Source: Demequina sp. TMPB413
Lineage (GTDB): Bacteria > Actinomycetota > Actinomycetes > Actinomycetales > Demequinaceae
Reading direction: 5' to 3'
Length of the DNA: 64,000 nucleotides
NCBI RefSeq assembly: GCF_020447105.2
Contig: NZ_CP096184.1
Coordinates: forward strand, 1,302,001-1,366,000
Under the pieces are notes generated by a model, which was given only the letters and a program-made list of their open reading frames with translations, ran no database searches and was not told the DNA's origin. The translations under genes were made by a program, and so were the position numbers. Positions 1-64,000 of this stretch are shown here, in pieces. Position 1 is the stretch's first letter; each line of letters opens with the position of its first letter.

Positions 1-567
1 ACCGTCCTCACGCCTGTCACTGACGGCACCGCGCCCATCGATCGGATCCCCGTCAGGCGCCAGCGCCTGTGGATCGCCGTCACATCGCTCCTGGTCATTC
101 TGCTGGGTGTTGCCGGCTACCTCATCTACCACCTGTCCGACGTGGCCAACCAGTGGGAAACCCAGGTCGAAGACATCAAGGCCCAGAACTACGACCTCGG
201 CCAACGCCTCGCCGACGAACAAACCCAGGTGATCGAGCTCCAAGGCCAGGTGGACACCGTCTCCGAGCAGCTTCGCACCGTGCAGCAACGCATCCTCGAG
301 CTCGCCGACGACGTTGCCCAGCGGGACGACAACGCCGAGTTCTACGCACGCCAGATCACCGACCTGACCGGAGTCCTCACCACAGCGTCGGCCGTTGCCA
401 ACTCGCTCAACAAGTGCGTCGAGTACAAGGAACAGCTGATCGGCTACCTCAAAGAGCCCGACAACTACGACCCAGCAGAGGTCGAGGCATTCGAGACGGG
501 CGTGGACAAGGTGTGCACGGCGGCCACCTCGGCGAACGTGGACTTGCAAACGGTCCTCGCGCAATGA
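1..567 (+). CDS. membrane-anchored coiled-coil protein (5' end outside window)
   Basis: The open frame runs in from the left edge, so the start is not visible; 188 residues remain. They show a basic stretch (VRRQRLW), one membrane segment (about visible residues 24-45), then a long heptad-like coiled coil rich in Q, E, L and V. Two cysteines follow near the C-terminus, in NKC and KVC. This predicts a single-pass protein with an extracellular coiled coil. The stop overlaps the start of the next gene (ATGA), so the two are translationally coupled. The downstream gene at 1391 has the same architecture, including the cysteine pair, so the two are probable paralogues. I do not recognise a named family. 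A role as partner or tether of the neighbouring protease is inferred only from the conserved gene pairing. Confidence 0.8.
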   Translation, partial: TVLTPVTDGTAPIDRIPVRRQRLWIAVTSLLVILLGVAGYLIYHLSDVANQWETQVEDIKAQNYDLGQRLADEQTQVIELQGQVDTVSEQLRTVQQRILELADDVAQRDDNAEFYARQITDLTGVLTTASAVANSLNKCVEYKEQLIGYLKEPDNYDPAEVEAFETGVDKVCTAATSANVDLQTVLAQ

Positions 568-1298
568 CCTCGCGTGTTGCGATAGCTGCGGCCTGCGCCG
601 CGGCGGTGGTGCTGGCAGGGTGCGCGGCCATTCCCGACGCCCCCAGCCCGCTGCCGTCCGACTACGTCCCCTCCGTGTCAGTCGAAGACGTCGAAAAGCC
701 AGGAAACCTCGCGCCCGACGGCTTCAGCGCAGCCCAGCGCATGACCGTACGCGTCCGCAACGTCACCTGCAGGGACCTCCAGACCGGCACCGGCTTCGCC
801 TACGACGCTCACACCCTGGTGACCAACCGCCACGTCGTCGAGAACACGCGCAAGTTGGAGGTCACCACCTACGATGGCCGCACCATCTCGGTCACGGCCG
901 CATCAGTGGCGGCCGTCGCGGACCTCGCGGTCATCACCACCGAAGAAGCCATGAGCGCAGGCGCCGTCCTCGCTCAAGAGGACCCGATCGAGGGAGACGC
1001 CATCACCGTGGTCGGCTACCCCAACGGCGGCAAGCTCACCACCGTCTCCGGCGTGGTGCTCGGATCCACAGCAGACCCGCTTGGAACGGCGCTCGGCCAG
1101 GTGCTCGCCACCACCGCGCCCGTGCAGCCAGGCTCCTCCGGTTCACCCGTTCTGAACGAGCGCGGCGAGGTGGTGGGAGTGATCTACGCCAAGAACGAGG
1201 CGGAGCAGTCCTTCATGGTGCCGGTGTCGATGCTCCGCACCCTGCTCGACGAGGAGCAACTCCTGGTACCTCAGCAACAGTCCTGCGACAACTCCTAG
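564..1298 (+). CDS. trypsin-like serine protease lipoprotein (copy 1)
   Basis: Predicted extracytoplasmic S1-type endopeptidase of 244 residues. An N-terminal signal ends in the lipobox LAGC, with Cys20 as the lipidated residue. The catalytic triad is readable: His90 in TNRHVV, Asp120 in AVADLAV, and Ser192 in QPGSSGSP. The sequence around these resembles the HtrA/S1C group but there is no PDZ domain, so it is a bare protease domain. Cys69 and Cys241 are matched in the copy at 2077 and may form a disulfide. ATG at 564 overlaps the upstream stop; a longer frame reading back to 69 lies inside the coiled-coil gene and is rejected. Substrate unknown. Confidence 0.88.
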   Translation: MTSRVAIAAACAAAVVLAGCAAIPDAPSPLPSDYVPSVSVEDVEKPGNLAPDGFSAAQRMTVRVRNVTCRDLQTGTGFAYDAHTLVTNRHVVENTRKLEVTTYDGRTISVTAASVAAVADLAVITTEEAMSAGAVLAQEDPIEGDAITVVGYPNGGKLTTVSGVVLGSTADPLGTALGQVLATTAPVQPGSSGSPVLNERGEVVGVIYAKNEAEQSFMVPVSMLRTLLDEEQLLVPQQQSCDNS

Positions 1299-1390
1299 CC
1301 TCTTGTGATGTTTCCCGCACCCGGGCCCCGAAGCATTCCGCATCGGCCACGCCTGAGGTAATGTCCGACCCGCGAGCCTGAGGGAGAGTC

Positions 1391-2080
1391 ATGTCGGAAC
1401 AGCCTGGCGCAAGTGCGCCCACACCCCCCTTTGAGCCAGAGGCTCGCCCCGAGCCGCTTGGTGCGCCGCCCGTCGGCCCTGCTGCTTCCGTGGCCCTCCC
1501 GCCCGTCGGCCCTGCTGCTTCCGTGGCGTACCCAACCCCGCCCGTCGGCGACGCCTTCCCACTGGCGACCCCACCCGTCGGCGACGCTCCCAACCCGCCC
1601 CGCCGCAAGCGTCGTCTCCTGCGATGGCTCGGGTGGAGCACCGCGGGCCTTGGCGTGCTCGCCCTCGTGGGCCTGAGCGCCTACCTGGTGGTGGTCTCGC
1701 AGCAATGGAGCGACAGGGTAGACGAACTCACCGCGATCTCGGAGGACCTCGGACAATCCGTCGCCGACGCGCGCGCCGCACAGGCCGACGCGGAGGCCAG
1801 GATGGACACCGCACGCGTGGAGCTCGAGAACGCGACCGCACGCATCAGCGACCTCGCGAACGAGGAGGCGCAAGCGAAGGACCGGGAATCCGTGCTGATC
1901 GGGTACGTGGACGCCGCACTCAGTTGCGCCGACTCCAGGCAAGAGGTCATCGACGTGCTGACGGACCCTGGTCTGATCTTCCAAGGCAAGTCCAACGCGC
2001 AGGTGGAGCGCGAGGTCACCGCCTACTGCAATGAAGTCACCTCAGGCTTCGCCACGTTCAAGGAAGAGATCGGCCAGTGA
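1391..2080 (+). CDS. proline-rich, membrane-anchored coiled-coil protein (copy 2)
   Basis: 229 residues. Residues 1-70 are proline/alanine-rich and carry PPVG repeats. Then come a basic patch (RRKRRLLRW), a membrane segment (about 80-102), a coiled coil (about 106-165) and a C-terminal part with Cys179 and Cys213. The proline-rich part should be cytoplasmic and the coiled coil outside. A GGGAG ribosome site lies 5 bases before ATG 1391, and TAATGT at 1358-1363 could be a -10 box, so this copy may have its own promoter. The stop overlaps the next start as GTGA. Architecture and neighbour match the gene that ends at 567. No recognised family or function. Confidence 0.82.
   Translation: MSEQPGASAPTPPFEPEARPEPLGAPPVGPAASVALPPVGPAASVAYPTPPVGDAFPLATPPVGDAPNPPRRKRRLLRWLGWSTAGLGVLALVGLSAYLVVVSQQWSDRVDELTAISEDLGQSVADARAAQADAEARMDTARVELENATARISDLANEEAQAKDRESVLIGYVDAALSCADSRQEVIDVLTDPGLIFQGKSNAQVEREVTAYCNEVTSGFATFKEEIGQ
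1468..1587 (+). repeat. 33-bp-period repeats coding PPVG units
   Basis: A 26-base block at 1468-1493 recurs identically at 1501-1526, 33 bases apart. A shorter block (CCCGTCGGCGACGC) occurs at 1541-1554 and 1574-1587, again 33 bases apart. The array encodes PPVGPAASVA-like and PPVGDA-like units in the cytoplasmic tail. Near-identity at the DNA level suggests recent slippage or recombination, so copy number may vary between strains. Confidence 0.8.
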
Positions 2081-2799
2081 CTCGACCTGGACGGGCGGTC
2101 GTGGGGCTCGGCACCGCGTTCGCCCTGACCGCGTGCGGCGTGATTCCCGCACCGCCGCCAGCGCTCGATGCCAACTTCATCCCCGACGTCGTCTCCCCCA
2201 CGATCGACCCCTCGGCGGCGGCATCGGACGGGTTCTCCACCGAGCAACACCTCGCCGTCCGCATCCGCGTCGAAACGTGCGAGGGCTGGGCGACGGGCTC
2301 CGGCTGGATCCTCGCCGACAACCAGGTGGTCACCAACCGGCACGTCATCGAAGGCGGCACGCGCATCGAGGTCACCACGTATGACGGGCGCGACTACCCG
2401 GTGATCTCATCGCAGGTGGCGCCCGTGGCGGACCTTGGCCTGCTGACGCTCGACAGCGTCTTCACCGAGACCGCCGAGTACGAGATCAGCGGCGCGACGT
2501 TCCTCGACCCTCTCACCATCATCGGGTACCCCTCTGGCTCCCTCCTCACCGTCGAGGAAGGCCACTACCTGGGCACAGGGCTCGACGAGGTGGGCGACAC
2601 CGGGGAACTCGTGTGGTCGCTGCGCGGACCCGTCCAGCCTGGCAGCTCCGGCTCCGCGGTCTTCAACCCTGACGGCAAAGTGGTGGCCGTTGTCTACGCG
2701 GGCGACGAATTCCAGACGGCCATCGCGTGGCCCGTGGTGTGGCTCGACAGGCTGATCAAGGACCCCGCTGGCTGGGAAGCCAACCCGCCCGCCTGCTGA
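2077..2799 (+). CDS. trypsin-like serine protease lipoprotein (copy 2)
   Basis: 240 residues, same design as the protease at 564. The signal ends in LTAC (Cys20 lipidated), a short Pro-rich linker follows, then the S1 fold with His89 (TNRHVI), Asp119 (PVADLGL) and Ser191 (QPGSSGSA). Cys68 and Cys240 match the extra cysteine pair of copy 1. The two proteases share blocks such as DGFS, VTTYDGR and PVQPGSSGS, so they are duplicates that have diverged around the specificity loops. GTG at 2077 is chosen because it overlaps the upstream stop (GTGA), like the ATGA overlap in copy 1. Probably cell-surface proteolysis; substrate unknown. Confidence 0.87.
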   Translation: MTRPGRAVVGLGTAFALTACGVIPAPPPALDANFIPDVVSPTIDPSAAASDGFSTEQHLAVRIRVETCEGWATGSGWILADNQVVTNRHVIEGGTRIEVTTYDGRDYPVISSQVAPVADLGLLTLDSVFTETAEYEISGATFLDPLTIIGYPSGSLLTVEEGHYLGTGLDEVGDTGELVWSLRGPVQPGSSGSAVFNPDGKVVAVVYAGDEFQTAIAWPVVWLDRLIKDPAGWEANPPAC

Positions 2800-2804
2800 C
2801 CCCT

Positions 2805-2950
2805 CACAAGTGGCTCAATCCGTACCGGATTTCGCCGCTTCGTGGCACAAGTGGCTCAATCCGTACCGGATTTCGCGGCTACGGGGCACAAGTGGCTCAA
2901 TCCGTATCGGATTTCGCCGCTTTGTGGCGTGAATGGCTAGATCCGTACCG
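2805..2950. repeat. 41-bp tandem palindromic repeat array (3.5 copies)
   Basis: Contiguous copies at 2805-2845, 2846-2886 and 2887-2927, plus a decayed copy at 2928-2950. Each full copy holds the core palindrome AATCCG-TAC-CGGATT (TAT in copy 3). In copies 1 and 3 the pairing extends to a stem spanning about 33 bases (2808-2840 in copy 1), with one 2-base internal bulge per arm. The array sits between the stop of the second protease gene and the stop of the convergent sseB-like gene, where an RNA terminator or a protein-binding array is plausible. No unique spacers separate the copies, so it is not CRISPR. Confidence 0.85.
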
Positions 2951-2961
2951 CGAGCCCGGAT

Positions 2962-3714
2962 TCAGCCGGACCAGGGCGCCAGCCGCAACTCCATGCTGTC
3001 CACCCTGTCCGCCACCACCGGAGAGGCCGCTAACGCCTCGTGGACCCTGCGCACAGCGTCGTCAACGGCGTTTCGCTGAAGGCCGGGCACGAGCATCACC
3101 ACCACCGCCACCTCGGCCCGCTTGCCTGGTGTCGCGTCGATGCGGCGCACCTCGTCATCCAAGGGCACTGCTTCGATGATGGCCTCGCGAACGTCCTCGA
3201 CCACGCGGTCGTCCATCACCGCCGGCCGCCACTGCTCACCCTGACCAAGAGCCCACACCGCGGGCCGCGGGATCAGGACGGACTCCATGGACGGGTTCAG
3301 CACCATCACGTTCCAGCCCTCGGCGGCGGCCGCCAGCGCGGCGCGAGGTCCCTCTGCTGGGACGGGGCGGGCATCGGCGTTCCATGTGCGCATCGCGTCC
3401 ACGTCGGTGAAGATCGGTAGCGCCGCCCTGCCATCCGGCATGTGCACCGCAACTACGCCCGCGGACGCCACGTGATCCTGCTCGACGCCGTGCTTGCCCA
3501 TCACTCGCTGCTCGCCATCGGCCAGCACCGGCACCAATACGCGCGCATACTGCAGCGCGTCCACCACCTCGGCAAGAGTTGCCTTGCCCCGCGAGAAGCG
3601 AATCAGGGCTTGAGCCAAGCGAGCGTCGGCCGTGCCGTCGTCGTCCGCGAAGAGCGATGACGGAATCTCTTTGAGCGAATCCGGCAGGGGTTGCTCTTCG
3701 TTGTCGCTCACCAT
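2962..3714 (-). CDS. SseB family protein
   Basis: 250 residues. The sequence has the features of the SseB N-terminal domain family: a middle segment reading VLVPVLAD, then LPIFTDVDAMRTW, then a block around LNPSMESVLIPRPAVWAL. The family is named after enterobacterial SseB, but actinobacterial members are cytoplasmic proteins of unknown function often found beside the PriA/HisA gene, as here. The C-terminal half may contribute a second related domain. It is the last gene of the histidine-operon strand, 26 bases after the lipoprotein gene. Family call fairly sure; biochemical role unknown. Confidence 0.8.
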   Translation of the reverse strand: MVSDNEEQPLPDSLKEIPSSLFADDDGTADARLAQALIRFSRGKATLAEVVDALQYARVLVPVLADGEQRVMGKHGVEQDHVASAGVVAVHMPDGRAALPIFTDVDAMRTWNADARPVPAEGPRAALAAAAEGWNVMVLNPSMESVLIPRPAVWALGQGEQWRPAVMDDRVVEDVREAIIEAVPLDDEVRRIDATPGKRAEVAVVVMLVPGLQRNAVDDAVRRVHEALAASPVVADRVDSMELRLAPWSG

Positions 3715-3740
3715 GCCAGCCTAGTAAACGCCGCCGACAA

Positions 3741-4325
3741 CTAATTGACCCCAGCAGCCGACTTGAGTTCATCAACGATTCCTGGCGGCGATCCAAGGGC
3801 GCCCCGCACCAGCTTCTCCTCGCTGGAGAAGCCTGGCGCCACCGTGAACGGGTCGTCGGTCAGGCGAACCTCGTGACAGCCGTAGCTGTCCACCGTCGCG
3901 CCCCACAACTCATCGTCAACTTGGAAGGCGACGAGCCACCGTGGCCCGAAGTCGAGGGTGCACACCACGTCGTCAGGGAGCGTCACCAAGCCGCGCAGGA
4001 CGCCGTCCACCGCGCCCATCTTGTCCGACGGAATGGCGGCAGGCTCACCCACACGCGTCCACACACGCTGCTGCTCGGCATCGGCTCCCGGCACGCCTTC
4101 CGTGTCGGCCGTGTATTGACACAACCATGCCGCCTCGGGCTTGGCAATGTCTGGCAACTGGTCGGCGTACTCGGTGCCAACGTCCGCCCCAGTCGGCGGA
4201 ACCGGCAGGGTCTGGGGACAGATCCTGGTCGCGTCGCTAGCGTCGTCTTGGTTGCTTGCGCAGGCCGCGCCGCTCAGGGCCACGAGCGCCGCTGCCGTCA
4301 TCGCGAACTGCTTCGCTCTTGTCAC
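3741..4325 (-). CDS. putative secreted lipoprotein of unknown function
   Basis: 194 residues from GTG 4325, chosen because AGGAGGT lies 5 bases upstream; the longer frame overlaps priA and has no such site. The N-terminus (TRAKQF then MTAAALVALSGAACAS) is a signal sequence with a poor lipobox (GAAC lacks the usual aliphatic -3 residue), so it is either a lipoprotein or a secreted protein. The mature part has several cysteines (CPQTLPVPP, WLCQYT, VVCTLDF, YGCHEV) that may form disulfides. I recognise no domain. It lies between priA and the sseB-like gene. Confidence 0.7.
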   Translation of the reverse strand: MTRAKQFAMTAAALVALSGAACASNQDDASDATRICPQTLPVPPTGADVGTEYADQLPDIAKPEAAWLCQYTADTEGVPGADAEQQRVWTRVGEPAAIPSDKMGAVDGVLRGLVTLPDDVVCTLDFGPRWLVAFQVDDELWGATVDSYGCHEVRLTDDPFTVAPGFSSEEKLVRGALGSPPGIVDELKSAAGVN

Positions 4326-4402
4326 GCTGCACCTCCTGATCGGACGTGTCCTGTCGCCGTGCTCTCCATCCACCTTAAGACGGACGGCGCTGGCGCGCGT
4401 CG

Positions 4403-5140
4403 CTACGGTCGGCCTGCGGCCTTGAGCGCCTGCGGCAGCGTGAAGTTGCCGTTGTACAGCGCCTTGCCAACAATCGCGCCCTCGACCCCCACTGGGGTGA
4501 GCGTGCGAATGGCCTCGATGTCCGCGAGTGAACTCACGCCGCCGGACGCGACCACCGGGGCCTTGGTGGCGGCGCACATCTGCGCGAGCAACTCAAGGTT
4601 TGGCCCGTTCAGCATGCCGTCCTTGTTGACGTCGGTCACCACGTAGCGGGAGCAGCCAGCGGCGTCGAGCCGTGCGAGCACCTCCCACAGGTCGCCGCCG
4701 TCCTTGGTCCAACCACGTGCGGCCAGGGTGGTGCCCCGCACGTCCAGGCCCACGGCGACCCTGTCTCCGTACCGATCAATCGCCGACGCCGTCCATTCGG
4801 GGTTTTCTAAGGCGGCGGTGCCGAGGTTGACGCGGGTGCAACCGGTCGCCATGGCGCGCTCCAAGGACTCGTCGTCGCGGATGCCGCCGCTCATCTCGAC
4901 CTTGACGTCGACGGCCTTGACTACCTCTGCGAGAAGTTCTGCATTGGACCCTCTGCCGAACGCCGCGTCGAGGTCGACCAAGTGAATCCACTCTGCTCCA
5001 CCCTTAACCCAATCGAGCGCCGCGCTCAGCGGGTCGCCGTAACCAGTCTCGGAGCCAGCGGCGCCCTGAGTGAGCCGCACGGCCTGGCCGTCGGCAACGT
5101 CGACGGCTGGCAGGAGTTCGAGGCGGGGCAGGTCGGTCAT
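4403..5140 (-). CDS. priA: phosphoribosyl isomerase A (HisA/TrpF bifunctional)
   Basis: 245-residue TIM barrel that isomerises ProFAR to PRFAR in histidine synthesis. In many actinobacteria it also isomerises phosphoribosyl anthranilate in tryptophan synthesis, replacing TrpF. Visible marks are the N-terminal LLPAVDV with catalytic Asp14, the phosphate loop SGGIRDD, the second acidic site in TDVNKDG (about 170-174), and the C-terminal phosphate-binding ASGGVSS with [12 protein letters not shown] 5140 begins [15 protein letters not shown], the usual HisA start; a longer frame upstream runs through non-coding repeat DNA. It lies downstream of hisH, separated by a 265-bp gap holding an inverted-repeat element. 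Dual function is inferred from lineage; trpF is not visible here. Confidence 0.93.
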
Positions 5141-5240
5141 CGCGGTCGCTTTCTCGAGTGCGTGTGGGCCGCGGACCAGAGTACCCGTAGCGGGGCCTGG
5201 CTCCTGGCGGCGCGACCGCGCGCGCGTCTGTTCCCGCCTC

Positions 5241-5359
5241 CGTGCACGCTGCGCCGCAGAAGAGAACTCACTACCCAACTCACGTGAGAACCCGCGCCGC
5301 AACGGTGACCCAGCTCCCCGTGTCGGGCGTGTAGTGAGTTCTTGACAAGCGGTGCACGC
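5241..5359. repeat. intergenic element bounded by inverted repeats
   Basis: AGAACTCACTAC at 5263-5274 is matched exactly by its reverse complement at 5331-5342. Farther out, CGTGCACGCT near 5241 pairs with AGCGGTGCACG near 5349-5359 with one extra base. The roughly 120-bp unit lies between hisH and priA. It looks like a mobile or repetitive palindromic intergenic element rather than a simple terminator, because the arms are 56 bases apart. Effect on operon read-through unknown. Confidence 0.65.
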
Positions 5360-5405
5360 ACCGGCGCCGGGGAGAACCGCCGCCGTGTGGCACTCGAGGT
5401 TCGTG

Positions 5406-6056
5406 CTAGAGCGTCGCCACCCAGTTGCGCAGCAACTGCAGCCCTGCCTCGCCGGACTTCTCGGGGTGGAACTGGGTAGCACTCAGCGGCCCATTCTCCA
5501 CGGCGGCCACAAAGCGGTCGGCGTCGTCGCCCTCCCCCGCCTCCGACCACGTCACGAGCGGCGGCGCGAAACGGCCGGTGTCCTCGGACGTCCCCAACGG
5601 AAAGTCGCGCACCCCATACGAGTGCACAAAGTAGAAGCGCGCGTCCGCCACGCCGGCGAACAACCGGCTCTCGGCAGGAGGAGACACGTGGGCCCACCCC
5701 ATGTTGGGAACGATGGTGGTGCGCAATTGCTCCACGGTCCCCGGCCACTGATCGAGGCCTGCGGCGGCGTCTCCGTGCTCCACGCCTTGCTCAAACATGA
5801 TCTGCATGCCCACGCAGATGCCGAGCACCGGGCGCCCGCCTGCCAGGCGACGCCCCACGATCTGGTCCCCGCGCACCGTGCGCAGCCCTTCCATGCATGC
5901 GGCAAAGGCGCCCACGCCCGGCACCAGCAGTCCGTCGGCATTCTCGGCGGCGTCACGGGCAGCCGTCAGCGTCACGTCCGCGCCCACGTGCTCGAGCGCG
6001 CGTACAGCGGATCGCACGTTGCCAAAGCCGTAGTCGAGCACAGTCACCGTAGGCAT
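5406..6056 (-). CDS. hisH: imidazole glycerol phosphate synthase, glutaminase subunit
   Basis: 216-residue class I glutamine amidotransferase that hydrolyses glutamine and passes ammonia to HisF to make IGP and AICAR. It starts [16 protein letters not shown], with the oxyanion-strand motif VPGVGAF, nucleophile Cys81 in LGICVGMQ, and His197/Glu199 in FHPEKSG completing the triad. Length is normal. It lies 9 bases after the unknown gene at 6066. The HisF partner is not in this window. Confidence 0.95.
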
Positions 6057-6065
6057 ACGGCGATT

Positions 6066-6560
6066 CTAACGTTCGGCCCGATTCCGTTGCGCTTCCCGCT
6101 TGGCCTGCTTGGACAGCTTGCGCAGCGTCCTGAAGGCCGCGAACCTGCTCATGTGGGCGTCAAAAACCTTGTCTTGGTGACTGTCTGAGAGGTCGTCGAT
6201 ACTCTGCGCGCCCGTCATGAGCGTGGTCACCACGCCGGGGGCGTCATTGAGGGCAAGCCCAGGAGGCAACGTGTCTCCCCGCTGACCCGCGAGGTATCGC
6301 CACACGGTGATCTGGCCGTCCCTACGCTCCATCGCCAACAGCGGGCGCTCCTTGGCGAAGCTCGACACCGAGTGAGCGGCGGCGTGCATGCTGGCGGGGC
6401 GAGCGTCGTCGAGCACCGCAATGGCCCCTGCAGAGGTTTCGAGGATGGTGGCCTTCACGCCATTGAGAGAGCACAGCGCGGCCAGCACCTTCCCGTTCGG
6501 AATGGGGGTGAAGACCGCCGCAATTTGCGCCGGAGTGCCGTCGAGCGCTTCCTCTGTCAC
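6066..6560 (-). CDS. conserved unknown protein inside the his operon
   Basis: 164 residues from GTG 6560, which overlaps the hisB stop as GTGA. Apart from this coupling there is no clear ribosome site, so re-initiation after hisB is likely. The N-terminal two thirds alternate hydrophobic strands ([26 protein letters not shown]), like a small alpha/beta fold. The C-terminus is strongly basic ([19 protein letters not shown]), possibly nucleic-acid or membrane contacting. No enzyme motif or signal peptide. Its place between hisB and hisH suggests a link to histidine synthesis, but I cannot assign a function. Confidence 0.75.
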
Positions 6561-7186
6561 AGCGCCCCCTTGGTCGAGGGGATCCCCTTCACCCTGGCGT
6601 CCGCCGCAACCGCCGCACGCAGCGCGCGGGCAAGCGCCTTGAACTGTGCCTCCACGATGTGGTGAGGGTCCCTGCCAGCGAGCACGCGCATGTGCACGCA
6701 GATCCCTGCGTGGTGCGCGATGGATTCGAGGGCGTGCGCTGTGAGCGAGCCTGCGAAGTTGCCGCCGATGAGGTGAGTTGCCTGGCCGGCTGGCTCGCCC
6801 GTGTGCACAAAGTAGGGACGGCCAGACACGTCGACGACGCATTGAGCGAGGGCCTCGTCAAGCGGCACCATGGCGTCGCCAAAGCGGGAAATACCAGCCT
6901 TGTCGCCCAATGCTTGCTTCAAGGCCTCGCCGATGCAGATCGCCACGTCTTCCACAGTGTGGTGACTGTCGATGTGGACGTCACCGGTGGCTTGAACCCG
7001 CAAGTCCATGAGCGAGTGCTTGCCGAGTGCCGTCAGCATGTGGTCGTAGAACGGAACGCCGGTGCTGATCTCGGTGACCCCAGAGCCGTCGAGGTCGAGC
7101 TCGACGAGCACGCTCGACTCGCTCGTGGCCCTCTCGATGCGCCCGGTGCGTGCGGGGGTCGTGTCGCTCGATGCGGTGCTGGTCAT
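6557..7186 (-). CDS. hisB: imidazoleglycerol-phosphate dehydratase
   Basis: 209-residue monofunctional HisB that dehydrates IGP to imidazole acetol phosphate. The metal-binding motifs are visible: [14 protein letters not shown] in the first half and [16 protein letters not shown] in the second half, the duplicated two-manganese fold. No phosphatase domain is fused, as normal in actinobacteria. The start overlaps the hisC stop by 4 bases, and the stop overlaps the start of the unknown gene. Confidence 0.96.
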
Positions 7187-8277
7187 GTGGTGACCTCCAA
7201 GAGTCCATTGCGGAACATTGCCATCTCGCGCGCGGTGCCGATCGAGACCCGCAGCCAGCCCTCGGGGCCCACCACGCGGATCAATACCCCGCGCTGAAGA
7301 AGACCCTCAAAGACCGCGTCCCTGTCAGGCACCGGCCCAAAGAGAACAAAGTTGGCGTCGGTGTCGGGAACCGTGTAGCCCTGGGCGCGCAACCAATCCA
7401 CCGTGTCGTCACGCTCGGCACGAATCTCGTCGACCTGGGCCTGCAACTCGCGGTGGTGAGCAAGGGCCGCGCGCGCTGCCGCCTGGGTGATCGCGCTCAA
7501 GTGATAGGGCAGGCGGACGATGCGCAATGCATTGACGACCTCGCGGCTCGCGGCCAAGTAGCCCAGCCTGCCGCCGGCGAGCGCGAAGGCCTTCGACATC
7601 GTCCGCGTCACCACGAGGTGAGGGGTCTCCGGCAACAGCGTTGCCGCGCTCGGAACGCCCCTGCGACGGAACTCCGCGTAGGCCTCATCCACCACGAGGA
7701 TGCTGCCGCCTGGAACGTCGGCACAAGCGTCGGCAAGGCGGCGGACGTCGTCCAAGCTGACGGCCGTCCCCGTGGGGTTGTTGGGGCTCGCCACCAGCAC
7801 GATCGTGGGCTGGATCGTCGCGATCGCCTCGACGGCGGCATCGATGTCGAGGCCGAAATCGTCGCGGCGCGGCAGGGTCACGTAGTCGGTGACGGTGTCG
7901 CGGCTGTACTCGGGGTACATCGAGTACGTGGGCGCGAAGCTGAGCACCTTGCGCCCTGGACCGGCAAACGCCTGGTGCAAGTGCAACATGATCTCATTGG
8001 AGCCGTTTGCCGCCCAGATGTTGTGGGGCTCGAGGAAGTCGACGTGGCTCTCGTTCGCCAGGTAGTGCGCAAGGTCGGCGCGTAGCGCCATGAACTCGCG
8101 GTCGGGGTAGCGGTTGAGGGTCTCGGCCGCGCTGCGCACGGCTTGCGCGATCGCGTCGACCACGCTGGGCGGTGGCGCATAAGGGTTCTCATTGACGTTG
8201 AGCATGGCGGCAACGTCAAGCTGCGGGGCTCCATATGGCGTGAGACCCAGGAGTTCTGGGCGAAGCGGCAACGTCAT
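7183..8277 (-). CDS. hisC: histidinol-phosphate aminotransferase
   Basis: 364-residue class I/II PLP aminotransferase that transfers an amino group from glutamate to imidazole acetol phosphate. Visible: NENPYAPP near the N-terminus, substrate/PLP contacts NGSNE and SPNNPTG, VVDEAY (Asp197 pairing with the PLP nitrogen), and the Schiff-base lysine Lys229 in TRTMSKAF. Length is typical. It lies 100 bases downstream of hisD; that gap shows no gene or clear structure. Confidence 0.95.
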
Positions 8278-8377
8278 GCGGAGAGTCTAGTGGCGGGGCG
8301 GCGCCTCGCCGATGCGTGGGGCGCGACTGGGGATGCCAACGCCCAGCCTGCCGCCAGAGGTGCCGCCAGGCATGACG

Positions 8378-9703
8378 TCAGCCGCGACGATCGAGCCTGG
8401 CCGCGATGGCCTCGCCGTGGGCCGGGAGGTCCTCCGCGTTGGCGAGCGCAATCACCTTGTCGCCTACCGCCGCCAGGGCGTCCGCGTCGTACTCGATCAC
8501 GGACACGGCGCGCAGAAAACTCGTGACGTTCAGGCCGCTCGCAAACCGCGAGGTGCCGCCGGTGGGCAGCACGTGGTTCGAGCCGGCCAAGTAGTCCCCC
8601 AGCGGCACGGGGCTGTGAGGACCCACGAAGATCGCGCCTGCGTTCCTAATGCGACCGGCCACGGCGGCGGCATCGCGCGTGTGGATCTCAAGGTGCTCGG
8701 CGCCGTAAGCGTCGGCCACCGCAATCGACTGGTCCAGATTTCCCGTGAGGATGACGGCGCTCTGGATGCCGTTCAACGCTTCCTTCGCCCGAACGTCGTG
8801 CCTGGTACTGCCGACGATGTTGGTGAGGCGTTCGTCGACGGCCTGAGCCAGCGACTCACTATCGGTGATGAGCACCGAACCCGCCATGGGGTCGTGCTCT
8901 GCCTGGCTCAAGAGATCGTAAGCGATGAAGGTCGGGTCGGCAGCGTCGTCGGCAATCACGGCGATCTCCGTGGGACCGGCCTCCGAATCGATGCCCACGG
9001 TGCCGTTGACTGCGCGCTTGGCGGCCGCCACGTAGACGTTGCCAGGCCCGGTGATGACATCGACCGGGTCGCACAGGGTGCCACCAGCGGTCGCCTCGGC
9101 GCCATAGGCGAGCATCGCGATGGCCTGAGCGCCGCCCACGGCGTACACCTCGCTGACGCCCAAGAGCGCGCACGCGGCCAGGATGGTCGGGTGCGGCGCT
9201 CCGCCGAAGGCCCGCTGCGGCGGCGTCGTCACGGCGATCTCGGTAACTCCGGCGGCCTGCGCCGCCACCACGTTCATCACGACAGAGCTCGGGTACACCG
9301 CCAGCCCGCCGGGAACGTAGAGGCCCACGCGGCTCACGGGAACCCACCGCTGGCTGACTCGGGCCCCCGGAGCGAGGTCCACAGCCACGGGCGGCGGAAC
9401 CGTCGCCTCGTGGAACGCGCGCACCCTGGTGATCGCCTCGTTCAAGCCGTCAAGCACCGCGGGATCGAGCGTGTCGAGCGCGGCCGCGATCTGGTCGGGC
9501 GCGACCCTCAGGTTCTCGGGGCTGCCGCCGTCAAAGCGTTCGCCGTACTCCCGCAAGGCGGCCTCGCCGCGTTCCCGCACGTCGGCGAGGATCGGCAGCA
9601 CCGTGGCAAGCGCAGCGTCGATGTCGATCTCGGCACGCGGCACCACTGCCAAGAGTTCCCTGGTGGACAGTTCTTGACCGCGAAGGTCGATGCGCCTCAA
9701 CAC
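8378..9703 (-). CDS. hisD: histidinol dehydrogenase
   Basis: 441-residue zinc- and NAD-dependent enzyme catalysing the last two oxidations from histidinol to histidine. Landmarks: VGLYVPGGLAVYPSSVVMN, the conserved GGAQAIAMLAYG, GPGNVYVAAAKR with GIDSEAGPTE, and DLLSQAEHDP, whose Glu/His side chains bind metal and catalyse. First gene of the his operon in the window. Upstream DNA to 9857 holds a 15-base direct repeat (9719-9733 and 9766-9780) and a palindrome shared with the divergent gene; I see no attenuator peptide rich in histidine. Confidence 0.96.
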   Translation of the reverse strand: MLRRIDLRGQELSTRELLAVVPRAEIDIDAALATVLPILADVRERGEAALREYGERFDGGSPENLRVAPDQIAAALDTLDPAVLDGLNEAITRVRAFHEATVPPPVAVDLAPGARVSQRWVPVSRVGLYVPGGLAVYPSSVVMNVVAAQAAGVTEIAVTTPPQRAFGGAPHPTILAACALLGVSEVYAVGGAQAIAMLAYGAEATAGGTLCDPVDVITGPGNVYVAAAKRAVNGTVGIDSEAGPTEIAVIADDAADPTFIAYDLLSQAEHDPMAGSVLITDSESLAQAVDERLTNIVGSTRHDVRAKEALNGIQSAVILTGNLDQSIAVADAYGAEHLEIHTRDAAAVAGRIRNAGAIFVGPHSPVPLGDYLAGSNHVLPTGGTSRFASGLNVTSFLRAVSVIEYDADALAAVGDKVIALANAEDLPAHGEAIAARLDRRG

Positions 9704-9806
9704 GCCCGCCAGCCTACCGGCGTCGTCTCCCCCGGCGCTCCCTGCACCACCCGACCCAGGCTCGCGGCGTCGTCTCCCCCGTAAGAGTGACGGGACGTAC
9801 GCCCCG

Positions 9807-9826
9807 CTTACCTACGGTTGCGTAAG
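9807..9826. promoter_or_regulatory. palindromic operator candidate between hisD and the divergent oxygenase gene
   Basis: CTTAC and GTAAG form the outer arms of a 20-base interrupted palindrome (10-base spacer), with a second GTTAC overlapping at 9826-9830. It lies about 31 bases before ATG 9857, where a repressor of the TetR type could act. The regulator is not in the window, so this rests on symmetry and position only. Confidence 0.4.
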
Positions 9827-9856
9827 TTACGCTCGCTGAAACGACGGGAGAGCCCT

Positions 9857-11335
9857 ATGACGACCGACGACGCGGCATCATTGCGGGCTCCATCGAGCCC
9901 AGGAACGCCACTACCGACCATCATCCAAGGCGGCATGGGGGCGGCCGTATCCTCGTGGCGCCTTGCCTCCCAAGTAGCCCAGGCGGGTCAACTGGGCGTC
10001 GTGTCAGGCATCGGCCTCGACATGGTGCTTGCTCGACGGCTCCAAGACGGCGACGCTGGCGGGCATATGCGTCGCGCTCTCGCCGCCTTCCCCGTGCAGG
10101 CCATGGCCGTGCGGGTCTTGGACGAGTATTTCCTGCCAGAGGGCCGCGCCGGCGCGCAGCCGTACGCCGCGGTGCCCAAGCTCGAGATCGACCAGACCCG
10201 CGAGGCACAAGAGCTCGCCGTGCTCGGCAACTTTGTCGAGGTATGGCTGGCCAAGGAAGGCCACGACGGCCTCGTGGGGGTGAACTACCTCGAAAAGGTC
10301 CAGATGGCGACGCCTGCGGCCGCCTATGGTGCAATGCTCGCCAGCGTCGACTTCGTCCTCATGGGAGCCGGGCTTCCCCGCGAGATTCCTCGCCTGCTCA
10401 ACCAGCTCGCCACCCACGGCTCGGTGAAGTTCCCCGTTGACGTGGTCGGGGCTGAGCAAGGCACCTACTCGGTCTCGCTCGACCCTGTCGACCTCCTCGG
10501 CACCCAGTTGCCGCCCCTCACCCGACCTCGCTTTCTTGCGATCGTGTCCGCGCACGTGCTGGCTGAGTACCTTGCCCGCGACGAGGGCATTCGCCCGGAT
10601 GGCTTCGTGGTCGAGGGGCCGCGTGCCGGCGGGCACAACGCGCCCCCGCGCGGCAAAGTCGTGCTCGATGAAGCTGGCGAGCCGCAGTTCGGACCCCGCG
10701 ACTACGCGGACCTCGACAAGGTCGCCGCGACTGGAATGCCCTTCTGGCTCGCTGGCACTTACGGCACTCCAGAGGGCCTCGTCGCGGCCAAGGCCGCTGG
10801 CGCCGTCGGAGTACAGGTGGGCACCCTGTTCGCGCTGAGCAGCGATGCGGGTTTCGCGCCCGAGATCCGGGATGAGCTTGTCGCGCAGGTGGCCGCCGGC
10901 ACGCTCGCCGTGTCGACCGACCTGCGCGCTTCGCCAACGGGCTTTCCCTTCAAGGTCGCCTCGCTGGAGGGCTCCATGTCGGACGCCGACGTGGTGGCGG
11001 CCCGGCCGCGCCTGTGCGATCTCGGCTTCTTGGGTGTCCCCGTCATCCGCGACAACGGCGCACTCGGCTATCGCTGTCCCGCCGAACCCGAGCGTCCCTT
11101 CGCCCGCAAGGGGGGAAAGCCGGAGGACACCGCAGGCCGCCTGTGCCTGTGCAACGGCCTGATGGCCAACGTCGGCTTGGGGCAGACGCGGGCGACCGGC
11201 TACGTCGAAAGGCCGCTGATTACCCTGGGAGCCGACCTGGACGGGCCGCGCAGGCTTGCCGAGCAGTATCCGGCCGGGTGGACGGCACACGAGGCCCTCG
11301 ACTGGCTACTCGGGACCGTCGCCCCCGCGGCCTAG
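9857..11335 (+). CDS. nitronate monooxygenase-like FMN enzyme
   Basis: 492 residues, TIM-barrel family of 2-nitropropane dioxygenase/nitronate monooxygenase (related to FabK enoyl reductases). Visible: N-terminal IIQGGMGAAVSSWRLA, then GVNYLEKVQ, VDFVLMGAGLPREIP, the EGPRAGGHN block with its conserved His, and the phosphate-binding turn AGAVGVQVGTLFAL. The C-terminal region holds a CRLCLCNG-like cysteine cluster (RLCLCNGLMAN) seen in long actinobacterial members, which may bind metal. ATG 9857 has GGGAG 6 bases upstream. Substrate could be a nitronate or a thioester; sequence alone does not tell. Its stop overlaps the dnaE stop by 4 bases. Confidence 0.85.
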   Translation: MTTDDAASLRAPSSPGTPLPTIIQGGMGAAVSSWRLASQVAQAGQLGVVSGIGLDMVLARRLQDGDAGGHMRRALAAFPVQAMAVRVLDEYFLPEGRAGAQPYAAVPKLEIDQTREAQELAVLGNFVEVWLAKEGHDGLVGVNYLEKVQMATPAAAYGAMLASVDFVLMGAGLPREIPRLLNQLATHGSVKFPVDVVGAEQGTYSVSLDPVDLLGTQLPPLTRPRFLAIVSAHVLAEYLARDEGIRPDGFVVEGPRAGGHNAPPRGKVVLDEAGEPQFGPRDYADLDKVAATGMPFWLAGTYGTPEGLVAAKAAGAVGVQVGTLFALSSDAGFAPEIRDELVAQVAAGTLAVSTDLRASPTGFPFKVASLEGSMSDADVVAARPRLCDLGFLGVPVIRDNGALGYRCPAEPERPFARKGGKPEDTAGRLCLCNGLMANVGLGQTRATGYVERPLITLGADLDGPRRLAEQYPAGWTAHEALDWLLGTVAPAA

Positions 11336-14300
11336 ACCGCCAAGCAGTTGGGCCCGAGCGCCGCCTTCAAGTCTCCGTAGAGCGCCGACGACTTCGCCAC
11401 CCTGAACTCGTCTCCCAGGCGCATCGTCAAGGGCTTGTCTCCGCCAGTGAGCACCATCCGCACCTCGACCGTGCCGGGGTGCGAACGCAGGATGCCCTTG
11501 ACCTCTTCGACCAGCGGCGGGGTCACCCGCGCGGCTGGCACGTTGATGGCCACCGGCGCGTTGTCTACCACGTTGACGTTGGGGATGCGCAGTTCCATGG
11601 CCGAGAATTGCAGGCCGCCGTCGCCGCGCTCCCGCGAGCGCGCCTTGATGGTCACCACTGAGTCCTCGGTGAGGTCTCGCGCGTACGTGTCGTAAGTCTT
11701 GGCAAAGAACGAGACCTCGACCTCGCCGGTCATGTCCTCCAGCACCACGATCGCGTAGGCGTTGCCTGAGCGCGCGATGCGCCTGTCAACGCGCGTGATG
11801 AGGCCAGCGAATACGACCTGCTCGCCGTCGCCCAAACCGTTGGCCGGCGTGGCGTTGAGAATCTGGTGAGTCGCCTCGGCGCGCAACACGTGGTCGAGTC
11901 CCGACAGCGGGTGATCCGACACGTACAACCCGAGCATCTCGCGCTCCAGGTTGAGCAGGGTCTTCTTGTCCCACTCGGGGATGTTGGGCACCTCGACGCG
12001 CACCCCGCCGCTGAGGTCCACATCCCCGCCAAACAGGTCAAACTGTCCCGTCGCCTCCTGGCGCTTGACGCCGACCACGGAATCCACCGCCTGCTCGTGG
12101 ATGAGCGACAGCGACTTGCGGGTGTGGCCCAGCGAGTCGAAGGCACCAGCCTTCACGAGCGAGTCGATCGTGCGCTTGTTGCAGACCGACGCCGTCACCT
12201 TGTCGAGGAAGTCGGGGAAGGATTCGTAGGCGCCTTTGGCCTCGCGTGCCTTCTGGATTTCCGCGACGACGTTGGCGCCCACGTTGCGCACGGCCGTGAG
12301 GCCAAAGCGAATGTCGTTGCCGACGGCGGAGAAGTTCGCCTTGGAGTCGTTGACGTCCGGCGGAAGCACCGTGATGCCCATGCGCCGGCATTCGGCCAGG
12401 TAGAGGGCCATCTTGTCTTTGTCGGTGCCCACCGACGTGAGCAGCGCCGCCATGAACTCAGTGGGATAGTGCGCCTTGAGGTAGGCGGTCCAGAACGAGA
12501 GAACCCCGTAGGCCGCCGTGTGCGCCTTGTTGAAGGCGTAGTCGGCGAATGGGACCAGCGTGTCCCACAGCTTCTTGATGGCCGCATCGGAGAAGCCATT
12601 CGCCTTCATGCCCGCGCTGAAGGGCTCGAACTCCTTGGCGAGCACCTCTGGCTTCTTCTTGCCCATGGCGCGACGCAGCAAGTCTGCGGCACCCAGCGTG
12701 TAGCCAGCAACGATCTGGGCAATGCGCTGGACTTGCTCTTGATAGACGATCAGCCCATACGTGACCTCGAGGACTTCTTTGAGGGGTTCCTCGAGTTCTG
12801 GGTGGATGTAGTCCACCACCTGGCGGCCGTTCTTACGTTCGGCGTAGTTGGTGTGCGAGTTCGCGCCCATGGGGCCAGGGCGGTACAACGCGAGCACGGC
12901 GGAGATGTCCTCAAACGTGTCGGGCTTCATTTGGCGCAGCAGCGACCGCATGGCCACGCCATCGAGCTGGAACACGCCAAGGGTGTCGCCGCGGCCCAGG
13001 AGTTTGAAGGCCTCCTCGTCCTCGAGCGGCAAGTCCTCCAAAATGAGGGGTTCCTTGCCGTTATCGACGATGTTGTCCAGGGCGTCGTCAAGAATCGTGA
13101 GGTTGCGAAGCCCCAAGAAGTCCATCTTGACAAGGCCGAGGCCCTCGCACGTGGGGTAGTCAAACTGGGTGATGATCACGCCGTCTTGCTCGCGGCGCAT
13201 GATCGGGATGATGTCGATGAGCGGTTCAGACGACATGATGACGCCGGCCGCGTGCACCCCCCATTGGCGCTTCAGGCCCTCCAAGCCGAGCGCCATGTCG
13301 ACCACTTCGCGAGCCTCAGGGTCTGCCTCGACGGCCGCCCTGAAGTCCCCGCCCTCGTTGTAGCGCTCGTTCTTCTCGTCGAACACCGCAGCGAGCGGCA
13401 TGTCGCGGCCCTGTTGCGGGTCGGGGTAGGCCTTGGTGAGCAGCTCGCCTAGCGCGTAGGGCTTGCCGAGCACGCGAGCCGAGTCCTTGAGCGCCTGCTT
13501 GGCCTTGATGGTGCCGTACGTGACGATCTGGGCGACCTTGTCCTCGCCGTACTTGTCCGTCACGTACCGAATCACTTCGCCGCGACGACGCTCGTCAAAG
13601 TCGATATCGAAGTCGGGCTTTGACTCTCGTTCAGGGTTGAGGAACCGCTCAAAGTAGAGCTGGTGGGTGATGGGGTCCAGGTCGGTGATCTTCATGGCGT
13701 AGGCGGCCATTGAGCCTGCACCAGAGCCACGCCCTGGCCCCACGCGGATGCCGTTGTCCTTCGACCACTTCACGAAGTCGGCAACCACCAGGAAGTACCC
13801 CGGGTAGCCCTTGTCGGCAATGACCTCGATCTCGAAGTTCGCGCGCTCTTGCACGTTCGCGGGGATCTGCTCGCCGAACCTCTCGTGGAGTCCGCGCTGG
13901 ACCTCCTTCACAAACCAGGAGTGCTCGTCCTCTCCCGGCGGACACTCGTAGCGCGGCATGTAGTCGGCCTTGGTGTTGAAGGCCACCTCGCACTGCTCCG
14001 CGATCGCAAGGGTGTTAGTGAGGGCGTCGGGGTGGCGGTCGCCCCACAGATCCCACATCTCCTCAGCGGTCTTGACGTAGTAGCCGTCGCCGCTGAAGGC
14101 AAAGCGCTTGCCGCCCTGGTCGTACGTAGGCTCGTCGAGCGTGGAGCCCGACTGGATACACAGCAGCGCCTCGTGCGTCTTGGCATCGTCCTTTGACGAG
14201 TAGTGGAGGTCGTTCGTGGCCACGAGCGGCGCGCCCAGGTCCTTCGACAGGCGCACCAAGTCGTCGTAGACCCGCGTCTCGATCTCCAGGTTGTGGTCCA

Positions 14301-14874
14301 TGAGTTCCACGTAGTAGTTCTCGCGCCCGAAGATGTCCTGGAACTCCCCCGCCGCCTTGAGGGCTTCGTCGTACTGGCCAAGGCGGAGCCTCGTCTGCAC
14401 CTCGCCTGAGGGGCAACCGGTGGTCGCGATGATGCCCTTGGAGTAGCGCTGCAGGAGGTCGCGGTCCATACGGGCCTTGTAGAAGTGCCCCTCCAACGAC
14501 GCGTATGAAGCGAGCCTGAACAGGTTGTGCATGCCTGCCGTGTCCTTGGCCCACATCGTGGCGTGGGTGTACGCGCCACCCGAGCTGACGTCGTCCCCCG
14601 CCTGGCCCTCTTGGCCCCACTTCACGCGCGTGCGATCGGACCGCGCAGTGCCGGGAGTGAGGTACGCCTCGAGCCCGATGATGGGCTTCACGCCGGCCGC
14701 GGTGGCCTTTGACCAGAACTCATAGGCGCCGAACATGTAGCCGTGGTCGGTGGTGGCGATCGCCTTCTGGCCGAGCTCATTTGCACGCTTCATGAGGTCA
14801 GTGATGCGGGCGGCGCCGTCGAGCATCGAGTACTCCGTGTGCACATGGAGGTGAACGAACTCGGGCGACGGCAT
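11332..14874 (-). CDS. dnaE: DNA polymerase III subunit alpha
   Basis: 1180-residue replicative polymerase. Domains in order: PHP domain from the start (FVHLHVHTEYSMLDGAARI), the C-family polymerase core with PDFDIDFDERRRGEV supplying catalytic aspartates and PGRGSGAGS upstream, helix-hairpin-helix and tau-binding regions, and an OB fold near residue 1000 (VVFAGLITRVDRRI). The SMLDG start and GPNCLAV end are typical of actinobacterial DnaE1. ATG 14874 is chosen over a longer frame because the PHP domain begins at once. No promoter motif stands out in the upstream gap, which carries an inverted-repeat element. Confidence 0.96.
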   Translation of the reverse strand: MPSPEFVHLHVHTEYSMLDGAARITDLMKRANELGQKAIATTDHGYMFGAYEFWSKATAAGVKPIIGLEAYLTPGTARSDRTRVKWGQEGQAGDDVSSGGAYTHATMWAKDTAGMHNLFRLASYASLEGHFYKARMDRDLLQRYSKGIIATTGCPSGEVQTRLRLGQYDEALKAAGEFQDIFGRENYYVELMDHNLEIETRVYDDLVRLSKDLGAPLVATNDLHYSSKDDAKTHEALLCIQSGSTLDEPTYDQGGKRFAFSGDGYYVKTAEEMWDLWGDRHPDALTNTLAIAEQCEVAFNTKADYMPRYECPPGEDEHSWFVKEVQRGLHERFGEQIPANVQERANFEIEVIADKGYPGYFLVVADFVKWSKDNGIRVGPGRGSGAGSMAAYAMKITDLDPITHQLYFERFLNPERESKPDFDIDFDERRRGEVIRYVTDKYGEDKVAQIVTYGTIKAKQALKDSARVLGKPYALGELLTKAYPDPQQGRDMPLAAVFDEKNERYNEGGDFRAAVEADPEAREVVDMALGLEGLKRQWGVHAAGVIMSSEPLIDIIPIMRREQDGVIITQFDYPTCEGLGLVKMDFLGLRNLTILDDALDNIVDNGKEPLILEDLPLEDEEAFKLLGRGDTLGVFQLDGVAMRSLLRQMKPDTFEDISAVLALYRPGPMGANSHTNYAERKNGRQVVDYIHPELEEPLKEVLEVTYGLIVYQEQVQRIAQIVAGYTLGAADLLRRAMGKKKPEVLAKEFEPFSAGMKANGFSDAAIKKLWDTLVPFADYAFNKAHTAAYGVLSFWTAYLKAHYPTEFMAALLTSVGTDKDKMALYLAECRRMGITVLPPDVNDSKANFSAVGNDIRFGLTAVRNVGANVVAEIQKAREAKGAYESFPDFLDKVTASVCNKRTIDSLVKAGAFDSLGHTRKSLSLIHEQAVDSVVGVKRQEATGQFDLFGGDVDLSGGVRVEVPNIPEWDKKTLLNLEREMLGLYVSDHPLSGLDHVLRAEATHQILNATPANGLGDGEQVVFAGLITRVDRRIARSGNAYAIVVLEDMTGEVEVSFFAKTYDTYARDLTEDSVVTIKARSRERGDGGLQFSAMELRIPNVNVVDNAPVAINVPAARVTPPLVEEVKGILRSHPGTVEVRMVLTGGDKPLTMRLGDEFRVAKSSALYGDLKAALGPNCLAV

Positions 14875-14989
14875 GGTGACGATTCTAGGCTCGGTGGCTG
14901 ACAGCGAGTGCCCTCGACGCGCGACGCTGGCCGGGTGCACGGGCGCGCCGCCGCGACGTGTTTCGGCGACGCCTGGTGTCGCCCTCTGT

Positions 14990-15078
14990 GTACCGTCCCT
15001 GACACCACGGGCGGCGGGTCAGTCGCTCCTCGGGCGTGTCGCCCGGCGTGTCGCGCTGGCCGGTGTCAGGGACGGTAC
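14990..15078. repeat. palindromic intergenic element, family A copy 1
   Basis: GTACCGTCCCTGACACC at 14990-15006 is matched perfectly by its reverse complement at 15062-15078, with 55 bases between. The pairing continues outward with GCCCT on both sides after a 4-base offset. A second copy of the same arm pair lies at 60753-60839. The element fills the divergent gap between dnaE and hrpA. It is probably a dispersed REP-like family; function unknown. Confidence 0.8.
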
Positions 15079-15156
15079 AGGGCGCCCAGCCACCGGACCG
15101 CCCTGCGGCGGGCACGGTACGTCTCGCGCCGCCTCGACGGGCGCGACAATGGGTGC

Positions 15157-18100
15157 ATGGCCTCCTCTCGACGCGCAGACAACCGCGCGCCCGCACGCGC
15201 TCAGGTGGGGGCCACCTCAGCAAAGTCGTCCGCTTCCAGGGCCAAGGCAGCCGCCGCGCGCGCCGCCGTCGAGGTCCCTCCGATCATCTATCCCGAGGAA
15301 CTGCCGGTCAGCGCCAGGCGCGACGACATCGCCGCTGCCCTCCGGGATCACCAAGTGGTGATCGTCGCGGGCGAGACCGGCTCCGGCAAGACGACCCAGA
15401 TCCCCAAGATCGCCCTCGACCTCGGCCGCGGCCGCGCCGGGCAGATCGGCCACACGCAGCCGCGCCGCATCGCCGCACGCTCCGTCGCGGATCGCATCGC
15501 CGAGGAACTGGGCACCACACTCGGCGATATCATCGGTTACCAGGTGCGATTCACCGACACGTCCTCCGAGCGCACGCTCGTCAAGGTCATGACCGACGGC
15601 ATCCTGCTGGCCCAGATCCAGCGCGACCCCGACCTGCTGGCCTACGACACCCTCATCATCGACGAGGCCCACGAGCGCTCCCTCAACATCGACGTGCTGC
15701 TGGGCTACCTCACCAACCTGCTCCCCCGCCGCCCTGACCTCAAACTCATCATCACCTCGGCGACGATCGACTCCGAGCGCTTCGCGAGGCACTTCGCGCC
15801 TGGCGGCCCCATCCCGGACGACGCGGGGGTTGGGGACGACGCAGGGGCCCGCGGCGCAGACGCCGTCACCAGTGCGGACCTCGCCGACGCCCGCCCCACC
15901 GCCCCCGTCATCCAGGTCACGGGCCGCACGTACCCGGTAGAGATGCGCTACCGCCCGCTCGCAGGCGAGACGCGGGGCGAGGAACGCGACCTCATGACGG
16001 GCATCACCGACGCGTGCGACGAGCTCATGCGCGAGGGGCCAGGCGACATCCTCGTCTTCCTATCAGGGGAGCGCGAGATCCGCGATGCCGTGGAGGCCCT
16101 CGAGGGGCACCTGGGGCCGCGCGTGCGCGACGCCAAGCATCCGCAGGCCTTAGAACTGCTACCCCTCTACAGTCGCCTGAGCGCCGCGGAGCAGCACCGG
16201 GTCTTCGCCAGCCACAGCCGCCGCCGCATCGTGCTCGCCACCAACGTCGCAGAGACGTCGCTCACCGTCCCCGGCATTCACTACGTGGTAGACCCCGGCA
16301 CGGCCCGCATCAGCCGCTACTCCAAGGCCACCAAGGTGCAGCGCCTACCCATCGAGCCCATCAGCAAGGCGAGCGCCAATCAGCGCGCAGGTCGCGCTGG
16401 CCGCCTCGCCGACGGGATCGCGATCCGCCTCTACAGCGAGGATGACTTCGCAGCGAGACCCGACTTCACCGAGCCCGAGATCCTGCGCACCTCGCTCGCG
16501 TCGGTGCTCCTCCAGATGATCTCGGTGGGCGTCGTCTCCACGCCCGACGAGGTGGCCGCCTTCCCCTTCGTCGAACCTCCCGACACCCGCGCCATCAAGG
16601 ACGGCATCCAACTGCTGTCCGACCTGGGGGCCGTCACCACGAACCGCGGCGGCAAGGCGCGGCTTACCGACGTGGGCCGGAAACTCGCGCGCCTGCCCAT
16701 CGACCCGCGCCAAGCGCGCATGATCGTCGAGGGCGAGCGCCACGGGGTGGCCTACGAGGCCGCGGTGATCGCCGCGGCGTTGTCGATTCAGGACCCGCGC
16801 GAGCGCCCCAGCGACAAGCGCGCCGAGGCGGACCTCCAGCATCGGCGCTTCTCCACCCCCACATCGGACCTGTTGGGCTACCTCAACCTGTGGGCGTACC
16901 TCAGAGACCGCCAGCACGAGCTATCCGGCAGCGCTTTCAGGCGCATGTGCCGGTCTGAGTTCCTCAACTACCTGCGCGTGCGCGAGTGGCAGGACCTGGT
17001 GCAGCAGCTCCGCCAGGCCGCCAAGCCACTGGGCATCCACGTGAAGGCCAGGGCGGCCAAGCCCATCGCTGCGGACGACGCCGAGGGGGCCAAGGGCACC
17101 ACAGACACCGCCGGCACCGCCGCATTCCTGCACGCATGGGACGAGGACGCGATCCACCGCTCGGTGCTCGCTGGCCTCCTCACCCAGATCGGCATGCAAG
17201 ACGAGGGCAAGGTCACCGCGTCCACCTTCTCGCATCTCAGAGGCGAGGCGAAGGCGATCGCCATGAAGCGCGCCCGCAAGCGCGCCACCAACGAGTACCT
17301 CGGCACGCGCGGCGCCCGCTTCGCGATCCAGCCAAGCTCCCCGCTGTCCAAGAAGCCGCCAGCCTTCGTCATGGCGGCAGAACTCGTCGAGACCAACAGG
17401 CTGTGGGCGCGAGACGTCGCCCGCATCGACCCCGCTTGGGCAGAGGAACTTGCTGGCGACCTGGCCAAACACACCTATTCAGAGCCGCACTGGTCCACCA
17501 AGCGGGGCGCGGCGATGGCCCACGAGAAGGTGCTGCTGTACGGCGTGCCCATCGTCGCCGAGCGCCGCATCCTGTGGGGAAAGGTCAACCCTCACGAGGC
17601 CCGCGAACTGTTCATCAGGCACGCTCTTGTGCAGGGCGAGTGGACCACGCACCACGAGTTCTGGCATGCCAACCAAAGCGCGCTCGCCGACGCCGCCGAG
17701 GTCGAGGCCCGCACGCGCACCTTCGGGCTCGTGGCAGGCGAAGATGAGCTCTTCGACTTCTACGACGAGCGCATCCCCGACCACGTCGTCTCCGCCGCGC
17801 ACTTCGACAAGTGGTGGAAGGGTGCGCAGCGCACGATGCCGAACCTCCTCACCTACACGAGCGAACTGCTCATGCCGGACGCGGCGGACGTTGACCCCGC
17901 GCGGTTCCCCGACGCCTGGCCGCAAGGCGAACTCACTTTGCCGCTCACGTATCAGTTTGAGCCGGGCGCCGACGCTGATGGCGTCACCGTGCACATCCCC
18001 CTCGCAGTCCTCCCGCGGGTCACGCCGGACGGCTTCGACTGGCTCGTGCCTGGCATGCTTGCCGAGCTCACCACCGCGACCATCAGGGCATTGCCCAAGC

Positions 18101-19428
18101 CCGTGCGGCGCCTGCTGGTGCCCGCTCCAGATGTCGCCCGCGACGTCGTCACGTGGTTGGAGGCCCACACTCCCGCATGGGAGGACCTCGCTCGTGCCGG
18201 CGACATGGCCGAGTCCTATCGCGACGCCTTCACGAAGGCGACGCGAGCGCTCCGCGACGTCACGATCCCTGCCGACGCATGGCAGGAGGTCGACGAGCGC
18301 CTTCCTTCCCACCTCAAGATGACGTTCAGGATCGTGGAATACGCAGGGGGACGCGAACGCGTAGTCGACGAATCGGCTCACTTGCTCGCCCTCAAGCGCT
18401 CCCTCGCGCCGCAGACGGCCGACGCCGTACGCAAGGCCGTGGGCGCGTCGTCCGACACCAGGCAGGGGGCAAAGGTCGCCGCTGCAGCCAAGCCCACCCC
18501 AGCGTCGTTCGCTGGAGGGCCGGTGGCCGAGAAGGGTGACCTGCAGACATGGCCGGCCGGGCTTCCCGCGGGTGCGCTGCCAGACGTGATCGAGTCCGAC
18601 GTGGGTGGCGGCGTCGTGGTGCGTGGCTACCCGGGCATTGTGGCTGAGAAGGGCGGCGCCGCGCTGCGGATCGCGCCCGATGCGCGCACGCGCGATGCCG
18701 CTCACCCAGACGGCATCAGACGGCTCCTGCTCAACGAGTGTGCGCTGCCTGCTAAACGAGTGACGTCGCGCTGGACGAGCGCGGAGTCCCTGGCTCTCGC
18801 GGCGTCTGGCTACCGGAACACCGACGCCTTGGTGGCCGATCTCCAGTGGGCAGCGGTCACGGCCCTGACCTCCCCCGGCACGGACGACGCCGCGGCCGGG
18901 GTGCGCTCGGCCGACGCCTACGCAGCAGTGCGGGAACGGGTGCGGATGGCGCTTGAGGACGAGATTCACCGCTTGGTGGCCCTGGTGGTGCCGATCGCGG
19001 AGGCGTCCCGCACGCTCGATGCCAAGATCCGCTCCACGACCTCGATGGCGCTGCTTTCTACCCTTGCGGAGGTGCGCGCGCTCGCTGCCGACCTCGCGGG
19101 CGATGGCTTCGTCTCGCGCACACCGCCGGACAGGCTGCGCCACCTCCCTCGCTACCTCAAGGCCGCAAGCCACCGCATCGACAAGGCGCAGTCCAACCCT
19201 GCTCGCGATAACGAGCTCGCGTGGAAAGTGCGCGAGATGGTGGAGGAACTCGACCGCGCGCGCGACGCCGCGACCGCCGCCGGCCTGGACGCAGCACGTG
19301 ACGCTCGCATCGAGAAGGCGAGGTGGATGATCGAGGAGTTCAGGGTCTCCCTGTTCGCCCAACAACTGGGCACCGACGGGCCGGTGAGCGAAAAGCGCAT
19401 CCGCGCAGCGCTCGCTACGGCCCCGTGA
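15157..19428 (+). CDS. hrpA: ATP-dependent RNA helicase HrpA
   Basis: 1423-residue DEAH-box helicase. Walker A GETGSGKTT at about 72-80, DEAH at 169-172, SAT motif (TSATIDSERF), then QRAGRAGR of the C-terminal RecA lobe, followed by the HA2/winged-helix, OB and the long HrpA-specific C-terminal domain. Enterobacterial HrpA is about 1300 residues, so this one is slightly longer, partly from a low-complexity Asp/Ala insert near 225-245. E. coli HrpA rescues stalled or collided ribosomes. ATG 15157 gives a basic, Ala-rich N-terminus before the helicase core. The end overlaps the convergent acetyltransferase gene by 14 bases. Confidence 0.93.
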   Translation: MASSRRADNRAPARAQVGATSAKSSASRAKAAAARAAVEVPPIIYPEELPVSARRDDIAAALRDHQVVIVAGETGSGKTTQIPKIALDLGRGRAGQIGHTQPRRIAARSVADRIAEELGTTLGDIIGYQVRFTDTSSERTLVKVMTDGILLAQIQRDPDLLAYDTLIIDEAHERSLNIDVLLGYLTNLLPRRPDLKLIITSATIDSERFARHFAPGGPIPDDAGVGDDAGARGADAVTSADLADARPTAPVIQVTGRTYPVEMRYRPLAGETRGEERDLMTGITDACDELMREGPGDILVFLSGEREIRDAVEALEGHLGPRVRDAKHPQALELLPLYSRLSAAEQHRVFASHSRRRIVLATNVAETSLTVPGIHYVVDPGTARISRYSKATKVQRLPIEPISKASANQRAGRAGRLADGIAIRLYSEDDFAARPDFTEPEILRTSLASVLLQMISVGVVSTPDEVAAFPFVEPPDTRAIKDGIQLLSDLGAVTTNRGGKARLTDVGRKLARLPIDPRQARMIVEGERHGVAYEAAVIAAALSIQDPRERPSDKRAEADLQHRRFSTPTSDLLGYLNLWAYLRDRQHELSGSAFRRMCRSEFLNYLRVREWQDLVQQLRQAAKPLGIHVKARAAKPIAADDAEGAKGTTDTAGTAAFLHAWDEDAIHRSVLAGLLTQIGMQDEGKVTASTFSHLRGEAKAIAMKRARKRATNEYLGTRGARFAIQPSSPLSKKPPAFVMAAELVETNRLWARDVARIDPAWAEELAGDLAKHTYSEPHWSTKRGAAMAHEKVLLYGVPIVAERRILWGKVNPHEARELFIRHALVQGEWTTHHEFWHANQSALADAAEVEARTRTFGLVAGEDELFDFYDERIPDHVVSAAHFDKWWKGAQRTMPNLLTYTSELLMPDAADVDPARFPDAWPQGELTLPLTYQFEPGADADGVTVHIPLAVLPRVTPDGFDWLVPGMLAELTTATIRALPKPVRRLLVPAPDVARDVVTWLEAHTPAWEDLARAGDMAESYRDAFTKATRALRDVTIPADAWQEVDERLPSHLKMTFRIVEYAGGRERVVDESAHLLALKRSLAPQTADAVRKAVGASSDTRQGAKVAAAAKPTPASFAGGPVAEKGDLQTWPAGLPAGALPDVIESDVGGGVVVRGYPGIVAEKGGAALRIAPDARTRDAAHPDGIRRLLLNECALPAKRVTSRWTSAESLALAASGYRNTDALVADLQWAAVTALTSPGTDDAAAGVRSADAYAAVRERVRMALEDEIHRLVALVVPIAEASRTLDAKIRSTTSMALLSTLAEVRALAADLAGDGFVSRTPPDRLRHLPRYLKAASHRIDKAQSNPARDNELAWKVREMVEELDRARDAATAAGLDAARDARIEKARWMIEEFRVSLFAQQLGTDGPVSEKRIRAALATAP

Positions 19429-19912
19429 CGACCTTGAAGGCGTCGTGGTGTGAAATGCCCTCGTCGAGGTAGGCCTCGCCAAAGACGGTGTAGCCAAGCT
19501 TCTCGTAGAACGGCATGGCCTGATCCTGCGCGCTGAGTTCGACCCTCACGCTTCCGTCTGCGCCGAACCGTTCGAGCGCCTTGGCTTCCAGCTGCTGCAT
19601 GAGGGTGCTACCAGCGCCGGTGTTGCGCGCGACCTTGCGCACGGCGACCCTGCCGATGTGGGGCACCGAGGGATCCATGGCACCAAAGCCTGCCTCGCCG
19701 TGAAACACATCGCTGTGCGGGGCAAGGAGCCGTCCCGTGGCCAAGGGGATACCTTCGTCGTCAACAACCAGGCAGTGATGGGTCCTCGGGTCCGGGTCCA
19801 GGACGTCGCGCTCGGCCGTTGGGTCGACGCCTTGCTCGTCCACGAACACCTCAAAGCGAATGGCGAGGGCAACCTCGAGTTGTTCGGGAGTCGTCACCGC
19901 GACTACTTGCAT
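19415..19912 (-). CDS. GNAT family N-acetyltransferase (ElaA-like)
   Basis: 165 residues covering one GNAT fold. The N-terminal helix reads LAIRFEVFVDEQGVDP, typical of ElaA-type acetyltransferases. The acetyl-CoA site follows as IGRVAVRKVARNTGAGSTLM (R/Q-x-x-G-x-G/A-like loop), and the C-terminal FYEKLGYTVFGEAYLDEGISHHDAF is the usual beta-bulge and tail of this subgroup. Acetyl acceptor unknown. It starts 5 bases after the rluD-like stop region, on the same strand and downstream of nothing else, so it may be the tail of the division-cluster transcript. Confidence 0.85.
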   Translation of the reverse strand: MQVVAVTTPEQLEVALAIRFEVFVDEQGVDPTAERDVLDPDPRTHHCLVVDDEGIPLATGRLLAPHSDVFHGEAGFGAMDPSVPHIGRVAVRKVARNTGAGSTLMQQLEAKALERFGADGSVRVELSAQDQAMPFYEKLGYTVFGEAYLDEGISHHDAFKVVTGP

Positions 19913-19916
19913 GAAC

Positions 19917-20834
19917 TCAACCTCTCAGTTGCGCGAGGGCCGCCGCAAGATCCATTGGATACTCGGACACTACCCGTATGGGCTCGCCCCTGGTGGGGTG
20001 TTCGAACGCGAGTTCCTTCGCGTGCAGCCACTGCCTCGTCAGGCCAAGTTTTTTGGCCTGCACTGGGTCTGCCCCGTACGTCAGGTCGCCCACGAGAGGG
20101 TGCCGCATGGCCGCCATGTGAACCCTGATCTGATGAGTGCGGCCCGTCTCGAGGTGCACCTCGACGAGAGACGCCGCCGGGAACATCTCCAGCACCTCGT
20201 AATGCGTGATGGAGTCCCGCCCGCCCTCGACCACCGCGAACTTGTAGTCGGAACTTGGATGCCTGCCAATGGGGGCGTCGATGGTCCCTTGAGTGGGTTC
20301 CAGGTGGCCCTGCGCGACGGCGTGGTACACCTTTTCAATGGTGCGTTCCTTGAAGGCCCGCTTGAGAGCCGAGTAGGCGGGGCCAGACTTCGCGACCACC
20401 ATCAGGCCCGACGTGCCGACGTCCAGCCTGTGGACGATTCCTTGGCGCTCGGCCGCTCCTTCGGAGGCAAGGGTCACGCCGGCGTCGGCAAGCGCGCCGG
20501 TCACCGTCGGCCCCTCCCACCCGGGCGAGGGGTGGGCGGCTACGCCCACGGGCTTGTCGATGACGGCGATGTCCGAATCCTCGTAGACCACGGTCAGACC
20601 GCCGGGGATGGCTGGCTCTGGCATCGCGGCGCGTGGCTGCGGAAGATCGACGGCGAGAATGCCCTCGCGCACCGTGTCCGACCTGCCCACGGTTGAGCCC
20701 TCAAGGCTGACGCCGCCACCATCGAGAAGGTCGGCGGCCTTGGTTCTGCTCATGCCGAGCATTCGCGCGATCGCGACATCCGCGCGCTCGCCAACCAGTG
20801 CATCGGGCACGGGCAAATAGCGGGTGTCGCTCAC
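19917..20834 (-). CDS. rluD: RluA/RluD family rRNA pseudouridine synthase
   Basis: 305 residues. An N-terminal S4 RNA-binding domain (about 15-65, RADVAIARMLGMSRTKAADLL) is followed by the catalytic domain. Asp138 in HRLDVGTSG is the catalytic residue; RTHQIRVHMAAM is the second family motif and HPLVGD the third. RluD-type enzymes modify 23S rRNA helix 69. Exact target inferred from gene context: in actinobacteria the rluD gene follows lspA, with which this gene overlaps by 4 bases. Confidence 0.9.
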   Translation of the reverse strand: MSDTRYLPVPDALVGERADVAIARMLGMSRTKAADLLDGGGVSLEGSTVGRSDTVREGILAVDLPQPRAAMPEPAIPGGLTVVYEDSDIAVIDKPVGVAAHPSPGWEGPTVTGALADAGVTLASEGAAERQGIVHRLDVGTSGLMVVAKSGPAYSALKRAFKERTIEKVYHAVAQGHLEPTQGTIDAPIGRHPSSDYKFAVVEGGRDSITHYEVLEMFPAASLVEVHLETGRTHQIRVHMAAMRHPLVGDLTYGADPVQAKKLGLTRQWLHAKELAFEHPTRGEPIRVVSEYPMDLAAALAQLRG

Positions 20835-21430
20835 GGCGCTGTGTCGTTCCTAGGCGCAATGTCGTTCCTAGACGCAGTGTCGCTACTGGGCGCGGCATCG
20901 GTGCTGCCCGTTGAGTCCTCGGTCGTGTCCGCCGCTGCCACGTGTCGCGACTCGCCTTGAGCCGGTTCGAGCAAGCGGTGACCGAAAAGGCTCGCCAGCA
21001 TGAAGACGGCCGCGGCACCAACGATGGCGATGTCGGCAACATTGCCGACGAAGACGTCGTTGTAGTTGATCATGTCCACCACGTGGCCCCGACCAAAGCC
21101 TGGCTCACGGAACAGCCTGTCGATGAGGTTTCCGACGGCGCCCCCGAGCGCGACGCCAAAGAGGCCGACGGCGAGTGGACTCGCTGCGCGCCTTGCGTAG
21201 TAGACGATTCCCGCAGTGACCACGATGGCAACCACCGTCAGAATCCACGTGTAGCCCTCGCCAAGCGAGAACGCCGCACCGGAGTTGAACACCAACTGCA
21301 AGGACAGCACGTCTCCAAGCAACGGATGCTGACTACCGGGCTCCAGAGCCGACAACGCCCACTGCTTCGTAAAAACATCAATCGCGATCACCAGGATCGC
21401 GGCCAACCAGACGGCAGGCCGAACGCTCAA
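20831..21430 (-). CDS. lspA: lipoprotein signal peptidase
   Basis: 199-residue type II signal peptidase that cuts prolipoproteins before the lipidated cysteine, such as the two proteases at the left of this window. Four membrane segments are visible. The aspartyl dyad lies in GNLIDRLF and NVADIAIV; NSGAAFS is also conserved. The C-terminal 40 residues are a polar tail (DTTEDSTGSTDAAPSSDTA) absent from short family members, ending in three 6-residue repeats. It overlaps rluD and the traR/dksA-like gene by 4 bases each. Confidence 0.94.
   Translation of the reverse strand: MSVRPAVWLAAILVIAIDVFTKQWALSALEPGSQHPLLGDVLSLQLVFNSGAAFSLGEGYTWILTVVAIVVTAGIVYYARRAASPLAVGLFGVALGGAVGNLIDRLFREPGFGRGHVVDMINYNDVFVGNVADIAIVGAAAVFMLASLFGHRLLEPAQGESRHVAAADTTEDSTGSTDAAPSSDTASRNDIAPRNDTAP
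20842..20895 (-). repeat. three 18-bp tandem repeats in the lspA tail
   Basis: Units at 20842-20859, 20860-20877 and 20878-20895, the first two differing at two positions. They encode RNDTAP, RNDIAP and SSDTAS-like hexapeptides at the cytoplasmic end of LspA. The length is a multiple of three, so copy changes would keep the frame. Confidence 0.75.
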
Positions 21431-21879
21431 CGGCGCTCCTCGCGCTGCTTACACGTCACGCAGTACTTGGCACGCGGGAAGGCCTGCAGACGCGCCTTGC
21501 CGATTCCTTGGCTACACGACAGGCACGAGCCGAAGGTGTGGTTCTGGATGCGCCTCAGGGCGTCAACAGACTCTTCGAGCATCTCGCGGGTGTTGTTGAC
21601 GATCGACATTTCCTGCTCACGCTCGAGAGCGGTCGAGCCTGCATCTGCCTGGTCGTCGCCGGAACCTTCGGAGGTGTGGAGAAGGTCGTCGAGGTCGTGT
21701 TCGTTGGCCTTGAACTCCTCCGCGAGTCGCTCCACGTCTGCGTTCAGCGTGATCACGATGTCGCGCAGGTCGCCAACCTTCCACGGCTCGTCGCCCTCGC
21801 GCACGGCAAGCGCCTTGGCGTCGGCGGCCTTAAGGTCCGCGGGGTCCACCTTCACGATGGGAACTTCGGTGCTTGTCAT
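21427..21879 (-). CDS. TraR/DksA family zinc-finger protein
   Basis: 150 residues from ATG 21879, chosen because GAGG lies just upstream and the longer frame adds an unlikely leader. A helical, acidic N-terminal two thirds (coiled-coil type) precedes a four-cysteine zinc finger, CLSC...CVTC, near the C-terminus, as in DksA/TraR proteins. DksA-like proteins enter the RNA polymerase secondary channel and tune transcription. Actinobacterial members of this size are less studied, so regulation of transcription is an inference. It sits between wag31 and lspA. Confidence 0.85.
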   Translation of the reverse strand: MTSTEVPIVKVDPADLKAADAKALAVREGDEPWKVGDLRDIVITLNADVERLAEEFKANEHDLDDLLHTSEGSGDDQADAGSTALEREQEMSIVNNTREMLEESVDALRRIQNHTFGSCLSCSQGIGKARLQAFPRAKYCVTCKQREERR

Positions 21880-21984
21880 GAGGTCCTCACTTGGGTAACG
21901 CAGTGAGAGTAGTCGCACTGCGGGGGGAAGGCAAAGCGCCGCGCCGGACCTTGCGGGCCGACGCGGCGCTGGAAGCGTGTTTTG

Positions 21985-23010
21985 CTAGAAGTTCCAGCGA
22001 GGGGCGTCGGGCTGGTTTTCACCAGACTCGTCGTCCTTGCCAGTGGCCGGAGGGAATTCGAAGTCCTGAACCGGAACGAACGGCGAGGGATCCTGAGCCG
22101 AGGGTTCGGGCGTTCCGAACGGGTTCGGCTCTCCCTGTGGCTCAGGCGATCCAAACGCGCTTGGCTCGCCTTGCGGCTGAGCCAGCTCGCCGAAAGGTGA
22201 CGGCGCCTCCGGGAAAGGCGGGAGCGGTGCGGGAGAGACGTGAGGCACGCTGTCGACCACGCCAGTGAAGTCTTCGTTCACCGGCGCCTCTGGCTGGTTG
22301 GACGAAACTGACTCCCCTGCCTGCTCCGACCCGCCCTCGGCATCTGCCGTGGCGATCGACTCAGACTCGGAGCTCGGCTCGTCCTGCGCCGCCGCGCCGA
22401 AGCCGGCTCCCGCGAGGCCAGCGCCCACTGGGCCAGCGCTCGCCTTGGACGCATTGTGCTCGAGGTCGCCCAACAGGTTCTCGAGGTAATTGCGCAGGTG
22501 TCCGCGGTAATCGCGTTCGAAGCGACGCAAGTCATCGATGCGGCGCTCGAGGTCGGCGCGTTCGCCTTCGAGGTCTTCCATGCGCGAGCGTGCATCCTTC
22601 TCGGCTTGCTCGACGATCGACTCGGCCTTGACCTTGCCCTCGTCAATCAGGCGGTCACGGGCCTCTTCGCCTGCCTGGACGTACTCGTCGTGCAGCTTCT
22701 GGGCCATCGCCAGCATGGTGGTGGCCGAGGGCGGGTTCGGGTCGGTCGCGGCCTGCAAGAAGGTCTCGGAGCGCGACTGCTGTGCTGCGGCATCCGGCGC
22801 AGGAGCGGGCGCGGCTGCGGGAATGACCGCGCCGCCCGCCTGCGCCTGAGCCAGGCGCTGCTGGAGTTCGTCACGCTCGGCGGTCAAGGCAGCGATCGAG
22901 TTCGCTACCTCGTCAAGAAAGTCGTCAACCTCGTCCTGATCGAAGCCCTCGCGGTACTTGGTCTTCGAAAATGCCTTATTCAGGACGTCTTCGGCGGTGA
23001 GCAGAGCCAT
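21985..23010 (-). CDS. wag31: DivIVA-family polar growth protein Wag31
   Basis: 341 residues. The N-terminal DivIVA domain MALLTAEDVLNKAFSKTKYREGFDQDEVDDFLDEV is followed by a first coiled coil, an Ala/Pro linker, a second long coiled coil (about 100-185), and a low-complexity acidic tail with PFG/PQGEP repeats ending in PRWNF. Wag31 marks cell poles and septa by membrane curvature and directs wall synthesis. The tail is long and repetitive for the family. The neighbours yggT and sepF and the dcw cluster fit its role. Confidence 0.94.
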   Translation of the reverse strand: MALLTAEDVLNKAFSKTKYREGFDQDEVDDFLDEVANSIAALTAERDELQQRLAQAQAGGAVIPAAAPAPAPDAAAQQSRSETFLQAATDPNPPSATTMLAMAQKLHDEYVQAGEEARDRLIDEGKVKAESIVEQAEKDARSRMEDLEGERADLERRIDDLRRFERDYRGHLRNYLENLLGDLEHNASKASAGPVGAGLAGAGFGAAAQDEPSSESESIATADAEGGSEQAGESVSSNQPEAPVNEDFTGVVDSVPHVSPAPLPPFPEAPSPFGELAQPQGEPSAFGSPEPQGEPNPFGTPEPSAQDPSPFVPVQDFEFPPATGKDDESGENQPDAPRWNF

Positions 23011-23111
23011 GCGCGTCCATCCTCACGTCTAGGGCGGCGCTCAGCGTCCGCCAGTTGGTCAATATTCACGTACTCCCCTTACGTATCGGAAAGCACTTGA
23101 GTTCCTTGTCG

Positions 23112-23414
23112 CTAACCTACGAGGTCTGCCCGCACCTGCATGAGGATCGAGCGCATCACAATCACGCCAAAGAAGACAATCAAGAATGCTACGTCCAGCC
23201 GGATCATGCCAATCGTGAGCGGCGGCAGCACGCGACGAAGCGGCTTGATCAATGGGTCCGTGACAACGTAGACGGATTCCACCGCCAGGGCGGAAACGCC
23301 CCGCGGTCGCCAGTCACGTGCAAAGACGAAGACCCACGACAAGGCAATCCTCGCAAGCAGCATCAGCATGAGCATGAGCAGCGCAAAGAGCGCAACGTCG
23401 ATAGCGAAGATCAC
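23112..23414 (-). CDS. YggT family membrane protein
   Basis: 100 residues with an N-terminal membrane segment (MIFAIDVALFALLMLMLMLLARIALSWVF), a short loop with the family motif DPLIKPLRRVLPP, and a second membrane segment. YggT proteins sit beside division genes in many Gram-positives and are linked to septum formation or membrane stress; the mechanism is unknown. Normal size and context between wag31 and sepF. Confidence 0.88.
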   Translation of the reverse strand: MIFAIDVALFALLMLMLMLLARIALSWVFVFARDWRPRGVSALAVESVYVVTDPLIKPLRRVLPPLTIGMIRLDVAFLIVFFGVIVMRSILMQVRADLVG

Positions 23415-23462
23415 GTGTCAAGGGTAACGGAGCGCCAGGGCATCGCCTGGCATCGCCCGCTG

Positions 23463-23939
23463 CTAGTTGCTGAAGAAGCCTGTGTCTCGGGCCGGCGGCT
23501 CGGTGTCGACGGCAATCTCGACGTGAGCGGGTGAAAGCAAGAAGACCGCGGTGGTCACGCGCTCAATGTTGCCGTGCAAGCCGAACGACAAGCCTGCGGA
23601 GAAGTCCACAAGTCGCTTCGCCTCAGCATCTGTCATCTCCGTCAAGTTCATGATGACGGGGACGCCTTGACGGAACGCCTCGCCGATCAGTCGCGCGTCG
23701 CTGTACGAGCGCGGCTTGATGGTCTGAATGCGGCGTAGGTCGGCGTGGTCGACGGCCTGCGGGCGCTGCTGGCGCACGGTCGACGTCCGCGGACGCGCGT
23801 CGTGCTGCTCACGCACGTGGGAGACGTCGTGCAGGTTGGTCACGGGCGCGAGTTCTTCGTCGGCGTACTCGTAGTCGTAGTCGTCACGATCCGCGACTTC
23901 GAAACCGAAGTACTGCATCGCCTTGCGCATAGCGCTCAT
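23463..23939 (-). CDS. sepF: cell division protein SepF
   Basis: 158 residues starting at ATG 23939 ([13 protein letters not shown]), whose N-terminal amphipathic helix anchors the Z ring to the membrane. A flexible acidic linker ([16 protein letters not shown]) precedes the SepF core, with [35 protein letters not shown], and [11 protein letters not shown]. In actinobacteria SepF is the main FtsZ membrane anchor because FtsA is absent, and no ftsA is seen in this cluster. A longer frame that reads back to 24203 is rejected since it runs into pgeF. Confidence 0.94.
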
Positions 23940-24036
23940 GGTTTCGCTCCGCTCTTGCTTGCTGATTCCTGCTTTGTCAACGGTAAGTTGTTTAGGTGTC
24001 GCTGCTCCGCATCGACACGCCGGACGTATGCGGCCC

Positions 24037-24771
24037 TCACTCCGCCGCCCCCTCGCACGTGACCACTCCCGACTGTCGCCCCGTGACGTGTTCGCGTCGA
24101 TAGGAGAACAGTCGCCGCTCCTCGAAAGTGCAATAGCGGTGACGCACCACCCGATCGAAGCCGAGTTCGGCAAGGCGCCCAGCGACGGCTCTCGGCAAGT
24201 CAAGCGCCGGAGTGTTCCATCCTGTCGTGGAGAAGGCGAGAGGGTGCCGCTGTGCCACCTCGGCGCGCACCTCGCTCGACACTTCGTAGCACTTGCCGCA
24301 AATCGCCGGGCCGAGACTGAAAGTCACCGCTTGCGGCCTCGCCCATCCGCGACGGAGGTCAACGATCGCCGCTACCGCCGCGTCGACCGCGCCCTTGCGC
24401 AGGCCCTCTCGGCCGATGTGCGCGACGAGCACCGCGCCGGAGGCTGCGTCGTGAGCAAGCAGCGGCACGCAATCAGCGGCGAGCGTCGCGAGCGACAGCC
24501 CCTTGACCGTCGTGAGCAAGACATCGGCGACCGGCGGCTCGTGAAGACCGTCAAGGTACGACTCGTCGAGCCGTGCCACCTTGGCGCCGTGCTCCGGCCT
24601 GAGAAAGACCACCGGCCCGCCGGCGAGTTCCTCGACGACGCCGCGGTTGAGGTCAACGACTGAGTCGCTATCGCCCACGTGTTCGGCGAGGTTCAACGTG
24701 TCGTAGGGCGCCTCGCCGACGCCGCCATGACGATCGGTAAAGAACGCCCTGACCGGAAGCCGGGCATCCAT
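24037..24771 (-). CDS. pgeF: peptidoglycan editing factor PgeF / YfiH family (laccase-like fold)
   Basis: 244 residues. The N-terminal [25 protein letters not shown] and the metal-site motifs [20 protein letters not shown] and [11 protein letters not shown] are those of the YfiH/CNF1 family, formerly called polyphenol oxidase. E. coli PgeF corrects wrongly incorporated serine in UDP-MurNAc peptide stems. The usual HxGWRG motif reads HIGREG here, a modest divergence. It follows ftsZ by 2 bases. In many relatives a PLP protein gene (yggS/ylmE) sits between pgeF and sepF; it is missing here. Confidence 0.88.
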
Positions 24772-24773
24772 CG

Positions 24774-25958
24774 CTACTTGAGGAACTCAGGAACATCCAG
24801 CGCGTCGTCGTCTGACCAGGATGGGTGAACGTGAATCGCGTCGGTGCGAGGCTCTGGCTCACGCCTCCTGACCGGCTCGTGCTCTGACAGCGACGTGGGA
24901 ACTGCGTCCACTTCGACGGGGGCATCGACCGGTTCCAGCTCTTCCGCCGATGGCGTCGGTGCGGCGCCTTCCACGGTACCGAGGGCTCCTTGGTGGCGTC
25001 GTACAGGCGGAGCCCCTCCGTCGAAGCCTGCGGCGATGACCGTGATGCGCAGCTCGTCGCCGAGAGCGTCGTCGATCACCGTTCCGAAGATGATGTTGGC
25101 CTCAGGGTGGGCCGCTTCGCGCACCAGCTTGGCAGCAGTCTCGACCTCCTTGATGCCCAGGTTCGACCCGCCAGCGATGCTCAGCAGCACGCCGTGGGCG
25201 CCCTCGATCGAGGCCTCAAGCAACGGGCTCGCGATGGCACCCTCCGCGGCAGCGAGCGAGCGGTTCTCTCCGCGAGCGCTCGACACGCCCATCAGTGCGG
25301 TCCCTGCGCCCTTCATCACGGACTTCACGTCGTTAAAGTCCACGTTGATCAGGCCGGGGGTGGTGATGAGGTCGGTGATGCCTTGCACGCCGCCTTGCAG
25401 CACCTGGTCGGCCGCCGCAAAAGCGCCGAGCACCGAGAGGTTCTCGTCCTGGATGTCCAAGAGCCTGTCGTTGGGGATCACGATCAGCGTGTCCACCTCA
25501 TCACGCAGACGCTCGATGCCTGCCTCTGCCTGGTCGTAGCGCCGCCTGCCCTCGAAACTGAACGGGCGCGTCACCACGCCAACCGTGAGCGCCCCAAGCG
25601 CCCTCGCAATCCTGGCAACGACGGGCGCGCCACCGGTGCCGGTACCGCCACCTTCTCCTGCCGTCACGAACACCATGTCGGCATCGCGCAGGGCCTCTGC
25701 GATCTCTTCCTCGTGGTCTTCTGCCGCCTTACGGCCGACCTCGGGGTCCGCTCCTGCTCCGAGCCCGCGCGTCATTTCGCGGCCGATGTCGAGCTTCACG
25801 TCCGCGTCGGACATCAGCAGTGCCTGGGCGTCAGTATTGATGGCGATGAACTCGGCGCCCTTGAGGCCAACCTCGATCATGCGGTTGACGGCGTTCACTC
25901 CGCCGCCGCCGACGCCGACGACCTTAATCGCCGTGATGTAGTTCTGCGGTGCGGCCAT
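24774..25958 (-). CDS. ftsZ: cell division protein FtsZ
   Basis: 394 residues from ATG 25958 ([20 protein letters not shown]). The tubulin signature GGGTGTG lies at about 103-109, NTDAQAL at 41-47 contacts nucleotide, and the T7 loop ([11 protein letters not shown]) completes the GTPase site. A variable Pro/Glu linker leads to the conserved C-terminal peptide [11 protein letters not shown], which binds SepF. AAGGGAAGG lies just before the start. The 124-bp gap to ftsQ carries a likely ftsZ promoter. Confidence 0.97.
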
Positions 25959-25984
25959 GGCCTTCCCTTCAACATTAAGGTTCA

Positions 25985-26008
25985 ACTTGAGGGTTATGGT
26001 TATGTCAA
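25985..26008 (-). promoter_or_regulatory. putative ftsZ promoter
   Basis: On the minus strand TTGACA (26008-26003) is a perfect -35 hexamer, followed by an AT-rich stretch ATAACCATAACCC unusual for this genome and by the palindrome TCAAGTTGA. ATG of ftsZ lies about 45 bases farther on. A separate ftsZ promoter in the ftsQ-ftsZ gap is common in actinobacteria. The exact -10 is unclear. Confidence 0.45.
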
Positions 26009-26082
26009 GTCGATCTGCAATGACGGTACGTTGACGGCGCCCTTGTTCGCCGAATTGGCGCGCGTGTCGCGCCAGAAAGCAA

Positions 26083-27096
26083 CTAGCCGTCTTGGCGAGT
26101 GATCGGCAGAGTGGGGGCGGAGACGTCGATCACGCCCGCGGCAGATGCGGCCCCTGACGTCAGCATGAGCTCGAGCACTTGAGCCTTCAAAGCGGAGTCC
26201 TGAGCGCTCCCCCACTCCACTCGAGGACCATCCCTTAGCGTGAAGGCCACGGTGTCTTCGGTTTGGGCCCCGAGCGACTCCACCCTGTCAAGCACCGGTT
26301 GAGGCAAGTTGCGCAGCACTTCGAGCACCGCATCCAGGATGCGATCGTTGTCGGCGCCCACGGGGATGTCAAGCAACGGCAAGCCTGCTGGCACCGCGTC
26401 GACCTCGCCGACTTTCACCGCATCGGCGTCGAGCAACACAAACAGCTCGCCACTTGCGATGGCTGCCACCGGATGGCGAGGCGTGATCGTCACGCGCAAT
26501 CCGGACGGCCAGACCCGCTCGACGGACGCGTCGCGCACTCCCACCAGGTCGCGCAACTGGTCCGCGACGTGCGGCACGTTGAGCAGCGCCAGTGACGAGC
26601 CGTCGTACTTAGCGAGCACCGCGTCGATTCCTGCGCCATCGACCTCTGGCGTCACGCCGAGCACCTCGACCTTGGCGGGGTCGAGCGAAAACAGCGGTGA
26701 ACTGAGGAAGAGCCACAAGACGAGTGCCACCGCGCCAGCCGCGAGCGCGTACTTGCCCCATTTCACCGTCGCCCGGCGGCGTTCGGTGCGACGTCGCTCG
26801 GCGAGCCGCTCGCGCATGCGGTGCGTCACGGTGTCGACCTTTTCGCGCTGCTTGACCGGTTGCCACGCCGGCGGTTGCGCTGCGCGTGTCTTCACCTGAG
26901 TCGAGGCTGGCTGCTTCCGGCCCTCGGTGACCTTGGCGTCAGTGCGTGACGAGGCTTGACCGCGCTTCGCAGGCGTCCGTTGCGGACTGCGCGTCTGTTG
27001 CCGCCCTGGCACCCGCGGCGCGGGCTGCTGCCGCTGTTCGTCCGCCCCTTCGCGCCGTCTCGGTGGCGCGGCACTGGGTGGCCTGCGCTCAGCCAT
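26083..27096 (-). CDS. ftsQ: cell division protein FtsQ
   Basis: 337 residues. A cytoplasmic tail of about 110 residues is very basic and Pro/Gln-rich. It is followed by one membrane segment (about 115-132), the POTRA domain ([13 protein letters not shown]...), and the FtsQ beta domain ([27 protein letters not shown]). FtsQ bridges early and late divisome proteins. The tail is longer than the mature domain needs and may bind DNA or acidic partners. The start overlaps the murC stop by 8 bases. Confidence 0.92.
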
Positions 27097-28453
27097 CGGA
27101 CCTGCGCCATTCGTCGAGGATCCAACCTGCTGCTTGCGTGACGGTTCCCGAGCCGACGGTCATGACGGTGTCGCCAGGGCGAGCGACGGCGGCGGCGCGC
27201 GCGGCAGCGTCTTCCAGGCTGGCGGCGAGTTCAACCGTGGAGTGCTCACCAACAACGATCGTGTCCGCGATCAGTTGCGACGTCACCCCCTCGATCGGAT
27301 CCTCTCGGTCCCCGTGGACTGGCGCGAGAATGATCACGGCATTGTCGATCGACAATGCACGCCCAAACTCCTCGCCCAATGCCTGTGTGCGGCTAAAGAG
27401 CGCAGGCTGGAACAGCACGACGAGGCGACCTGCCCCGTCGGCCCGTGCAGCGGCCAACACGGCGGCCACCTCGGTCGGGTGGTGCGCGTAGTCGTCAATG
27501 ACCCGCATCCCTCGCGACTCACCACGGAGCTCGAAGCGCCTGCCAGTGCCAGCGAACGACGCGACAGCCTCGGCAGCCACCACCGGCTCCACTCCAGCCT
27601 CCACCACCGCGCACCACGCCGCCGCGGCGTTGAGGCGTTGATGGACTCCTGGAATAGGAACCGACAGCGGGACGGTGCGCTCAGCCCACGTCACGTCGCG
27701 CGGCCCCACGACAACGTCGGCAGCGCCCGCGCCGGCAGGGCGCGGCGACACCCCGTACCGAACGACGCGCACGCCAGCCGCAGCCGCGGCATCGGCCACG
27801 CGTGCGGCGCCGGGATCATCGACGCATGCAACGAGCACACGAGCGGCAGCGGCGAACTTCACGAAGGCCGATTCCACCGCCTCAAAGGAGCCATAAAAGT
27901 CGAGGTGGTCCGGCTCCACATTGAGCAGGATCGCGATCTCCGTGGCGTACTTCAGAAAGGAACCGTCGGACTCGTCGGCCTCCACTACTGCGAGGTCGGC
28001 GGTCCCGCCGTACCCCCCAGCGACCGCACCCTCGACCCCAAAGACGCGCGCGCCGACGGCGTAGCTGGCGTCGACTCCACATGCGTGCAGGATGTGCGCA
28101 GTCAGCGCGGAGGTGGTGGTCTTGCCGTGAGAGCCCGCCACGGCGATCAGCCGCCGGCCCTCAAGTGCCCACGCGAGGGCCTCCGACCGGTGCCACACGT
28201 CGATCCCCAGTTCACGCGCCCTGGCGAGTTCCTCGTTGGTCTCGCGGACCGCCGTCGAGATCACCACCACGTCGGCGCCAGCGACGGCATTCGCGTCGTG
28301 CCCCACTCTGACATCAGCTCCCGCTGCCTCGAGAGCAGCGAAGTACGCGCTGCGACCCTTGTCGCTTCCCGTGACGTCGACTCCCTTGGCGGCAACGAGG
28401 CGCGCCACGGCCGACATCCCGGAACCGCCGACGCCAATGAAGTGGAACCTCAT
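27089..28453 (-). CDS. murC: UDP-N-acetylmuramate--L-alanine ligase
   Basis: 454-residue Mur ligase that adds L-Ala to UDP-MurNAc. The N-terminal Rossmann motif FIGVGGSGMSAVA is diagnostic of MurC, the ATP loop GSHGKTTT lies at 107-114, and EADESDGSFL and the HHPTEVAA motif in the C-terminal domain follow. It overlaps murG by 4 bases and ftsQ by 8. Confidence 0.96.
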   Translation of the reverse strand: MRFHFIGVGGSGMSAVARLVAAKGVDVTGSDKGRSAYFAALEAAGADVRVGHDANAVAGADVVVISTAVRETNEELARARELGIDVWHRSEALAWALEGRRLIAVAGSHGKTTTSALTAHILHACGVDASYAVGARVFGVEGAVAGGYGGTADLAVVEADESDGSFLKYATEIAILLNVEPDHLDFYGSFEAVESAFVKFAAAARVLVACVDDPGAARVADAAAAAGVRVVRYGVSPRPAGAGAADVVVGPRDVTWAERTVPLSVPIPGVHQRLNAAAAWCAVVEAGVEPVVAAEAVASFAGTGRRFELRGESRGMRVIDDYAHHPTEVAAVLAAARADGAGRLVVLFQPALFSRTQALGEEFGRALSIDNAVIILAPVHGDREDPIEGVTSQLIADTIVVGEHSTVELAASLEDAAARAAAVARPGDTVMTVGSGTVTQAAGWILDEWRRSDG

Positions 28454-29568
28454 GCGCCAGCCACCCGCTCAATGATCTTGGCGAGTCGATCGGCGCCATC
28501 GACGATCCCAATCGAGGCGGCCGCTTTGCGGGCCGCGTCTCGTGACCGCGGGTCGAGCACGAGCGGTTCTGCGAGAATCTCGAGCGCTGCGGCCGTCAAT
28601 TCACTATCCCTGACGATGTTCGCGGCGCCCGCATCGACTGCCCCCTTGGCGTTGAGTGCCTGCTCGCCATTGCCGTGCGGCAGCGGCACGTACACGGCCG
28701 GAAGGCCCAAGGCCGAGACCTCGCACACCATTCCAGCCCCCGCCCGGCACACCACCGCGTCGGCCGCTGCAAAGGCGGTCTCCATGTTGGTGACGTACTC
28801 CCTCACCACGTACATTCCCCGATGGCGGGCAGGCAAGTCGCCGTGTGCCCGCTCTGCACCATCCGACTTTCCCTTGCCGGTCAAGTGCAGGACGTGAATG
28901 CCGTGCTGAACGAGCCTTTCCACGACTTCAGCGGTGACGGCATTGAGACTTGCGGCACCCGTGGAGCCACCGGTGATGAGCAGCGTCGGGGCGTCAGGTG
29001 CCCACCCCCACTCGGCACGTGCCTCACCCCGCAGGCGTTCGGCAACGGCGGGATTGCGCAACTGTTGTGCCAGCGCCGTGATCGAGGGCCGCAAGGGCAA
29101 TCCCGTCACCACTGCCCCTTTGAGAGGCGTGCCGTCGAAAGTGACAGCCACTGCAGCCGCCGAACGCGCTCCGAGCCGGTTGGCTAGGCCGGGTCGTGCG
29201 TTGCCTTCGTGGACGACGACGGGCACGCGTCTCTTGCGTGCGGCGAGATACGCAGGAGTCGACACGTAGCCGCCAAAGCCCACCACGGCATCGGCCTCGA
29301 TGGCATCGATGGCGCGGCCAGCCGCCTGCACCGCCGTGCGAAGCCGCAGCGGCAAGCGGACCAGGTCGAGCGAGGGACGGCGTGGCAGAGGCACGCGCGG
29401 CACCACATGCAGATCGATGCCAGCGTCGGGGACGAGTTGAGCCTCGAGACCTCGCTCCGTGCCAAGCGCCGCGACGTCGTGGCCCCTGGCCAGGAGCGCG
29501 TCAGCGGTGGCGAGCAAGGGGTTCACGTGCCCGGCGGTACCGCCGCCGGCGAGCAAGACTCTAGCCAC
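28450..29568 (-). CDS. murG: UDP-GlcNAc transferase MurG
   Basis: 372-residue GT28 glycosyltransferase that converts lipid I to lipid II on the inner membrane face. GGGTAGHVNPLLA at the start is the first G loop. The donor site appears as ITGGSTGAASLN and CRAGAGMVCEVSALGLPAVYVPLP with its usual Glu. Length normal. It overlaps ftsW by 8 bases and murC by 4. Confidence 0.96.
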   Translation of the reverse strand: MARVLLAGGGTAGHVNPLLATADALLARGHDVAALGTERGLEAQLVPDAGIDLHVVPRVPLPRRPSLDLVRLPLRLRTAVQAAGRAIDAIEADAVVGFGGYVSTPAYLAARKRRVPVVVHEGNARPGLANRLGARSAAAVAVTFDGTPLKGAVVTGLPLRPSITALAQQLRNPAVAERLRGEARAEWGWAPDAPTLLITGGSTGAASLNAVTAEVVERLVQHGIHVLHLTGKGKSDGAERAHGDLPARHRGMYVVREYVTNMETAFAAADAVVCRAGAGMVCEVSALGLPAVYVPLPHGNGEQALNAKGAVDAGAANIVRDSELTAAALEILAEPLVLDPRSRDAARKAAASIGIVDGADRLAKIIERVAGA

Positions 29569-30766
29569 GGCGGCCTCCCGAGAGTACGGCCATCGACCGG
29601 CGCATGACGGACGGTCGCGCCCTAAAGGCCTCTGGGGCGCCGGGCTCGCTGCGCGCGAAGGCCATCAGCACGCCAAGTCCTGTCAGGGACATCACGAGAG
29701 ACGATCCGCCGGAGGACACGAGCGGAAGAGGCACGCCCGTCACGGGAAGCAACTCGAGCACGACCGCGATATTGATGAAGGCCTGGCCCACGACCCACGC
29801 ACCGATGGCCGCGGCGGAAATTTGCGCAAAGGGGTCGCGGTGGCGGCGGACGATGCGGCTGACCGCGATGACGATCATCGCCAGCGCCACCAAGACGAGA
29901 AGCGTTCCGATCAGGCCGAACTCCTCGCCAAGGATGGCGAAGATGAAGTCGTTGTCGGCAGCCGGCAGGTATCCCCACTTCTCCCTGCTCATCCCCGGCC
30001 CGAGGCCCCACAAGCCGCCGGAAGCGAGCGCCCACGTGCCGTGGGTGGTCTGCAGGCAGTTGTCCTGGACATCGCACGTCGATGGGTCAAGCCACACATT
30101 GATACGGGCCGAACGCGTGGTGCCATCAGCGATGAGGGCCAGTCCCCCCGCCACGAGCGCCGCGGCCCCCAGGGCGAAGAACCTCACCGGCAGGCCCGCG
30201 ACCCAATACGCGGCCGAAATCACGAGACACACCACCACAGCGGTGCCCAAGTCTCGGCCAGCGAGGATCAGCACGAGCACGATCCCCGAGGCGATCCCGC
30301 CGGGGACGAGGATCCTTCTCAAGGTCGTCAATTCATGACGGAACGTCGCCAAGACCATGCCGAGGTACAAGGCGAGGCCCAGTTTGGCGATCTCCGAGGG
30401 CTGCAGAGTGACGGAGCCAACGCGCACCCAGTTGCGGTTTCCTCCCGTCGACTCGCCAGCCAGAATCACGACGAGCAGCAGCACCACGGCGCCTGTCAGG
30501 ATGATCGGGGTCATGCGCTTCCACCACGTGACGCTTTGTCTTGAGCCAATGGCGAGCGCGGCGAGGCCGACGGCAAGGGCCGCGACTTGGATGAGGAACA
30601 ACGTCCAGGGGTTGCCACCCTCTTGCCTAATCGAGAACACCGAGGACGACGACAACACGACGGCCAGGCCGACGAGCAAGAGGATCGCGGTGGCCGCGGC
30701 CAAGAGGTAGTAGGTCGTCGCAGGAGAGTTCCAGGTATTGGTCGGACGAACGCGCTCAGTCGTCAC
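29561..30766 (-). CDS. ftsW: septal peptidoglycan polymerase FtsW (SEDS family)
   Basis: 401 residues with about ten membrane segments. SEDS marks visible are QPSEIAKLGLALYLG, GRDLGTAVVVCL with the conserved Asp-containing extracellular loop, GLWGLGPGMSREKWGYLPAADNDFIFAILGEEFGLIG, and the C-terminal GVPLPLVSSGGSSLV. FtsW polymerises lipid II glycan at the septum with FtsI. The C-terminal tail is short and polar. It starts 1 base after the murD stop. Confidence 0.95.
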   Translation of the reverse strand: MTTERVRPTNTWNSPATTYYLLAAATAILLLVGLAVVLSSSSVFSIRQEGGNPWTLFLIQVAALAVGLAALAIGSRQSVTWWKRMTPIILTGAVVLLLVVILAGESTGGNRNWVRVGSVTLQPSEIAKLGLALYLGMVLATFRHELTTLRRILVPGGIASGIVLVLILAGRDLGTAVVVCLVISAAYWVAGLPVRFFALGAAALVAGGLALIADGTTRSARINVWLDPSTCDVQDNCLQTTHGTWALASGGLWGLGPGMSREKWGYLPAADNDFIFAILGEEFGLIGTLLVLVALAMIVIAVSRIVRRHRDPFAQISAAAIGAWVVGQAFINIAVVLELLPVTGVPLPLVSSGGSSLVMSLTGLGVLMAFARSEPGAPEAFRARPSVMRRSMAVLSGGRRG

Positions 30767-30767
30767 G

Positions 30768-32174
30768 TCATCCTCCCTGCAAGGCCCTCACTTCCTCAGT
30801 GAAGGCTTCTCCTCTGTCCGCGTAGCTGCGGAATTGATCCATGGATGCGCATGCTGGCGACAAGAGCACGGTGTCGCCTTGCTGCGCAAAGCCGCGTGCC
30901 GCGGCGACGGCGTCACGCATCACAGTGTCACCCGGGCCGATGCGCTTCACAGGGATATCGGCGGCGTGTTCGGCCAGGGCGGTGGCAAGCGGTTCCGGAT
31001 CGACACCGATGAGCACCACTGCCCTCAACCGGTCACGCACCTGACCGACCAAGGCGTCGAAGTCCTGGCCCTTGGCCAGGCCCCCAGCGATCCACACCAC
31101 CGAGGAAAGCTTCTTCCCTCCGAAGGCTGCAAGCGCTGCATGCGCGTTGGTCGCCTTCGAGTCATCGACGTAGGCGACCGTGTCGATCGTCGCGACAAAC
31201 GCCGTGCGATGGCTGTCCAGGGCGAAGCCCCGCAGCCCGTCCCTGATCGCCTCGCGTGGAACGTCCACGGCGCGTGCCAGGGCGGCGGCGCTCAGCGCGT
31301 TCGTCACCACGTACGTCGGCACGTCTCCCGCAACGAGGTGGGCGAGGTCGTCCACGTGTCCCAACTCGAGGGCTTCTGTGCGCCGCTGCGGCGTGAACGC
31401 CCTGTCGACCAAGTAGCCGTCGACGACGCCAAGCTGCGATACCGCAGGCGAGCCAGCGGTGACGCCGATCGCGCGACAGCCTTCCACCACGTCGGCGTCC
31501 TCGACCATGGCCTCCACCATGCGATCGTGAGCTGGGTAGACGGCAGCAACTCTGACGCCGCGGTAGACCCTCGCCTTGTCGGCGCGATACGCCTCGACAG
31601 AGCCGTGCCAGTCGAGGTGGTCGGTGTCGGCATTGAGGCACACGGCGGCCGCTGGCGACACCGTGTGAGTGAAGTGCAACTGAAGGCTTGCGATCTCGAC
31701 AGCGAGCAACGCGTGCCCCTCCCGTGCGGCGTCGATCACCGAGACGCCCATGTTGCCGCAGGCCTTCACGTCAACGCCCGCCGCCGCGGCCATGGCCGCG
31801 ACCATCTGCGTCGTCGTCGTCTTGCCGTTGGTGCCCGTCACGAGTACCCACGGAGCATCATTGGAGCGCACCCGCCACGCGAACTCCATCTCCGACCACA
31901 CCTCGAGGCCAGCGGCGAGACATGCGCTGATCGCATCCGAACTCGGCGAGAAGGCTGCGGAAGCGACCACCACGTCAAAGGCTCCCAGGTCGAGGCCCTC
32001 AACACTCTCGTGGTCGGCGGCGCCGTTCGCGTCGACGCTTACGCACACCGCGCCCAAATCCTTCAACGCCGCAGTTGCGGAGCGGCCCGCCACTCCCATG
32101 CCCAGCACAAGCACGGTGGCGCCTGCCAGGTGAGCGCCGCCGTCAGGCGCCTGCGGTACGTCGGGGGCTGCCAT
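30768..32174 (-). CDS. murD: UDP-MurNAc-L-alanine--D-glutamate ligase
   Basis: 468 residues from ATG 32174, which shares a base with the mraY stop (TGATG); an upstream ATG at 32204 would overlap mraY by 31 bases and is less likely. The Rossmann turn LGMGVAGRS opens the N-terminal domain, VTGTNGKTTTTQM is the ATP loop, LNADTDHLDWHG is the central-domain motif, and DDSKATNAHAA lies in the C-terminal domain. It adds D-Glu to the stem peptide. Confidence 0.95.
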   Translation of the reverse strand: MAAPDVPQAPDGGAHLAGATVLVLGMGVAGRSATAALKDLGAVCVSVDANGAADHESVEGLDLGAFDVVVASAAFSPSSDAISACLAAGLEVWSEMEFAWRVRSNDAPWVLVTGTNGKTTTTQMVAAMAAAAGVDVKACGNMGVSVIDAAREGHALLAVEIASLQLHFTHTVSPAAAVCLNADTDHLDWHGSVEAYRADKARVYRGVRVAAVYPAHDRMVEAMVEDADVVEGCRAIGVTAGSPAVSQLGVVDGYLVDRAFTPQRRTEALELGHVDDLAHLVAGDVPTYVVTNALSAAALARAVDVPREAIRDGLRGFALDSHRTAFVATIDTVAYVDDSKATNAHAALAAFGGKKLSSVVWIAGGLAKGQDFDALVGQVRDRLRAVVLIGVDPEPLATALAEHAADIPVKRIGPGDTVMRDAVAAARGFAQQGDTVLLSPACASMDQFRSYADRGEAFTEEVRALQGG

Positions 32175-33274
32175 CAGCCGCCTGGTCCAAGGTTCGCGAC
32201 CCATTCGGCATAGAAGACGCCCATGCCCGCACCGGTGAATAGACCGGCGATGATCCAGAACCTCGTCACAATCGTCACCTCACCCCACCCGAGCAACTCG
32301 AAGTGGTGATGGAGAGGAGCCATCTTGAAGATGCGCTTGCCACCAGAAAGCTTGAAGAATCCGATTTGCAGCACAGAGCTGAGCACGATGATGACGAACA
32401 GTCCGCCGATGATCCCGCCGAGCACCTCGGTGCGCGTCACGATGGTCATGCCGGCGATCGCGCCGCCAAGCGCCAACGAACCCGTGTCGCCCATGAAGAT
32501 CTTCGCTGGCGAAGCGTTCCACCACAGGAAGCCCAGACAAGCACCAGCCAACGCCGCGGCCAGGATGGCAATGTCGCGGGGGTCTCGCACGGCGTAGCAG
32601 GTCGCGGCATCGGCATTGTTGACCCCGCACAGCTGATTGAACTGCCAGATTCCCACGAGCACGTAGGCGCCAAAGAAGATGAGGGCGGCACCGGTAGCGA
32701 GTCCATCGAGACCATCGGTCAAGTTGACTGCGTTTGACCACGCCGTGATGAGGAAGTTCGACCACACCACAAATCCGATGATGCCGATCGCAGGGCCAAA
32801 GACGGCGAAGTCGAGCGCGGTGTCGCGCAAGAACGAGATCGCTGTCGACGCCGGGTACACGCCCTGGTCGTCGGGGAACTGGAGTACGAGCACGGAGAAG
32901 ATGATGCCGATGAGTGCCTGCAGCAGGATCTTCCAGCGGGCGTTCAGCCCGAGCGAGCGTTCCCTTGAGATTTTGATGCCGTCATCGAGGAAGCCGACGA
33001 GGCCGAGACCCACCATCAGGAACACGACCAGCACCGACGACACGCTCGGCGTGTGTGACGTGATCAGATTGCCGCCCAGCCAGCCGACGAGCGTCGCAGC
33101 AATGATGACGACGCCGCCCATGGTGGGAGTGCCACGCTTGGTGTGGTGGGAGGCGGGACCGTCGTGCCTGATGAACTGGCCGAACTGCTTGCGAGTGAGG
33201 TATCGAATCACCCATGGCGTTCCCAAGAGAGAGATCACCAAGGCGATCGCCGCCGCAAGGACTACGGCCCTCAT
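32174..33274 (-). CDS. mraY: phospho-MurNAc-pentapeptide transferase
   Basis: 366-residue integral membrane enzyme with about ten helices that links phospho-MurNAc-pentapeptide to undecaprenyl phosphate (lipid I). Motifs: HHTKRGTPTMGGV, LGLVGFLDDGIKI with the conserved DDxxK-type acidic pair, NAVNLTDGLDGLA, and the HHHFELLGWGE near the C-terminus. It overlaps murF by 4 bases. Confidence 0.96.
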   Translation of the reverse strand: MRAVVLAAAIALVISLLGTPWVIRYLTRKQFGQFIRHDGPASHHTKRGTPTMGGVVIIAATLVGWLGGNLITSHTPSVSSVLVVFLMVGLGLVGFLDDGIKISRERSLGLNARWKILLQALIGIIFSVLVLQFPDDQGVYPASTAISFLRDTALDFAVFGPAIGIIGFVVWSNFLITAWSNAVNLTDGLDGLATGAALIFFGAYVLVGIWQFNQLCGVNNADAATCYAVRDPRDIAILAAALAGACLGFLWWNASPAKIFMGDTGSLALGGAIAGMTIVTRTEVLGGIIGGLFVIIVLSSVLQIGFFKLSGGKRIFKMAPLHHHFELLGWGEVTIVTRFWIIAGLFTGAGMGVFYAEWVANLGPGG

Positions 33275-34626
33275 GAAGTCTCCCTGGTCAGTTCTTCAGC
33301 AAGACGCCACAGCCCGGTTCCGTGTGAGCCCTTCACGAGCACAGTGTCACCGGCCGTCACGCGATCCCTCACGAGTGCAAGGGCCTCGTCAATGGTAGCG
33401 ACGAACGCGGCCTCGTCCCCCCACGAGCCCTCGCGGACGGCTGAGACGTACGCCGGGCGGGCACCAGCGCCGACGACCACCAGGTGCGAGATGCCGAGCC
33501 GCACCGCATCGATCCCGAGGTCGTCGTGGGCCTGGATGGACGCGTCGCCCATCTCAAGCATTTCGCCGATGATCGCCCATGTCCTTCCGCCCTCGGCAAC
33601 GGCGCGCAAGGCCCTGAAGGCGGCTCGCATCGACTCGGGCGAGGCGTTGTAGGCGTCGTCCAGGATCCGCACACCGTCGGACCGCTCGGTGAGCGCCATG
33701 CGGTGTGGGCTGGCGGGCTTGGCGGCGCTCACGGCCGTGGCCGCTTCGGAGGTGCTGAGTCCGCACTCCCGCGCGACGGCGATGGCCGCGAGCGCATTGA
33801 TGGCGTGGTGGTCGCCGAGGATGCGCAGGCGAACCGGATGCCCTTCGACTGTGAAGGTTGCGCGCCCAGCCTCCACCCCCCTGTGCTCGCCGACGACGTC
33901 GGCTGATCCGAAGCCAAACGTGACGGTCCTCGGCGCCTTCCCGGTCATCTCAGCAACGTAGGGATCGTCTGCGTTGATGATTCCGACGCCGCCGGGGACG
34001 ACGCCATCAAGGATCGTCGCCTTCTCTGCGGCGAGCCCTGCCCTCGAGCCATAGCCCGCGGAATGCGCGCTACCCACCATGAGCACGACCGCCATGTCGA
34101 GCGGCGCGATGCGAGTCAGGTAGGCGATGTCGCCGGGGGCTGATGCACCCATCTCCAGAACGAGGTAGCGCGTGTCGGGGCCAGCGCTCAATACCGTGAG
34201 CGGCAGCCCTATCTCGTTGTTGAAACTGCCTACCGGCGCGACGACCTGGGGCAACGTTTGCGCAAGTAGGTCCTTCGTGGTTGTCTTGCCGTTCGATCCG
34301 GTAATGCCCACCACGGTGATGTCGCCCTCCGTGCGCAGCAGCGCGAGATAGGCGGCAGCGAGCGCCCCGATCGCGGCGGTGACATCGGGAACCAGGATGT
34401 GTGGCGCGTCGACGGGCTGCGACACCAGACATACGGTCGCGCCAGCCTCGAGCGCTTGGTGCGCGAAGTCGTGGCCGTCGACGTGCTCTCCCACGAAGGC
34501 GACGTAGAGAGAGCCTGGACGCACCTCTCGCGAGTCCTTCACCACGGAGGAGACGACGGCCTCGACGTCTGCCGCGAGCTCTCCGCCCACAGCGTTGGCC
34601 ACCCACTGGGCGGTGACAGGCCTCAC
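33271..34626 (-). CDS. murF: UDP-MurNAc-tripeptide--D-Ala-D-Ala ligase
   Basis: 451-residue Mur ligase adding the D-Ala-D-Ala dipeptide. The N-terminal domain has VVKDSREVRPGSLYVAF, the ATP loop is GITGSNGKTTTKD, then the MGASAPGDIAYL motif and the DDAYNASPESM signature that separates MurF from MurE. Start and stop overlap murE and mraY by 4 bases. No ddl gene, which would supply the dipeptide, is present in the window. Confidence 0.96.
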   Translation of the reverse strand: MRPVTAQWVANAVGGELAADVEAVVSSVVKDSREVRPGSLYVAFVGEHVDGHDFAHQALEAGATVCLVSQPVDAPHILVPDVTAAIGALAAAYLALLRTEGDITVVGITGSNGKTTTKDLLAQTLPQVVAPVGSFNNEIGLPLTVLSAGPDTRYLVLEMGASAPGDIAYLTRIAPLDMAVVLMVGSAHSAGYGSRAGLAAEKATILDGVVPGGVGIINADDPYVAEMTGKAPRTVTFGFGSADVVGEHRGVEAGRATFTVEGHPVRLRILGDHHAINALAAIAVARECGLSTSEAATAVSAAKPASPHRMALTERSDGVRILDDAYNASPESMRAAFRALRAVAEGGRTWAIIGEMLEMGDASIQAHDDLGIDAVRLGISHLVVVGAGARPAYVSAVREGSWGDEAAFVATIDEALALVRDRVTAGDTVLVKGSHGTGLWRLAEELTRETS

Positions 34627-36167
34627 GACGCGGCCCCTCGCGACGCCAATTCCTCCAAGACGACAGCCCTATCCGTATACGGGTAATGCACGCCGTCGAT
34701 CTCTTGCGTTGTCTCGTGGCCCTTGCCTGTGGTGATGATGGTGTCGGCTGGTCCCGCCATGCGCATCGCGGTCAGGACAGCCTCCGAGCGCGGCGCGACC
34801 TCGAGCACGTTTTCCAAACGCGGGCGTACCTCGACCACGCCCTCCATCAGGCGCGAACGGATGAACTCTGGCGGCTCAGTCTTGGGGTTCTCGTCGGTCA
34901 CGATGACGACGTCGGAGTGGGTGGCGGCCGCGCGCCCAAGCCCCGGGCGCTTGGAGTCGTCGCGCAGTCCGTCGCAGCCGAACACGACGAAAAGCCTCCC
35001 TGGGGTGACCCCCCGCATGGCGTCGAGCACAGCAGCAACGCCGTCGGGTGTGTGTGCGTAGTCGACGACGATCAAGGGCGTGGTAGCGGTGCGCTGAGTG
35101 ACCACCTCGGTGCGCCCGGGCACCTGACGCGCGTGGGCGACTCCCTCGATGGCCGCCTCAACCGGCACGCCGATCACGTGGGAAGCCACGATGGCGGCGG
35201 CGGCATTGGACACATTGATGTGGCCTGGAAGCGCCACCGTCGCGACGTGGGAGGCACCGTTAGGCCCCCGCAAGTCGAACTCCATGCCGCCAGAGGCAGC
35301 GAGCCGCTCCCCCGTGACCACCCAGTCGGCGTCTGGTGAGCCGGGCCTCGTCGCCACAGTGGTCACGGGCACGCTCGCCTCGGCGGCCAGCCTGCGGCCC
35401 CACTCATCATCAACCAGCACTACTGCACGCTCGCTGAGTTCAGGCGTGAACAGGCGCCGCTTTACCGCGAAGTACTCCTCCATGGTGTGGTGGTAGTCCA
35501 TGTGTTCATAGCTGAGATTGGTGAACACGGCGACGGCAAACCGCGTGCCGGTGACGCGCTCAAGGTCGATCGCCTGAGAACTCGCCTCGGTCACCACGGC
35601 GCCGACGCCCTTCTCGAGTGCGCGAGCGAGCAACGCCTGGAGCGCAGGAGCCTCGACGGTCGTACGCTCCGACAGGCGGTGCTCGTCGGCAATGCGCGCC
35701 TCGATGGTTCCGAGCAGGGCCGTGTGCTCGTAGGCACGCGCCAGCGCACCCTCGATGAGGAACGAGGTGGTGGTCTTGCCGTTCGTGCCGGTGATTCCGA
35801 TCACCGGCAATCGGCGTGAGGGGTCGGAGTAGATCGCGCAGGAGGCGAGTGCCATCGCTCGCCGGGGCGCATCGGCAACAACGATCGGAATCGACACTCC
35901 CGCCGCCCTGGCGACGGCCACGCCTTCCTCGTCGGTGAGAATGGCGGAGGCGCCAGCCTCCTGAGCGTCGGCCGCGAAGCGTGCGCCATGAGTGGCGAAG
36001 CCAGGGAAAGCGCCGAACAGGTCGCCTTCGCGCACCTCGCGCGAGTCGACCGTCGCGCCCGTCAACGCCACTGCGGCCGGACCATCTACGCGAACGGCTC
36101 GAGCCCTGTCGGCAACGACGTCGAGGCTCACCGGAGGCACGTGCGTTGGCCGCAATGCCATAGTCAT
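34623..36167 (-). CDS. murE: UDP-MurNAc-tripeptide synthetase (MurE ligase)
   Basis: 514-residue Mur ligase that adds the third stem residue. Visible: DSREVREGDLFGAF, the ATP loop GTNGKTTT at 127-134, TTVEAPALQ, the carbamylated-lysine region NLSYEHMDYHHTMEEYFAVKRRLF and GCDGLRDDSKRPGLG. The specificity motif at 425-431 reads DENPKTE. Meso-diaminopimelate enzymes usually have DNPR at that place, whose Arg contacts the extra carboxylate. Lys in its place hints at a different third residue such as L-Lys or L-Orn, common in Micrococcales, but this is an inference. ATG 36167 follows the ftsI stop by one base. Confidence 0.93.
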   Translation of the reverse strand: MTMALRPTHVPPVSLDVVADRARAVRVDGPAAVALTGATVDSREVREGDLFGAFPGFATHGARFAADAQEAGASAILTDEEGVAVARAAGVSIPIVVADAPRRAMALASCAIYSDPSRRLPVIGITGTNGKTTTSFLIEGALARAYEHTALLGTIEARIADEHRLSERTTVEAPALQALLARALEKGVGAVVTEASSQAIDLERVTGTRFAVAVFTNLSYEHMDYHHTMEEYFAVKRRLFTPELSERAVVLVDDEWGRRLAAEASVPVTTVATRPGSPDADWVVTGERLAASGGMEFDLRGPNGASHVATVALPGHINVSNAAAAIVASHVIGVPVEAAIEGVAHARQVPGRTEVVTQRTATTPLIVVDYAHTPDGVAAVLDAMRGVTPGRLFVVFGCDGLRDDSKRPGLGRAAATHSDVVIVTDENPKTEPPEFIRSRLMEGVVEVRPRLENVLEVAPRSEAVLTAMRMAGPADTIITTGKGHETTQEIDGVHYPYTDRAVVLEELASRGAAS

Positions 36168-36168
36168 G

Positions 36169-38130
36169 TCACTCCCAGGTGATCGGGTAGCGCGTCACAT
36201 CGCCTTTGGTCGGCGGCACGCGCAACGTCTGCAACGCAAAGGTTGCCACGTCCTTGAACACAGGAGCCGCCGTTTCTCCTCCCCAGATCGACGACGCCGG
36301 GTCGTACAACACGACCGAGACCACGATCCTAGGGTCATCTGCCGGCGCAATACCGACGAATGAGGCGACGATGTTGTTGAGCGCCCCCGACTCGTCTGGA
36401 GCCTGCGCCGTTCCGGTCTTGCCAGCGACCAGGTAGCCGTCGATTCTTGCCTTGGGCGCGGTACCTGACTCGGTGACTTCAACGAGCATTCCCATGATCG
36501 CGTCGGCCGTTGACTCTGAGACCACCCGGACCGGCTCGGCGTTGTCGCGCTCGGTGAAGGCGCCGTCTGCGCTCTCGAATCCCTTGACGATCGTGGGCGA
36601 TACTCGCATGCCGTCGTTGGCAATGACGCCATAGACCTGTGCCGTCTGGACCGCTGTCACAGCAACGCCCTGTCCGTACATCGTGGCGTACCTGGTGATG
36701 CCGTCCCAGTCGTCCCATTCGCCGAGCAGTCCCGCCGATTCGTTGGGCAGGCCAAGGTTGGTGGGCTCGCCGAGGCCGAAGGCCCTCATGTACTCGTACC
36801 GGGTCTCATCGCTCATCTGCTGACCCACTTGGATGGTTCCCGTGTTGGAGGAGTTCACCAGGATCCCCGCGAGCGTCAACTTCAGGTCAGGGTGCTCGTG
36901 CGAGTCGCGAAACACGCGATATTCGGTTTCGTAAGCGTAGGGCGCGACAAATTGCGATGTGGGCGTCGCAACGCCCTCCTCCAGCGCGGCCGCCATGGTG
37001 ATGGTCTTGGCGGTCGACCCTGGCTCAAACACGTCGGAGACGGCGCGTGAGCCGCGCTGGTTCGACGGCGTGGCGCCCGGGTCATTCGGGTCCACCGAAC
37101 CCGAGTCTGCAAGCGCGAGAATCTCGCCCGTGCGACTATCCATGACGACCACTGTGCCCGCGCGCGAGCCCGTCTCGGCGAGCGCTTGGTCGAGCACTTC
37201 CTGCGTGTAGTACTGGATGTCGCGATCGATCGTCAGGACGACCGTGGAGCCGTCGACGGCGGGTGTCTCGCTGTGCAGGCCCGTGGGAATCATGGTGCCG
37301 TAGCGGCTGCGCTCGTAGGTTTGGGAACCTGCCGTGCCGGTCAGTTCTTGCTCGTACAGCAACTCCGCGCCTGCCATGCCGACGGCGTTCAGGTTCTCCC
37401 CGTCCTCGGCCATAAAGCCAATGACGTTCCCAGCGATATCGCCGTTCGGGTAAAGCCGCTCTGGCGTCGCCTCCCACGTGATGCCGGAGATGCGCTCGGC
37501 CCTCACCAAGGCCAGTTCCTCGGCGGTGACGCCCTTCGCGAGGTACACGAACGTCTTGTCTCCCACCAGATCGGCCGCGAGTTCGGACTCGTTCAGGTTC
37601 AGGATCGGCGCGAGAATGCGGGCAGCATCGAGCGGCCCCTCCGCGAGAACCTTTCCCTGTTCCTTGCGCTCCCAGTCTGCAATCTGGACCTGGTTGACTG
37701 AAATGTTGTAGCGCTCGACGGAGGTCGCGAGCACTACCCCGTTGCGGTCGACAATGTCGGCACGCGCTGGCGCCACTTGCGCAGTGACGAGGCGTTGCGC
37801 GAGAGCCTCCTCCGCCAACGGCGCCGCATTGATCAATTGCACGTCGACAAGTCGCGCCACAAAGACGCCGAGGAGCAACAACGACGCGACCGACAGAACG
37901 GACTGCCTGCGTCCAGGGTCGCCGACGCGCGGCGCGAAGGGACTGCGCCGCTCTGGGGGGCGAACTGGAGCGCGGCGCGCGCGTTGAGCTCTCGCGCCGT
38001 CACGAGGAGCGGGACGCGGGGTCGCGCCCTGCCGGGGCGTCGTGCCCTGCCGTGGCACGCGATTGCCCGTGGCACGTGGACGCTGCGGTGACGGTGGGCG
38101 CGGCCCTCTGGGGCTGTCTGGAGGCGCCAC
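36169..38130 (-). CDS. ftsI: septal transpeptidase, penicillin-binding protein FtsI/PBP3
   Basis: 653 residues. A Pro/Arg-rich cytoplasmic tail (1-75) is followed by one membrane segment (about 78-98), the class B dimerisation domain, and the transpeptidase domain. Active-site motifs: S372TAK, S427SN and K571TG. The first 75 residues are more basic and longer than in E. coli FtsI. It cross-links septal peptidoglycan with FtsW. It shares its first base with the stop of the ftsL-like gene. Confidence 0.95.
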   Translation of the reverse strand: MAPPDSPRGPRPPSPQRPRATGNRVPRQGTTPRQGATPRPAPRDGARAQRARRAPVRPPERRSPFAPRVGDPGRRQSVLSVASLLLLGVFVARLVDVQLINAAPLAEEALAQRLVTAQVAPARADIVDRNGVVLATSVERYNISVNQVQIADWERKEQGKVLAEGPLDAARILAPILNLNESELAADLVGDKTFVYLAKGVTAEELALVRAERISGITWEATPERLYPNGDIAGNVIGFMAEDGENLNAVGMAGAELLYEQELTGTAGSQTYERSRYGTMIPTGLHSETPAVDGSTVVLTIDRDIQYYTQEVLDQALAETGSRAGTVVVMDSRTGEILALADSGSVDPNDPGATPSNQRGSRAVSDVFEPGSTAKTITMAAALEEGVATPTSQFVAPYAYETEYRVFRDSHEHPDLKLTLAGILVNSSNTGTIQVGQQMSDETRYEYMRAFGLGEPTNLGLPNESAGLLGEWDDWDGITRYATMYGQGVAVTAVQTAQVYGVIANDGMRVSPTIVKGFESADGAFTERDNAEPVRVVSESTADAIMGMLVEVTESGTAPKARIDGYLVAGKTGTAQAPDESGALNNIVASFVGIAPADDPRIVVSVVLYDPASSIWGGETAAPVFKDVATFALQTLRVPPTKGDVTRYPITWE

Positions 38131-38522
38131 TATTGACCGCCAGCCTCGAGCACCTTGCCCGATTCGAGGGTGACAAATCCCAGCCGCCCTGCGGGTTGCA
38201 TCCCGAGGTCGGTGGCGCGCTGAGCGAGCGCCTCTGGCGCGGCGTTTGCCTCGAGTTGAATCAGGGCGGCCGCGCGCTGCTGGTGCAGTTGTGCAATCTC
38301 GATTTGGATGTCACGTGCCTCGTACGAGCCTTCTGCCATGGCCGTGTTCAGTACCAGCACCGCAGACAACGCCGCGATGACGATGCCGACGCACAGCCAG
38401 GCAAAAGGCGCGATGCTACGTGCGTGGTCAGGAGTCGCGACCGCGCGCAAGTGCGGTGCGCGCGGAGTGCTCGCAGGAGCCTGTGCGGGGCGTGCCTGGG
38501 ACCGGAGTGGTGCTGCGCTCAT
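38130..38522 (-). CDS. ftsL: FtsL-like divisome protein
   Basis: 130 residues: a Pro/Ala-rich cytoplasmic tail, one membrane segment (about 38-62, APFAWLCVGIVIAALSAVLVL), then a short periplasmic coiled coil (ARDIQIEIAQLHQQRAAALIQLEANAAPEALAQRATDLGM). The topology, size and place between rsmH and ftsI are those of FtsL, which activates FtsWI. FtsL sequences are poorly conserved, so the name rests on position and architecture. Confidence 0.8.
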   Translation of the reverse strand: MSAAPLRSQARPAQAPASTPRAPHLRAVATPDHARSIAPFAWLCVGIVIAALSAVLVLNTAMAEGSYEARDIQIEIAQLHQQRAAALIQLEANAAPEALAQRATDLGMQPAGRLGFVTLESGKVLEAGGQ

Positions 38523-39490
38523 GCGGCCCTCCTGGGTGTCGCCCTCGTGCGTTCGACCGCACGCAGGCGCACCGGCTTGGCGCGCGAGTTGACGTCGATC
38601 TCCGACTCGGTGGCCTTCTCCGCTCCTCTCGTGAGCAGCCGAAGGTACGGCTGCGCCTCGTCAGGAACGACTGGCATGCCAGGCGGAGCGGTGATCTCGG
38701 TGCCGGCAGCGAAGGCGTGCTTGACGATGCGGTCTTCCAGGGAGTGATAGCTCAACACCACGATGCGGCCGCCGACCCTGACGGCGTCAATCGCGGCCGT
38801 GAGGGCGCTTTCGAGCACGTCAAGCTCGCTGTTCACGGCGATGCGCAACGCTTGGAAGGTGCGCTTGGCTGGGTTGCTGCCAGGTGTGCGCGTCGCGGCG
38901 GGGATGCAGGCACGCACCAGGTCGACGAGTTGCTCGGAGCGCTCGATGGGGTCGCTCTCGCGCCTGCGCACGATGGAACGCGCGATCTTGCGGGCGAACC
39001 TTTCCTCGCCGTACACGTGCAAGATGCGCGTGAGTTCGTCCTCGCTCGCGGTTGCCAGGAGTGAGGCTGCCGTCACGGGGTCTTCGCGATTCATGCGCAT
39101 GTCGAGAGGCGCGTCTTGAGCGTAGGAGAAGCCTCGGTCGGCCTCGTCGATTTGCAGGGAGCTGACGCCGAGGTCGAAAAGGATCGCGTCCGCACGTGTC
39201 GCACCCGTCAGCGCCAAAGCGCCCGCGATGTCGTCATACGTCGCGTGGTGCGCGAAGAAACGATCGCCTGCGGCGCTCAGACGCTCGCTCGCGAGGCCAA
39301 TCGCCTGGGCGTCGCGGTCGATGCCGACGACGCGGGCTTGGGGGTTCGTCGCCAGCAGCGCCTCGGTGTGGCCGCCCATGCCGAGCGTCGCGTCGATCGC
39401 GACCGCGCCTGGTTGTTCGAGGGCGGGTGACAGCAGCTCGACGCAACGGTCGAGCAAGACCGGCGTGTGCCGGAAGCTCGCTGTACCCAT
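38519..39490 (-). CDS. rsmH: 16S rRNA (cytosine-1402-N4)-methyltransferase
   Basis: 323-residue SAM methyltransferase. It begins FRHTPVLLDRCVELL, with motif I DATLGMGGHTEALL, GIDRDAQAIGLA, DLGVSSLQIDEADRGFSY and PLDMRMN. The helical insert and C-terminal VVLSYHSLEDRIVK block are diagnostic. The C-terminus is basic. It lies 114 bases downstream of mraZ; that gap shows only a short direct-repeat-free GC-rich leader. Confidence 0.95.
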   Translation of the reverse strand: MGTASFRHTPVLLDRCVELLSPALEQPGAVAIDATLGMGGHTEALLATNPQARVVGIDRDAQAIGLASERLSAAGDRFFAHHATYDDIAGALALTGATRADAILFDLGVSSLQIDEADRGFSYAQDAPLDMRMNREDPVTAASLLATASEDELTRILHVYGEERFARKIARSIVRRRESDPIERSEQLVDLVRACIPAATRTPGSNPAKRTFQALRIAVNSELDVLESALTAAIDAVRVGGRIVVLSYHSLEDRIVKHAFAAGTEITAPPGMPVVPDEAQPYLRLLTRGAEKATESEIDVNSRAKPVRLRAVERTRATPRRAA

Positions 39491-39604
39491 GTGCCCTTTC
39501 CCGTCCCGATACCGTCTCGATGCCGCGTCCTGGGGTCTCCCTCCGAACCTCTGACGGGGGGAAGTCCGTCAGAGCGTTTCGGGAGGAGGCCTCACGACGC
39601 GGCG

Positions 39605-40072
39605 CTACATGTCGTTCAGCAGCGACTCGGCCGTTGCCGAGTACGCCTCCTCGCCCTCTGCGAGGTAGTTCTCCCACGTGGCCGCGTCCCACACTTCGAC
39701 ACGCGATCCCATGCCCACCACCGCCACGTCCCTATTGAGCGCGGCATACTCCCGCAAAGGCGCGCTGAGCAAGATGCGCCCTTGCTTGTCTGGCACGTCG
39801 TCCTGGGCATGGCCCAGGAAGTTGCGCAAGTAGTCGCGCGCCTGCTTGTTCTCGAGCGGAGCCTTGCGCAGGCGGTCGTGAACCTGCATGAACTCGTCGA
39901 CGGGGAACAAGAAGACGCAACGGTCGAGGCCACGAGTGGCCACGAGGCCGGACGCAAGCCTTCCCCTGAACTTCGAGGGAAGGATCAGCCGGCCCTTGTC
40001 ATCGAGTCGAGGCGTGAACGTGCCAAGGAAGACCCCTGTAGGTCCCAGGCCGTGCGTCAATTCCGACACCAC
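39605..40072 (-). CDS. mraZ: transcriptional regulator MraZ
   Basis: 155 residues containing two AbrB-like repeats: FLGTFTPRLDDKGRLILPSKFR and, in the second half, DKQGRILLSAPLREYA. MraZ binds repeats in front of its own gene and controls the dcw cluster. Two adjacent GTG codons are possible starts; GTG 40072 has AGGAGG 6 bases upstream, so I prefer it. The boxes are visible upstream at 40107-40132. Confidence 0.94.
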   Translation of the reverse strand: MVSELTHGLGPTGVFLGTFTPRLDDKGRLILPSKFRGRLASGLVATRGLDRCVFLFPVDEFMQVHDRLRKAPLENKQARDYLRNFLGHAQDDVPDKQGRILLSAPLREYAALNRDVAVVGMGSRVEVWDAATWENYLAEGEEAYSATAESLLNDM

Positions 40073-40106
40073 GGCTCACCTCCTCGCGCCACGACTCGCC
40101 AGTTCG

Positions 40107-40132
40107 CCCCACATTACTCCACTTCTCTCCAC
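40107..40132 (-). promoter_or_regulatory. three MraZ-type boxes in front of mraZ
   Basis: On the minus strand GTGGAG (40132-40127), GTGGAG (40122-40117) and GTGGGG (40112-40107) recur with an exact 10-base period, one helical turn. MraZ proteins recognise such direct repeats in their own promoter region. They lie about 35 bases before the mraZ start, so binding would block transcription of the whole division cluster. Confidence 0.75.
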
Positions 40133-40262
40133 AATTCTGATGGATGTGGCGAATTTCTCATCCAGACGCAACGTTTAGGCAGGTAGACACGTCGACACGC
40201 GGTGGAGGGACATTCTTCAAACATCTTCGTTTAGGCTCATGGGAGACACCAAAGGAGCGTTC

Positions 40263-41294
<1,032 letters not shown>

Positions 41295-41296
41295 TC

Positions 41297-42571
41297 ATGG
41301 CACCGCGGCCCTCGTCCGACACCGTCCTCACACCGCGAGGCATCGGCCTCGCCGCGGCGGGCGTCGTGGTCGGCGGGCTCGGCGTGGGACTCGCCACTCC
41401 GCCCCTCGTGTACGTCGGGGTGACGATGGTCGCTTCGGTGGCCGTTGGCGGTTTGTGGCTGTTGCTCTCGATCAACGGGTTCTTGAGCAGATTTCCTTTC
41501 GCCCGCCGCGAGGTCGTGCCACATCCGCTGACGGTCGGCGTGCCAGGACGAGTCACCGTCACGATCAGTTCCACCGCCGGCCGAAGGGGCGGAGCCCTGA
41601 GGCGTGCACTTGCGGAGTCGCTAGATATTCGGGAGCAAGCGGCCGCGGAACTCACCGGCGGCCTGAGCACCAAGGCCACGGTGAGCCGCACCTCCGAATC
41701 CTTCTCCTTGACCTACTCACTCCTGCCTTCTCGCCGGGGCCGGTGGCCGCTCGGACCAGCGTTGATTCACTCGGCCGACCCGCTCGGGATGATGCATGCA
41801 GATACCTCGGTCGGCGGCGAGGAGCTCATCCCCGTCTGGCCCTTCGTCGTCGACCTGACGGCGACCGCAGGCGTCCTCATGGGCCAGGCCGACAGAGTCG
41901 TGCTCGGTGCGCGCAGTCCGTCACCTGACGACGCAGCTCTTCGCGACTACCGCGAAGGCGACGATATGAGGCGCGTCCACTGGCCGTCGAGCGCCCGCAA
42001 AGGCACCATGCTCGTCAGGTCAGACGAGCGCGCCGGCAAGCGTCCGGCAACGGTGCTCCTGGACCTTCCGCGCGAGTCCGCTGCGCTAGAATGGTCCATC
42101 TCTGCGGCGGCCTCCATCGGCCTGTCTGTGCTCGATTCTGGGCACCCCGTGCGCTTCTTTGGCGGTCCGCTTGGCCCGGAGCACATCAACCACATCGGCA
42201 GAGAACACCCCCAGAGCGGGCGCTCTGACCTGCTCAACAAGACGGTTGATCTCACCAGACCGCCATCAGCGGCCATGGGGACTGCGTGGTTGCTTGCTGC
42301 CATCAGGCGCACGTCTGAGGGCGTCACCAACGGCGAGGTCATCGTCGGGGTCTTCGAACCGCTGAACGCCGAGTGCCTCGAGGCTCTCGTACCGCTTGGC
42401 GACGCGGGTCGAGCCTGGGCGATCGTGCGCGGCGACAGCGACGACGATGAGGCTGCCCAAGAGACGGCCGCCTCGCTTCGGCGCGCAGGTTGGCGCGCAA
42501 CGACGGCCCACTCGCGCTCCGACATCGACGCCGTGTGGAGCACGCTCCTGACTGCCGGAGACATCGCATGA
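41297..42571 (+). CDS. DUF58 domain membrane protein
   Basis: 424 residues. Two membrane segments near the N-terminus (about 14-55) are followed by a beta-rich region and the DUF58 core, with SPDDAALRDYREGDDMRRVHWPSSARKGTMLVRSDE around 215-250. The C-terminal part resembles a von Willebrand A fold. It starts 2 bases after the moxR stop and ends with ATGA overlapping the transglutaminase gene. Usually found with MoxR; role unknown. Confidence 0.88.
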   Translation: MAPRPSSDTVLTPRGIGLAAAGVVVGGLGVGLATPPLVYVGVTMVASVAVGGLWLLLSINGFLSRFPFARREVVPHPLTVGVPGRVTVTISSTAGRRGGALRRALAESLDIREQAAAELTGGLSTKATVSRTSESFSLTYSLLPSRRGRWPLGPALIHSADPLGMMHADTSVGGEELIPVWPFVVDLTATAGVLMGQADRVVLGARSPSPDDAALRDYREGDDMRRVHWPSSARKGTMLVRSDERAGKRPATVLLDLPRESAALEWSISAAASIGLSVLDSGHPVRFFGGPLGPEHINHIGREHPQSGRSDLLNKTVDLTRPPSAAMGTAWLLAAIRRTSEGVTNGEVIVGVFEPLNAECLEALVPLGDAGRAWAIVRGDSDDDEAAQETAASLRRAGWRATTAHSRSDIDAVWSTLLTAGDIA

Positions 42572-44781
42572 CCCCCCGCGCGACCGCCGCCAGGTCGCCG
42601 TGGTACGCCACGCCCGTCGTCGCCATCGGGATCTTGCTCGGACTCAACGGTTTCTCAACGATGGTGACGTGGGGTTCGTGGTTCCCCACGGTCGTCGGCC
42701 TCGTGAGCATCGTCGCTGTCCTGATCGTCGTGACCAGACTAATCTCACGGTCGCGCTTCTTGCCGACGCTCGTGGGGGCCACAGTCGCGCTCTTGGTCAG
42801 CATGCCAACTTTCGCGAGAGACGACGTTGGCAACCCCCGGCTCCTGCCCACGCCGTCGGCGCTGCGGAACCTTGCGACAACGGTGGGCGACGGCGTCCAC
42901 GAGGCGGCAACGACGGTGGCGCCAGCGGAGATGACACGGCCTCTCGTGGCACTGTTCATGGTCGGCATCTTCGCGGCGTTCCTCCTCGCCGAACACCTGG
43001 CGGTGTCCTGGCGCTCCGCCGCGCTTGCAGGCCTCGTGTTGCTCGCACCGTGGATGCCAGCCGTCGTGCTTCAACACAGGGTGTCAACCTCCGCGCTGTT
43101 GGGGGCTATCGCAGCATGGGTACTCCTCTTGGCACTGACGACCCGCCACACGGGGTCCTTCACGTCCTTTTCCCCGTGGGCGGCCGGTTCCGCCACGATT
43201 GCGACCGTCGCCCTTGTTGCCGTCGTCGCTCCCACCGCGCTCGGCGCCAACGGATGGGGCTCGATCCCCCGCTTCGCCACGCCCGAACAGTTCGACACCA
43301 CGTCCCGTCTCAACCTGGCGCTCGACCTGCGCAACTCCCTCACCGCGAATAGCTCCTCTCCCAAAATCGTCTACTTCACCGAGGGAAGACGGCCCGACGC
43401 CTTCCGCCTGTACAGCCTGATCGACTTTGACGGCACGGCCTGGAGCCGGCCTGACGCGGACACGCTCCAGCGAGTGCCGCTCGACGAGGGCGTCCAGTGG
43501 CCGACACCCGTCGACAATTGGGGCACCACGGAACTCGACCGCGTGAGCGTTCAGGTGCTCTCCCAGGCCGAGAGCAGCCTGCCGCTGCCGACAGCCCCTC
43601 GCTCAGTGATCGTGAACGACGACTGGCAGTACGTCCCGGCACTCGACGAGGTGAGGTCAGACAACGCCACGACGCGTGACCTTGGCTACGAGTTCGTGGC
43701 CGACCTCGACTACTTCACCATCGACGGTCTCAAGGGCCTCGGCGATGCATCGAGCCAAGACAGCGAGCTCGATCCCGGTCACCTGGCGCTCGCAGACAGC
43801 ATTGACGTCGAAGGCGTCCGTGAGGCGGCCCTTGAGGTCGTGGGCGGAGCCTCCACACGCTACGACAAGGCTCTTGCGCTCCAGGAGTTCTTTAGGAACA
43901 CCCAGGACTTCACCTACGACACCTCAGTGCTCCCTTCTGGAGACGACTCCATCTCCCGCTTTTTGGAGGATCGATCGGGGTATTGCGTCCAGTTCGCCTC
44001 TGCCATGGTGATCATGGCCCGCACCTTGGACATCCCCGCCCGCCTCGCCATCGGCTTCTTGCCAGGCGAGCGCGGCGCCGACGGCGAGTCGATCATTACC
44101 GGCGCCAATGCGCACGCGTGGCCTGAGTTGTATTTTGCGGGAGCCGGCTGGGTGCGGTTCGAGCCGACTCCCGCCGTTCAGACAGGCGCGCGACCCGCCT
44201 ATGCGGACCCCGCCGGAGCGAATCCGCTCAACACCATTGACGAGTTCCCCATCCCTGGCGGGCTGCCAACAACTGCTCCCAGCTCGGCCCCTGAGCCCGT
44301 CGACACTCCGGGCGCGGGCGCTGAACCGGACGAGTCCTCCGCCCCTGCCTGGTGGTTGTGGCTCGCGGTCGCAGCAGTGATCCTGAGCGCCGTCGTCGCA
44401 TGGCAACTACTCCGTTCGAGGCGAGTCAGTGCCGAACGGGTCGATGACCCCGAACGTGTCTGGGCCTGGCTCCTTGCGCGACTGCCGCAAGGGCTCGCAT
44501 GGCCGAACACTATGACGCCGCACGAGAGCGAAGCACACCTGCGCGCGAACCTCCTCAAAGAGGAGGTGTTCCTGTCATCGAACGCCGATCACGCCTTCTC
44601 GCGTCTGGTCGTTGCGGTGTCCGACCACCGCTATGCGCCCCATGGGGCTACGGCCTCCATCGAGAGTCTCTCGGAGGATGCCCGTATCGTCGCCGACGAA
44701 GTTGCCGCCTCAAAAGACGGGAACGCTACAGGTCGCCGCTCTCGCGTCGGCGCGCCAGGCGCTCCTCGACTCGACGCATGA
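42568..44781 (+). CDS. TgpA-like membrane transglutaminase
   Basis: 737 residues from ATG 42568 (ATGA overlap); a longer upstream frame lies inside the DUF58 gene. Six or more N-terminal membrane segments (DUF3488 region) precede a periplasmic transglutaminase core with Cys473 in SGYCVQFASAM, His516 in NAHAWPELYF, and GWVRFEPTP. A Pro-rich linker, one more membrane helix (about 590-612) and a DUF4129-like cytoplasmic tail follow. The protein may cross-link or cleave at the cell surface; substrates unknown. The 3' end overlaps the convergent DUF3040 gene by 56 bases. Confidence 0.9.
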   Translation: MTPRATAARSPWYATPVVAIGILLGLNGFSTMVTWGSWFPTVVGLVSIVAVLIVVTRLISRSRFLPTLVGATVALLVSMPTFARDDVGNPRLLPTPSALRNLATTVGDGVHEAATTVAPAEMTRPLVALFMVGIFAAFLLAEHLAVSWRSAALAGLVLLAPWMPAVVLQHRVSTSALLGAIAAWVLLLALTTRHTGSFTSFSPWAAGSATIATVALVAVVAPTALGANGWGSIPRFATPEQFDTTSRLNLALDLRNSLTANSSSPKIVYFTEGRRPDAFRLYSLIDFDGTAWSRPDADTLQRVPLDEGVQWPTPVDNWGTTELDRVSVQVLSQAESSLPLPTAPRSVIVNDDWQYVPALDEVRSDNATTRDLGYEFVADLDYFTIDGLKGLGDASSQDSELDPGHLALADSIDVEGVREAALEVVGGASTRYDKALALQEFFRNTQDFTYDTSVLPSGDDSISRFLEDRSGYCVQFASAMVIMARTLDIPARLAIGFLPGERGADGESIITGANAHAWPELYFAGAGWVRFEPTPAVQTGARPAYADPAGANPLNTIDEFPIPGGLPTTAPSSAPEPVDTPGAGAEPDESSAPAWWLWLAVAAVILSAVVAWQLLRSRRVSAERVDDPERVWAWLLARLPQGLAWPNTMTPHESEAHLRANLLKEEVFLSSNADHAFSRLVVAVSDHRYAPHGATASIESLSEDARIVADEVAASKDGNATGRRSRVGAPGAPRLDA

Positions 44782-45103
44782 ACGGCTCCTTTGCCGCACG
44801 CTTCTTGCCCGCCTGACCTGCGACGCCGCGAGGCTTCGCGGAGGCCGGCTGGCGGCGGGGGGTGAAGATCGCCCACATCGCTGCCGCAATCATCAGGGCA
44901 AAACCTGCGATGCCGACCGGCACGATTTGAGCCACCGCGCCCACGAGCACCACTCCGAGGCCTGCTATCACGCCGAGGGCACCCGCGACAATGCGACCGC
45001 GCTGGTGAGGCGCACGCGCCATCGTGCGCCCCAATTTGGGGTCGGCACCGAGGTCGCGCTCAAGTTGATCGAGCACTCGCTGCTCGTACTCCGACAGCGG
45101 CAT
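44726..45103 (-). CDS. DUF3040 membrane protein
   Basis: 125 residues. It starts MPLSEYEQRVLDQLERDL, the DUF3040 signature; two membrane segments (about 38-80) and a basic C-terminus follow. ATG 45103 is preferred over ATG 45106 because the GGAGG site is then 5 rather than 2 bases away. Actinobacteria often carry this gene near mraZ. Function unknown. The last 56 bases overlap the transglutaminase gene on the other strand, so both C-termini are constrained. Confidence 0.88.
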   Translation of the reverse strand: MPLSEYEQRVLDQLERDLGADPKLGRTMARAPHQRGRIVAGALGVIAGLGVVLVGAVAQIVPVGIAGFALMIAAAMWAIFTPRRQPASAKPRGVAGQAGKKRAAKEPFMRRVEERLARRRESGDL

Positions 45104-45250
45104 CATGACCTCCCTCGACCCTCGTCGTTACTCCTAGTGTAATTCCGAACGCAGCGGACGCCTACCCCACCGCGTACAACCTGCGTGTCTACGTAACGAC
45201 TAGCCTCCCACGCTGTGTTCCCGCACTCTCACCGCGTCAGGACATGACAA

Positions 45251-45281
45251 AGCCGCCGCCCCCTTGACGGGAACGGCGGCT
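45251..45281 (-). terminator. rho-independent terminator of the cold-shock gene
   Basis: On the minus strand AGCCGCCG and CGGCGGCT form an 8-bp perfect stem with a 15-base loop, followed by TTTGT, 19 bases after the cold-shock stop. The strong stem and T-run fit an intrinsic terminator. Confidence 0.75.
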
Positions 45282-45299
45282 CGTCGCGATGCGACACCC

Positions 45300-45503
45300 T
45301 TAGAGGGCGCGAACCTGCTCTGCCTGCGGGCCCTTCGGACCCTGCGTCACCTCGAACTCGACGCGCTGCGCCTCGTTGAGGGACTTGAAGCCATCGGTGA
45401 CGATCGCAGAGTAGTGAACGAAGACGTCAGCGCCTCCGCCATCCTGCGCGATGAAGCCGTAGCCCTTTTCCGCGTTGAACCACTTAACGGAACCTTGTGC
45501 CAT
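45300..45503 (-). CDS. cspA: cold-shock protein
   Basis: 67-residue single CSD protein from ATG 45503 ([18 protein letters not shown]). RNP1 is KGYGFI, and RNP2 is VFVHYSAI. It binds single-stranded RNA and DNA as a chaperone. The start has AAGGAA upstream, and about 140 bases of untranslated DNA lie before the next gene. This leader contains a GGGGCGCTTTGCCC-like hairpin and could be a thermosensitive cold-shock leader, but that is a guess. Confidence 0.95.
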
Positions 45504-45646
45504 GCCTGTAATTCCTTGCCTAGAGATGCCCGGGACGGGAAGCGGGGCGCTTTGCCCTGCTCGTCGCCGCAATGCCTTGTCCCGTGCCCCCTAAGAGGCA
45601 GGTCGTGCACACTACGTAATCGCAACCACGCTAAGCATGCCACGAA

Positions 45647-46561
45647 TTAGTCATTCGGGGGGAAATCTCGGCGTTGTTGGGCAAGAAATCTTTCAAACTC
45701 GGCCCCGAGCTCGTCTGCGGTGGGCAACGGCCCGTCGACCTCGATGCCATCCCTGCGGGCCGCTTCGAGCGCTTCGTACTGCGTCTCGAGGGTCTCTACC
45801 AGGGCTTGGACCTCTTCGGATTCCGCCATCTGGCGCACGATTTCGCCGGTCGCCACTTGGGCGTCGTCGTCCAGCCGGGACGGCTCAAGGGACAGGCCCG
45901 TGAGCCCTTCCACCTGGGTCAGGGCATGCTGAGCCGCTTGCGGCAAGGAGGACTGTGCCAGGTAGTACGGCACATGCACGGCGACGTTGACGGCGTCGAG
46001 CCCCCACTGTCCAAAGCGGTACTCCAACAGGTTTTGAGCGGAACCAGGAACCGTGACAGTCCCAAACACGCCAGGAGAGTCGGGCAACAGGTCTTGACGA
46101 GTTCCGTGCGTCGTGGACCCGATCGGCTTGGTGTGCGGCACACCCATGGGGATACCGTGTGCTCCGACCGTCAGCCCCACCCCTAGGCGCTTGACGGCGT
46201 CGCGGACCGACGCGATGAATGCTTCCCAACGGATGTCTGGTTCGCTGCCGTGGAGCATCAAGAAGGGCCGATCCTCGACGTCGCGCACCATGTCGATCGC
46301 GAGATAGGGCTCGTCGTAGTCGGTCCACTCGTTAATCGAGAACGTCATCTCCGGGCGCCGCGAGCGGTAGTCGAGCAAGTCGTCGATGGCAAAGGTGACG
46401 ATCCGAACGGGTTCGGCAGCGGCCATCACGTGGTCGCGAATCAGCAACCCCACCCTGCCAGCGTCGACGAAGCCGCGCAGCGATTGCAGCAGCACCGCTT
46501 GCGAGCCTGCAGCGGACGCCCACTGTTCCACTCCATCGTTGTCCCACGTCATCAGTGCCAT
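45647..46561 (-). CDS. PAC2 family protein
   Basis: 304 residues. The core has the PAC2 pattern of proteasome-assembly-chaperone-like proteins: AVLLQSLRGFVDAG near the start, FAIDDLLDYRSRRPEMTF, FLMLHGSEPDIRWEAF, GIPMGVPHTKPIGSTTHGT, and the C-terminal helical region. Actinobacterial members are of unknown function, some near proteasome or division genes. ATG 46561 fits the conserved MALMTWDNDG start, though the ribosome site is weak. Confidence 0.88.
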   Translation of the reverse strand: MALMTWDNDGVEQWASAAGSQAVLLQSLRGFVDAGRVGLLIRDHVMAAAEPVRIVTFAIDDLLDYRSRRPEMTFSINEWTDYDEPYLAIDMVRDVEDRPFLMLHGSEPDIRWEAFIASVRDAVKRLGVGLTVGAHGIPMGVPHTKPIGSTTHGTRQDLLPDSPGVFGTVTVPGSAQNLLEYRFGQWGLDAVNVAVHVPYYLAQSSLPQAAQHALTQVEGLTGLSLEPSRLDDDAQVATGEIVRQMAESEEVQALVETLETQYEALEAARRDGIEVDGPLPTADELGAEFERFLAQQRRDFPPND

Positions 46562-46699
46562 GTGATCACTGTGGCATGCCCTCGCGCGCGAAGAGTGCGA
46601 TATCGCGCCCCGCGAACGCTGAGGCTTTCTCAATCACTGACAGGCGTGGGATGATGGTCTACTGCCCGCGGGAGTCGCGGGCGAGGTGAAGGGGCTTTC

Positions 46700-48892
46700 A
46701 TGCACGACGAGTCCACCGTCACGGCGGGACCCGGTCTGGACGCAGAACAGAGCGTCGTCGACACTCTCTATGCCAGGCTCGATGCACTCAGGGACGAGGC
46801 CAACGTCCGCCTTGTCGAGGTACGCCGCTCTGGGCCCTCAGGCTCGCCGCAGAACCGCTCCGAGCGCGACGCCTTCGCGACGCTCTATGAGGACCGCATC
46901 GCGCAACTCGACGCCGTCGAAGACCGTCTCTGTTTTGGCCGTCTCGACATGGCGTCACGTGAGCGGCTCTATGTAGGACGCATTGGCCTGTCAGACGAAG
47001 AACACGTGCCGCTCCTCACCGACTGGCGAGCCCCAGCCGCTACGCCCTTCTATGCCGCGACCGCCGCCCACCCCTCTGGCGTGATCAATCGCAGGCATCT
47101 GACGACTCGCGGACGCACCGTGATGGCGGTGGAAGACGACGTGCTCGACGTCGAGGCGCTGCGGGCGTCAGGCCAAGAGGAGTCGCTCGCGGGAGAGGGC
47201 GCGCTGCTGGCGGCCCTCGACGCGAAGCGCACAGGCCGGATGGGCGACATCGTCGCCACGATTCAGTCGGAGCAGGACGCCGTCATCAGGGCACCCATGC
47301 AAGGCGCGCTCGTGGTGCAAGGAGGACCTGGCACGGGCAAGACGGCCGTGGCGCTCCACCGCGCTGCCTACCTGCTCTATCACCACAGGGACTTGCTCGA
47401 AAGACGCGGCGTGCTCCTCATCGGGCCATCCACCTCGTTTCTTCGGTACATCGACCACGTCTTGCCATCGCTGGGAGAGACAGGCGCAGTCTCGACCACA
47501 TTGGCTGGGCTCGTGCGCGGAATCGGGCCAACGGTTCGCGAGGCTGACGACATCGCGATGCTCAAGGGCCGCGCTGACATGGCGGGCGTCATCCGCGCTG
47601 CCGTCCGCGAGCGCCAACGCGTGCCTCGCAAGGATCAAGAGTTCCGTGTCGACGGGCGGCCGGTGGTGCTCAAGCGCTCGGACGTGCGCGAAGCGCAATC
47701 GCGCGCTCGCCGCGACGGCAAGCCTCACAACGAGGCTCGGGCTGCCTTTGCGAAGGAGATGATCTCTCGCCTCTCGCGCCAGGTCGCCGACTATTTGGGT
47801 CCCGAAGTCGAAGAAGCCGACCGCAAAGAGATCGCGCGAGACTTGCGCGACGACAGGGACATCCGCGTGGCGATCAACCTGTGTTGGATGCCGATCACGC
47901 CTGTCGCGCTGCTGAGGGACCTGCTATCCAAGCGTCACCTGCTCGACGCTTGCGCCTCGCGTCTGTCTGTCGTCGAGCGTGACCTGCTGTCCAGGGAAGC
48001 CGACGCCCCGCTCACCGATGCCGATATCCCGCTCCTTGACGAAGCGGCAGAACTCCTGGGCGAACTGCCTCAGGCAGCCGCGCCCAAGCAGGATCGCAAG
48101 GCGGAGATTCAGTACGCCAAGGAAGTACTCGAGTCTTTCGGCGCCTCAAGCATGATCAAGGTCAGCGCCGAGATGCTCGCCGACCGCATGCAGGCGCCCA
48201 CGTTGCACCGCTCAGTGGCGGAACGTGCCGCGGAAGACAGGTCGTGGACATACGGCCACGTGGTCGTTGACGAAGCTCAGGAACTCTCCCCCATGGCCTG
48301 GCGGATGCTCTTGCGGCGCTGCCCCTCGCGCTCCTTCACGATCGTCGGCGACGTGGCCCAAACGTCGTCCCCTGCCGGCACCCGCTGGTGGCCGGAAACG
48401 ATGGACCCCCAGTTCCAGTCCGGCTGGCACCTTCGCGAACTCACGGTCAGCTATCGGATTCCGGCGGCTGTCGCTCAGGCTGCGCAGAGTTTCGCCCGCG
48501 CGGCGGGGCTTCCCGTGAGCGAGATCAGCGCTGCGCGCGAAGTCGACGACGCCGTGATGATGGTTGCGGTGACGCATTCGTCGGGCGTGGTGGCGGGGGC
48601 GCTTCGTACGGCAGCAGATGAGGTGGACTCGCTCGCCAAGCGAGATGGAGGCTTGGTCGCGATCATCGCGCCGAACCATTTGGTCACCGCCTTGACCGAC
48701 GGCGCGCCAGAGGGCGTCGAGGTGCTGACGGCGCGCGACGCCAAGGGACTTGAGTACGACGCCGTCGTGATCGCGAGCCCAGCCGACATCGCCGACGTCC
48801 CTGCCGACCTCTACGTCGCCCTCACGCGTCCCACGCGCAGACTGGTGCTCGTCCATGCGGGAGAACTGCCCTCGGGGCTCGTGGCGCTTTAG
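46700..48892 (+). CDS. helD: HelD-type UvrD/Rep-like helicase (RNA polymerase recycling)
   Basis: 730 residues. An N-terminal helical arm is followed by a superfamily 1 helicase core: Walker A GGPGTGKTA at about 208-216, the Walker B region VVVDEAQELSPMAWRML, QxxR-type motifs SYRIPAAVAQAA, and the C-terminal GLEYDAVVI...VALTRPTRRLVLVH. HelD in Gram-positives and mycobacteria pries apart stalled RNA polymerase complexes; HelR of Streptomyces is a rifampicin-resistance version. The sequence fits this group rather than UvrD DNA repair. GAAGGGG lies before ATG 46700. Confidence 0.88.
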   Translation: MHDESTVTAGPGLDAEQSVVDTLYARLDALRDEANVRLVEVRRSGPSGSPQNRSERDAFATLYEDRIAQLDAVEDRLCFGRLDMASRERLYVGRIGLSDEEHVPLLTDWRAPAATPFYAATAAHPSGVINRRHLTTRGRTVMAVEDDVLDVEALRASGQEESLAGEGALLAALDAKRTGRMGDIVATIQSEQDAVIRAPMQGALVVQGGPGTGKTAVALHRAAYLLYHHRDLLERRGVLLIGPSTSFLRYIDHVLPSLGETGAVSTTLAGLVRGIGPTVREADDIAMLKGRADMAGVIRAAVRERQRVPRKDQEFRVDGRPVVLKRSDVREAQSRARRDGKPHNEARAAFAKEMISRLSRQVADYLGPEVEEADRKEIARDLRDDRDIRVAINLCWMPITPVALLRDLLSKRHLLDACASRLSVVERDLLSREADAPLTDADIPLLDEAAELLGELPQAAAPKQDRKAEIQYAKEVLESFGASSMIKVSAEMLADRMQAPTLHRSVAERAAEDRSWTYGHVVVDEAQELSPMAWRMLLRRCPSRSFTIVGDVAQTSSPAGTRWWPETMDPQFQSGWHLRELTVSYRIPAAVAQAAQSFARAAGLPVSEISAAREVDDAVMMVAVTHSSGVVAGALRTAADEVDSLAKRDGGLVAIIAPNHLVTALTDGAPEGVEVLTARDAKGLEYDAVVIASPADIADVPADLYVALTRPTRRLVLVHAGELPSGLVAL

Positions 48893-48900
48893 CCCGGCGT

Positions 48901-48938
48901 GCCCCGTGGCGCGACGATGAACGTTCGCGTTGCGGGGC
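48901..48938 (+). terminator. strong hairpin after helD
   Basis: A 14-pair stem (48901-48914 with 48925-48938), including three G-U pairs, closes a 10-base loop 9 bases after the helD stop. The G-U pairs exist only in the plus-strand RNA, so it favours that direction. The T-run is poor (TCTGTG), so efficiency is uncertain. Confidence 0.6.
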
Positions 48939-48967
48939 GCTCTGTGCCGCTGATCAGCCCGGCAGGC

Positions 48968-49768
48968 TCAAGGCTTCTCGCACTGGCCGGCGCCTGCGGC
49001 CGCTAGCCCCGCCAGGTCGCCAGGTCCCCACGTGACAGTGGACGTCACCGCAGGGAACATCAGTTCGCTCTCATCGTTCACATGGTCGAGGCCGACCACG
49101 TGCGCGAGTTCGTGCATCACCAATGCCTTCGCTCGCGACCGATCCGCTTCGTCATTGAGGTCGGCCGGGAAGTCGTCAAGATCCAAGAGCACGGTTCCCG
49201 ACCTCAGATACTCGTCGGTGCCGTACGCGCCTCGCGTCACCATGGGACCGCCCACGCCAGACGTACTGCCTGCCAGATCGGCGGACTCGGCCTCCGTGCT
49301 CCAGCCAACCATCACCGGTGCCCAGCGCCATCCGTCGTCGTTGACGAGCGGTTCGCGATCGAAAGTGGCAGGCGTCCCTGTCAAGCCACCGCCGTCCCAC
49401 ACCAAGCCGGTGTGGACTTCAATCTCGCCGACCGCTTCCCGCACCACGTCAGCGGCTCCGGCAGGCATACGATCCGTCGATATCACCCACCGGATGGGGA
49501 TGCATGGGTCGTGGAGCACGTTGCCGTCAGCGGCAAGGTCGCGCAGCGCCCACTCGCCCGACGTCTGGGCAGTGACCACCGGCGCCAGTCGCTGAGGTTC
49601 TCCCGTGACGGGCGGAATCCTTACCGTCTGCCCATCCATGATCAGTGCGTTTCGATCCTCGCCCCAGTGAGCAAGGTCGGCAGGACGGACTCCGGCCGCA
49701 TAGAGCCCGGCGATGCCGAGTCCCGCGGTGACGAGCGCGATGGCAACGAGTCTGGCTGCGGCTTTCAC
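48968..49768 (-). CDS. secreted matrixin-like metalloprotease
   Basis: 266 residues. An N-terminal membrane or signal segment (about 5-26) is followed by an extracytoplasmic region. The zinc motif HELAHVVGLDH (His219, Glu220, His223, His229) and the downstream Met237 in ELMFP (Met turn) are those of the metzincin/matrixin superfamily. Cys89 and Cys263 may pair. Many bacterial matrixin-like proteins of this length occur in actinobacteria; no propeptide cysteine switch is obvious. Substrate unknown. It is convergent with helD. Confidence 0.85.
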   Translation of the reverse strand: MKAAARLVAIALVTAGLGIAGLYAAGVRPADLAHWGEDRNALIMDGQTVRIPPVTGEPQRLAPVVTAQTSGEWALRDLAADGNVLHDPCIPIRWVISTDRMPAGAADVVREAVGEIEVHTGLVWDGGGLTGTPATFDREPLVNDDGWRWAPVMVGWSTEAESADLAGSTSGVGGPMVTRGAYGTDEYLRSGTVLLDLDDFPADLNDEADRSRAKALVMHELAHVVGLDHVNDESELMFPAVTSTVTWGPGDLAGLAAAGAGQCEKP

Positions 49769-49824
49769 GTCTCAAGGTTCCCATGGTGGCGCCAAGTTGG
49801 TAAACGGGTCACAAGTGCGAGACC

Positions 49825-51030
49825 ATGACCTCCGTGCGCGCACTTCTCCTTGAAACACTTCATCCCCAGGCCACCGAAATCCTCGAAGCAGCCGGCGTCG
49901 CGGTCGAAAACCGCGCTGGCGCTCTTGACGAAGACGAACTCATCGAGGCCCTCCAAGGAGTCCACCTTCTTGGCATCAGGTCTAAGACCCAGGTTACTGA
50001 GCGCGTCCTGAAGGAAGCCCCCGATTTGATCGCGGTGGGCGCCTTCTCGATCGGCACCAACCAGATCGATCTCGCTGCCGCGGCCAGGAGTGGCGTCGCT
50101 ACCTTCAACGCGCCTTTTTCCAACACTCGCTCCGTGGTCGAGATGGCCGTGTCCGAGATGATCTCGCTGACGCGCCGCTTGCCAGATCACAACCGCCAGA
50201 TGCACGCGGGCGTGTGGTCAAAGTCGGCGATCGGTGCTCACGAGATCCGCGGTCGCACACTGGGCATCGTCGGCTACGGCAACATCGGTTCGCAACTATC
50301 AGTCATCGCCGAAGCACTCGGCATGAACGTCATCTTCTTCGACAGCGCTGAGAAGCTCGCGCTAGGCAATGCCACCAAGATGCCGACTCTCGAGTCGCTC
50401 TTGCGCGAGGCTGACATCGTGACCCTCCACGTCGACGGCCGCTCGGGCAACTCCGGGTTCTTCGGGCGTGAGCAGTTCGAGGCCATGAAGCCTGGCGCTC
50501 TGTTTCTCAACCTGTCACGAGGCTTCATCGTCGATATCGAGGGCCTCAAAGACTGCCTCGAGTCCGGGCAGATCGGCGGAGCAGCCGTCGACGTCTACCC
50601 GGTGGAACCGAAGACAAAGGGCGACCCTTTCTCCTCCCCGCTGCAGGGCTTGGCCAACGTCATCTTGACGCCGCATATCGGCGGATCGACGGAAGAGGCC
50701 CAGCGCGACATCGGCATCTTCGTCTCCACGCGCCTGCGCGACTACGTGCACCATGGTTCGACGTCGCTCTCGGTGAACTTGCCGAACCTGTCCCTCGACC
50801 AGCAGCAGGGCTCGCACAGGATCGCGCACCTGCACGTCAACACACCGGGTGTGCTCGCCGCGGTCAACCAAGTCTTCGCCGAGCACGGCGTCAACATCGA
50901 GGCGCAGATGCTCGCCACCCGTGGAGAGTTGGGTTACGTGGTCACAGATGTGGCAGCAGGAATCACGGACGACGCTGTTGTCGCCTTGTCCGAGATGCAG
51001 GCGACTGTTCGTCTGCGGGTGTTGTCATAA
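49825..51030 (+). CDS. serA: D-3-phosphoglycerate dehydrogenase
   Basis: 401 residues. It opens the serine pathway by oxidising 3-phosphoglycerate with NAD. The NAD loop GIVGYGNIGSQ, catalytic Arg in NLSRGFIVD, Glu in DVYPVEPKT and His in LTPHIGGSTEEAQ are visible. A C-terminal ACT domain (HRIAHLHVNTPGVLAAVNQVF) gives serine feedback. It is the short E. coli-type form; many actinobacteria use the longer form with an extra ASB domain (about 530 residues), so this variety is notable. Confidence 0.94.
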   Translation: MTSVRALLLETLHPQATEILEAAGVAVENRAGALDEDELIEALQGVHLLGIRSKTQVTERVLKEAPDLIAVGAFSIGTNQIDLAAAARSGVATFNAPFSNTRSVVEMAVSEMISLTRRLPDHNRQMHAGVWSKSAIGAHEIRGRTLGIVGYGNIGSQLSVIAEALGMNVIFFDSAEKLALGNATKMPTLESLLREADIVTLHVDGRSGNSGFFGREQFEAMKPGALFLNLSRGFIVDIEGLKDCLESGQIGGAAVDVYPVEPKTKGDPFSSPLQGLANVILTPHIGGSTEEAQRDIGIFVSTRLRDYVHHGSTSLSVNLPNLSLDQQQGSHRIAHLHVNTPGVLAAVNQVFAEHGVNIEAQMLATRGELGYVVTDVAAGITDDAVVALSEMQATVRLRVLS

Positions 51031-51074
51031 ACGCCAACGGAGTACCTTTCGCCAATCTTGCCCTGCCAGAAGAG

Positions 51075-53132
51075 TTGCTGAAGGCTCTTGCGCGGTTCGA
51101 ACTGACCACGGCGTTCCCCATTCAGTCGGCGACCATCGCCGACGCGATGGCTGGGCGCGACGTGTTGGGCAAGGCGCGCACCGGCTCCGGCAAGACACTC
51201 GCTTTTGGCTTGCCGATGCTGGCACGACTTGCTGGCGTCGATAGGCCTGCACCGCGTCGTCCCCTTGCGCTCGTCTTGGTGCCCACCCGTGAACTGGCGA
51301 TGCAAGTGGGGGACGCTCTCGAGCCCTACGCGCACGCGCTCGGCCTCTCGCACCGCCTGATCGCCGGCGGCCTGTCGATGTCAAAGCAGATCGTGTCGCT
51401 CGAACGCGGCGTTCACATGCTGGTCGCGACTCCTGGACGACTCAGCGATCTCATGCGGCGCGGCAATGTGGACCTCAGCGAAGTGATGATCACCGTCCTC
51501 GACGAGGCCGACCACATGGCGGAAATGGGCTTCGCCGAGGAGATCACAGAGATCCTGGACACCACCAGGCCCGACGCCCAGCGGCTCCTATTCTCGGCCA
51601 CCCTCGATGGGGTGGTCGACACCCTGGTCGCGCGCTTCATGACCGACCCCGTGCTGCACGATGTGACCGACGGCAAGGATGCGCCCAGCCAGCGCCACGT
51701 GGTCCTGTCGGTGCCTCCTCATGAGAAGTACAGGATGGCAACCAGGATCGCGGCACGAGAAGGCCGCACGCTGTGCTTTGTCCGCACCAAGCTCGCCGCC
51801 GACAGGGTCGCGGCCGACATGCGTTCTCAAGGGGTGCTCGCCGTTGCGCTGCACGGCGACCGCGCTCAAAACGAACGCAACTTGGCGATGACCGAGTTCC
51901 GTGCGGGCCGGCTACCCGTGCTCGTGGCGACGGATGTCGCAGCGCGTGGCATTCACGTCGACGCCGTCGACTTGGTCTTGCAGATCGATCCGCCGGCCGA
52001 CTACCGCGACTACACGCACAGGGCTGGGCGCACGGGTCGCGCTGGAGCTGACGGGCTTGCTGTGCTGCTCTCGCTCCCGCACCAGCGCAATGCCGTGCAG
52101 CGCATTCTCGACAATGCCGGGATCGACGCGGAGGAGGAGTCCTTCCGCACGATCGACGCCAAAGCGCTTGAACGCATCGACCAGCTCACCGGCGCCCAGG
52201 AGCCACACGGTGTTCCCGTGGACGAGCCGCTTCCCGCAGCGCGTTCGGAACGCCCCGGGAGGGGTCGCCGAGGTGAGCGGCCGAGCGCTCGCGGCGAGCG
52301 TGTGGGAGCGCGCAGCGATAGGTTCGCCTCGCGTCCTTCTTCGCGTCCGGCAGCCCGGCGCGACGACTCGAGCTTCGACCGCGAGCGGCTGACCGCCAAG
52401 GAGCGCGAACTCATTGCGCGCGAGCAGGCGCTCGCTGAACGAGAGCGACGTCTCGAGCAGGCAGAATCGCAAGGGAGCGGCTCACGCTCAGCTGCGACAG
52501 AGTCCTCGAACCGCAGCTCTTCCCCCCGCGCCTCTTCGCCACGCACCTCTTCCGCCAGCAGCTCTTCCACACAGCGCCCACCGCGCAGCGGGGCACCCAC
52601 GCACCGTCAAGAGCCGACCCGTGAGTCCTACGGGGCGCCTACGCACCGTGATCCCCGCGGACCTGACCGCAAGCCCTACCGGGGCAAGCCGGACGACAAC
52701 CGCTCAGATCGCGCGGCTCGCGACGACCGTGCCGAGCGCAAGCCCTACCGCGGCAAGCCGGACGACAACCGCCCCACTCGCGCGCCCCGCCCCGACCGCC
52801 CCAACCGCGCGCGACCACAGCGCGAAGGCTCGAACGACCGCGGACGCGACGGCGCCTCGAAACGGTGGACGGACAAGGCGGCGGATCGCCGCTCCCCTGG
52901 TCCGACGCGTGCTGAACGACGCGAGCGCGAGTTCGCCCCGCGCGACAACGAGGCTGCCGCACGCTTTGGCGACGATTTTGACCCCACCCGCACTCCGCGC
53001 AAGCCCCGCGCCAAGAAGAGCGCAGATGGCAAGAAGTCCAAGGGCTCAACAGGTAGCTCGAGCAGGCGCGGCAAGCCGCGCATCAAGGGCTCTGACAAGA
53101 AATCCGGTCCGAAGAAGCCCAAACGGAACTAG
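51075..53132 (+). CDS. DEAD-box RNA helicase
   Basis: 685 residues from TTG 51075. Q motif FPIQSAT, ATP loop [12 protein letters not shown] in [16 protein letters not shown], and [10 protein letters not shown] are all present, then a disordered basic Arg/Ser/Pro-rich tail (about 400-685) with a 69-bp repeat. The reading frame stays open upstream and encodes [14 protein letters not shown], the conserved aromatic-leucine segment that precedes the Q motif, so the true protein probably starts earlier. No ATG, GTG or TTG is found in this frame between the serA stop and 51075. A non-standard start near 51027 (ATAA overlap with the serA stop) is possible. Confidence 0.88.
52668..52772 (+). repeat. 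69-bp-period repeat in the helicase tail
   Basis: A 36-base block at 52668-52703 recurs at 52737-52772 with one difference, encoding [12 protein letters not shown] twice. It sits in the basic tail of the DEAD-box helicase and may add RNA-binding units. Confidence 0.8.
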
Positions 53133-53641
53133 TCCGCTGCCGGCCCCCCTGAATCGAGGTTCTGGGCGTCGCCGGACGGCGCTGCTGCCGCACCGGGGCC
53201 TTCCGACCTCAAGTCGGCTATCGCCCTATCGAAGTCATCGAGGGTCGTGAAGGCCTGATAGACACTCGCGAATCGCAAGTAGGCGATCTCGTCGAGCTCC
53301 CTGAGCGGCGTCAAGATCTCAAGACCGATGTCGAGCGCGTCAATCTCTGCCTGCCCCGACTCCCTGATCGACTCCTCAACGCGTTGCGCGAGCAGCGCGA
53401 GATCATCGTCCGAAACGGGTCGGCCTTGGCAAGCCTTGCGAACCCCCGAGATGATCTTGCTACGCGAAAAGGGTTCGACAACGCCGGACCGCTTCACGAC
53501 CGATAGCGAGAAGGTTTCCACCGTGGAGAACCTGCGACCGCAGCTGGGGCACTGACGCCTGCGGCGGATGGCGGAACCGTCGTCGGCCGTGCGGGAATCA
53601 ATCACGCGGGAATCTGCGTGCCTGCAGAATGGGCAATGCAT
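53129..53641 (-). CDS. nrdR: transcriptional repressor NrdR
   Basis: 170 residues from ATG 53641 ([17 protein letters not shown]). The zinc ribbon uses Cys3, Cys6, Cys31 and Cys34; an ATP-cone domain follows ([27 protein letters not shown]). NrdR represses ribonucleotide reductase genes according to dATP/ATP level. The C-terminal extension (about 20 residues) is longer than in E. coli. Its stop and that of the DEAD-box helicase share CTAG. The lexA-LysM-nrdR arrangement matches mycobacteria. Confidence 0.95.
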
Positions 53642-53708
53642 GGCACTACTGTGCCACGTCACGACCGATAGCCGCTTCAGCCAGGAACTTCGATCAGCGG
53701 TAAACGGG

Positions 53709-54008
53709 CTAACCGTAGATGGGAACGATCAGTTGATCGCCCTCGCGGATCGATGCCGACTCCATCACGTTCATGCTCTTGACGGTGGCAACGGTGTCCC
53801 GCACATTCCTGTCCGCGGGGGTGATCGACTGGGCAATGGACCACAACGTCTCACCCTGGGCAACGATGTGCGTATCAGTCGCGGCAGGCGCACCGGCCTC
53901 TTGGGCGAAGGCCTGTGGGGCCATGGCGAAGGCGATTCCTGCCAGAGTCGTCGCGACAACCCATCGGCGGACCCTCACTGCTGGGGTGTTCACCACGCGA
54001 ATCGTCAT
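53709..54008 (-). CDS. secreted LysM protein, probable SOS division inhibitor
   Basis: 99 residues from ATG 54008 (GGAGGAG upstream). A signal peptide ends near Ala35 (AFAQE), and one LysM domain (about 46-97, [16 protein letters not shown]...[12 protein letters not shown]) would bind peptidoglycan. The gene is divergent from lexA and shares its SOS-box region. Rv2719c (ChiZ) of M. tuberculosis, DivS of Corynebacterium and YneA of Bacillus hold the same place, and are damage-induced division inhibitors. So this function is likely but inferred from synteny, architecture and boxes. Confidence 0.85.
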
Positions 54009-54022
54009 GTCAACTCCTCCTT

Positions 54023-54052
54023 CGAACACTTGTTCGTAGAACGTGTGTTCTA
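54023..54052. promoter_or_regulatory. two SOS boxes in front of the LysM gene
   Basis: CGAACACTTGTTCG at 54023-54036 matches the Gram-positive LexA consensus CGAAC-N4-GTTCG exactly. TAGAACGTGTGTTCTA at 54037-54052 is a second full palindrome abutting it. They lie between the LysM gene start and its -10-like TAAGAAT, so LexA binding would block it. Confidence 0.85.
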
Positions 54053-54088
54053 TTCTTAACACATGCGGCCGACACGCCGCAAGAAAAA

Positions 54089-54104
54089 TCGAACATGTGT
54101 TTGA
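54089..54104. promoter_or_regulatory. SOS box in front of lexA
   Basis: TCGAACATGTGTTTGA, one base off the CGAAC-N4-GTTCG consensus, 94 bases before the lexA start. It fits weak autoregulation of lexA. Confidence 0.78.
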
Positions 54105-54197
54105 TTTCCGGGGCCTCGTGCCCTAACGTCAAGACCAAGGCAATCACCGGGGTCTGACACACACTCCGGCGCACAGCACACCGGCCGGGAGGACCCC

Positions 54198-54902
54198 ATG
54201 TCAGGCGAGGATCGCGACGCCACCATTCACGAGTTCCCCATGCCAGGTGGGGGCGTGACCGACCGTCAACGGCGGATTCTTGAGGCGATCAAGGAGTCGG
54301 TGGCCAACCGCGGCTATCCCCCGTCCATGCGGGAGATCGGCGAAGCGGTCGGGCTCAACTCCAGTTCCTCTGTCAAGCACCAGTTGAGCGCGCTCCAAGC
54401 AAAGGGCTACCTCCGTCAGGATCCTCACCGTCCGCGTGCACTTGAGGTGGTACTGCCGGAAGAGATCGCAGACGATGCGCCCTCATTGCCCGTCGTCCCA
54501 TTGGCACCGCCATCCGCGACGGACGGCCGCGTGGTCGACGTGCCCCTCGTCGGACGCATTGCCGCTGGCGGTCCTGTCCTTGCCGACCAACAAGTCGAGG
54601 ACGTCTTCGCGCTACCGCGCCAACTGACCGGCGACGGCGACCTCTTCATGCTCAACGTCTCGGGTGACTCGATGATCGATGCGGCCATCTGTGATGGCGA
54701 CTGGGTCGTGGTGCGCCGGCAAAACACGGCCGAGAATGGCGACATCGTCGCGGCTCTCCTGGACGACGAGGCGACCGTCAAGACGCTGCGGCGCAAAGAC
54801 GGCCAGGTGTGGCTCATGCCGCACAACCCTGCCTACACGCCTATCGACGGCACTCACGCCCGGATCATGGGCAAGGTTGTCTCGGTGATGCGCCGCCTCT
54901 AG
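54198..54902 (+). CDS. lexA: SOS repressor LexA
   Basis: 234 residues. A winged helix-turn-helix DNA-binding domain (about 20-85, [33 protein letters not shown]) is joined to an S24 self-cleavage domain. Cleavage falls at Ala123-Gly124 (GRIAAGGP); Ser158 in VSGDSM and Lys195 in ATVKTLRR form the dyad. The N-terminal 20 residues are longer than in E. coli. A box lies in its promoter, and it controls the divergent LysM gene. Confidence 0.96.
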
Positions 54903-54912
54903 GCGTCGCCGC

Positions 54913-54933
54913 CCGGGCCAATGCGCTGCCCGG
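54913..54933. terminator. hairpin between lexA and the convergent small gene
   Basis: CCGGGC and GCCCGG at 54913-54918 and 54928-54933 form a 6-bp perfect stem with a 9-base loop, 11 bases after the lexA stop. T-runs are poor on both sides; a bidirectional terminator is possible. Confidence 0.4.
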
Positions 54934-54957
54934 TCCCTTCATGTCCAGGACAACGGC

Positions 54958-55227
54958 CTAGGAGGAGCGCCAACCGTCCTGCCAGTGGAAGGCTCCCTTG
55001 ATCGCTTGGCCCATGGCCTGCATCGCGTTTGCGATCGTGGTCTGGTAGACGCGCGAGCTGTCGGTGGTGGCCGCCTCGGCCATCGCCCGGCTCGACTTCT
55101 CGAAGTGCGCGAGGTACTCGGCGAAGCGCTCGCGCTCGGCCAGTTGTCCGCGAACGAAGTCCGCTGAATCGGCCCGCGCGGCGTCGGCGTCACCCGAGTG
55201 CGCGTCGGGCGTTGTCACATCTGTCAT
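54958..55227 (-). CDS. small protein of unknown function coupled to dinG
   Basis: 89 residues. ATG 55227 overlaps the dinG stop (ATGA), which supports translation. The sequence is acidic at the start and mostly helical (FVRGQLAERERFAEYLAHFEKSSRAMAEAA), ending WQDGWRSS. No cysteine, signal or known motif. It may be a minor partner of DinG, but this is only by position. Confidence 0.6.
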   Translation of the reverse strand: MTDVTTPDAHSGDADAARADSADFVRGQLAERERFAEYLAHFEKSSRAMAEAATTDSSRVYQTTIANAMQAMGQAIKGAFHWQDGWRSS

Positions 55228-57218
55228 GTCTCGACTACCTCCTGCTCAAGGGTACGAGACGCCTCGGCGTCGAGTCGACGCAAGGCCCCAAGCGCCGCCT
55301 CGCGATCCGTTGTCACCCACATGGGCGGCAGCGACCGCGTGAGAAAGCCGCGGTAGCCAGCCGTCGCGAGCCGGGGGTCCAAGACCGCCACGACCCCCCT
55401 GTCGCTCGCCGAGCGAATGAGCCGACCAGCTCCCTGCGCGAGCAGAAGCGCGGCATGAGTGGCGCTGATGGCGAGGAAGCCGTTGCCTCCCGACCGACCC
55501 ACCGCCTCCGTGCGCGCCTGGGAAATGGGCTCGTCTGGGCGAGGAAAGGGGATCCTATCGATCACCACCAGGCTCGCCGTCGCGCCAGGCACGTCGACGC
55601 CCTGCCACAGCGTCGTCGATCCGAAGAGGCACGTGCGCGGGTCTTCTCTGAACTGGCGCACCAGCGTGGAAACTTGGTCATCCTTTTGGTACAGGACGGG
55701 CACGTCGAGGCGTTCTCGCATCGCCTCGGCCGCAGCCAAAGCCGCGCGATGGGAAGAGAACAGCCCCAACGTGCGCCCACCAGCGGCCTCGATGAGGGAC
55801 TCTAGTTCGTCGAGCGCCTCGGGTGAGATCCCTCCCATGCCTGGGCGAGGGAGTTCGGACGCGACATACAGGATGCCTTGCGAGGCGTAGTCGAAGGGGC
55901 TACCCGCATCCAGGGTGACGGGATCGTGCACGCCTAGGTGGCGTGCGACCGTCTCAAAGCCTCCTCCGAGAGCCAGAGTGGCCGAAGTGAACACCGCCGG
56001 CTTTTCGCCCACGAGACGGTCGCCAATCACGCCCGCGACATCCAGCGGGGCCGCCAAGATGCGCTCCGGCGTAGTGGCGTCATAGTCCCCGTCGGCAGGA
56101 GCGAGCCACACGACGTAGTGGCCGGGGTCGGCCTGCAGTTCTTCGCACACGTCCATGACCTCGGTGAGCGCCGCCGACGCCATCTTGGCACCGGCACCCG
56201 CCTCCTTGGCACCACCGGAGTCTTTGGTGATCTTGGTGACAGCGCTGAGCGCCTCGCGGGCACCTGCGCGCACCAACTCGATCGCCGCAGCAAGCTCTTC
56301 CGAGGGGCCAAGACGCAGCCGTCCTACGGTCTCGCTCGCCAGTGCCGTCTCGAGCGCCCTCGCACCGGTGTCCATAGGTGCAGTGACAACACCGACGCGC
56401 CGTGCGCGCCGCCCAGCCCTGTCTATCGCGCGCACCGTGAGCTCGTGAGTCGCTGACGAGGTGATGCGGCTGACTAGCTCGTGGGCCTCGTCCACAATGA
56501 GGGCGTCGTGCTCCCCCAGGATGTCGTGGCTCGTGGCCTGGACTCCGAGCACGGCGTGATTGGTGACGACGATGTGGGCGCGTGCGGCCTCGTCGCGCGC
56601 CTTCTGCGAGAAGCATTCGGACGCCATGGGGCACTGGCTCTCGAGACACTCACGCCCCGTGACGGACACCTGAGCCCAGGCCCTTCCGCTGACTCCGGGG
56701 ACGAGGTCGTCCCTGTCCCCCGTGTCGGTCTCGTCGGCCCACGCGTTGAGCCTCACCACCTCGCGACCAAGGTCCGAGGTCGGGCCCAAGGGAAGGGCGG
56801 CCTCGTCGTCGTCCCCTCCTTCGTAGCCTCCTGCCATCTTGTGCACGCATAGATAGTTGCTGCGCCCCTTGAACAAGGCTGATCGCGCACGCTCTCCCAG
56901 CACCGGCTCGAGTGCGTCGACCACGGCAGGTAGGTCCTTGGAGAACACCTGGCGCTGCAAGGCCAGCGTCGCGGTGGAGACGACGATGCGCTCACCCTCC
57001 GTGACGGCTCTTGCGACGGCAGGCACGAGGTAGGCAAGCGACTTGCCGGTACCTGTTCCCGCTTGGACCAGCAGGTGCTCGTCGCCAGCGAGGGCGGACT
57101 CCACAGCGGACGCCATCTGCTCTTGACCCTCGCGGCGTTCGCCACCCATGGTCGCTACAACGCTTGCCAAGAGGGGTGCAGCCCCCACGTCGGCCGCGAC
57201 CGCCTTTGTCACCGTCAC
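55224..57218 (-). CDS. dinG: DinG/XPD-family DNA helicase
   Basis: 664 residues. Walker A GTGTGKS at 54-60, DEAH in IVDEAHELVSRI, and motif VI GRLIRSASDRG. Four cysteines (one in NYLCVHK, three in RECLESQCPMASECF) form the expected iron-sulfur cluster of XPD-like helicases. A DEDD nuclease domain is not present. The family acts in genome repair; E. coli DinG is SOS-regulated, but I see no LexA box here. It overlaps hflX and the small gene by 4 bases. Confidence 0.9.
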   Translation of the reverse strand: MTVTKAVAADVGAAPLLASVVATMGGERREGQEQMASAVESALAGDEHLLVQAGTGTGKSLAYLVPAVARAVTEGERIVVSTATLALQRQVFSKDLPAVVDALEPVLGERARSALFKGRSNYLCVHKMAGGYEGGDDDEAALPLGPTSDLGREVVRLNAWADETDTGDRDDLVPGVSGRAWAQVSVTGRECLESQCPMASECFSQKARDEAARAHIVVTNHAVLGVQATSHDILGEHDALIVDEAHELVSRITSSATHELTVRAIDRAGRRARRVGVVTAPMDTGARALETALASETVGRLRLGPSEELAAAIELVRAGAREALSAVTKITKDSGGAKEAGAGAKMASAALTEVMDVCEELQADPGHYVVWLAPADGDYDATTPERILAAPLDVAGVIGDRLVGEKPAVFTSATLALGGGFETVARHLGVHDPVTLDAGSPFDYASQGILYVASELPRPGMGGISPEALDELESLIEAAGGRTLGLFSSHRAALAAAEAMRERLDVPVLYQKDDQVSTLVRQFREDPRTCLFGSTTLWQGVDVPGATASLVVIDRIPFPRPDEPISQARTEAVGRSGGNGFLAISATHAALLLAQGAGRLIRSASDRGVVAVLDPRLATAGYRGFLTRSLPPMWVTTDREAALGALRRLDAEASRTLEQEVVET

Positions 57219-58714
57219 GACGCGGCCGAGGCGGCCTCGCGGATGCGTGCCGCGAGCGCGTCGGAAACGTCCGCAACCAAGTGGTAGCCGTCGCCGGCGT
57301 GATCCTCGCTGAGCACCTCGCCATCGCGATGCGCCTCGTTGACCAGATCGCCGCGCGAGTACGGCAGCGTCACATCCACGTGCACCGGCGGGCGCGGCAG
57401 CATGGCCCCGACCGTCTCGAGCAGCTCGTCGATCCCCTGACCCGTCAGCGCCGACACCTCGACGTGTGGCTCTCTGCGGCCGCGCAAGCGCAGCAGGGTC
57501 TCCTCGTCGGCGGCGTCAACCTTATTAAATACCAGGAGTTCCGCCACGTCGTGGGCGCCAGGGACGTCCGCCAAGACGGTGCGCACCGCCGTGATCTGAC
57601 CCTCAGGATCGGGGTGCGAGGCATCCACGACGTGGAGCACGAGGTCCGCGTGTGTGACCTCCTCCAGCGTCGACTGGAAGGCCGCGACCAGTTGGTGTGG
57701 CAGGTCCTTCACGAAGCCGACGGTGTCCGACACGGTGATGTCGCGACCGTCTGGCGTGGTCATTCGGCGCACCGTCGGATCAAGGGTTGCGAAGAGTGCG
57801 TTCTGGACGAGCGCGCCAGCCCCTGTCAGGCGGTTGAGAAGGGAGGACTTGCCGGCGTTGGTGTAGCCGACGATGGCGACGTTTGGCATGGCCAGGCGCT
57901 TCTCGCGGCGCACGTTGCGCGCGGGCTCCATCAGTTTGATCTGGCGGCGCAATTGAGCCATCCGGGTGCGGATGCGGCGCCGGTCGAGTTCGATCTTGGT
58001 TTCACCTGGTCCGCGGGAGCCCATTCCGGCCGCCGCGCCACCCACCTGGCCGCCCGCTTGGCGGGACATCGACTCACCCCAACCTCGAAGCCTCGGCATG
58101 AGGTACTCGAGCTGCGCCAATTCCACTTGAGCCTTGCCCTCTTTTGACTTGGCGTGTTGCGCAAAGATGTCGAGGATCAGCGCGGTGCGGTCGATCACCT
58201 TGACCTTCACCACGTCCTCAAGGGCACGACGCTGGCTCGGTTGAAGTTCGTCGTTGACGATGACCGTGTCGGCACCTACTGCCTTGACCACGTCGCGCAG
58301 TTCGATTGCCTTGCCCTTGCCGATGTACGTGGCTGGATCGGGATGAGCGCGGCGTTGCAGCAACCCGTCGAGCACCTCGGAGCCCGCCGTCTCGGCGAGC
58401 GCTGCGAGCTCACGAAGCGACACTTCTGCCTCTGTGGCAGGCCCGCGCACCCACTGACCCACGAGCACGACCTTCTCCAGGAGCAACTGGCGGTACTCAA
58501 CCTCGGTGATGTCCTCGAGTTCGGTGGACAGACCGGCGACGCGCCTCATCCCCTCGCGCTGCTCGCGCTCGAACTGGTCACCGTCGTAGTCGGTGCGGCC
58601 GGTTTCGCGCGCGCTCACGGCGGTCCCGGCGCGCGACAACACCCTGTCGATCACCGATTCGACAGAACTGTTCGCTTGTTGGGCCTCGAGGGGTTCGTCG
58701 TGAGGTGCATTCAT
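57215..58714 (-). CDS. hflX: ribosome-associated GTPase HflX
   Basis: 499 residues. The N-terminal HflX domain has YIGKGKAIELRD and DELQPSQRRALED, followed by the glycine-rich linker with GPGETKIELDRRRIR and the GTPase domain: G1 GYTNAGKSSL, G3 DTVGF, G4 NKVD. HflX rescues stalled ribosomes under heat and antibiotic stress. The N-terminus is about 60 residues longer than in E. coli and low in conservation. It is divergent from the methyltransferase gene. Confidence 0.94.
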   Translation of the reverse strand: MNAPHDEPLEAQQANSSVESVIDRVLSRAGTAVSARETGRTDYDGDQFEREQREGMRRVAGLSTELEDITEVEYRQLLLEKVVLVGQWVRGPATEAEVSLRELAALAETAGSEVLDGLLQRRAHPDPATYIGKGKAIELRDVVKAVGADTVIVNDELQPSQRRALEDVVKVKVIDRTALILDIFAQHAKSKEGKAQVELAQLEYLMPRLRGWGESMSRQAGGQVGGAAAGMGSRGPGETKIELDRRRIRTRMAQLRRQIKLMEPARNVRREKRLAMPNVAIVGYTNAGKSSLLNRLTGAGALVQNALFATLDPTVRRMTTPDGRDITVSDTVGFVKDLPHQLVAAFQSTLEEVTHADLVLHVVDASHPDPEGQITAVRTVLADVPGAHDVAELLVFNKVDAADEETLLRLRGRREPHVEVSALTGQGIDELLETVGAMLPRPPVHVDVTLPYSRGDLVNEAHRDGEVLSEDHAGDGYHLVADVSDALAARIREAASAAS

Positions 58715-58760
58715 GAGGTCTCTAGTGTCTCATTCGGGCGGACGCGGTGCGGGCGCGCAC

Positions 58761-58766
58761 TACGCT
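58761..58766 (+). promoter_or_regulatory. -10 box of a leaderless gene
   Basis: TACGCT lies 8 bases before the GTG start at 58775, so transcription would begin at or next to the start codon. No Shine-Dalgarno motif lies in between. Confidence 0.5.
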
Positions 58767-58774
58767 TGGGCAAC

Positions 58775-59401
58775 GTGGAGCACTACTTCTCGGCGCAACC
58801 GGCATCGGCCGACGAGCGGCGCCAGATCAGTGTGACCCTCCACGGGCGGTCTTACTCCCTTGAGACGGCTCCAGGCGTGTTCTCTCCCGCCCATGTGGAC
58901 CTGGGGACGACGGTCTTGCTCGACACGGTGGACACTCCCCCAGCGGGCGAGGTGCTCGATCTTGGTTGCGGGTGGGGGCCCATCGCGCTCACGGCTGCGC
59001 TCATGGAGCCTCGCGCCAGGGTCACCGCAGTGGATGTCAACGAGCGGGCGCTCGACCTGTTGCGCCTCAATGAGGCCACGGTGCGGGCGTCTACACCGGA
59101 AATGGCCGCCGTTGAAGCCGTGACACCCGATGCGGTACCCGACACCGCGCGCTTCGATGCCATCTGGTCGAATCCCCCGATCCGCGTCGGCAAGCCCGCC
59201 CTGCACGCCCTGCTGGCGACGTGGCTTCCGCGGTTGAAGCCAGGAGGCGAGGCCTTGCTGGTGGTCCAGAAGAACCTGGGCGCCGACTCGCTCGCCCGGT
59301 GGATTACTGAGCAAACGGACGACGCTGGGTCGCGTTGGGGCGAGGTGGAGAAGGTGCGCTCGTCCAAGGGATTCAGAGTGCTGCGGTTGGTGCGAGGGTA
59401 G
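58775..59401 (+). CDS. RsmC-like class I rRNA methyltransferase
   Basis: 208 residues from GTG 58775 (VEHYFSAQPASADERRQI). Motif I is VLDLGCGWGPIALTAA, and the catalytic NPPIR motif is the N6/N2 guanine-type signature shared with RsmC (G1207 of 16S rRNA). The protein is half-size compared with E. coli RsmC, which has two domains, so it is the single-domain form typical of Gram-positives. Long upstream frames that read back to 58154 lie antisense to hflX and are rejected. Confidence 0.88.
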   Translation: MEHYFSAQPASADERRQISVTLHGRSYSLETAPGVFSPAHVDLGTTVLLDTVDTPPAGEVLDLGCGWGPIALTAALMEPRARVTAVDVNERALDLLRLNEATVRASTPEMAAVEAVTPDAVPDTARFDAIWSNPPIRVGKPALHALLATWLPRLKPGGEALLVVQKNLGADSLARWITEQTDDAGSRWGEVEKVRSSKGFRVLRLVRG

Positions 59402-59525
59402 TTGGGCTCGCACAACGCGCCTACTAGTCCGCCCCGACGGTTAGGTGCCGCTGTCTATCGCGCCACCATCTCGCTCCTCGCGTCCCGCGAGCGACACCCT
59501 GACTATCGCGACGATTCCGACTAAC

Positions 59526-59735
59526 TCAGCGCTCGTCCACGTTTGAGCGCCACGCGATCATCGGTTGTACTACATCGCGCCTCCAATGGACCTCGCCGTG
59601 TTCTTGCGCCGCCTCGACAAGTTCGGCGAGCCTCTGAAAGACCGACTCGGCAACAACGCCAACCCAGCGATCAGGATGGTCGGAAGCGTCGTCGCGTAGG
59701 TCCCAGAAGTTGTCCGCAAGCCCGTCTCTAGCCAT
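59526..59735 (-). CDS. small protein of unknown function
   Basis: 69 residues, acidic and balanced in composition (NFWDLRDDASDHPDRWVGVVAESVFQRLAELVEAAQEHGE). The amino-acid use looks protein-like, unlike most short frames on this GC-rich DNA. No ribosome site is evident, and the start could be leaderless. An overlapping frame at 59570-59797 looks less like a protein. No motif recognised. Confidence 0.45.
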   Translation of the reverse strand: MARDGLADNFWDLRDDASDHPDRWVGVVAESVFQRLAELVEAAQEHGEVHWRRDVVQPMIAWRSNVDER

Positions 59736-59803
59736 GTGTCCACGCTAGTCCATCTGGGATTCCCCGTGTGGGCAAGAGCCGCTCGCGTCAGATGCACGGG
59801 TCG

Positions 59804-60682
59804 TTACAGCGAACGATTGACCTCGAGGGCGCCGTCGGCCACCAACACTGCTGGTCCTTCCAGAATGGTGCTGTCTTCCTTGATCCTCACGGTGACCATG
59901 CCTCCCGGAACTTCGACGTCCCAGACGCTCGGGGCTCCTGCGCCTGCCCAAGATCGCACCGCGAGCGCCACCGCGCACGCACCCGTCCCGCACGACATGG
60001 TCTCCCCCGAACCGCGCTCGTGGACCCGCATGCGCACACGGCCGTGGGGCTCGTCGCCCACCATCTCACCGCCGAGCGTCACAGCAAACTCGACGTTGGA
60101 CCCATGCTCCAGTTGTGGCAGCACCGTCGGGGGCGTGGTCAGGTCGAGCGCTTCGAGCTCGTCTGGAGTGGCGAGCGCGACCACATGGTGCGGGTTACCC
60201 ACATTGACGCTCAATGCAGGACGCGGCGGCGTCAGCCCACTGGCGTGCACCTCGGAGTCGAAACCGTCGGCCGCATCGCCCAGCGACCACTGCCCCATCC
60301 CGACCGCGTAGCGCCCGTTGCCCAGCGCCGTCACGGTGCGCGTGCCACCACGAGTCCCGATGGTCAGGCCGCCTCGCGCGTCCACGCCCGCTTCCCGCTC
60401 CAGAAACAGCGCAAAGACGCGCGCACCGTTGCCGCACATCTCCGACACCGTTCCGTCGGCATTCCAATAGTCCATGAACCACGTCGAGGCGTCGTAGCCC
60501 TTGCCAGCTTCCAGCCGTCCTGCACGAACGGCCCTAATCACGCCGTCGGCGCCGATGCCTGCGCGACGATTGCACAGGAAACGCACCAAATCAGGGGTGA
60601 TTTCGATCTCGCCGTGCTCGTCAAAGAGCAGCACGAAGTCGTTCTGGGTGCCGTGCCCCTTAGTGAATCGCAAGGAAGCCAT
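59804..60682 (-). CDS. dapF: diaminopimelate epimerase
   Basis: 292 residues from ATG 60682 (MASLRFTKGHGTQNDFVLL). The catalytic cysteine pair lies in EMCGNGARV (Cys83) and SCGTGACAVA (Cys231), with NADGTVS nearby. It interconverts LL- and meso-diaminopimelate, for lysine and possibly the wall. A longer upstream frame crosses repeat DNA and is rejected. The MurE motif suggests that the product may serve lysine more than the wall. Confidence 0.95.
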   Translation of the reverse strand: MASLRFTKGHGTQNDFVLLFDEHGEIEITPDLVRFLCNRRAGIGADGVIRAVRAGRLEAGKGYDASTWFMDYWNADGTVSEMCGNGARVFALFLEREAGVDARGGLTIGTRGGTRTVTALGNGRYAVGMGQWSLGDAADGFDSEVHASGLTPPRPALSVNVGNPHHVVALATPDELEALDLTTPPTVLPQLEHGSNVEFAVTLGGEMVGDEPHGRVRMRVHERGSGETMSCGTGACAVALAVRSWAGAGAPSVWDVEVPGGMVTVRIKEDSTILEGPAVLVADGALEVNRSL

Positions 60683-60695
60683 GGGCCCAGCGTAC

Positions 60696-60741
60696 GCAAC
60701 GGCGTGAGGGAGTCGTTCGCAACGGCGCGAGGGAGTCGTTC
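60696..60741. repeat. 23-bp tandem duplication
   Basis: Copies at 60696-60718 and 60719-60741 differ at one base (T versus C in the GGCGYGAGG part). They lie directly before the family A element and just upstream of dapF. Confidence 0.75.
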
Positions 60742-60752
60742 GCGAAGACTCC

Positions 60753-60839
60753 GTACCGTCCCTGACACTCGACGAGGGCTGCGCTCGGCGCGGCGGGCGC
60801 GACACGCCACCCGGAAGCCAACGCGGTGTCAGGGACGGC
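60753..60839. repeat. palindromic intergenic element, family A copy 2
   Basis: GTACCGTCCCTGACAC at 60753-60768 faces GTGTCAGGGACGGC at 60826-60839, the same arm pair as at 14990-15078 with a similar spacing (57 versus 55 bases) but a different middle. It fills the 232-bp gap between miaA and dapF. Two copies about 46 kb apart show it is dispersed. Confidence 0.78.
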
Positions 60840-60914
60840 ACGCGCGGCGACGGCCCGAGTGTGACGGTACGCGCGGCGGTGGCCGAGGTGTAAGGGTGCC
60901 CGGTGGAGCGCGAG

Positions 60915-61865
60915 TCAGCGCTCGACAGACGCGGCTTCCACCAAGGTGAGGGCGTCGCGGGCAGCGCGTGGCACATCCGCGGCATCGACTGGCGCCGCGA
61001 CCCACTTCACGCGCGGGTCGGGACGGAACCATCGGTCCTGTTTGCGCGCCAGTCTGCGGGTATTGCGGGCAATGAGTTCTCGCGCCTGCTCCGCGTCGAA
61101 CTCTCCGTCGAGGTGCGCGAGGGTTTCGGCGTAGCCAACCGCTCTGCGCGCCGTCACGCCTTCCCTCAGCCCCGCATCCACAAGCTTGCGAACCTCGTCC
61201 ACGAGACCGTCAGCCCACATGCGCTCCACGCGAGCGTCAATCCGCTCGTCAAGTGCCGCGTATGGAAGCTCCAACGCAATCTGGACGGCGGGCGCCGCGT
61301 ACTCATGGCGCGGAAGCGAGCTGGCGTAGTCTCCAGCCACTTCAATGATCTCGAGCGCCCTGACAATGCGCTTGGCATTGCGCGGGTGGATCTTGGCGGC
61401 GGCAGCAGCGTCCACCGCCGCGAGCTCTCGGTGAAGAATGCCGGGCCCCTCCGCCTCAGCGCGAGCCTCCAGACGCGCACGCACGTCGGGGTCGGTGCCA
61501 GGAAAGTCGAAGCGATCCAAGAGCGCCCTCAGGTACAGGCCGGAGCCGCCCACGACGATCGCGCGCAGGTCCCGCGCATGAATCGCCGCGACATCGGCCC
61601 GTGCGGACTCCTGAAAGCGCGCCACCGAGGCATCCTCGGTGACGTCGAGGGTGTCGAGTTGGTGATGCGTGACGCCGCGCCGTTCGGAAACGGGCAGCTT
61701 TGCGGTGCCGATGTCCATCCCTCGGTAGAACTGCATGGAATCGGCGTTGATGATCTCGGCGCCCGGTAGGCCTGCCCGAGTGCCTAGTAAGTGTGCGAGC
61801 TCGAGACTGACCGCTGACTTTCCCGTCGCGGTCGCGCCTACGATTGCGACGATCGGTCGGGTCAC
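60915..61865 (-). CDS. miaA: tRNA dimethylallyltransferase
   Basis: 316 residues from GTG 61865, which overlaps the miaB stop as GTGA; an upstream in-frame ATG would overlap more. The P-loop GATATGKS lies at 10-17, then [18 protein letters not shown] and [12 protein letters not shown]. It adds the isopentenyl group to A37 of tRNAs reading U-starting codons, the substrate of MiaB. Gene order miaB-miaA fits one pathway. Confidence 0.94.
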
Positions 61866-63352
61866 GCGGAGGGTACCCTCACCGCGGGCAAACCAAGTCC
61901 CACGGGTCCGTTCACCGCGGGCGTTCCGCACGAATCGTGTGCATGATCGGGGTTCGACCCTTCCTCCCAGGCATCACCCGCCCTGGTACGTCGCACCACA
62001 TAGGCAGACGCCGCTTCTGGGCCGTCGGCGATGAGGTGGTAAGGCGCCCCATGGGACACGCGCACCGTCACCATGTCGCCGGGCCGTGGAACATCCGAGC
62101 CCTCTGGCACGCCAAAGTGAACGAGTCGGTTGCCTGGCTCGCGTCCGCTCAACCGCGAACCGTCACCCTTACCTTTGCGGCCACCTCCGTCGAGCACCAT
62201 CAACTCGACTTCGCGACCCACCATGCCCTCGGCATCGCTCAGCGAGAGACGGTCCTGAAGAGCGAGCAAGCGTTCGAACCGCTCCTGCACCACGGCCTTA
62301 GGCAGCGGCTCACGGTCGAATGCAGGGGTCCCGGGACGCGGACTGTACTGGAAGGTATATGCGCTGGTAAACCGCGAAGCCTCCACAACTCGCATCGTCT
62401 CGAGGAAGTCCTCCTCTGTCTCGCCAGGGAATCCCACGATGATGTCCGTCGTGATCGATGCGTCCGGCATCGCTTCCCTGACCCTGTCGAGGATCCCCAA
62501 AAACTTGCTTGATCGATAGGAACGCCGCATGGCGCGCAGCACCGCATCGGAACCCGACTGGAGCGGCATGTGCAGACTAGGCATCACGTTGGGCGTCTCG
62601 GCCATTGCCACGATGACATCGTCGGTGAACGCCGCAGGGTGAGGTGACGTGAATCGGACCCTCTCGAGCCCGTCGATGTTGCCACAGGCTCTGAGCAGTT
62701 TCGCGAAAGCGCCGCGGTCCCCGAACTCAACCCCGTACGAGTTCACGTTCTGGCCCAGCAAGGTGACTTCAACGACTCCCTGCGCCACGAGCGCCTCGAC
62801 CTCTGCCAGGATCTCGCCCGGGCGACGGTCGCGCTCTTTGCCACGCAGCGACGGGACAATGCAGAAGGTGCACGTGTTGTTGCAGCCCACCGAGATGGAC
62901 ACCCACGCGGACGCGTGAGAGTCCCGCCTGCTCGGCAGCGTTGACGGGAAGACCTTGAGTGACTCTTCAATCTCGACTTGAGCCGCCGCATTGTGCCGAG
63001 CGCGCTCCAACATGGCGGGGAGTACGTCGATGTTGTGAGTGCCAAAGACGACGTCAACCCAAGGTGCCTTGGTGACGATCTCGCCACGGTCCTTCTGCGC
63101 AAGGCAGCCGCCCACTGCGATCTGCATCCCGCCAGGACGCGCTGCCTTGATGGATGCGAGCTGGCCCAGATTGCCGTAGAGCTTGTTTGCCGCGTTCTCG
63201 CGCACGGCACACGTGTTGATGACCACAACGTCGGCCTCTTCTGAACCTGCAGGAGCGGCGCGATAGCCCGCACTTTCGAGCAAACCGGCCATGTGCTCAG
63301 AATCGTGCACGTTCATTTGGCAGCCGAGCGTCTTGACGACGTAGGTCCGCAT
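61862..63352 (-). CDS. miaB: tRNA-2-methylthio-N6-dimethylallyladenosine synthase
   Basis: 496 residues. Cys11, Cys48 and Cys83 bind the auxiliary cluster; the radical-SAM motif is Cys157-xxx-Cys161-xx-Cys164 in [14 protein letters not shown] domain follows (about 375-445). It methylthiolates A37 after MiaA acts. It lies 5 bases after the rny stop. Confidence 0.94.
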
Positions 63353-63357
63353 TGCTG

Positions 63358-64000
63358 TTATGCCTGTCCGGCGACGAAGTCCGCGCGAGTCTCGCGGATC
63401 ACCGTCACCTTGATCTCCCCAGCGAAGCTGAAGTCCTTCTCGATGTGCTCAGCAATGGTACGTGCTAGCGCCTTGGCTCCGTCATCATCGACGATCGCCG
63501 GCTCGACTGCGACCCGTAGTTCCCTGCCTGCCGCCATCGCATACACATGGGCCACACCCTCGTGTTCCTCCACCAGTCGCTCGAGCGATTCCATGCGCTC
63601 GACGTAGGAATCGACGTCCTCCCGTCGCGCACCAGGGCGTGACGCCGACACCGCGTCAGCAACTTGCACGATGACTGCTTCGATCGTTTCTTGGGGCACC
63701 TCGTCGTGGTGAGCCTCGATCGCGTTCACGACGTCGGCGTGCTCTCCCAACTCGCGCGCCACGCGGGCCCCAAGTTGTGCGTGCGTGCCCTCGTGGTTGC
63801 CCGTCATCGCCTTGCCGATGTCGTGGAGGAAGGCGGCTCGGCGGGCCAACGCTTCGTCGGCGCCCACAAGCTTGGCGATCTCGGCGGCCAGGTGTGCGCA
63901 CTCCACCAGGTGAGCCAGGACGTTCTGGTTGTACGAGGTGCGCAGGCGCAACGCCCCAAGCAACTCAAGGATCCCTTGGGGAACCCCCACAACACCAGCC
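63358..64000 (-). CDS. rny: ribonuclease Y, C-terminal part (5' end outside window)
   Basis: The visible 213 residues carry the HD domain: [24 protein letters not shown], the metal-binding [16 protein letters not shown] and the C-terminal [17 protein letters not shown] that ends RNase Y. The KH domain and membrane anchor would lie to the right. The frame stays open to the edge. RNase Y starts mRNA decay in many Gram-positives. Confidence 0.92.

Follow-up and report, generated by a model that had tools for sequence, protein, structure and literature searches.

Tandem gene pairs for a membrane coil protein and a MarP-like lipoprotein protease in Demequina

At the left end of a 64,000-nucleotide stretch of the Demequina sp. 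TMPB413 chromosome (hereafter, the window; bases 1302001-1366000; the chromosome is a single contig of 2.92 Mb), a gene for a coil protein is followed directly by a gene for a serine protease, and the same arrangement is then repeated. The locus raises the question of whether the coil and the protease work as one unit and what kind of protease such a unit would be. The original prediction held that the two proteins act together, perhaps with the coil tethering or gating the protease outside the cell. Here, we describe the two pairs, compare their proteins with known families, and profile the pairing across the genus, the order and the class.

Two coil-protease pairs arranged in tandem

The two pairs occupy window positions 1-2799 on the + strand, and an SseB-family gene follows on the opposite strand.

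1..567 (+): CC1, the coil protein of pair A; full gene L002:9938-10567, 209 aa
564..1298 (+): PrA, MarP-like trypsin-fold lipoprotein, 244 aa
1391..2080 (+): CC2, the coil protein of pair B, paralogue of CC1, 229 aa
2077..2799 (+): PrB, paralogue of PrA, 240 aa
2962..3714 (-): SseB-family gene, right-hand flank marker of the conserved interval, outside the pair

The left edge of the window cuts CC1, with 63 bases of the gene lying upstream of window base 1. The genes of each pair overlap by 4 bases (ATGA in CC1/PrA, GTGA in CC2/PrB), and a spacer of 92 bases separates pair A from pair B. The region left of base 1, which had been proposed as a place to look for further copies, holds no third pair: a DUF1844 gene ends at L002:9941 with a 4-base overlap with CC1, and infC lies beyond it as a divergent gene. 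Profile searches of this chromosome returned the two coils and the two family proteases, and no more.

PrA shares 39% identity with PrB over 217 aa (E 7e-49), and CC1 shares 30% with CC2 over the best 87 aa (E 9e-9). The proposed tandem duplication with conserved gene order is thus borne out, and judged by their sequences CC1-PrA and CC2-PrB are tandem paralogues that were duplicated together as a pair.

The protease is a lipid-anchored relative of MarP

Both proteases carry a lipobox cysteine (C20 in each), a catalytic triad (H90/D120/S192 in PrA, H89/D119/S191 in PrB) and two further cysteines (C69 and C241 in PrA, C68 and C240 in PrB). All of these residues are invariant in 36/36 PrA rows (35 genus genomes and G044) and in 28/28 PrB rows (the PrB of G026 was omitted from this alignment), which confirms the lipoprotein protease with an intact triad and an extra cysteine pair that had been predicted. 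Pfam assigns the Trypsin_2 fold to both proteins, and a Pfam scan at E up to 1 found no PDZ domain in either. The top NCBIfam model for both is MarP (NF033740), with 88.1 bits for PrA and 68.5 bits for PrB against a cut-off of 250. Among the PHROGs matches of the proteases, one family is annotated 'protease' and the others are unnamed.

The AlphaFold2 model of PrA (39-row alignment, mean pLDDT 86), whose final helix extends to residue 229 of 244, had Rv3671c, that is MarP, as its best Foldseek match (3lt3, 3k6y). VIA-align gave a Z of 25.6 for 3k6y (rmsd 6.2, 196 aligned residues) and a Z of 26.6 for the HtrA chain 5ilb (rmsd 1.8, 180 aligned residues), and because it ties MarP with many HtrA chains, the fold alone does not decide the kinship. 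The extra cysteine pair occupies the same two columns in PrA, PrB, 6/6 further family rows and 8/8 MarPs, and all eight of these MarPs exceed the NCBIfam cut-off. For a mycobacterial MarP homologue a disulfide 214-397 is predicted, and MarP itself is stated to have it (PMC4992679). The flanking residues suggest that 214-397 corresponds to the aligned cysteine columns, and C69-C241 in PrA and C68-C240 in PrB would then be MarP-type disulfides. The extra cysteine pair noticed at the outset is therefore accounted for by kinship to MarP.

It is highly improbable that the protease is simply a canonical MarP or an HtrA/DegS enzyme. The Trypsin_2 fold and the top structural matches, which include both MarP and DegS, are what such an assignment would build on, but the bit scores fall far below the MarP cut-off, the PDZ domain is missing, and a hydropathy scan found one hydrophobic segment in PrA and PrB versus 4-5 in 10 MarP-type proteins of the class. 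The tree also separates the proteases of the pairs from the eight MarPs as a clade of their own (100/100). What the family shares with MarP (Rv3671c, NF033740) is the external trypsin-fold domain, the triad and the cysteine pair bracketing that domain, whereas in place of the four N-terminal TM helices that anchor MarP (PMC4992679) the pairs have a signal peptide with a lipobox and, as a protein of its own, the coil. DegS and HtrA are alike in fold and in being membrane-tethered envelope proteases, but PrA and PrB differ from them in lacking the PDZ domain and in having a lipid anchor, the MarP-type cysteine pair and the coil partner. The protease member of each pair is related to MarP, an actinobacterial membrane stress protease, with a lipoprotein signal in the position of the four-helix anchor.

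The coil protein is predicted to cross the membrane once and fold back

CC1 comprises a basic N-terminal part, one TM helix, a long helix, a turn and two more helices, and CC2 has a proline-rich N-terminal part and one TM helix. The part in front of the TM helix measures about 45 residues in CC1 and about 85 in CC2, and is dissimilar between the copies. Two cysteines, C139 and C172 in CC1 (numbered in the window's 188-residue frame) and C179 and C213 in CC2, are invariant in 36/36 CC1 rows and 29/29 CC2 rows; the row selection favoured the cysteine pair, and a listing made without that preference gave the same pairs.

The AlphaFold2 model of CC1 (7-row alignment, mean pLDDT 78, pTM 0.53) contains helices at residues 21-107, 112-151 and 158-187 of the window's frame. 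The turn at 108-111 includes an invariant aspartate (residue 110), the cysteines sit in the second and third helices, and C139-C172 may form a disulfide. The single-pass coiled coil with two cysteines that had been proposed therefore holds as regards the TM helix and the cysteines, but it is not a straight rod, as the modelled helix turns back at 108-111. After the turn, CC2 is 14 residues shorter than CC1. A short coil that ends near the turn and lacks the cysteines was found in two of the three genomes examined from family f8 (G043 and G145), which indicates that the membrane-near coil is the common core and that a gate built on the cysteine hairpin cannot be general.

Searches of CC1 and CC2 against Pfam and NCBIfam gave coil-type matches; of those shown, which for CC1 are 25 of 27 Pfam rows, none reaches its cut-off. 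The 36 CC1 rows gave the same coil-type kinds in Pfam, with none of those shown above cut-off. A fold search with the CC1 model found no match at E <0.001, and the coil profile matched solved structures with a best E of 0.002, mostly coiled-coil entries.

A protease adjoining a coil protein is also the layout of Lamassu, a defence system with a protease (LmuA) and an intracellular, SMC-type coiled coil (LmuB). PADLOC lists LmuA for PrA (E 1.8e-10) and LmuB for CC1 (E 0.0013), but these matches are limited to the trypsin domain and to coil segments, and neither coil protein (209 aa and 229 aa) has an ATPase head. Furthermore, the lipobox and the TM helix put both proteins outside the cytoplasm, and the locus is fixed in 37/37 genus genomes. 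With envelope proteins at a fixed chromosomal locus, these pairs are almost certainly not a defence module of this kind. No name for the coil-protease pairing was found in the open-access literature, in agreement with the earlier statement that no named system is known for it.

The coil and the protease occur together across the order

The CC1 and PrA profiles were searched against 396 genomes of the order. Above thresholds chosen after viewing the tables (coil E <3e-6; protease E <3e-35, with the next match at 5e-25), there were 98 coil matches and 105 protease matches, in an identical set of 78 of the 396 genomes. All 98 strong coil matches have a protease start at most 900 bases downstream on the same strand, and a detected coil stands in front of 97 of the 105 protease matches. 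The remaining eight proteases are at the copy-B position; in the seven loci fetched the reading frames reveal a coil, and the eighth protease is in G385. None of the 18 weaker coil matches entered (of 33) has the protease. Whether the homologues are usually found apart was thus tested over the 396 genomes, and the pairing held in 98/98.

The 78 genomes with the pair belong to five families (f1, the Demequinaceae, 35; f9, 30; f8, 7; f3, 5; f17, 1). In f9, DUF1844 precedes the pair and SseB and priA follow it in 13/13 genomes examined (of 30); in f3, infC precedes it and the same two genes follow in 3/3 examined (of 5). In G186, which represents the other f1 genus, infC stands ahead of the pair and priA comes after it, and in three f8 genomes and the f17 genome none of infC, DUF1844, SseB and priA adjoins the pair. 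In general, the pair lies between infC/DUF1844 and SseB-priA in most of the genomes examined.

A class-wide coil sample of 394 genomes had 26 with a match. A true coil-protease pair was detected in G507, a genome of another order; among the 24 matches besides our own genome and G044, this was the only one with the protease (flanks up to 1.5 kb), and the other class coil matches are weak (E 6e-6 or worse). The protease search over 325 class genomes returned 14 loci besides our own genome, G044 and G507. Ten of these are MarP-type, three have another architecture (family f38) and one is unclassified at a contig end, with no coil match in the fetched stretch at any of the 14. The f38 proteases (L256, L260 and L263) carry, beyond the barrel, another pair of cysteines with a spacing of 33-34 residues. 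They were considered as a protease-coil fusion and rejected, as their tail is not coil-like and the profile-versus-coil probability is 0.04%.

Spacing and irregular gene copies

The 4-base overlap, which was thought to be conserved, is present in both pairs of the window and is usual but not universal in the genus. In spacing counts that took the start codon nearest -4, and so lean towards -4, this value was obtained for 33/36 rows of pair A (35 genus genomes and G044) and for 14/29 rows of pair B, in which -8 accounts for 11/29 and other values for 4/29.

Three loci have an irregular CC1. A frameshift splits the gene in G026, and in record L035 of D. litorisediminis its frame stops early, past the first cysteine; each of these two breaks may be genuine or an assembly error. 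In G008 (L110), CC1 and PrA share a single frame, and the usual CC1 end and stop can be read in a neighbouring frame beyond a run of C. The joined frame is most simply explained by a one-base length difference in this run, real or from sequencing error, and it was given no weight as a natural fusion that would prove contact.

Correlated evolution of the two genes

We calculated partial correlations of protein distances with the SseB, TrmH and DUF1844 distances removed, using 2000 permutations. The coil and protease of each pair correlate (CC1-PrA, r 0.55, n=35; CC2-PrB, r 0.85, n=29), and 0/2000 permutations reach either value. CC2-PrB remains at 0.69 (n=27; 0/2000) after CC1 and PrA are removed too. 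The control pairs are lower: PrA-InfC 0.03 (739/2000 permutations), CC1-InfC 0.19 (14/2000), CC1-SseB 0.23 (5/2000) and PrA-SseB 0.27 (5/2000). Because three of the four controls are rarely reached by permutation and the crossed pairs correlate as well (CC1-PrB 0.59, CC2-PrA 0.32), kinship is not fully removed, and the within-pair correlations do not establish cognate specificity.

A simpler account would be that the coil and the protease share an operon and a compartment, both serving envelope upkeep, and make no contact. Operon neighbours often serve one process, and a 4-base overlap is common between co-transcribed genes, so both features fit this account. However, the pairing is one-to-one in several families and at different chromosomal places, the two genes were duplicated as a pair, and their distances correlate above those of control pairs, which makes mere neighbourhood quite unlikely. 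The original claim that the two proteins act together gained support from the 98/98 co-occurrence, the recurrence in a second order (G507) and the correlated distances. A functional partnership of coil and protease is well supported by the genomics; contact, gating, substrate and a role in stress are proposals.

Fate of copies A and B

We took the locus from 37 Demequina genomes, our own included. In 37/37, infC/DUF1844 and SseB flank pair A, and 29/37 also have copy B, recognised as another protease preceded by a coil. Copy B is absent from G007, G009, G014, G023, G031, G033 and G036, and G012 has remnants. Both copies are widespread across the genus, and the duplication is old.

In the tree, copy A forms one clade (98/78). 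The B sequences fall outside f9, f3 and f8 on long branches and do not form a single clade, a placement that may reflect either true age or long-branch attraction. The mean distance is 0.91 for PrB versus 0.40 for PrA. The faster evolution of the B copies, with their loss or decay in 8/37 genomes, fits a specialised, dispensable second pair.

Canonical MarP in genomes with and without the pair

Canonical MarP, sought over the NF033740 cut-off with at most four candidates scored per genome, was detected in 176 of the 396 genomes. It is present in 160 of the 318 genomes without the pair and in 16 of the 78 with it (f1, 0/35; f9, 8/30; f3, 0/5; f8, 7/7; f17, 1/1), and 158 of the 396 have neither. 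In the Demequinaceae, MarP was found in none of the 35 sampled genomes and the pair in all 35. Our own genome has no match over the MarP cut-off, and none was found in 13 genus genomes in which all candidates were scored.

As 16 of the 78 pair genomes also have MarP, the pair is not simply a MarP replacement. An order-wide replacement of MarP by the pair was considered; the counts lean that way, but relatedness of the genomes confounds them and the pair and MarP are by no means mutually exclusive, and we make no general claim.

A proposed two-part envelope protease

Our preferred reading, to which we give a probability of about 55%, is that a lipid-anchored, MarP-like envelope protease and a conserved membrane coil partner form a two-part unit. 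Each pair would encode a two-part protease situated on the external side of the cytoplasmic membrane. Its second gene would supply the lipid-anchored serine protease, with its barrel closed by the MarP-type disulfide, and the first gene a single-pass protein whose long outer helix folds back and, in most members, carries its own cysteine pair. The coil may correspond to the four-TM membrane module that MarP has in cis, supplied separately, with the tether split between the lipid anchor and the TM coil. Most likely, the coil would hold, order or switch the protease, or present its substrate. That it tethers or gates the protease, as first suggested, is a guess, and the protease carries its own lipid anchor.

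MarP is described as cleaving RipA (PMC6628586) and as the site-1 protease acting on the anti-sigma factor RsdA (PMC11175481), and its tethering to the membrane reportedly matters (PMC4992679). The analogy suggests that the pairs would cut a membrane or wall protein, such as an anti-sigma factor or a wall hydrolase, upon envelope stress. The tandem copies have diverged, B faster, and different substrates for A and B are probable, suggesting a division of labour.

The MarP analogy could also be turned around, with the coil as the protease's substrate or bound inhibitor, which silences it and is cut to start a response, as in regulated intramembrane proteolysis. The coil is made just ahead of the protease and in tight coupling with it, its fast evolution (mean distance 0.94 for CC1 versus 0.40 for PrA) is possible for bound partners, and the site-1 cleavage of a membrane protein by MarP (PMC11175481) is a precedent. 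However, among the Pfam matches shown for the coil proteins none points to an anti-sigma domain or any other known cytoplasmic domain, the part before the TM helix is short and unlike between CC1 and CC2, and the two conserved cysteines and the turn aspartate favour a structural role. We regard a substrate or inhibitor role as unlikely.

Within the two-part reading, a more specific version is tentative and, in our view, doubtful. The coil would be an obligate trans regulator that replaces the four-helix domain of MarP, senses the state of the envelope and switches the protease, and the duplicated pairs would be two parallel routes of envelope-stress proteolysis in the Demequinaceae.

The coil and the MarP-like lipoprotein together would represent an unnamed, tightly paired two-gene envelope protease, found in five families of one order and in one genome of a second order. 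The lineages that have the pair and in which no MarP was found may serve as a natural experiment on whether a membrane partner encoded by a gene of its own can take the place of MarP's cis anchor.

Structure of the locus in Demequina sp. TMPB413

The 4-base overlap between the DUF1844 gene and CC1, the first of the two membrane coil genes, makes the DUF1844 gene look like the first gene of the CC1 operon here. In the genus, DUF1844 and coil matches adjoin in 5 of 37 genomes and lie at a larger distance from each other in the remaining ones.

L002 (the stretch including DNA left of the window), 9558-9941: DUF1844 gene, overlapping CC1 by 4 bases
Window 1391-1600: N-terminal region of CC2, in which proline-rich units (PPVGPAASVA and PPVGDA) recur
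Window 2805-2950: 3.6 tandem copies of a 41-base unit, directly behind PrB

The proline-rich units are present in CC2, the coil of the second pair, and absent from CC1. Units related to the 41-base repeat behind the second protease occur at three further places in the chromosome, one of them a cluster of three units near base 391958 with the same 41-base step, and all matches (8/8) are on the + strand.

Coil and protease genes in other genomes

In G012, of the same genus, remnants are all that is left of copy B (L095), and the second pair looks decayed there. G186, from the family's other genus, encodes three family proteases (L183, L184), two within the infC-priA locus and one on a separate contig (C3), every one with a coil gene; an additional coil match lies between the first two coil-protease pairs. 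A complete pair was also detected in another order (G507; L205/L253), where the coil has two cysteines and the protease a lipobox and the MarP-type cysteines.

The MarP-like proteases of family f38 (L256, L260, L263) have an N-terminal, zinc-ribbon-like CxxC-CxxC segment, a membrane-type segment and an extra C-terminal domain. Their architecture is a different anchor design with the same protease domain.
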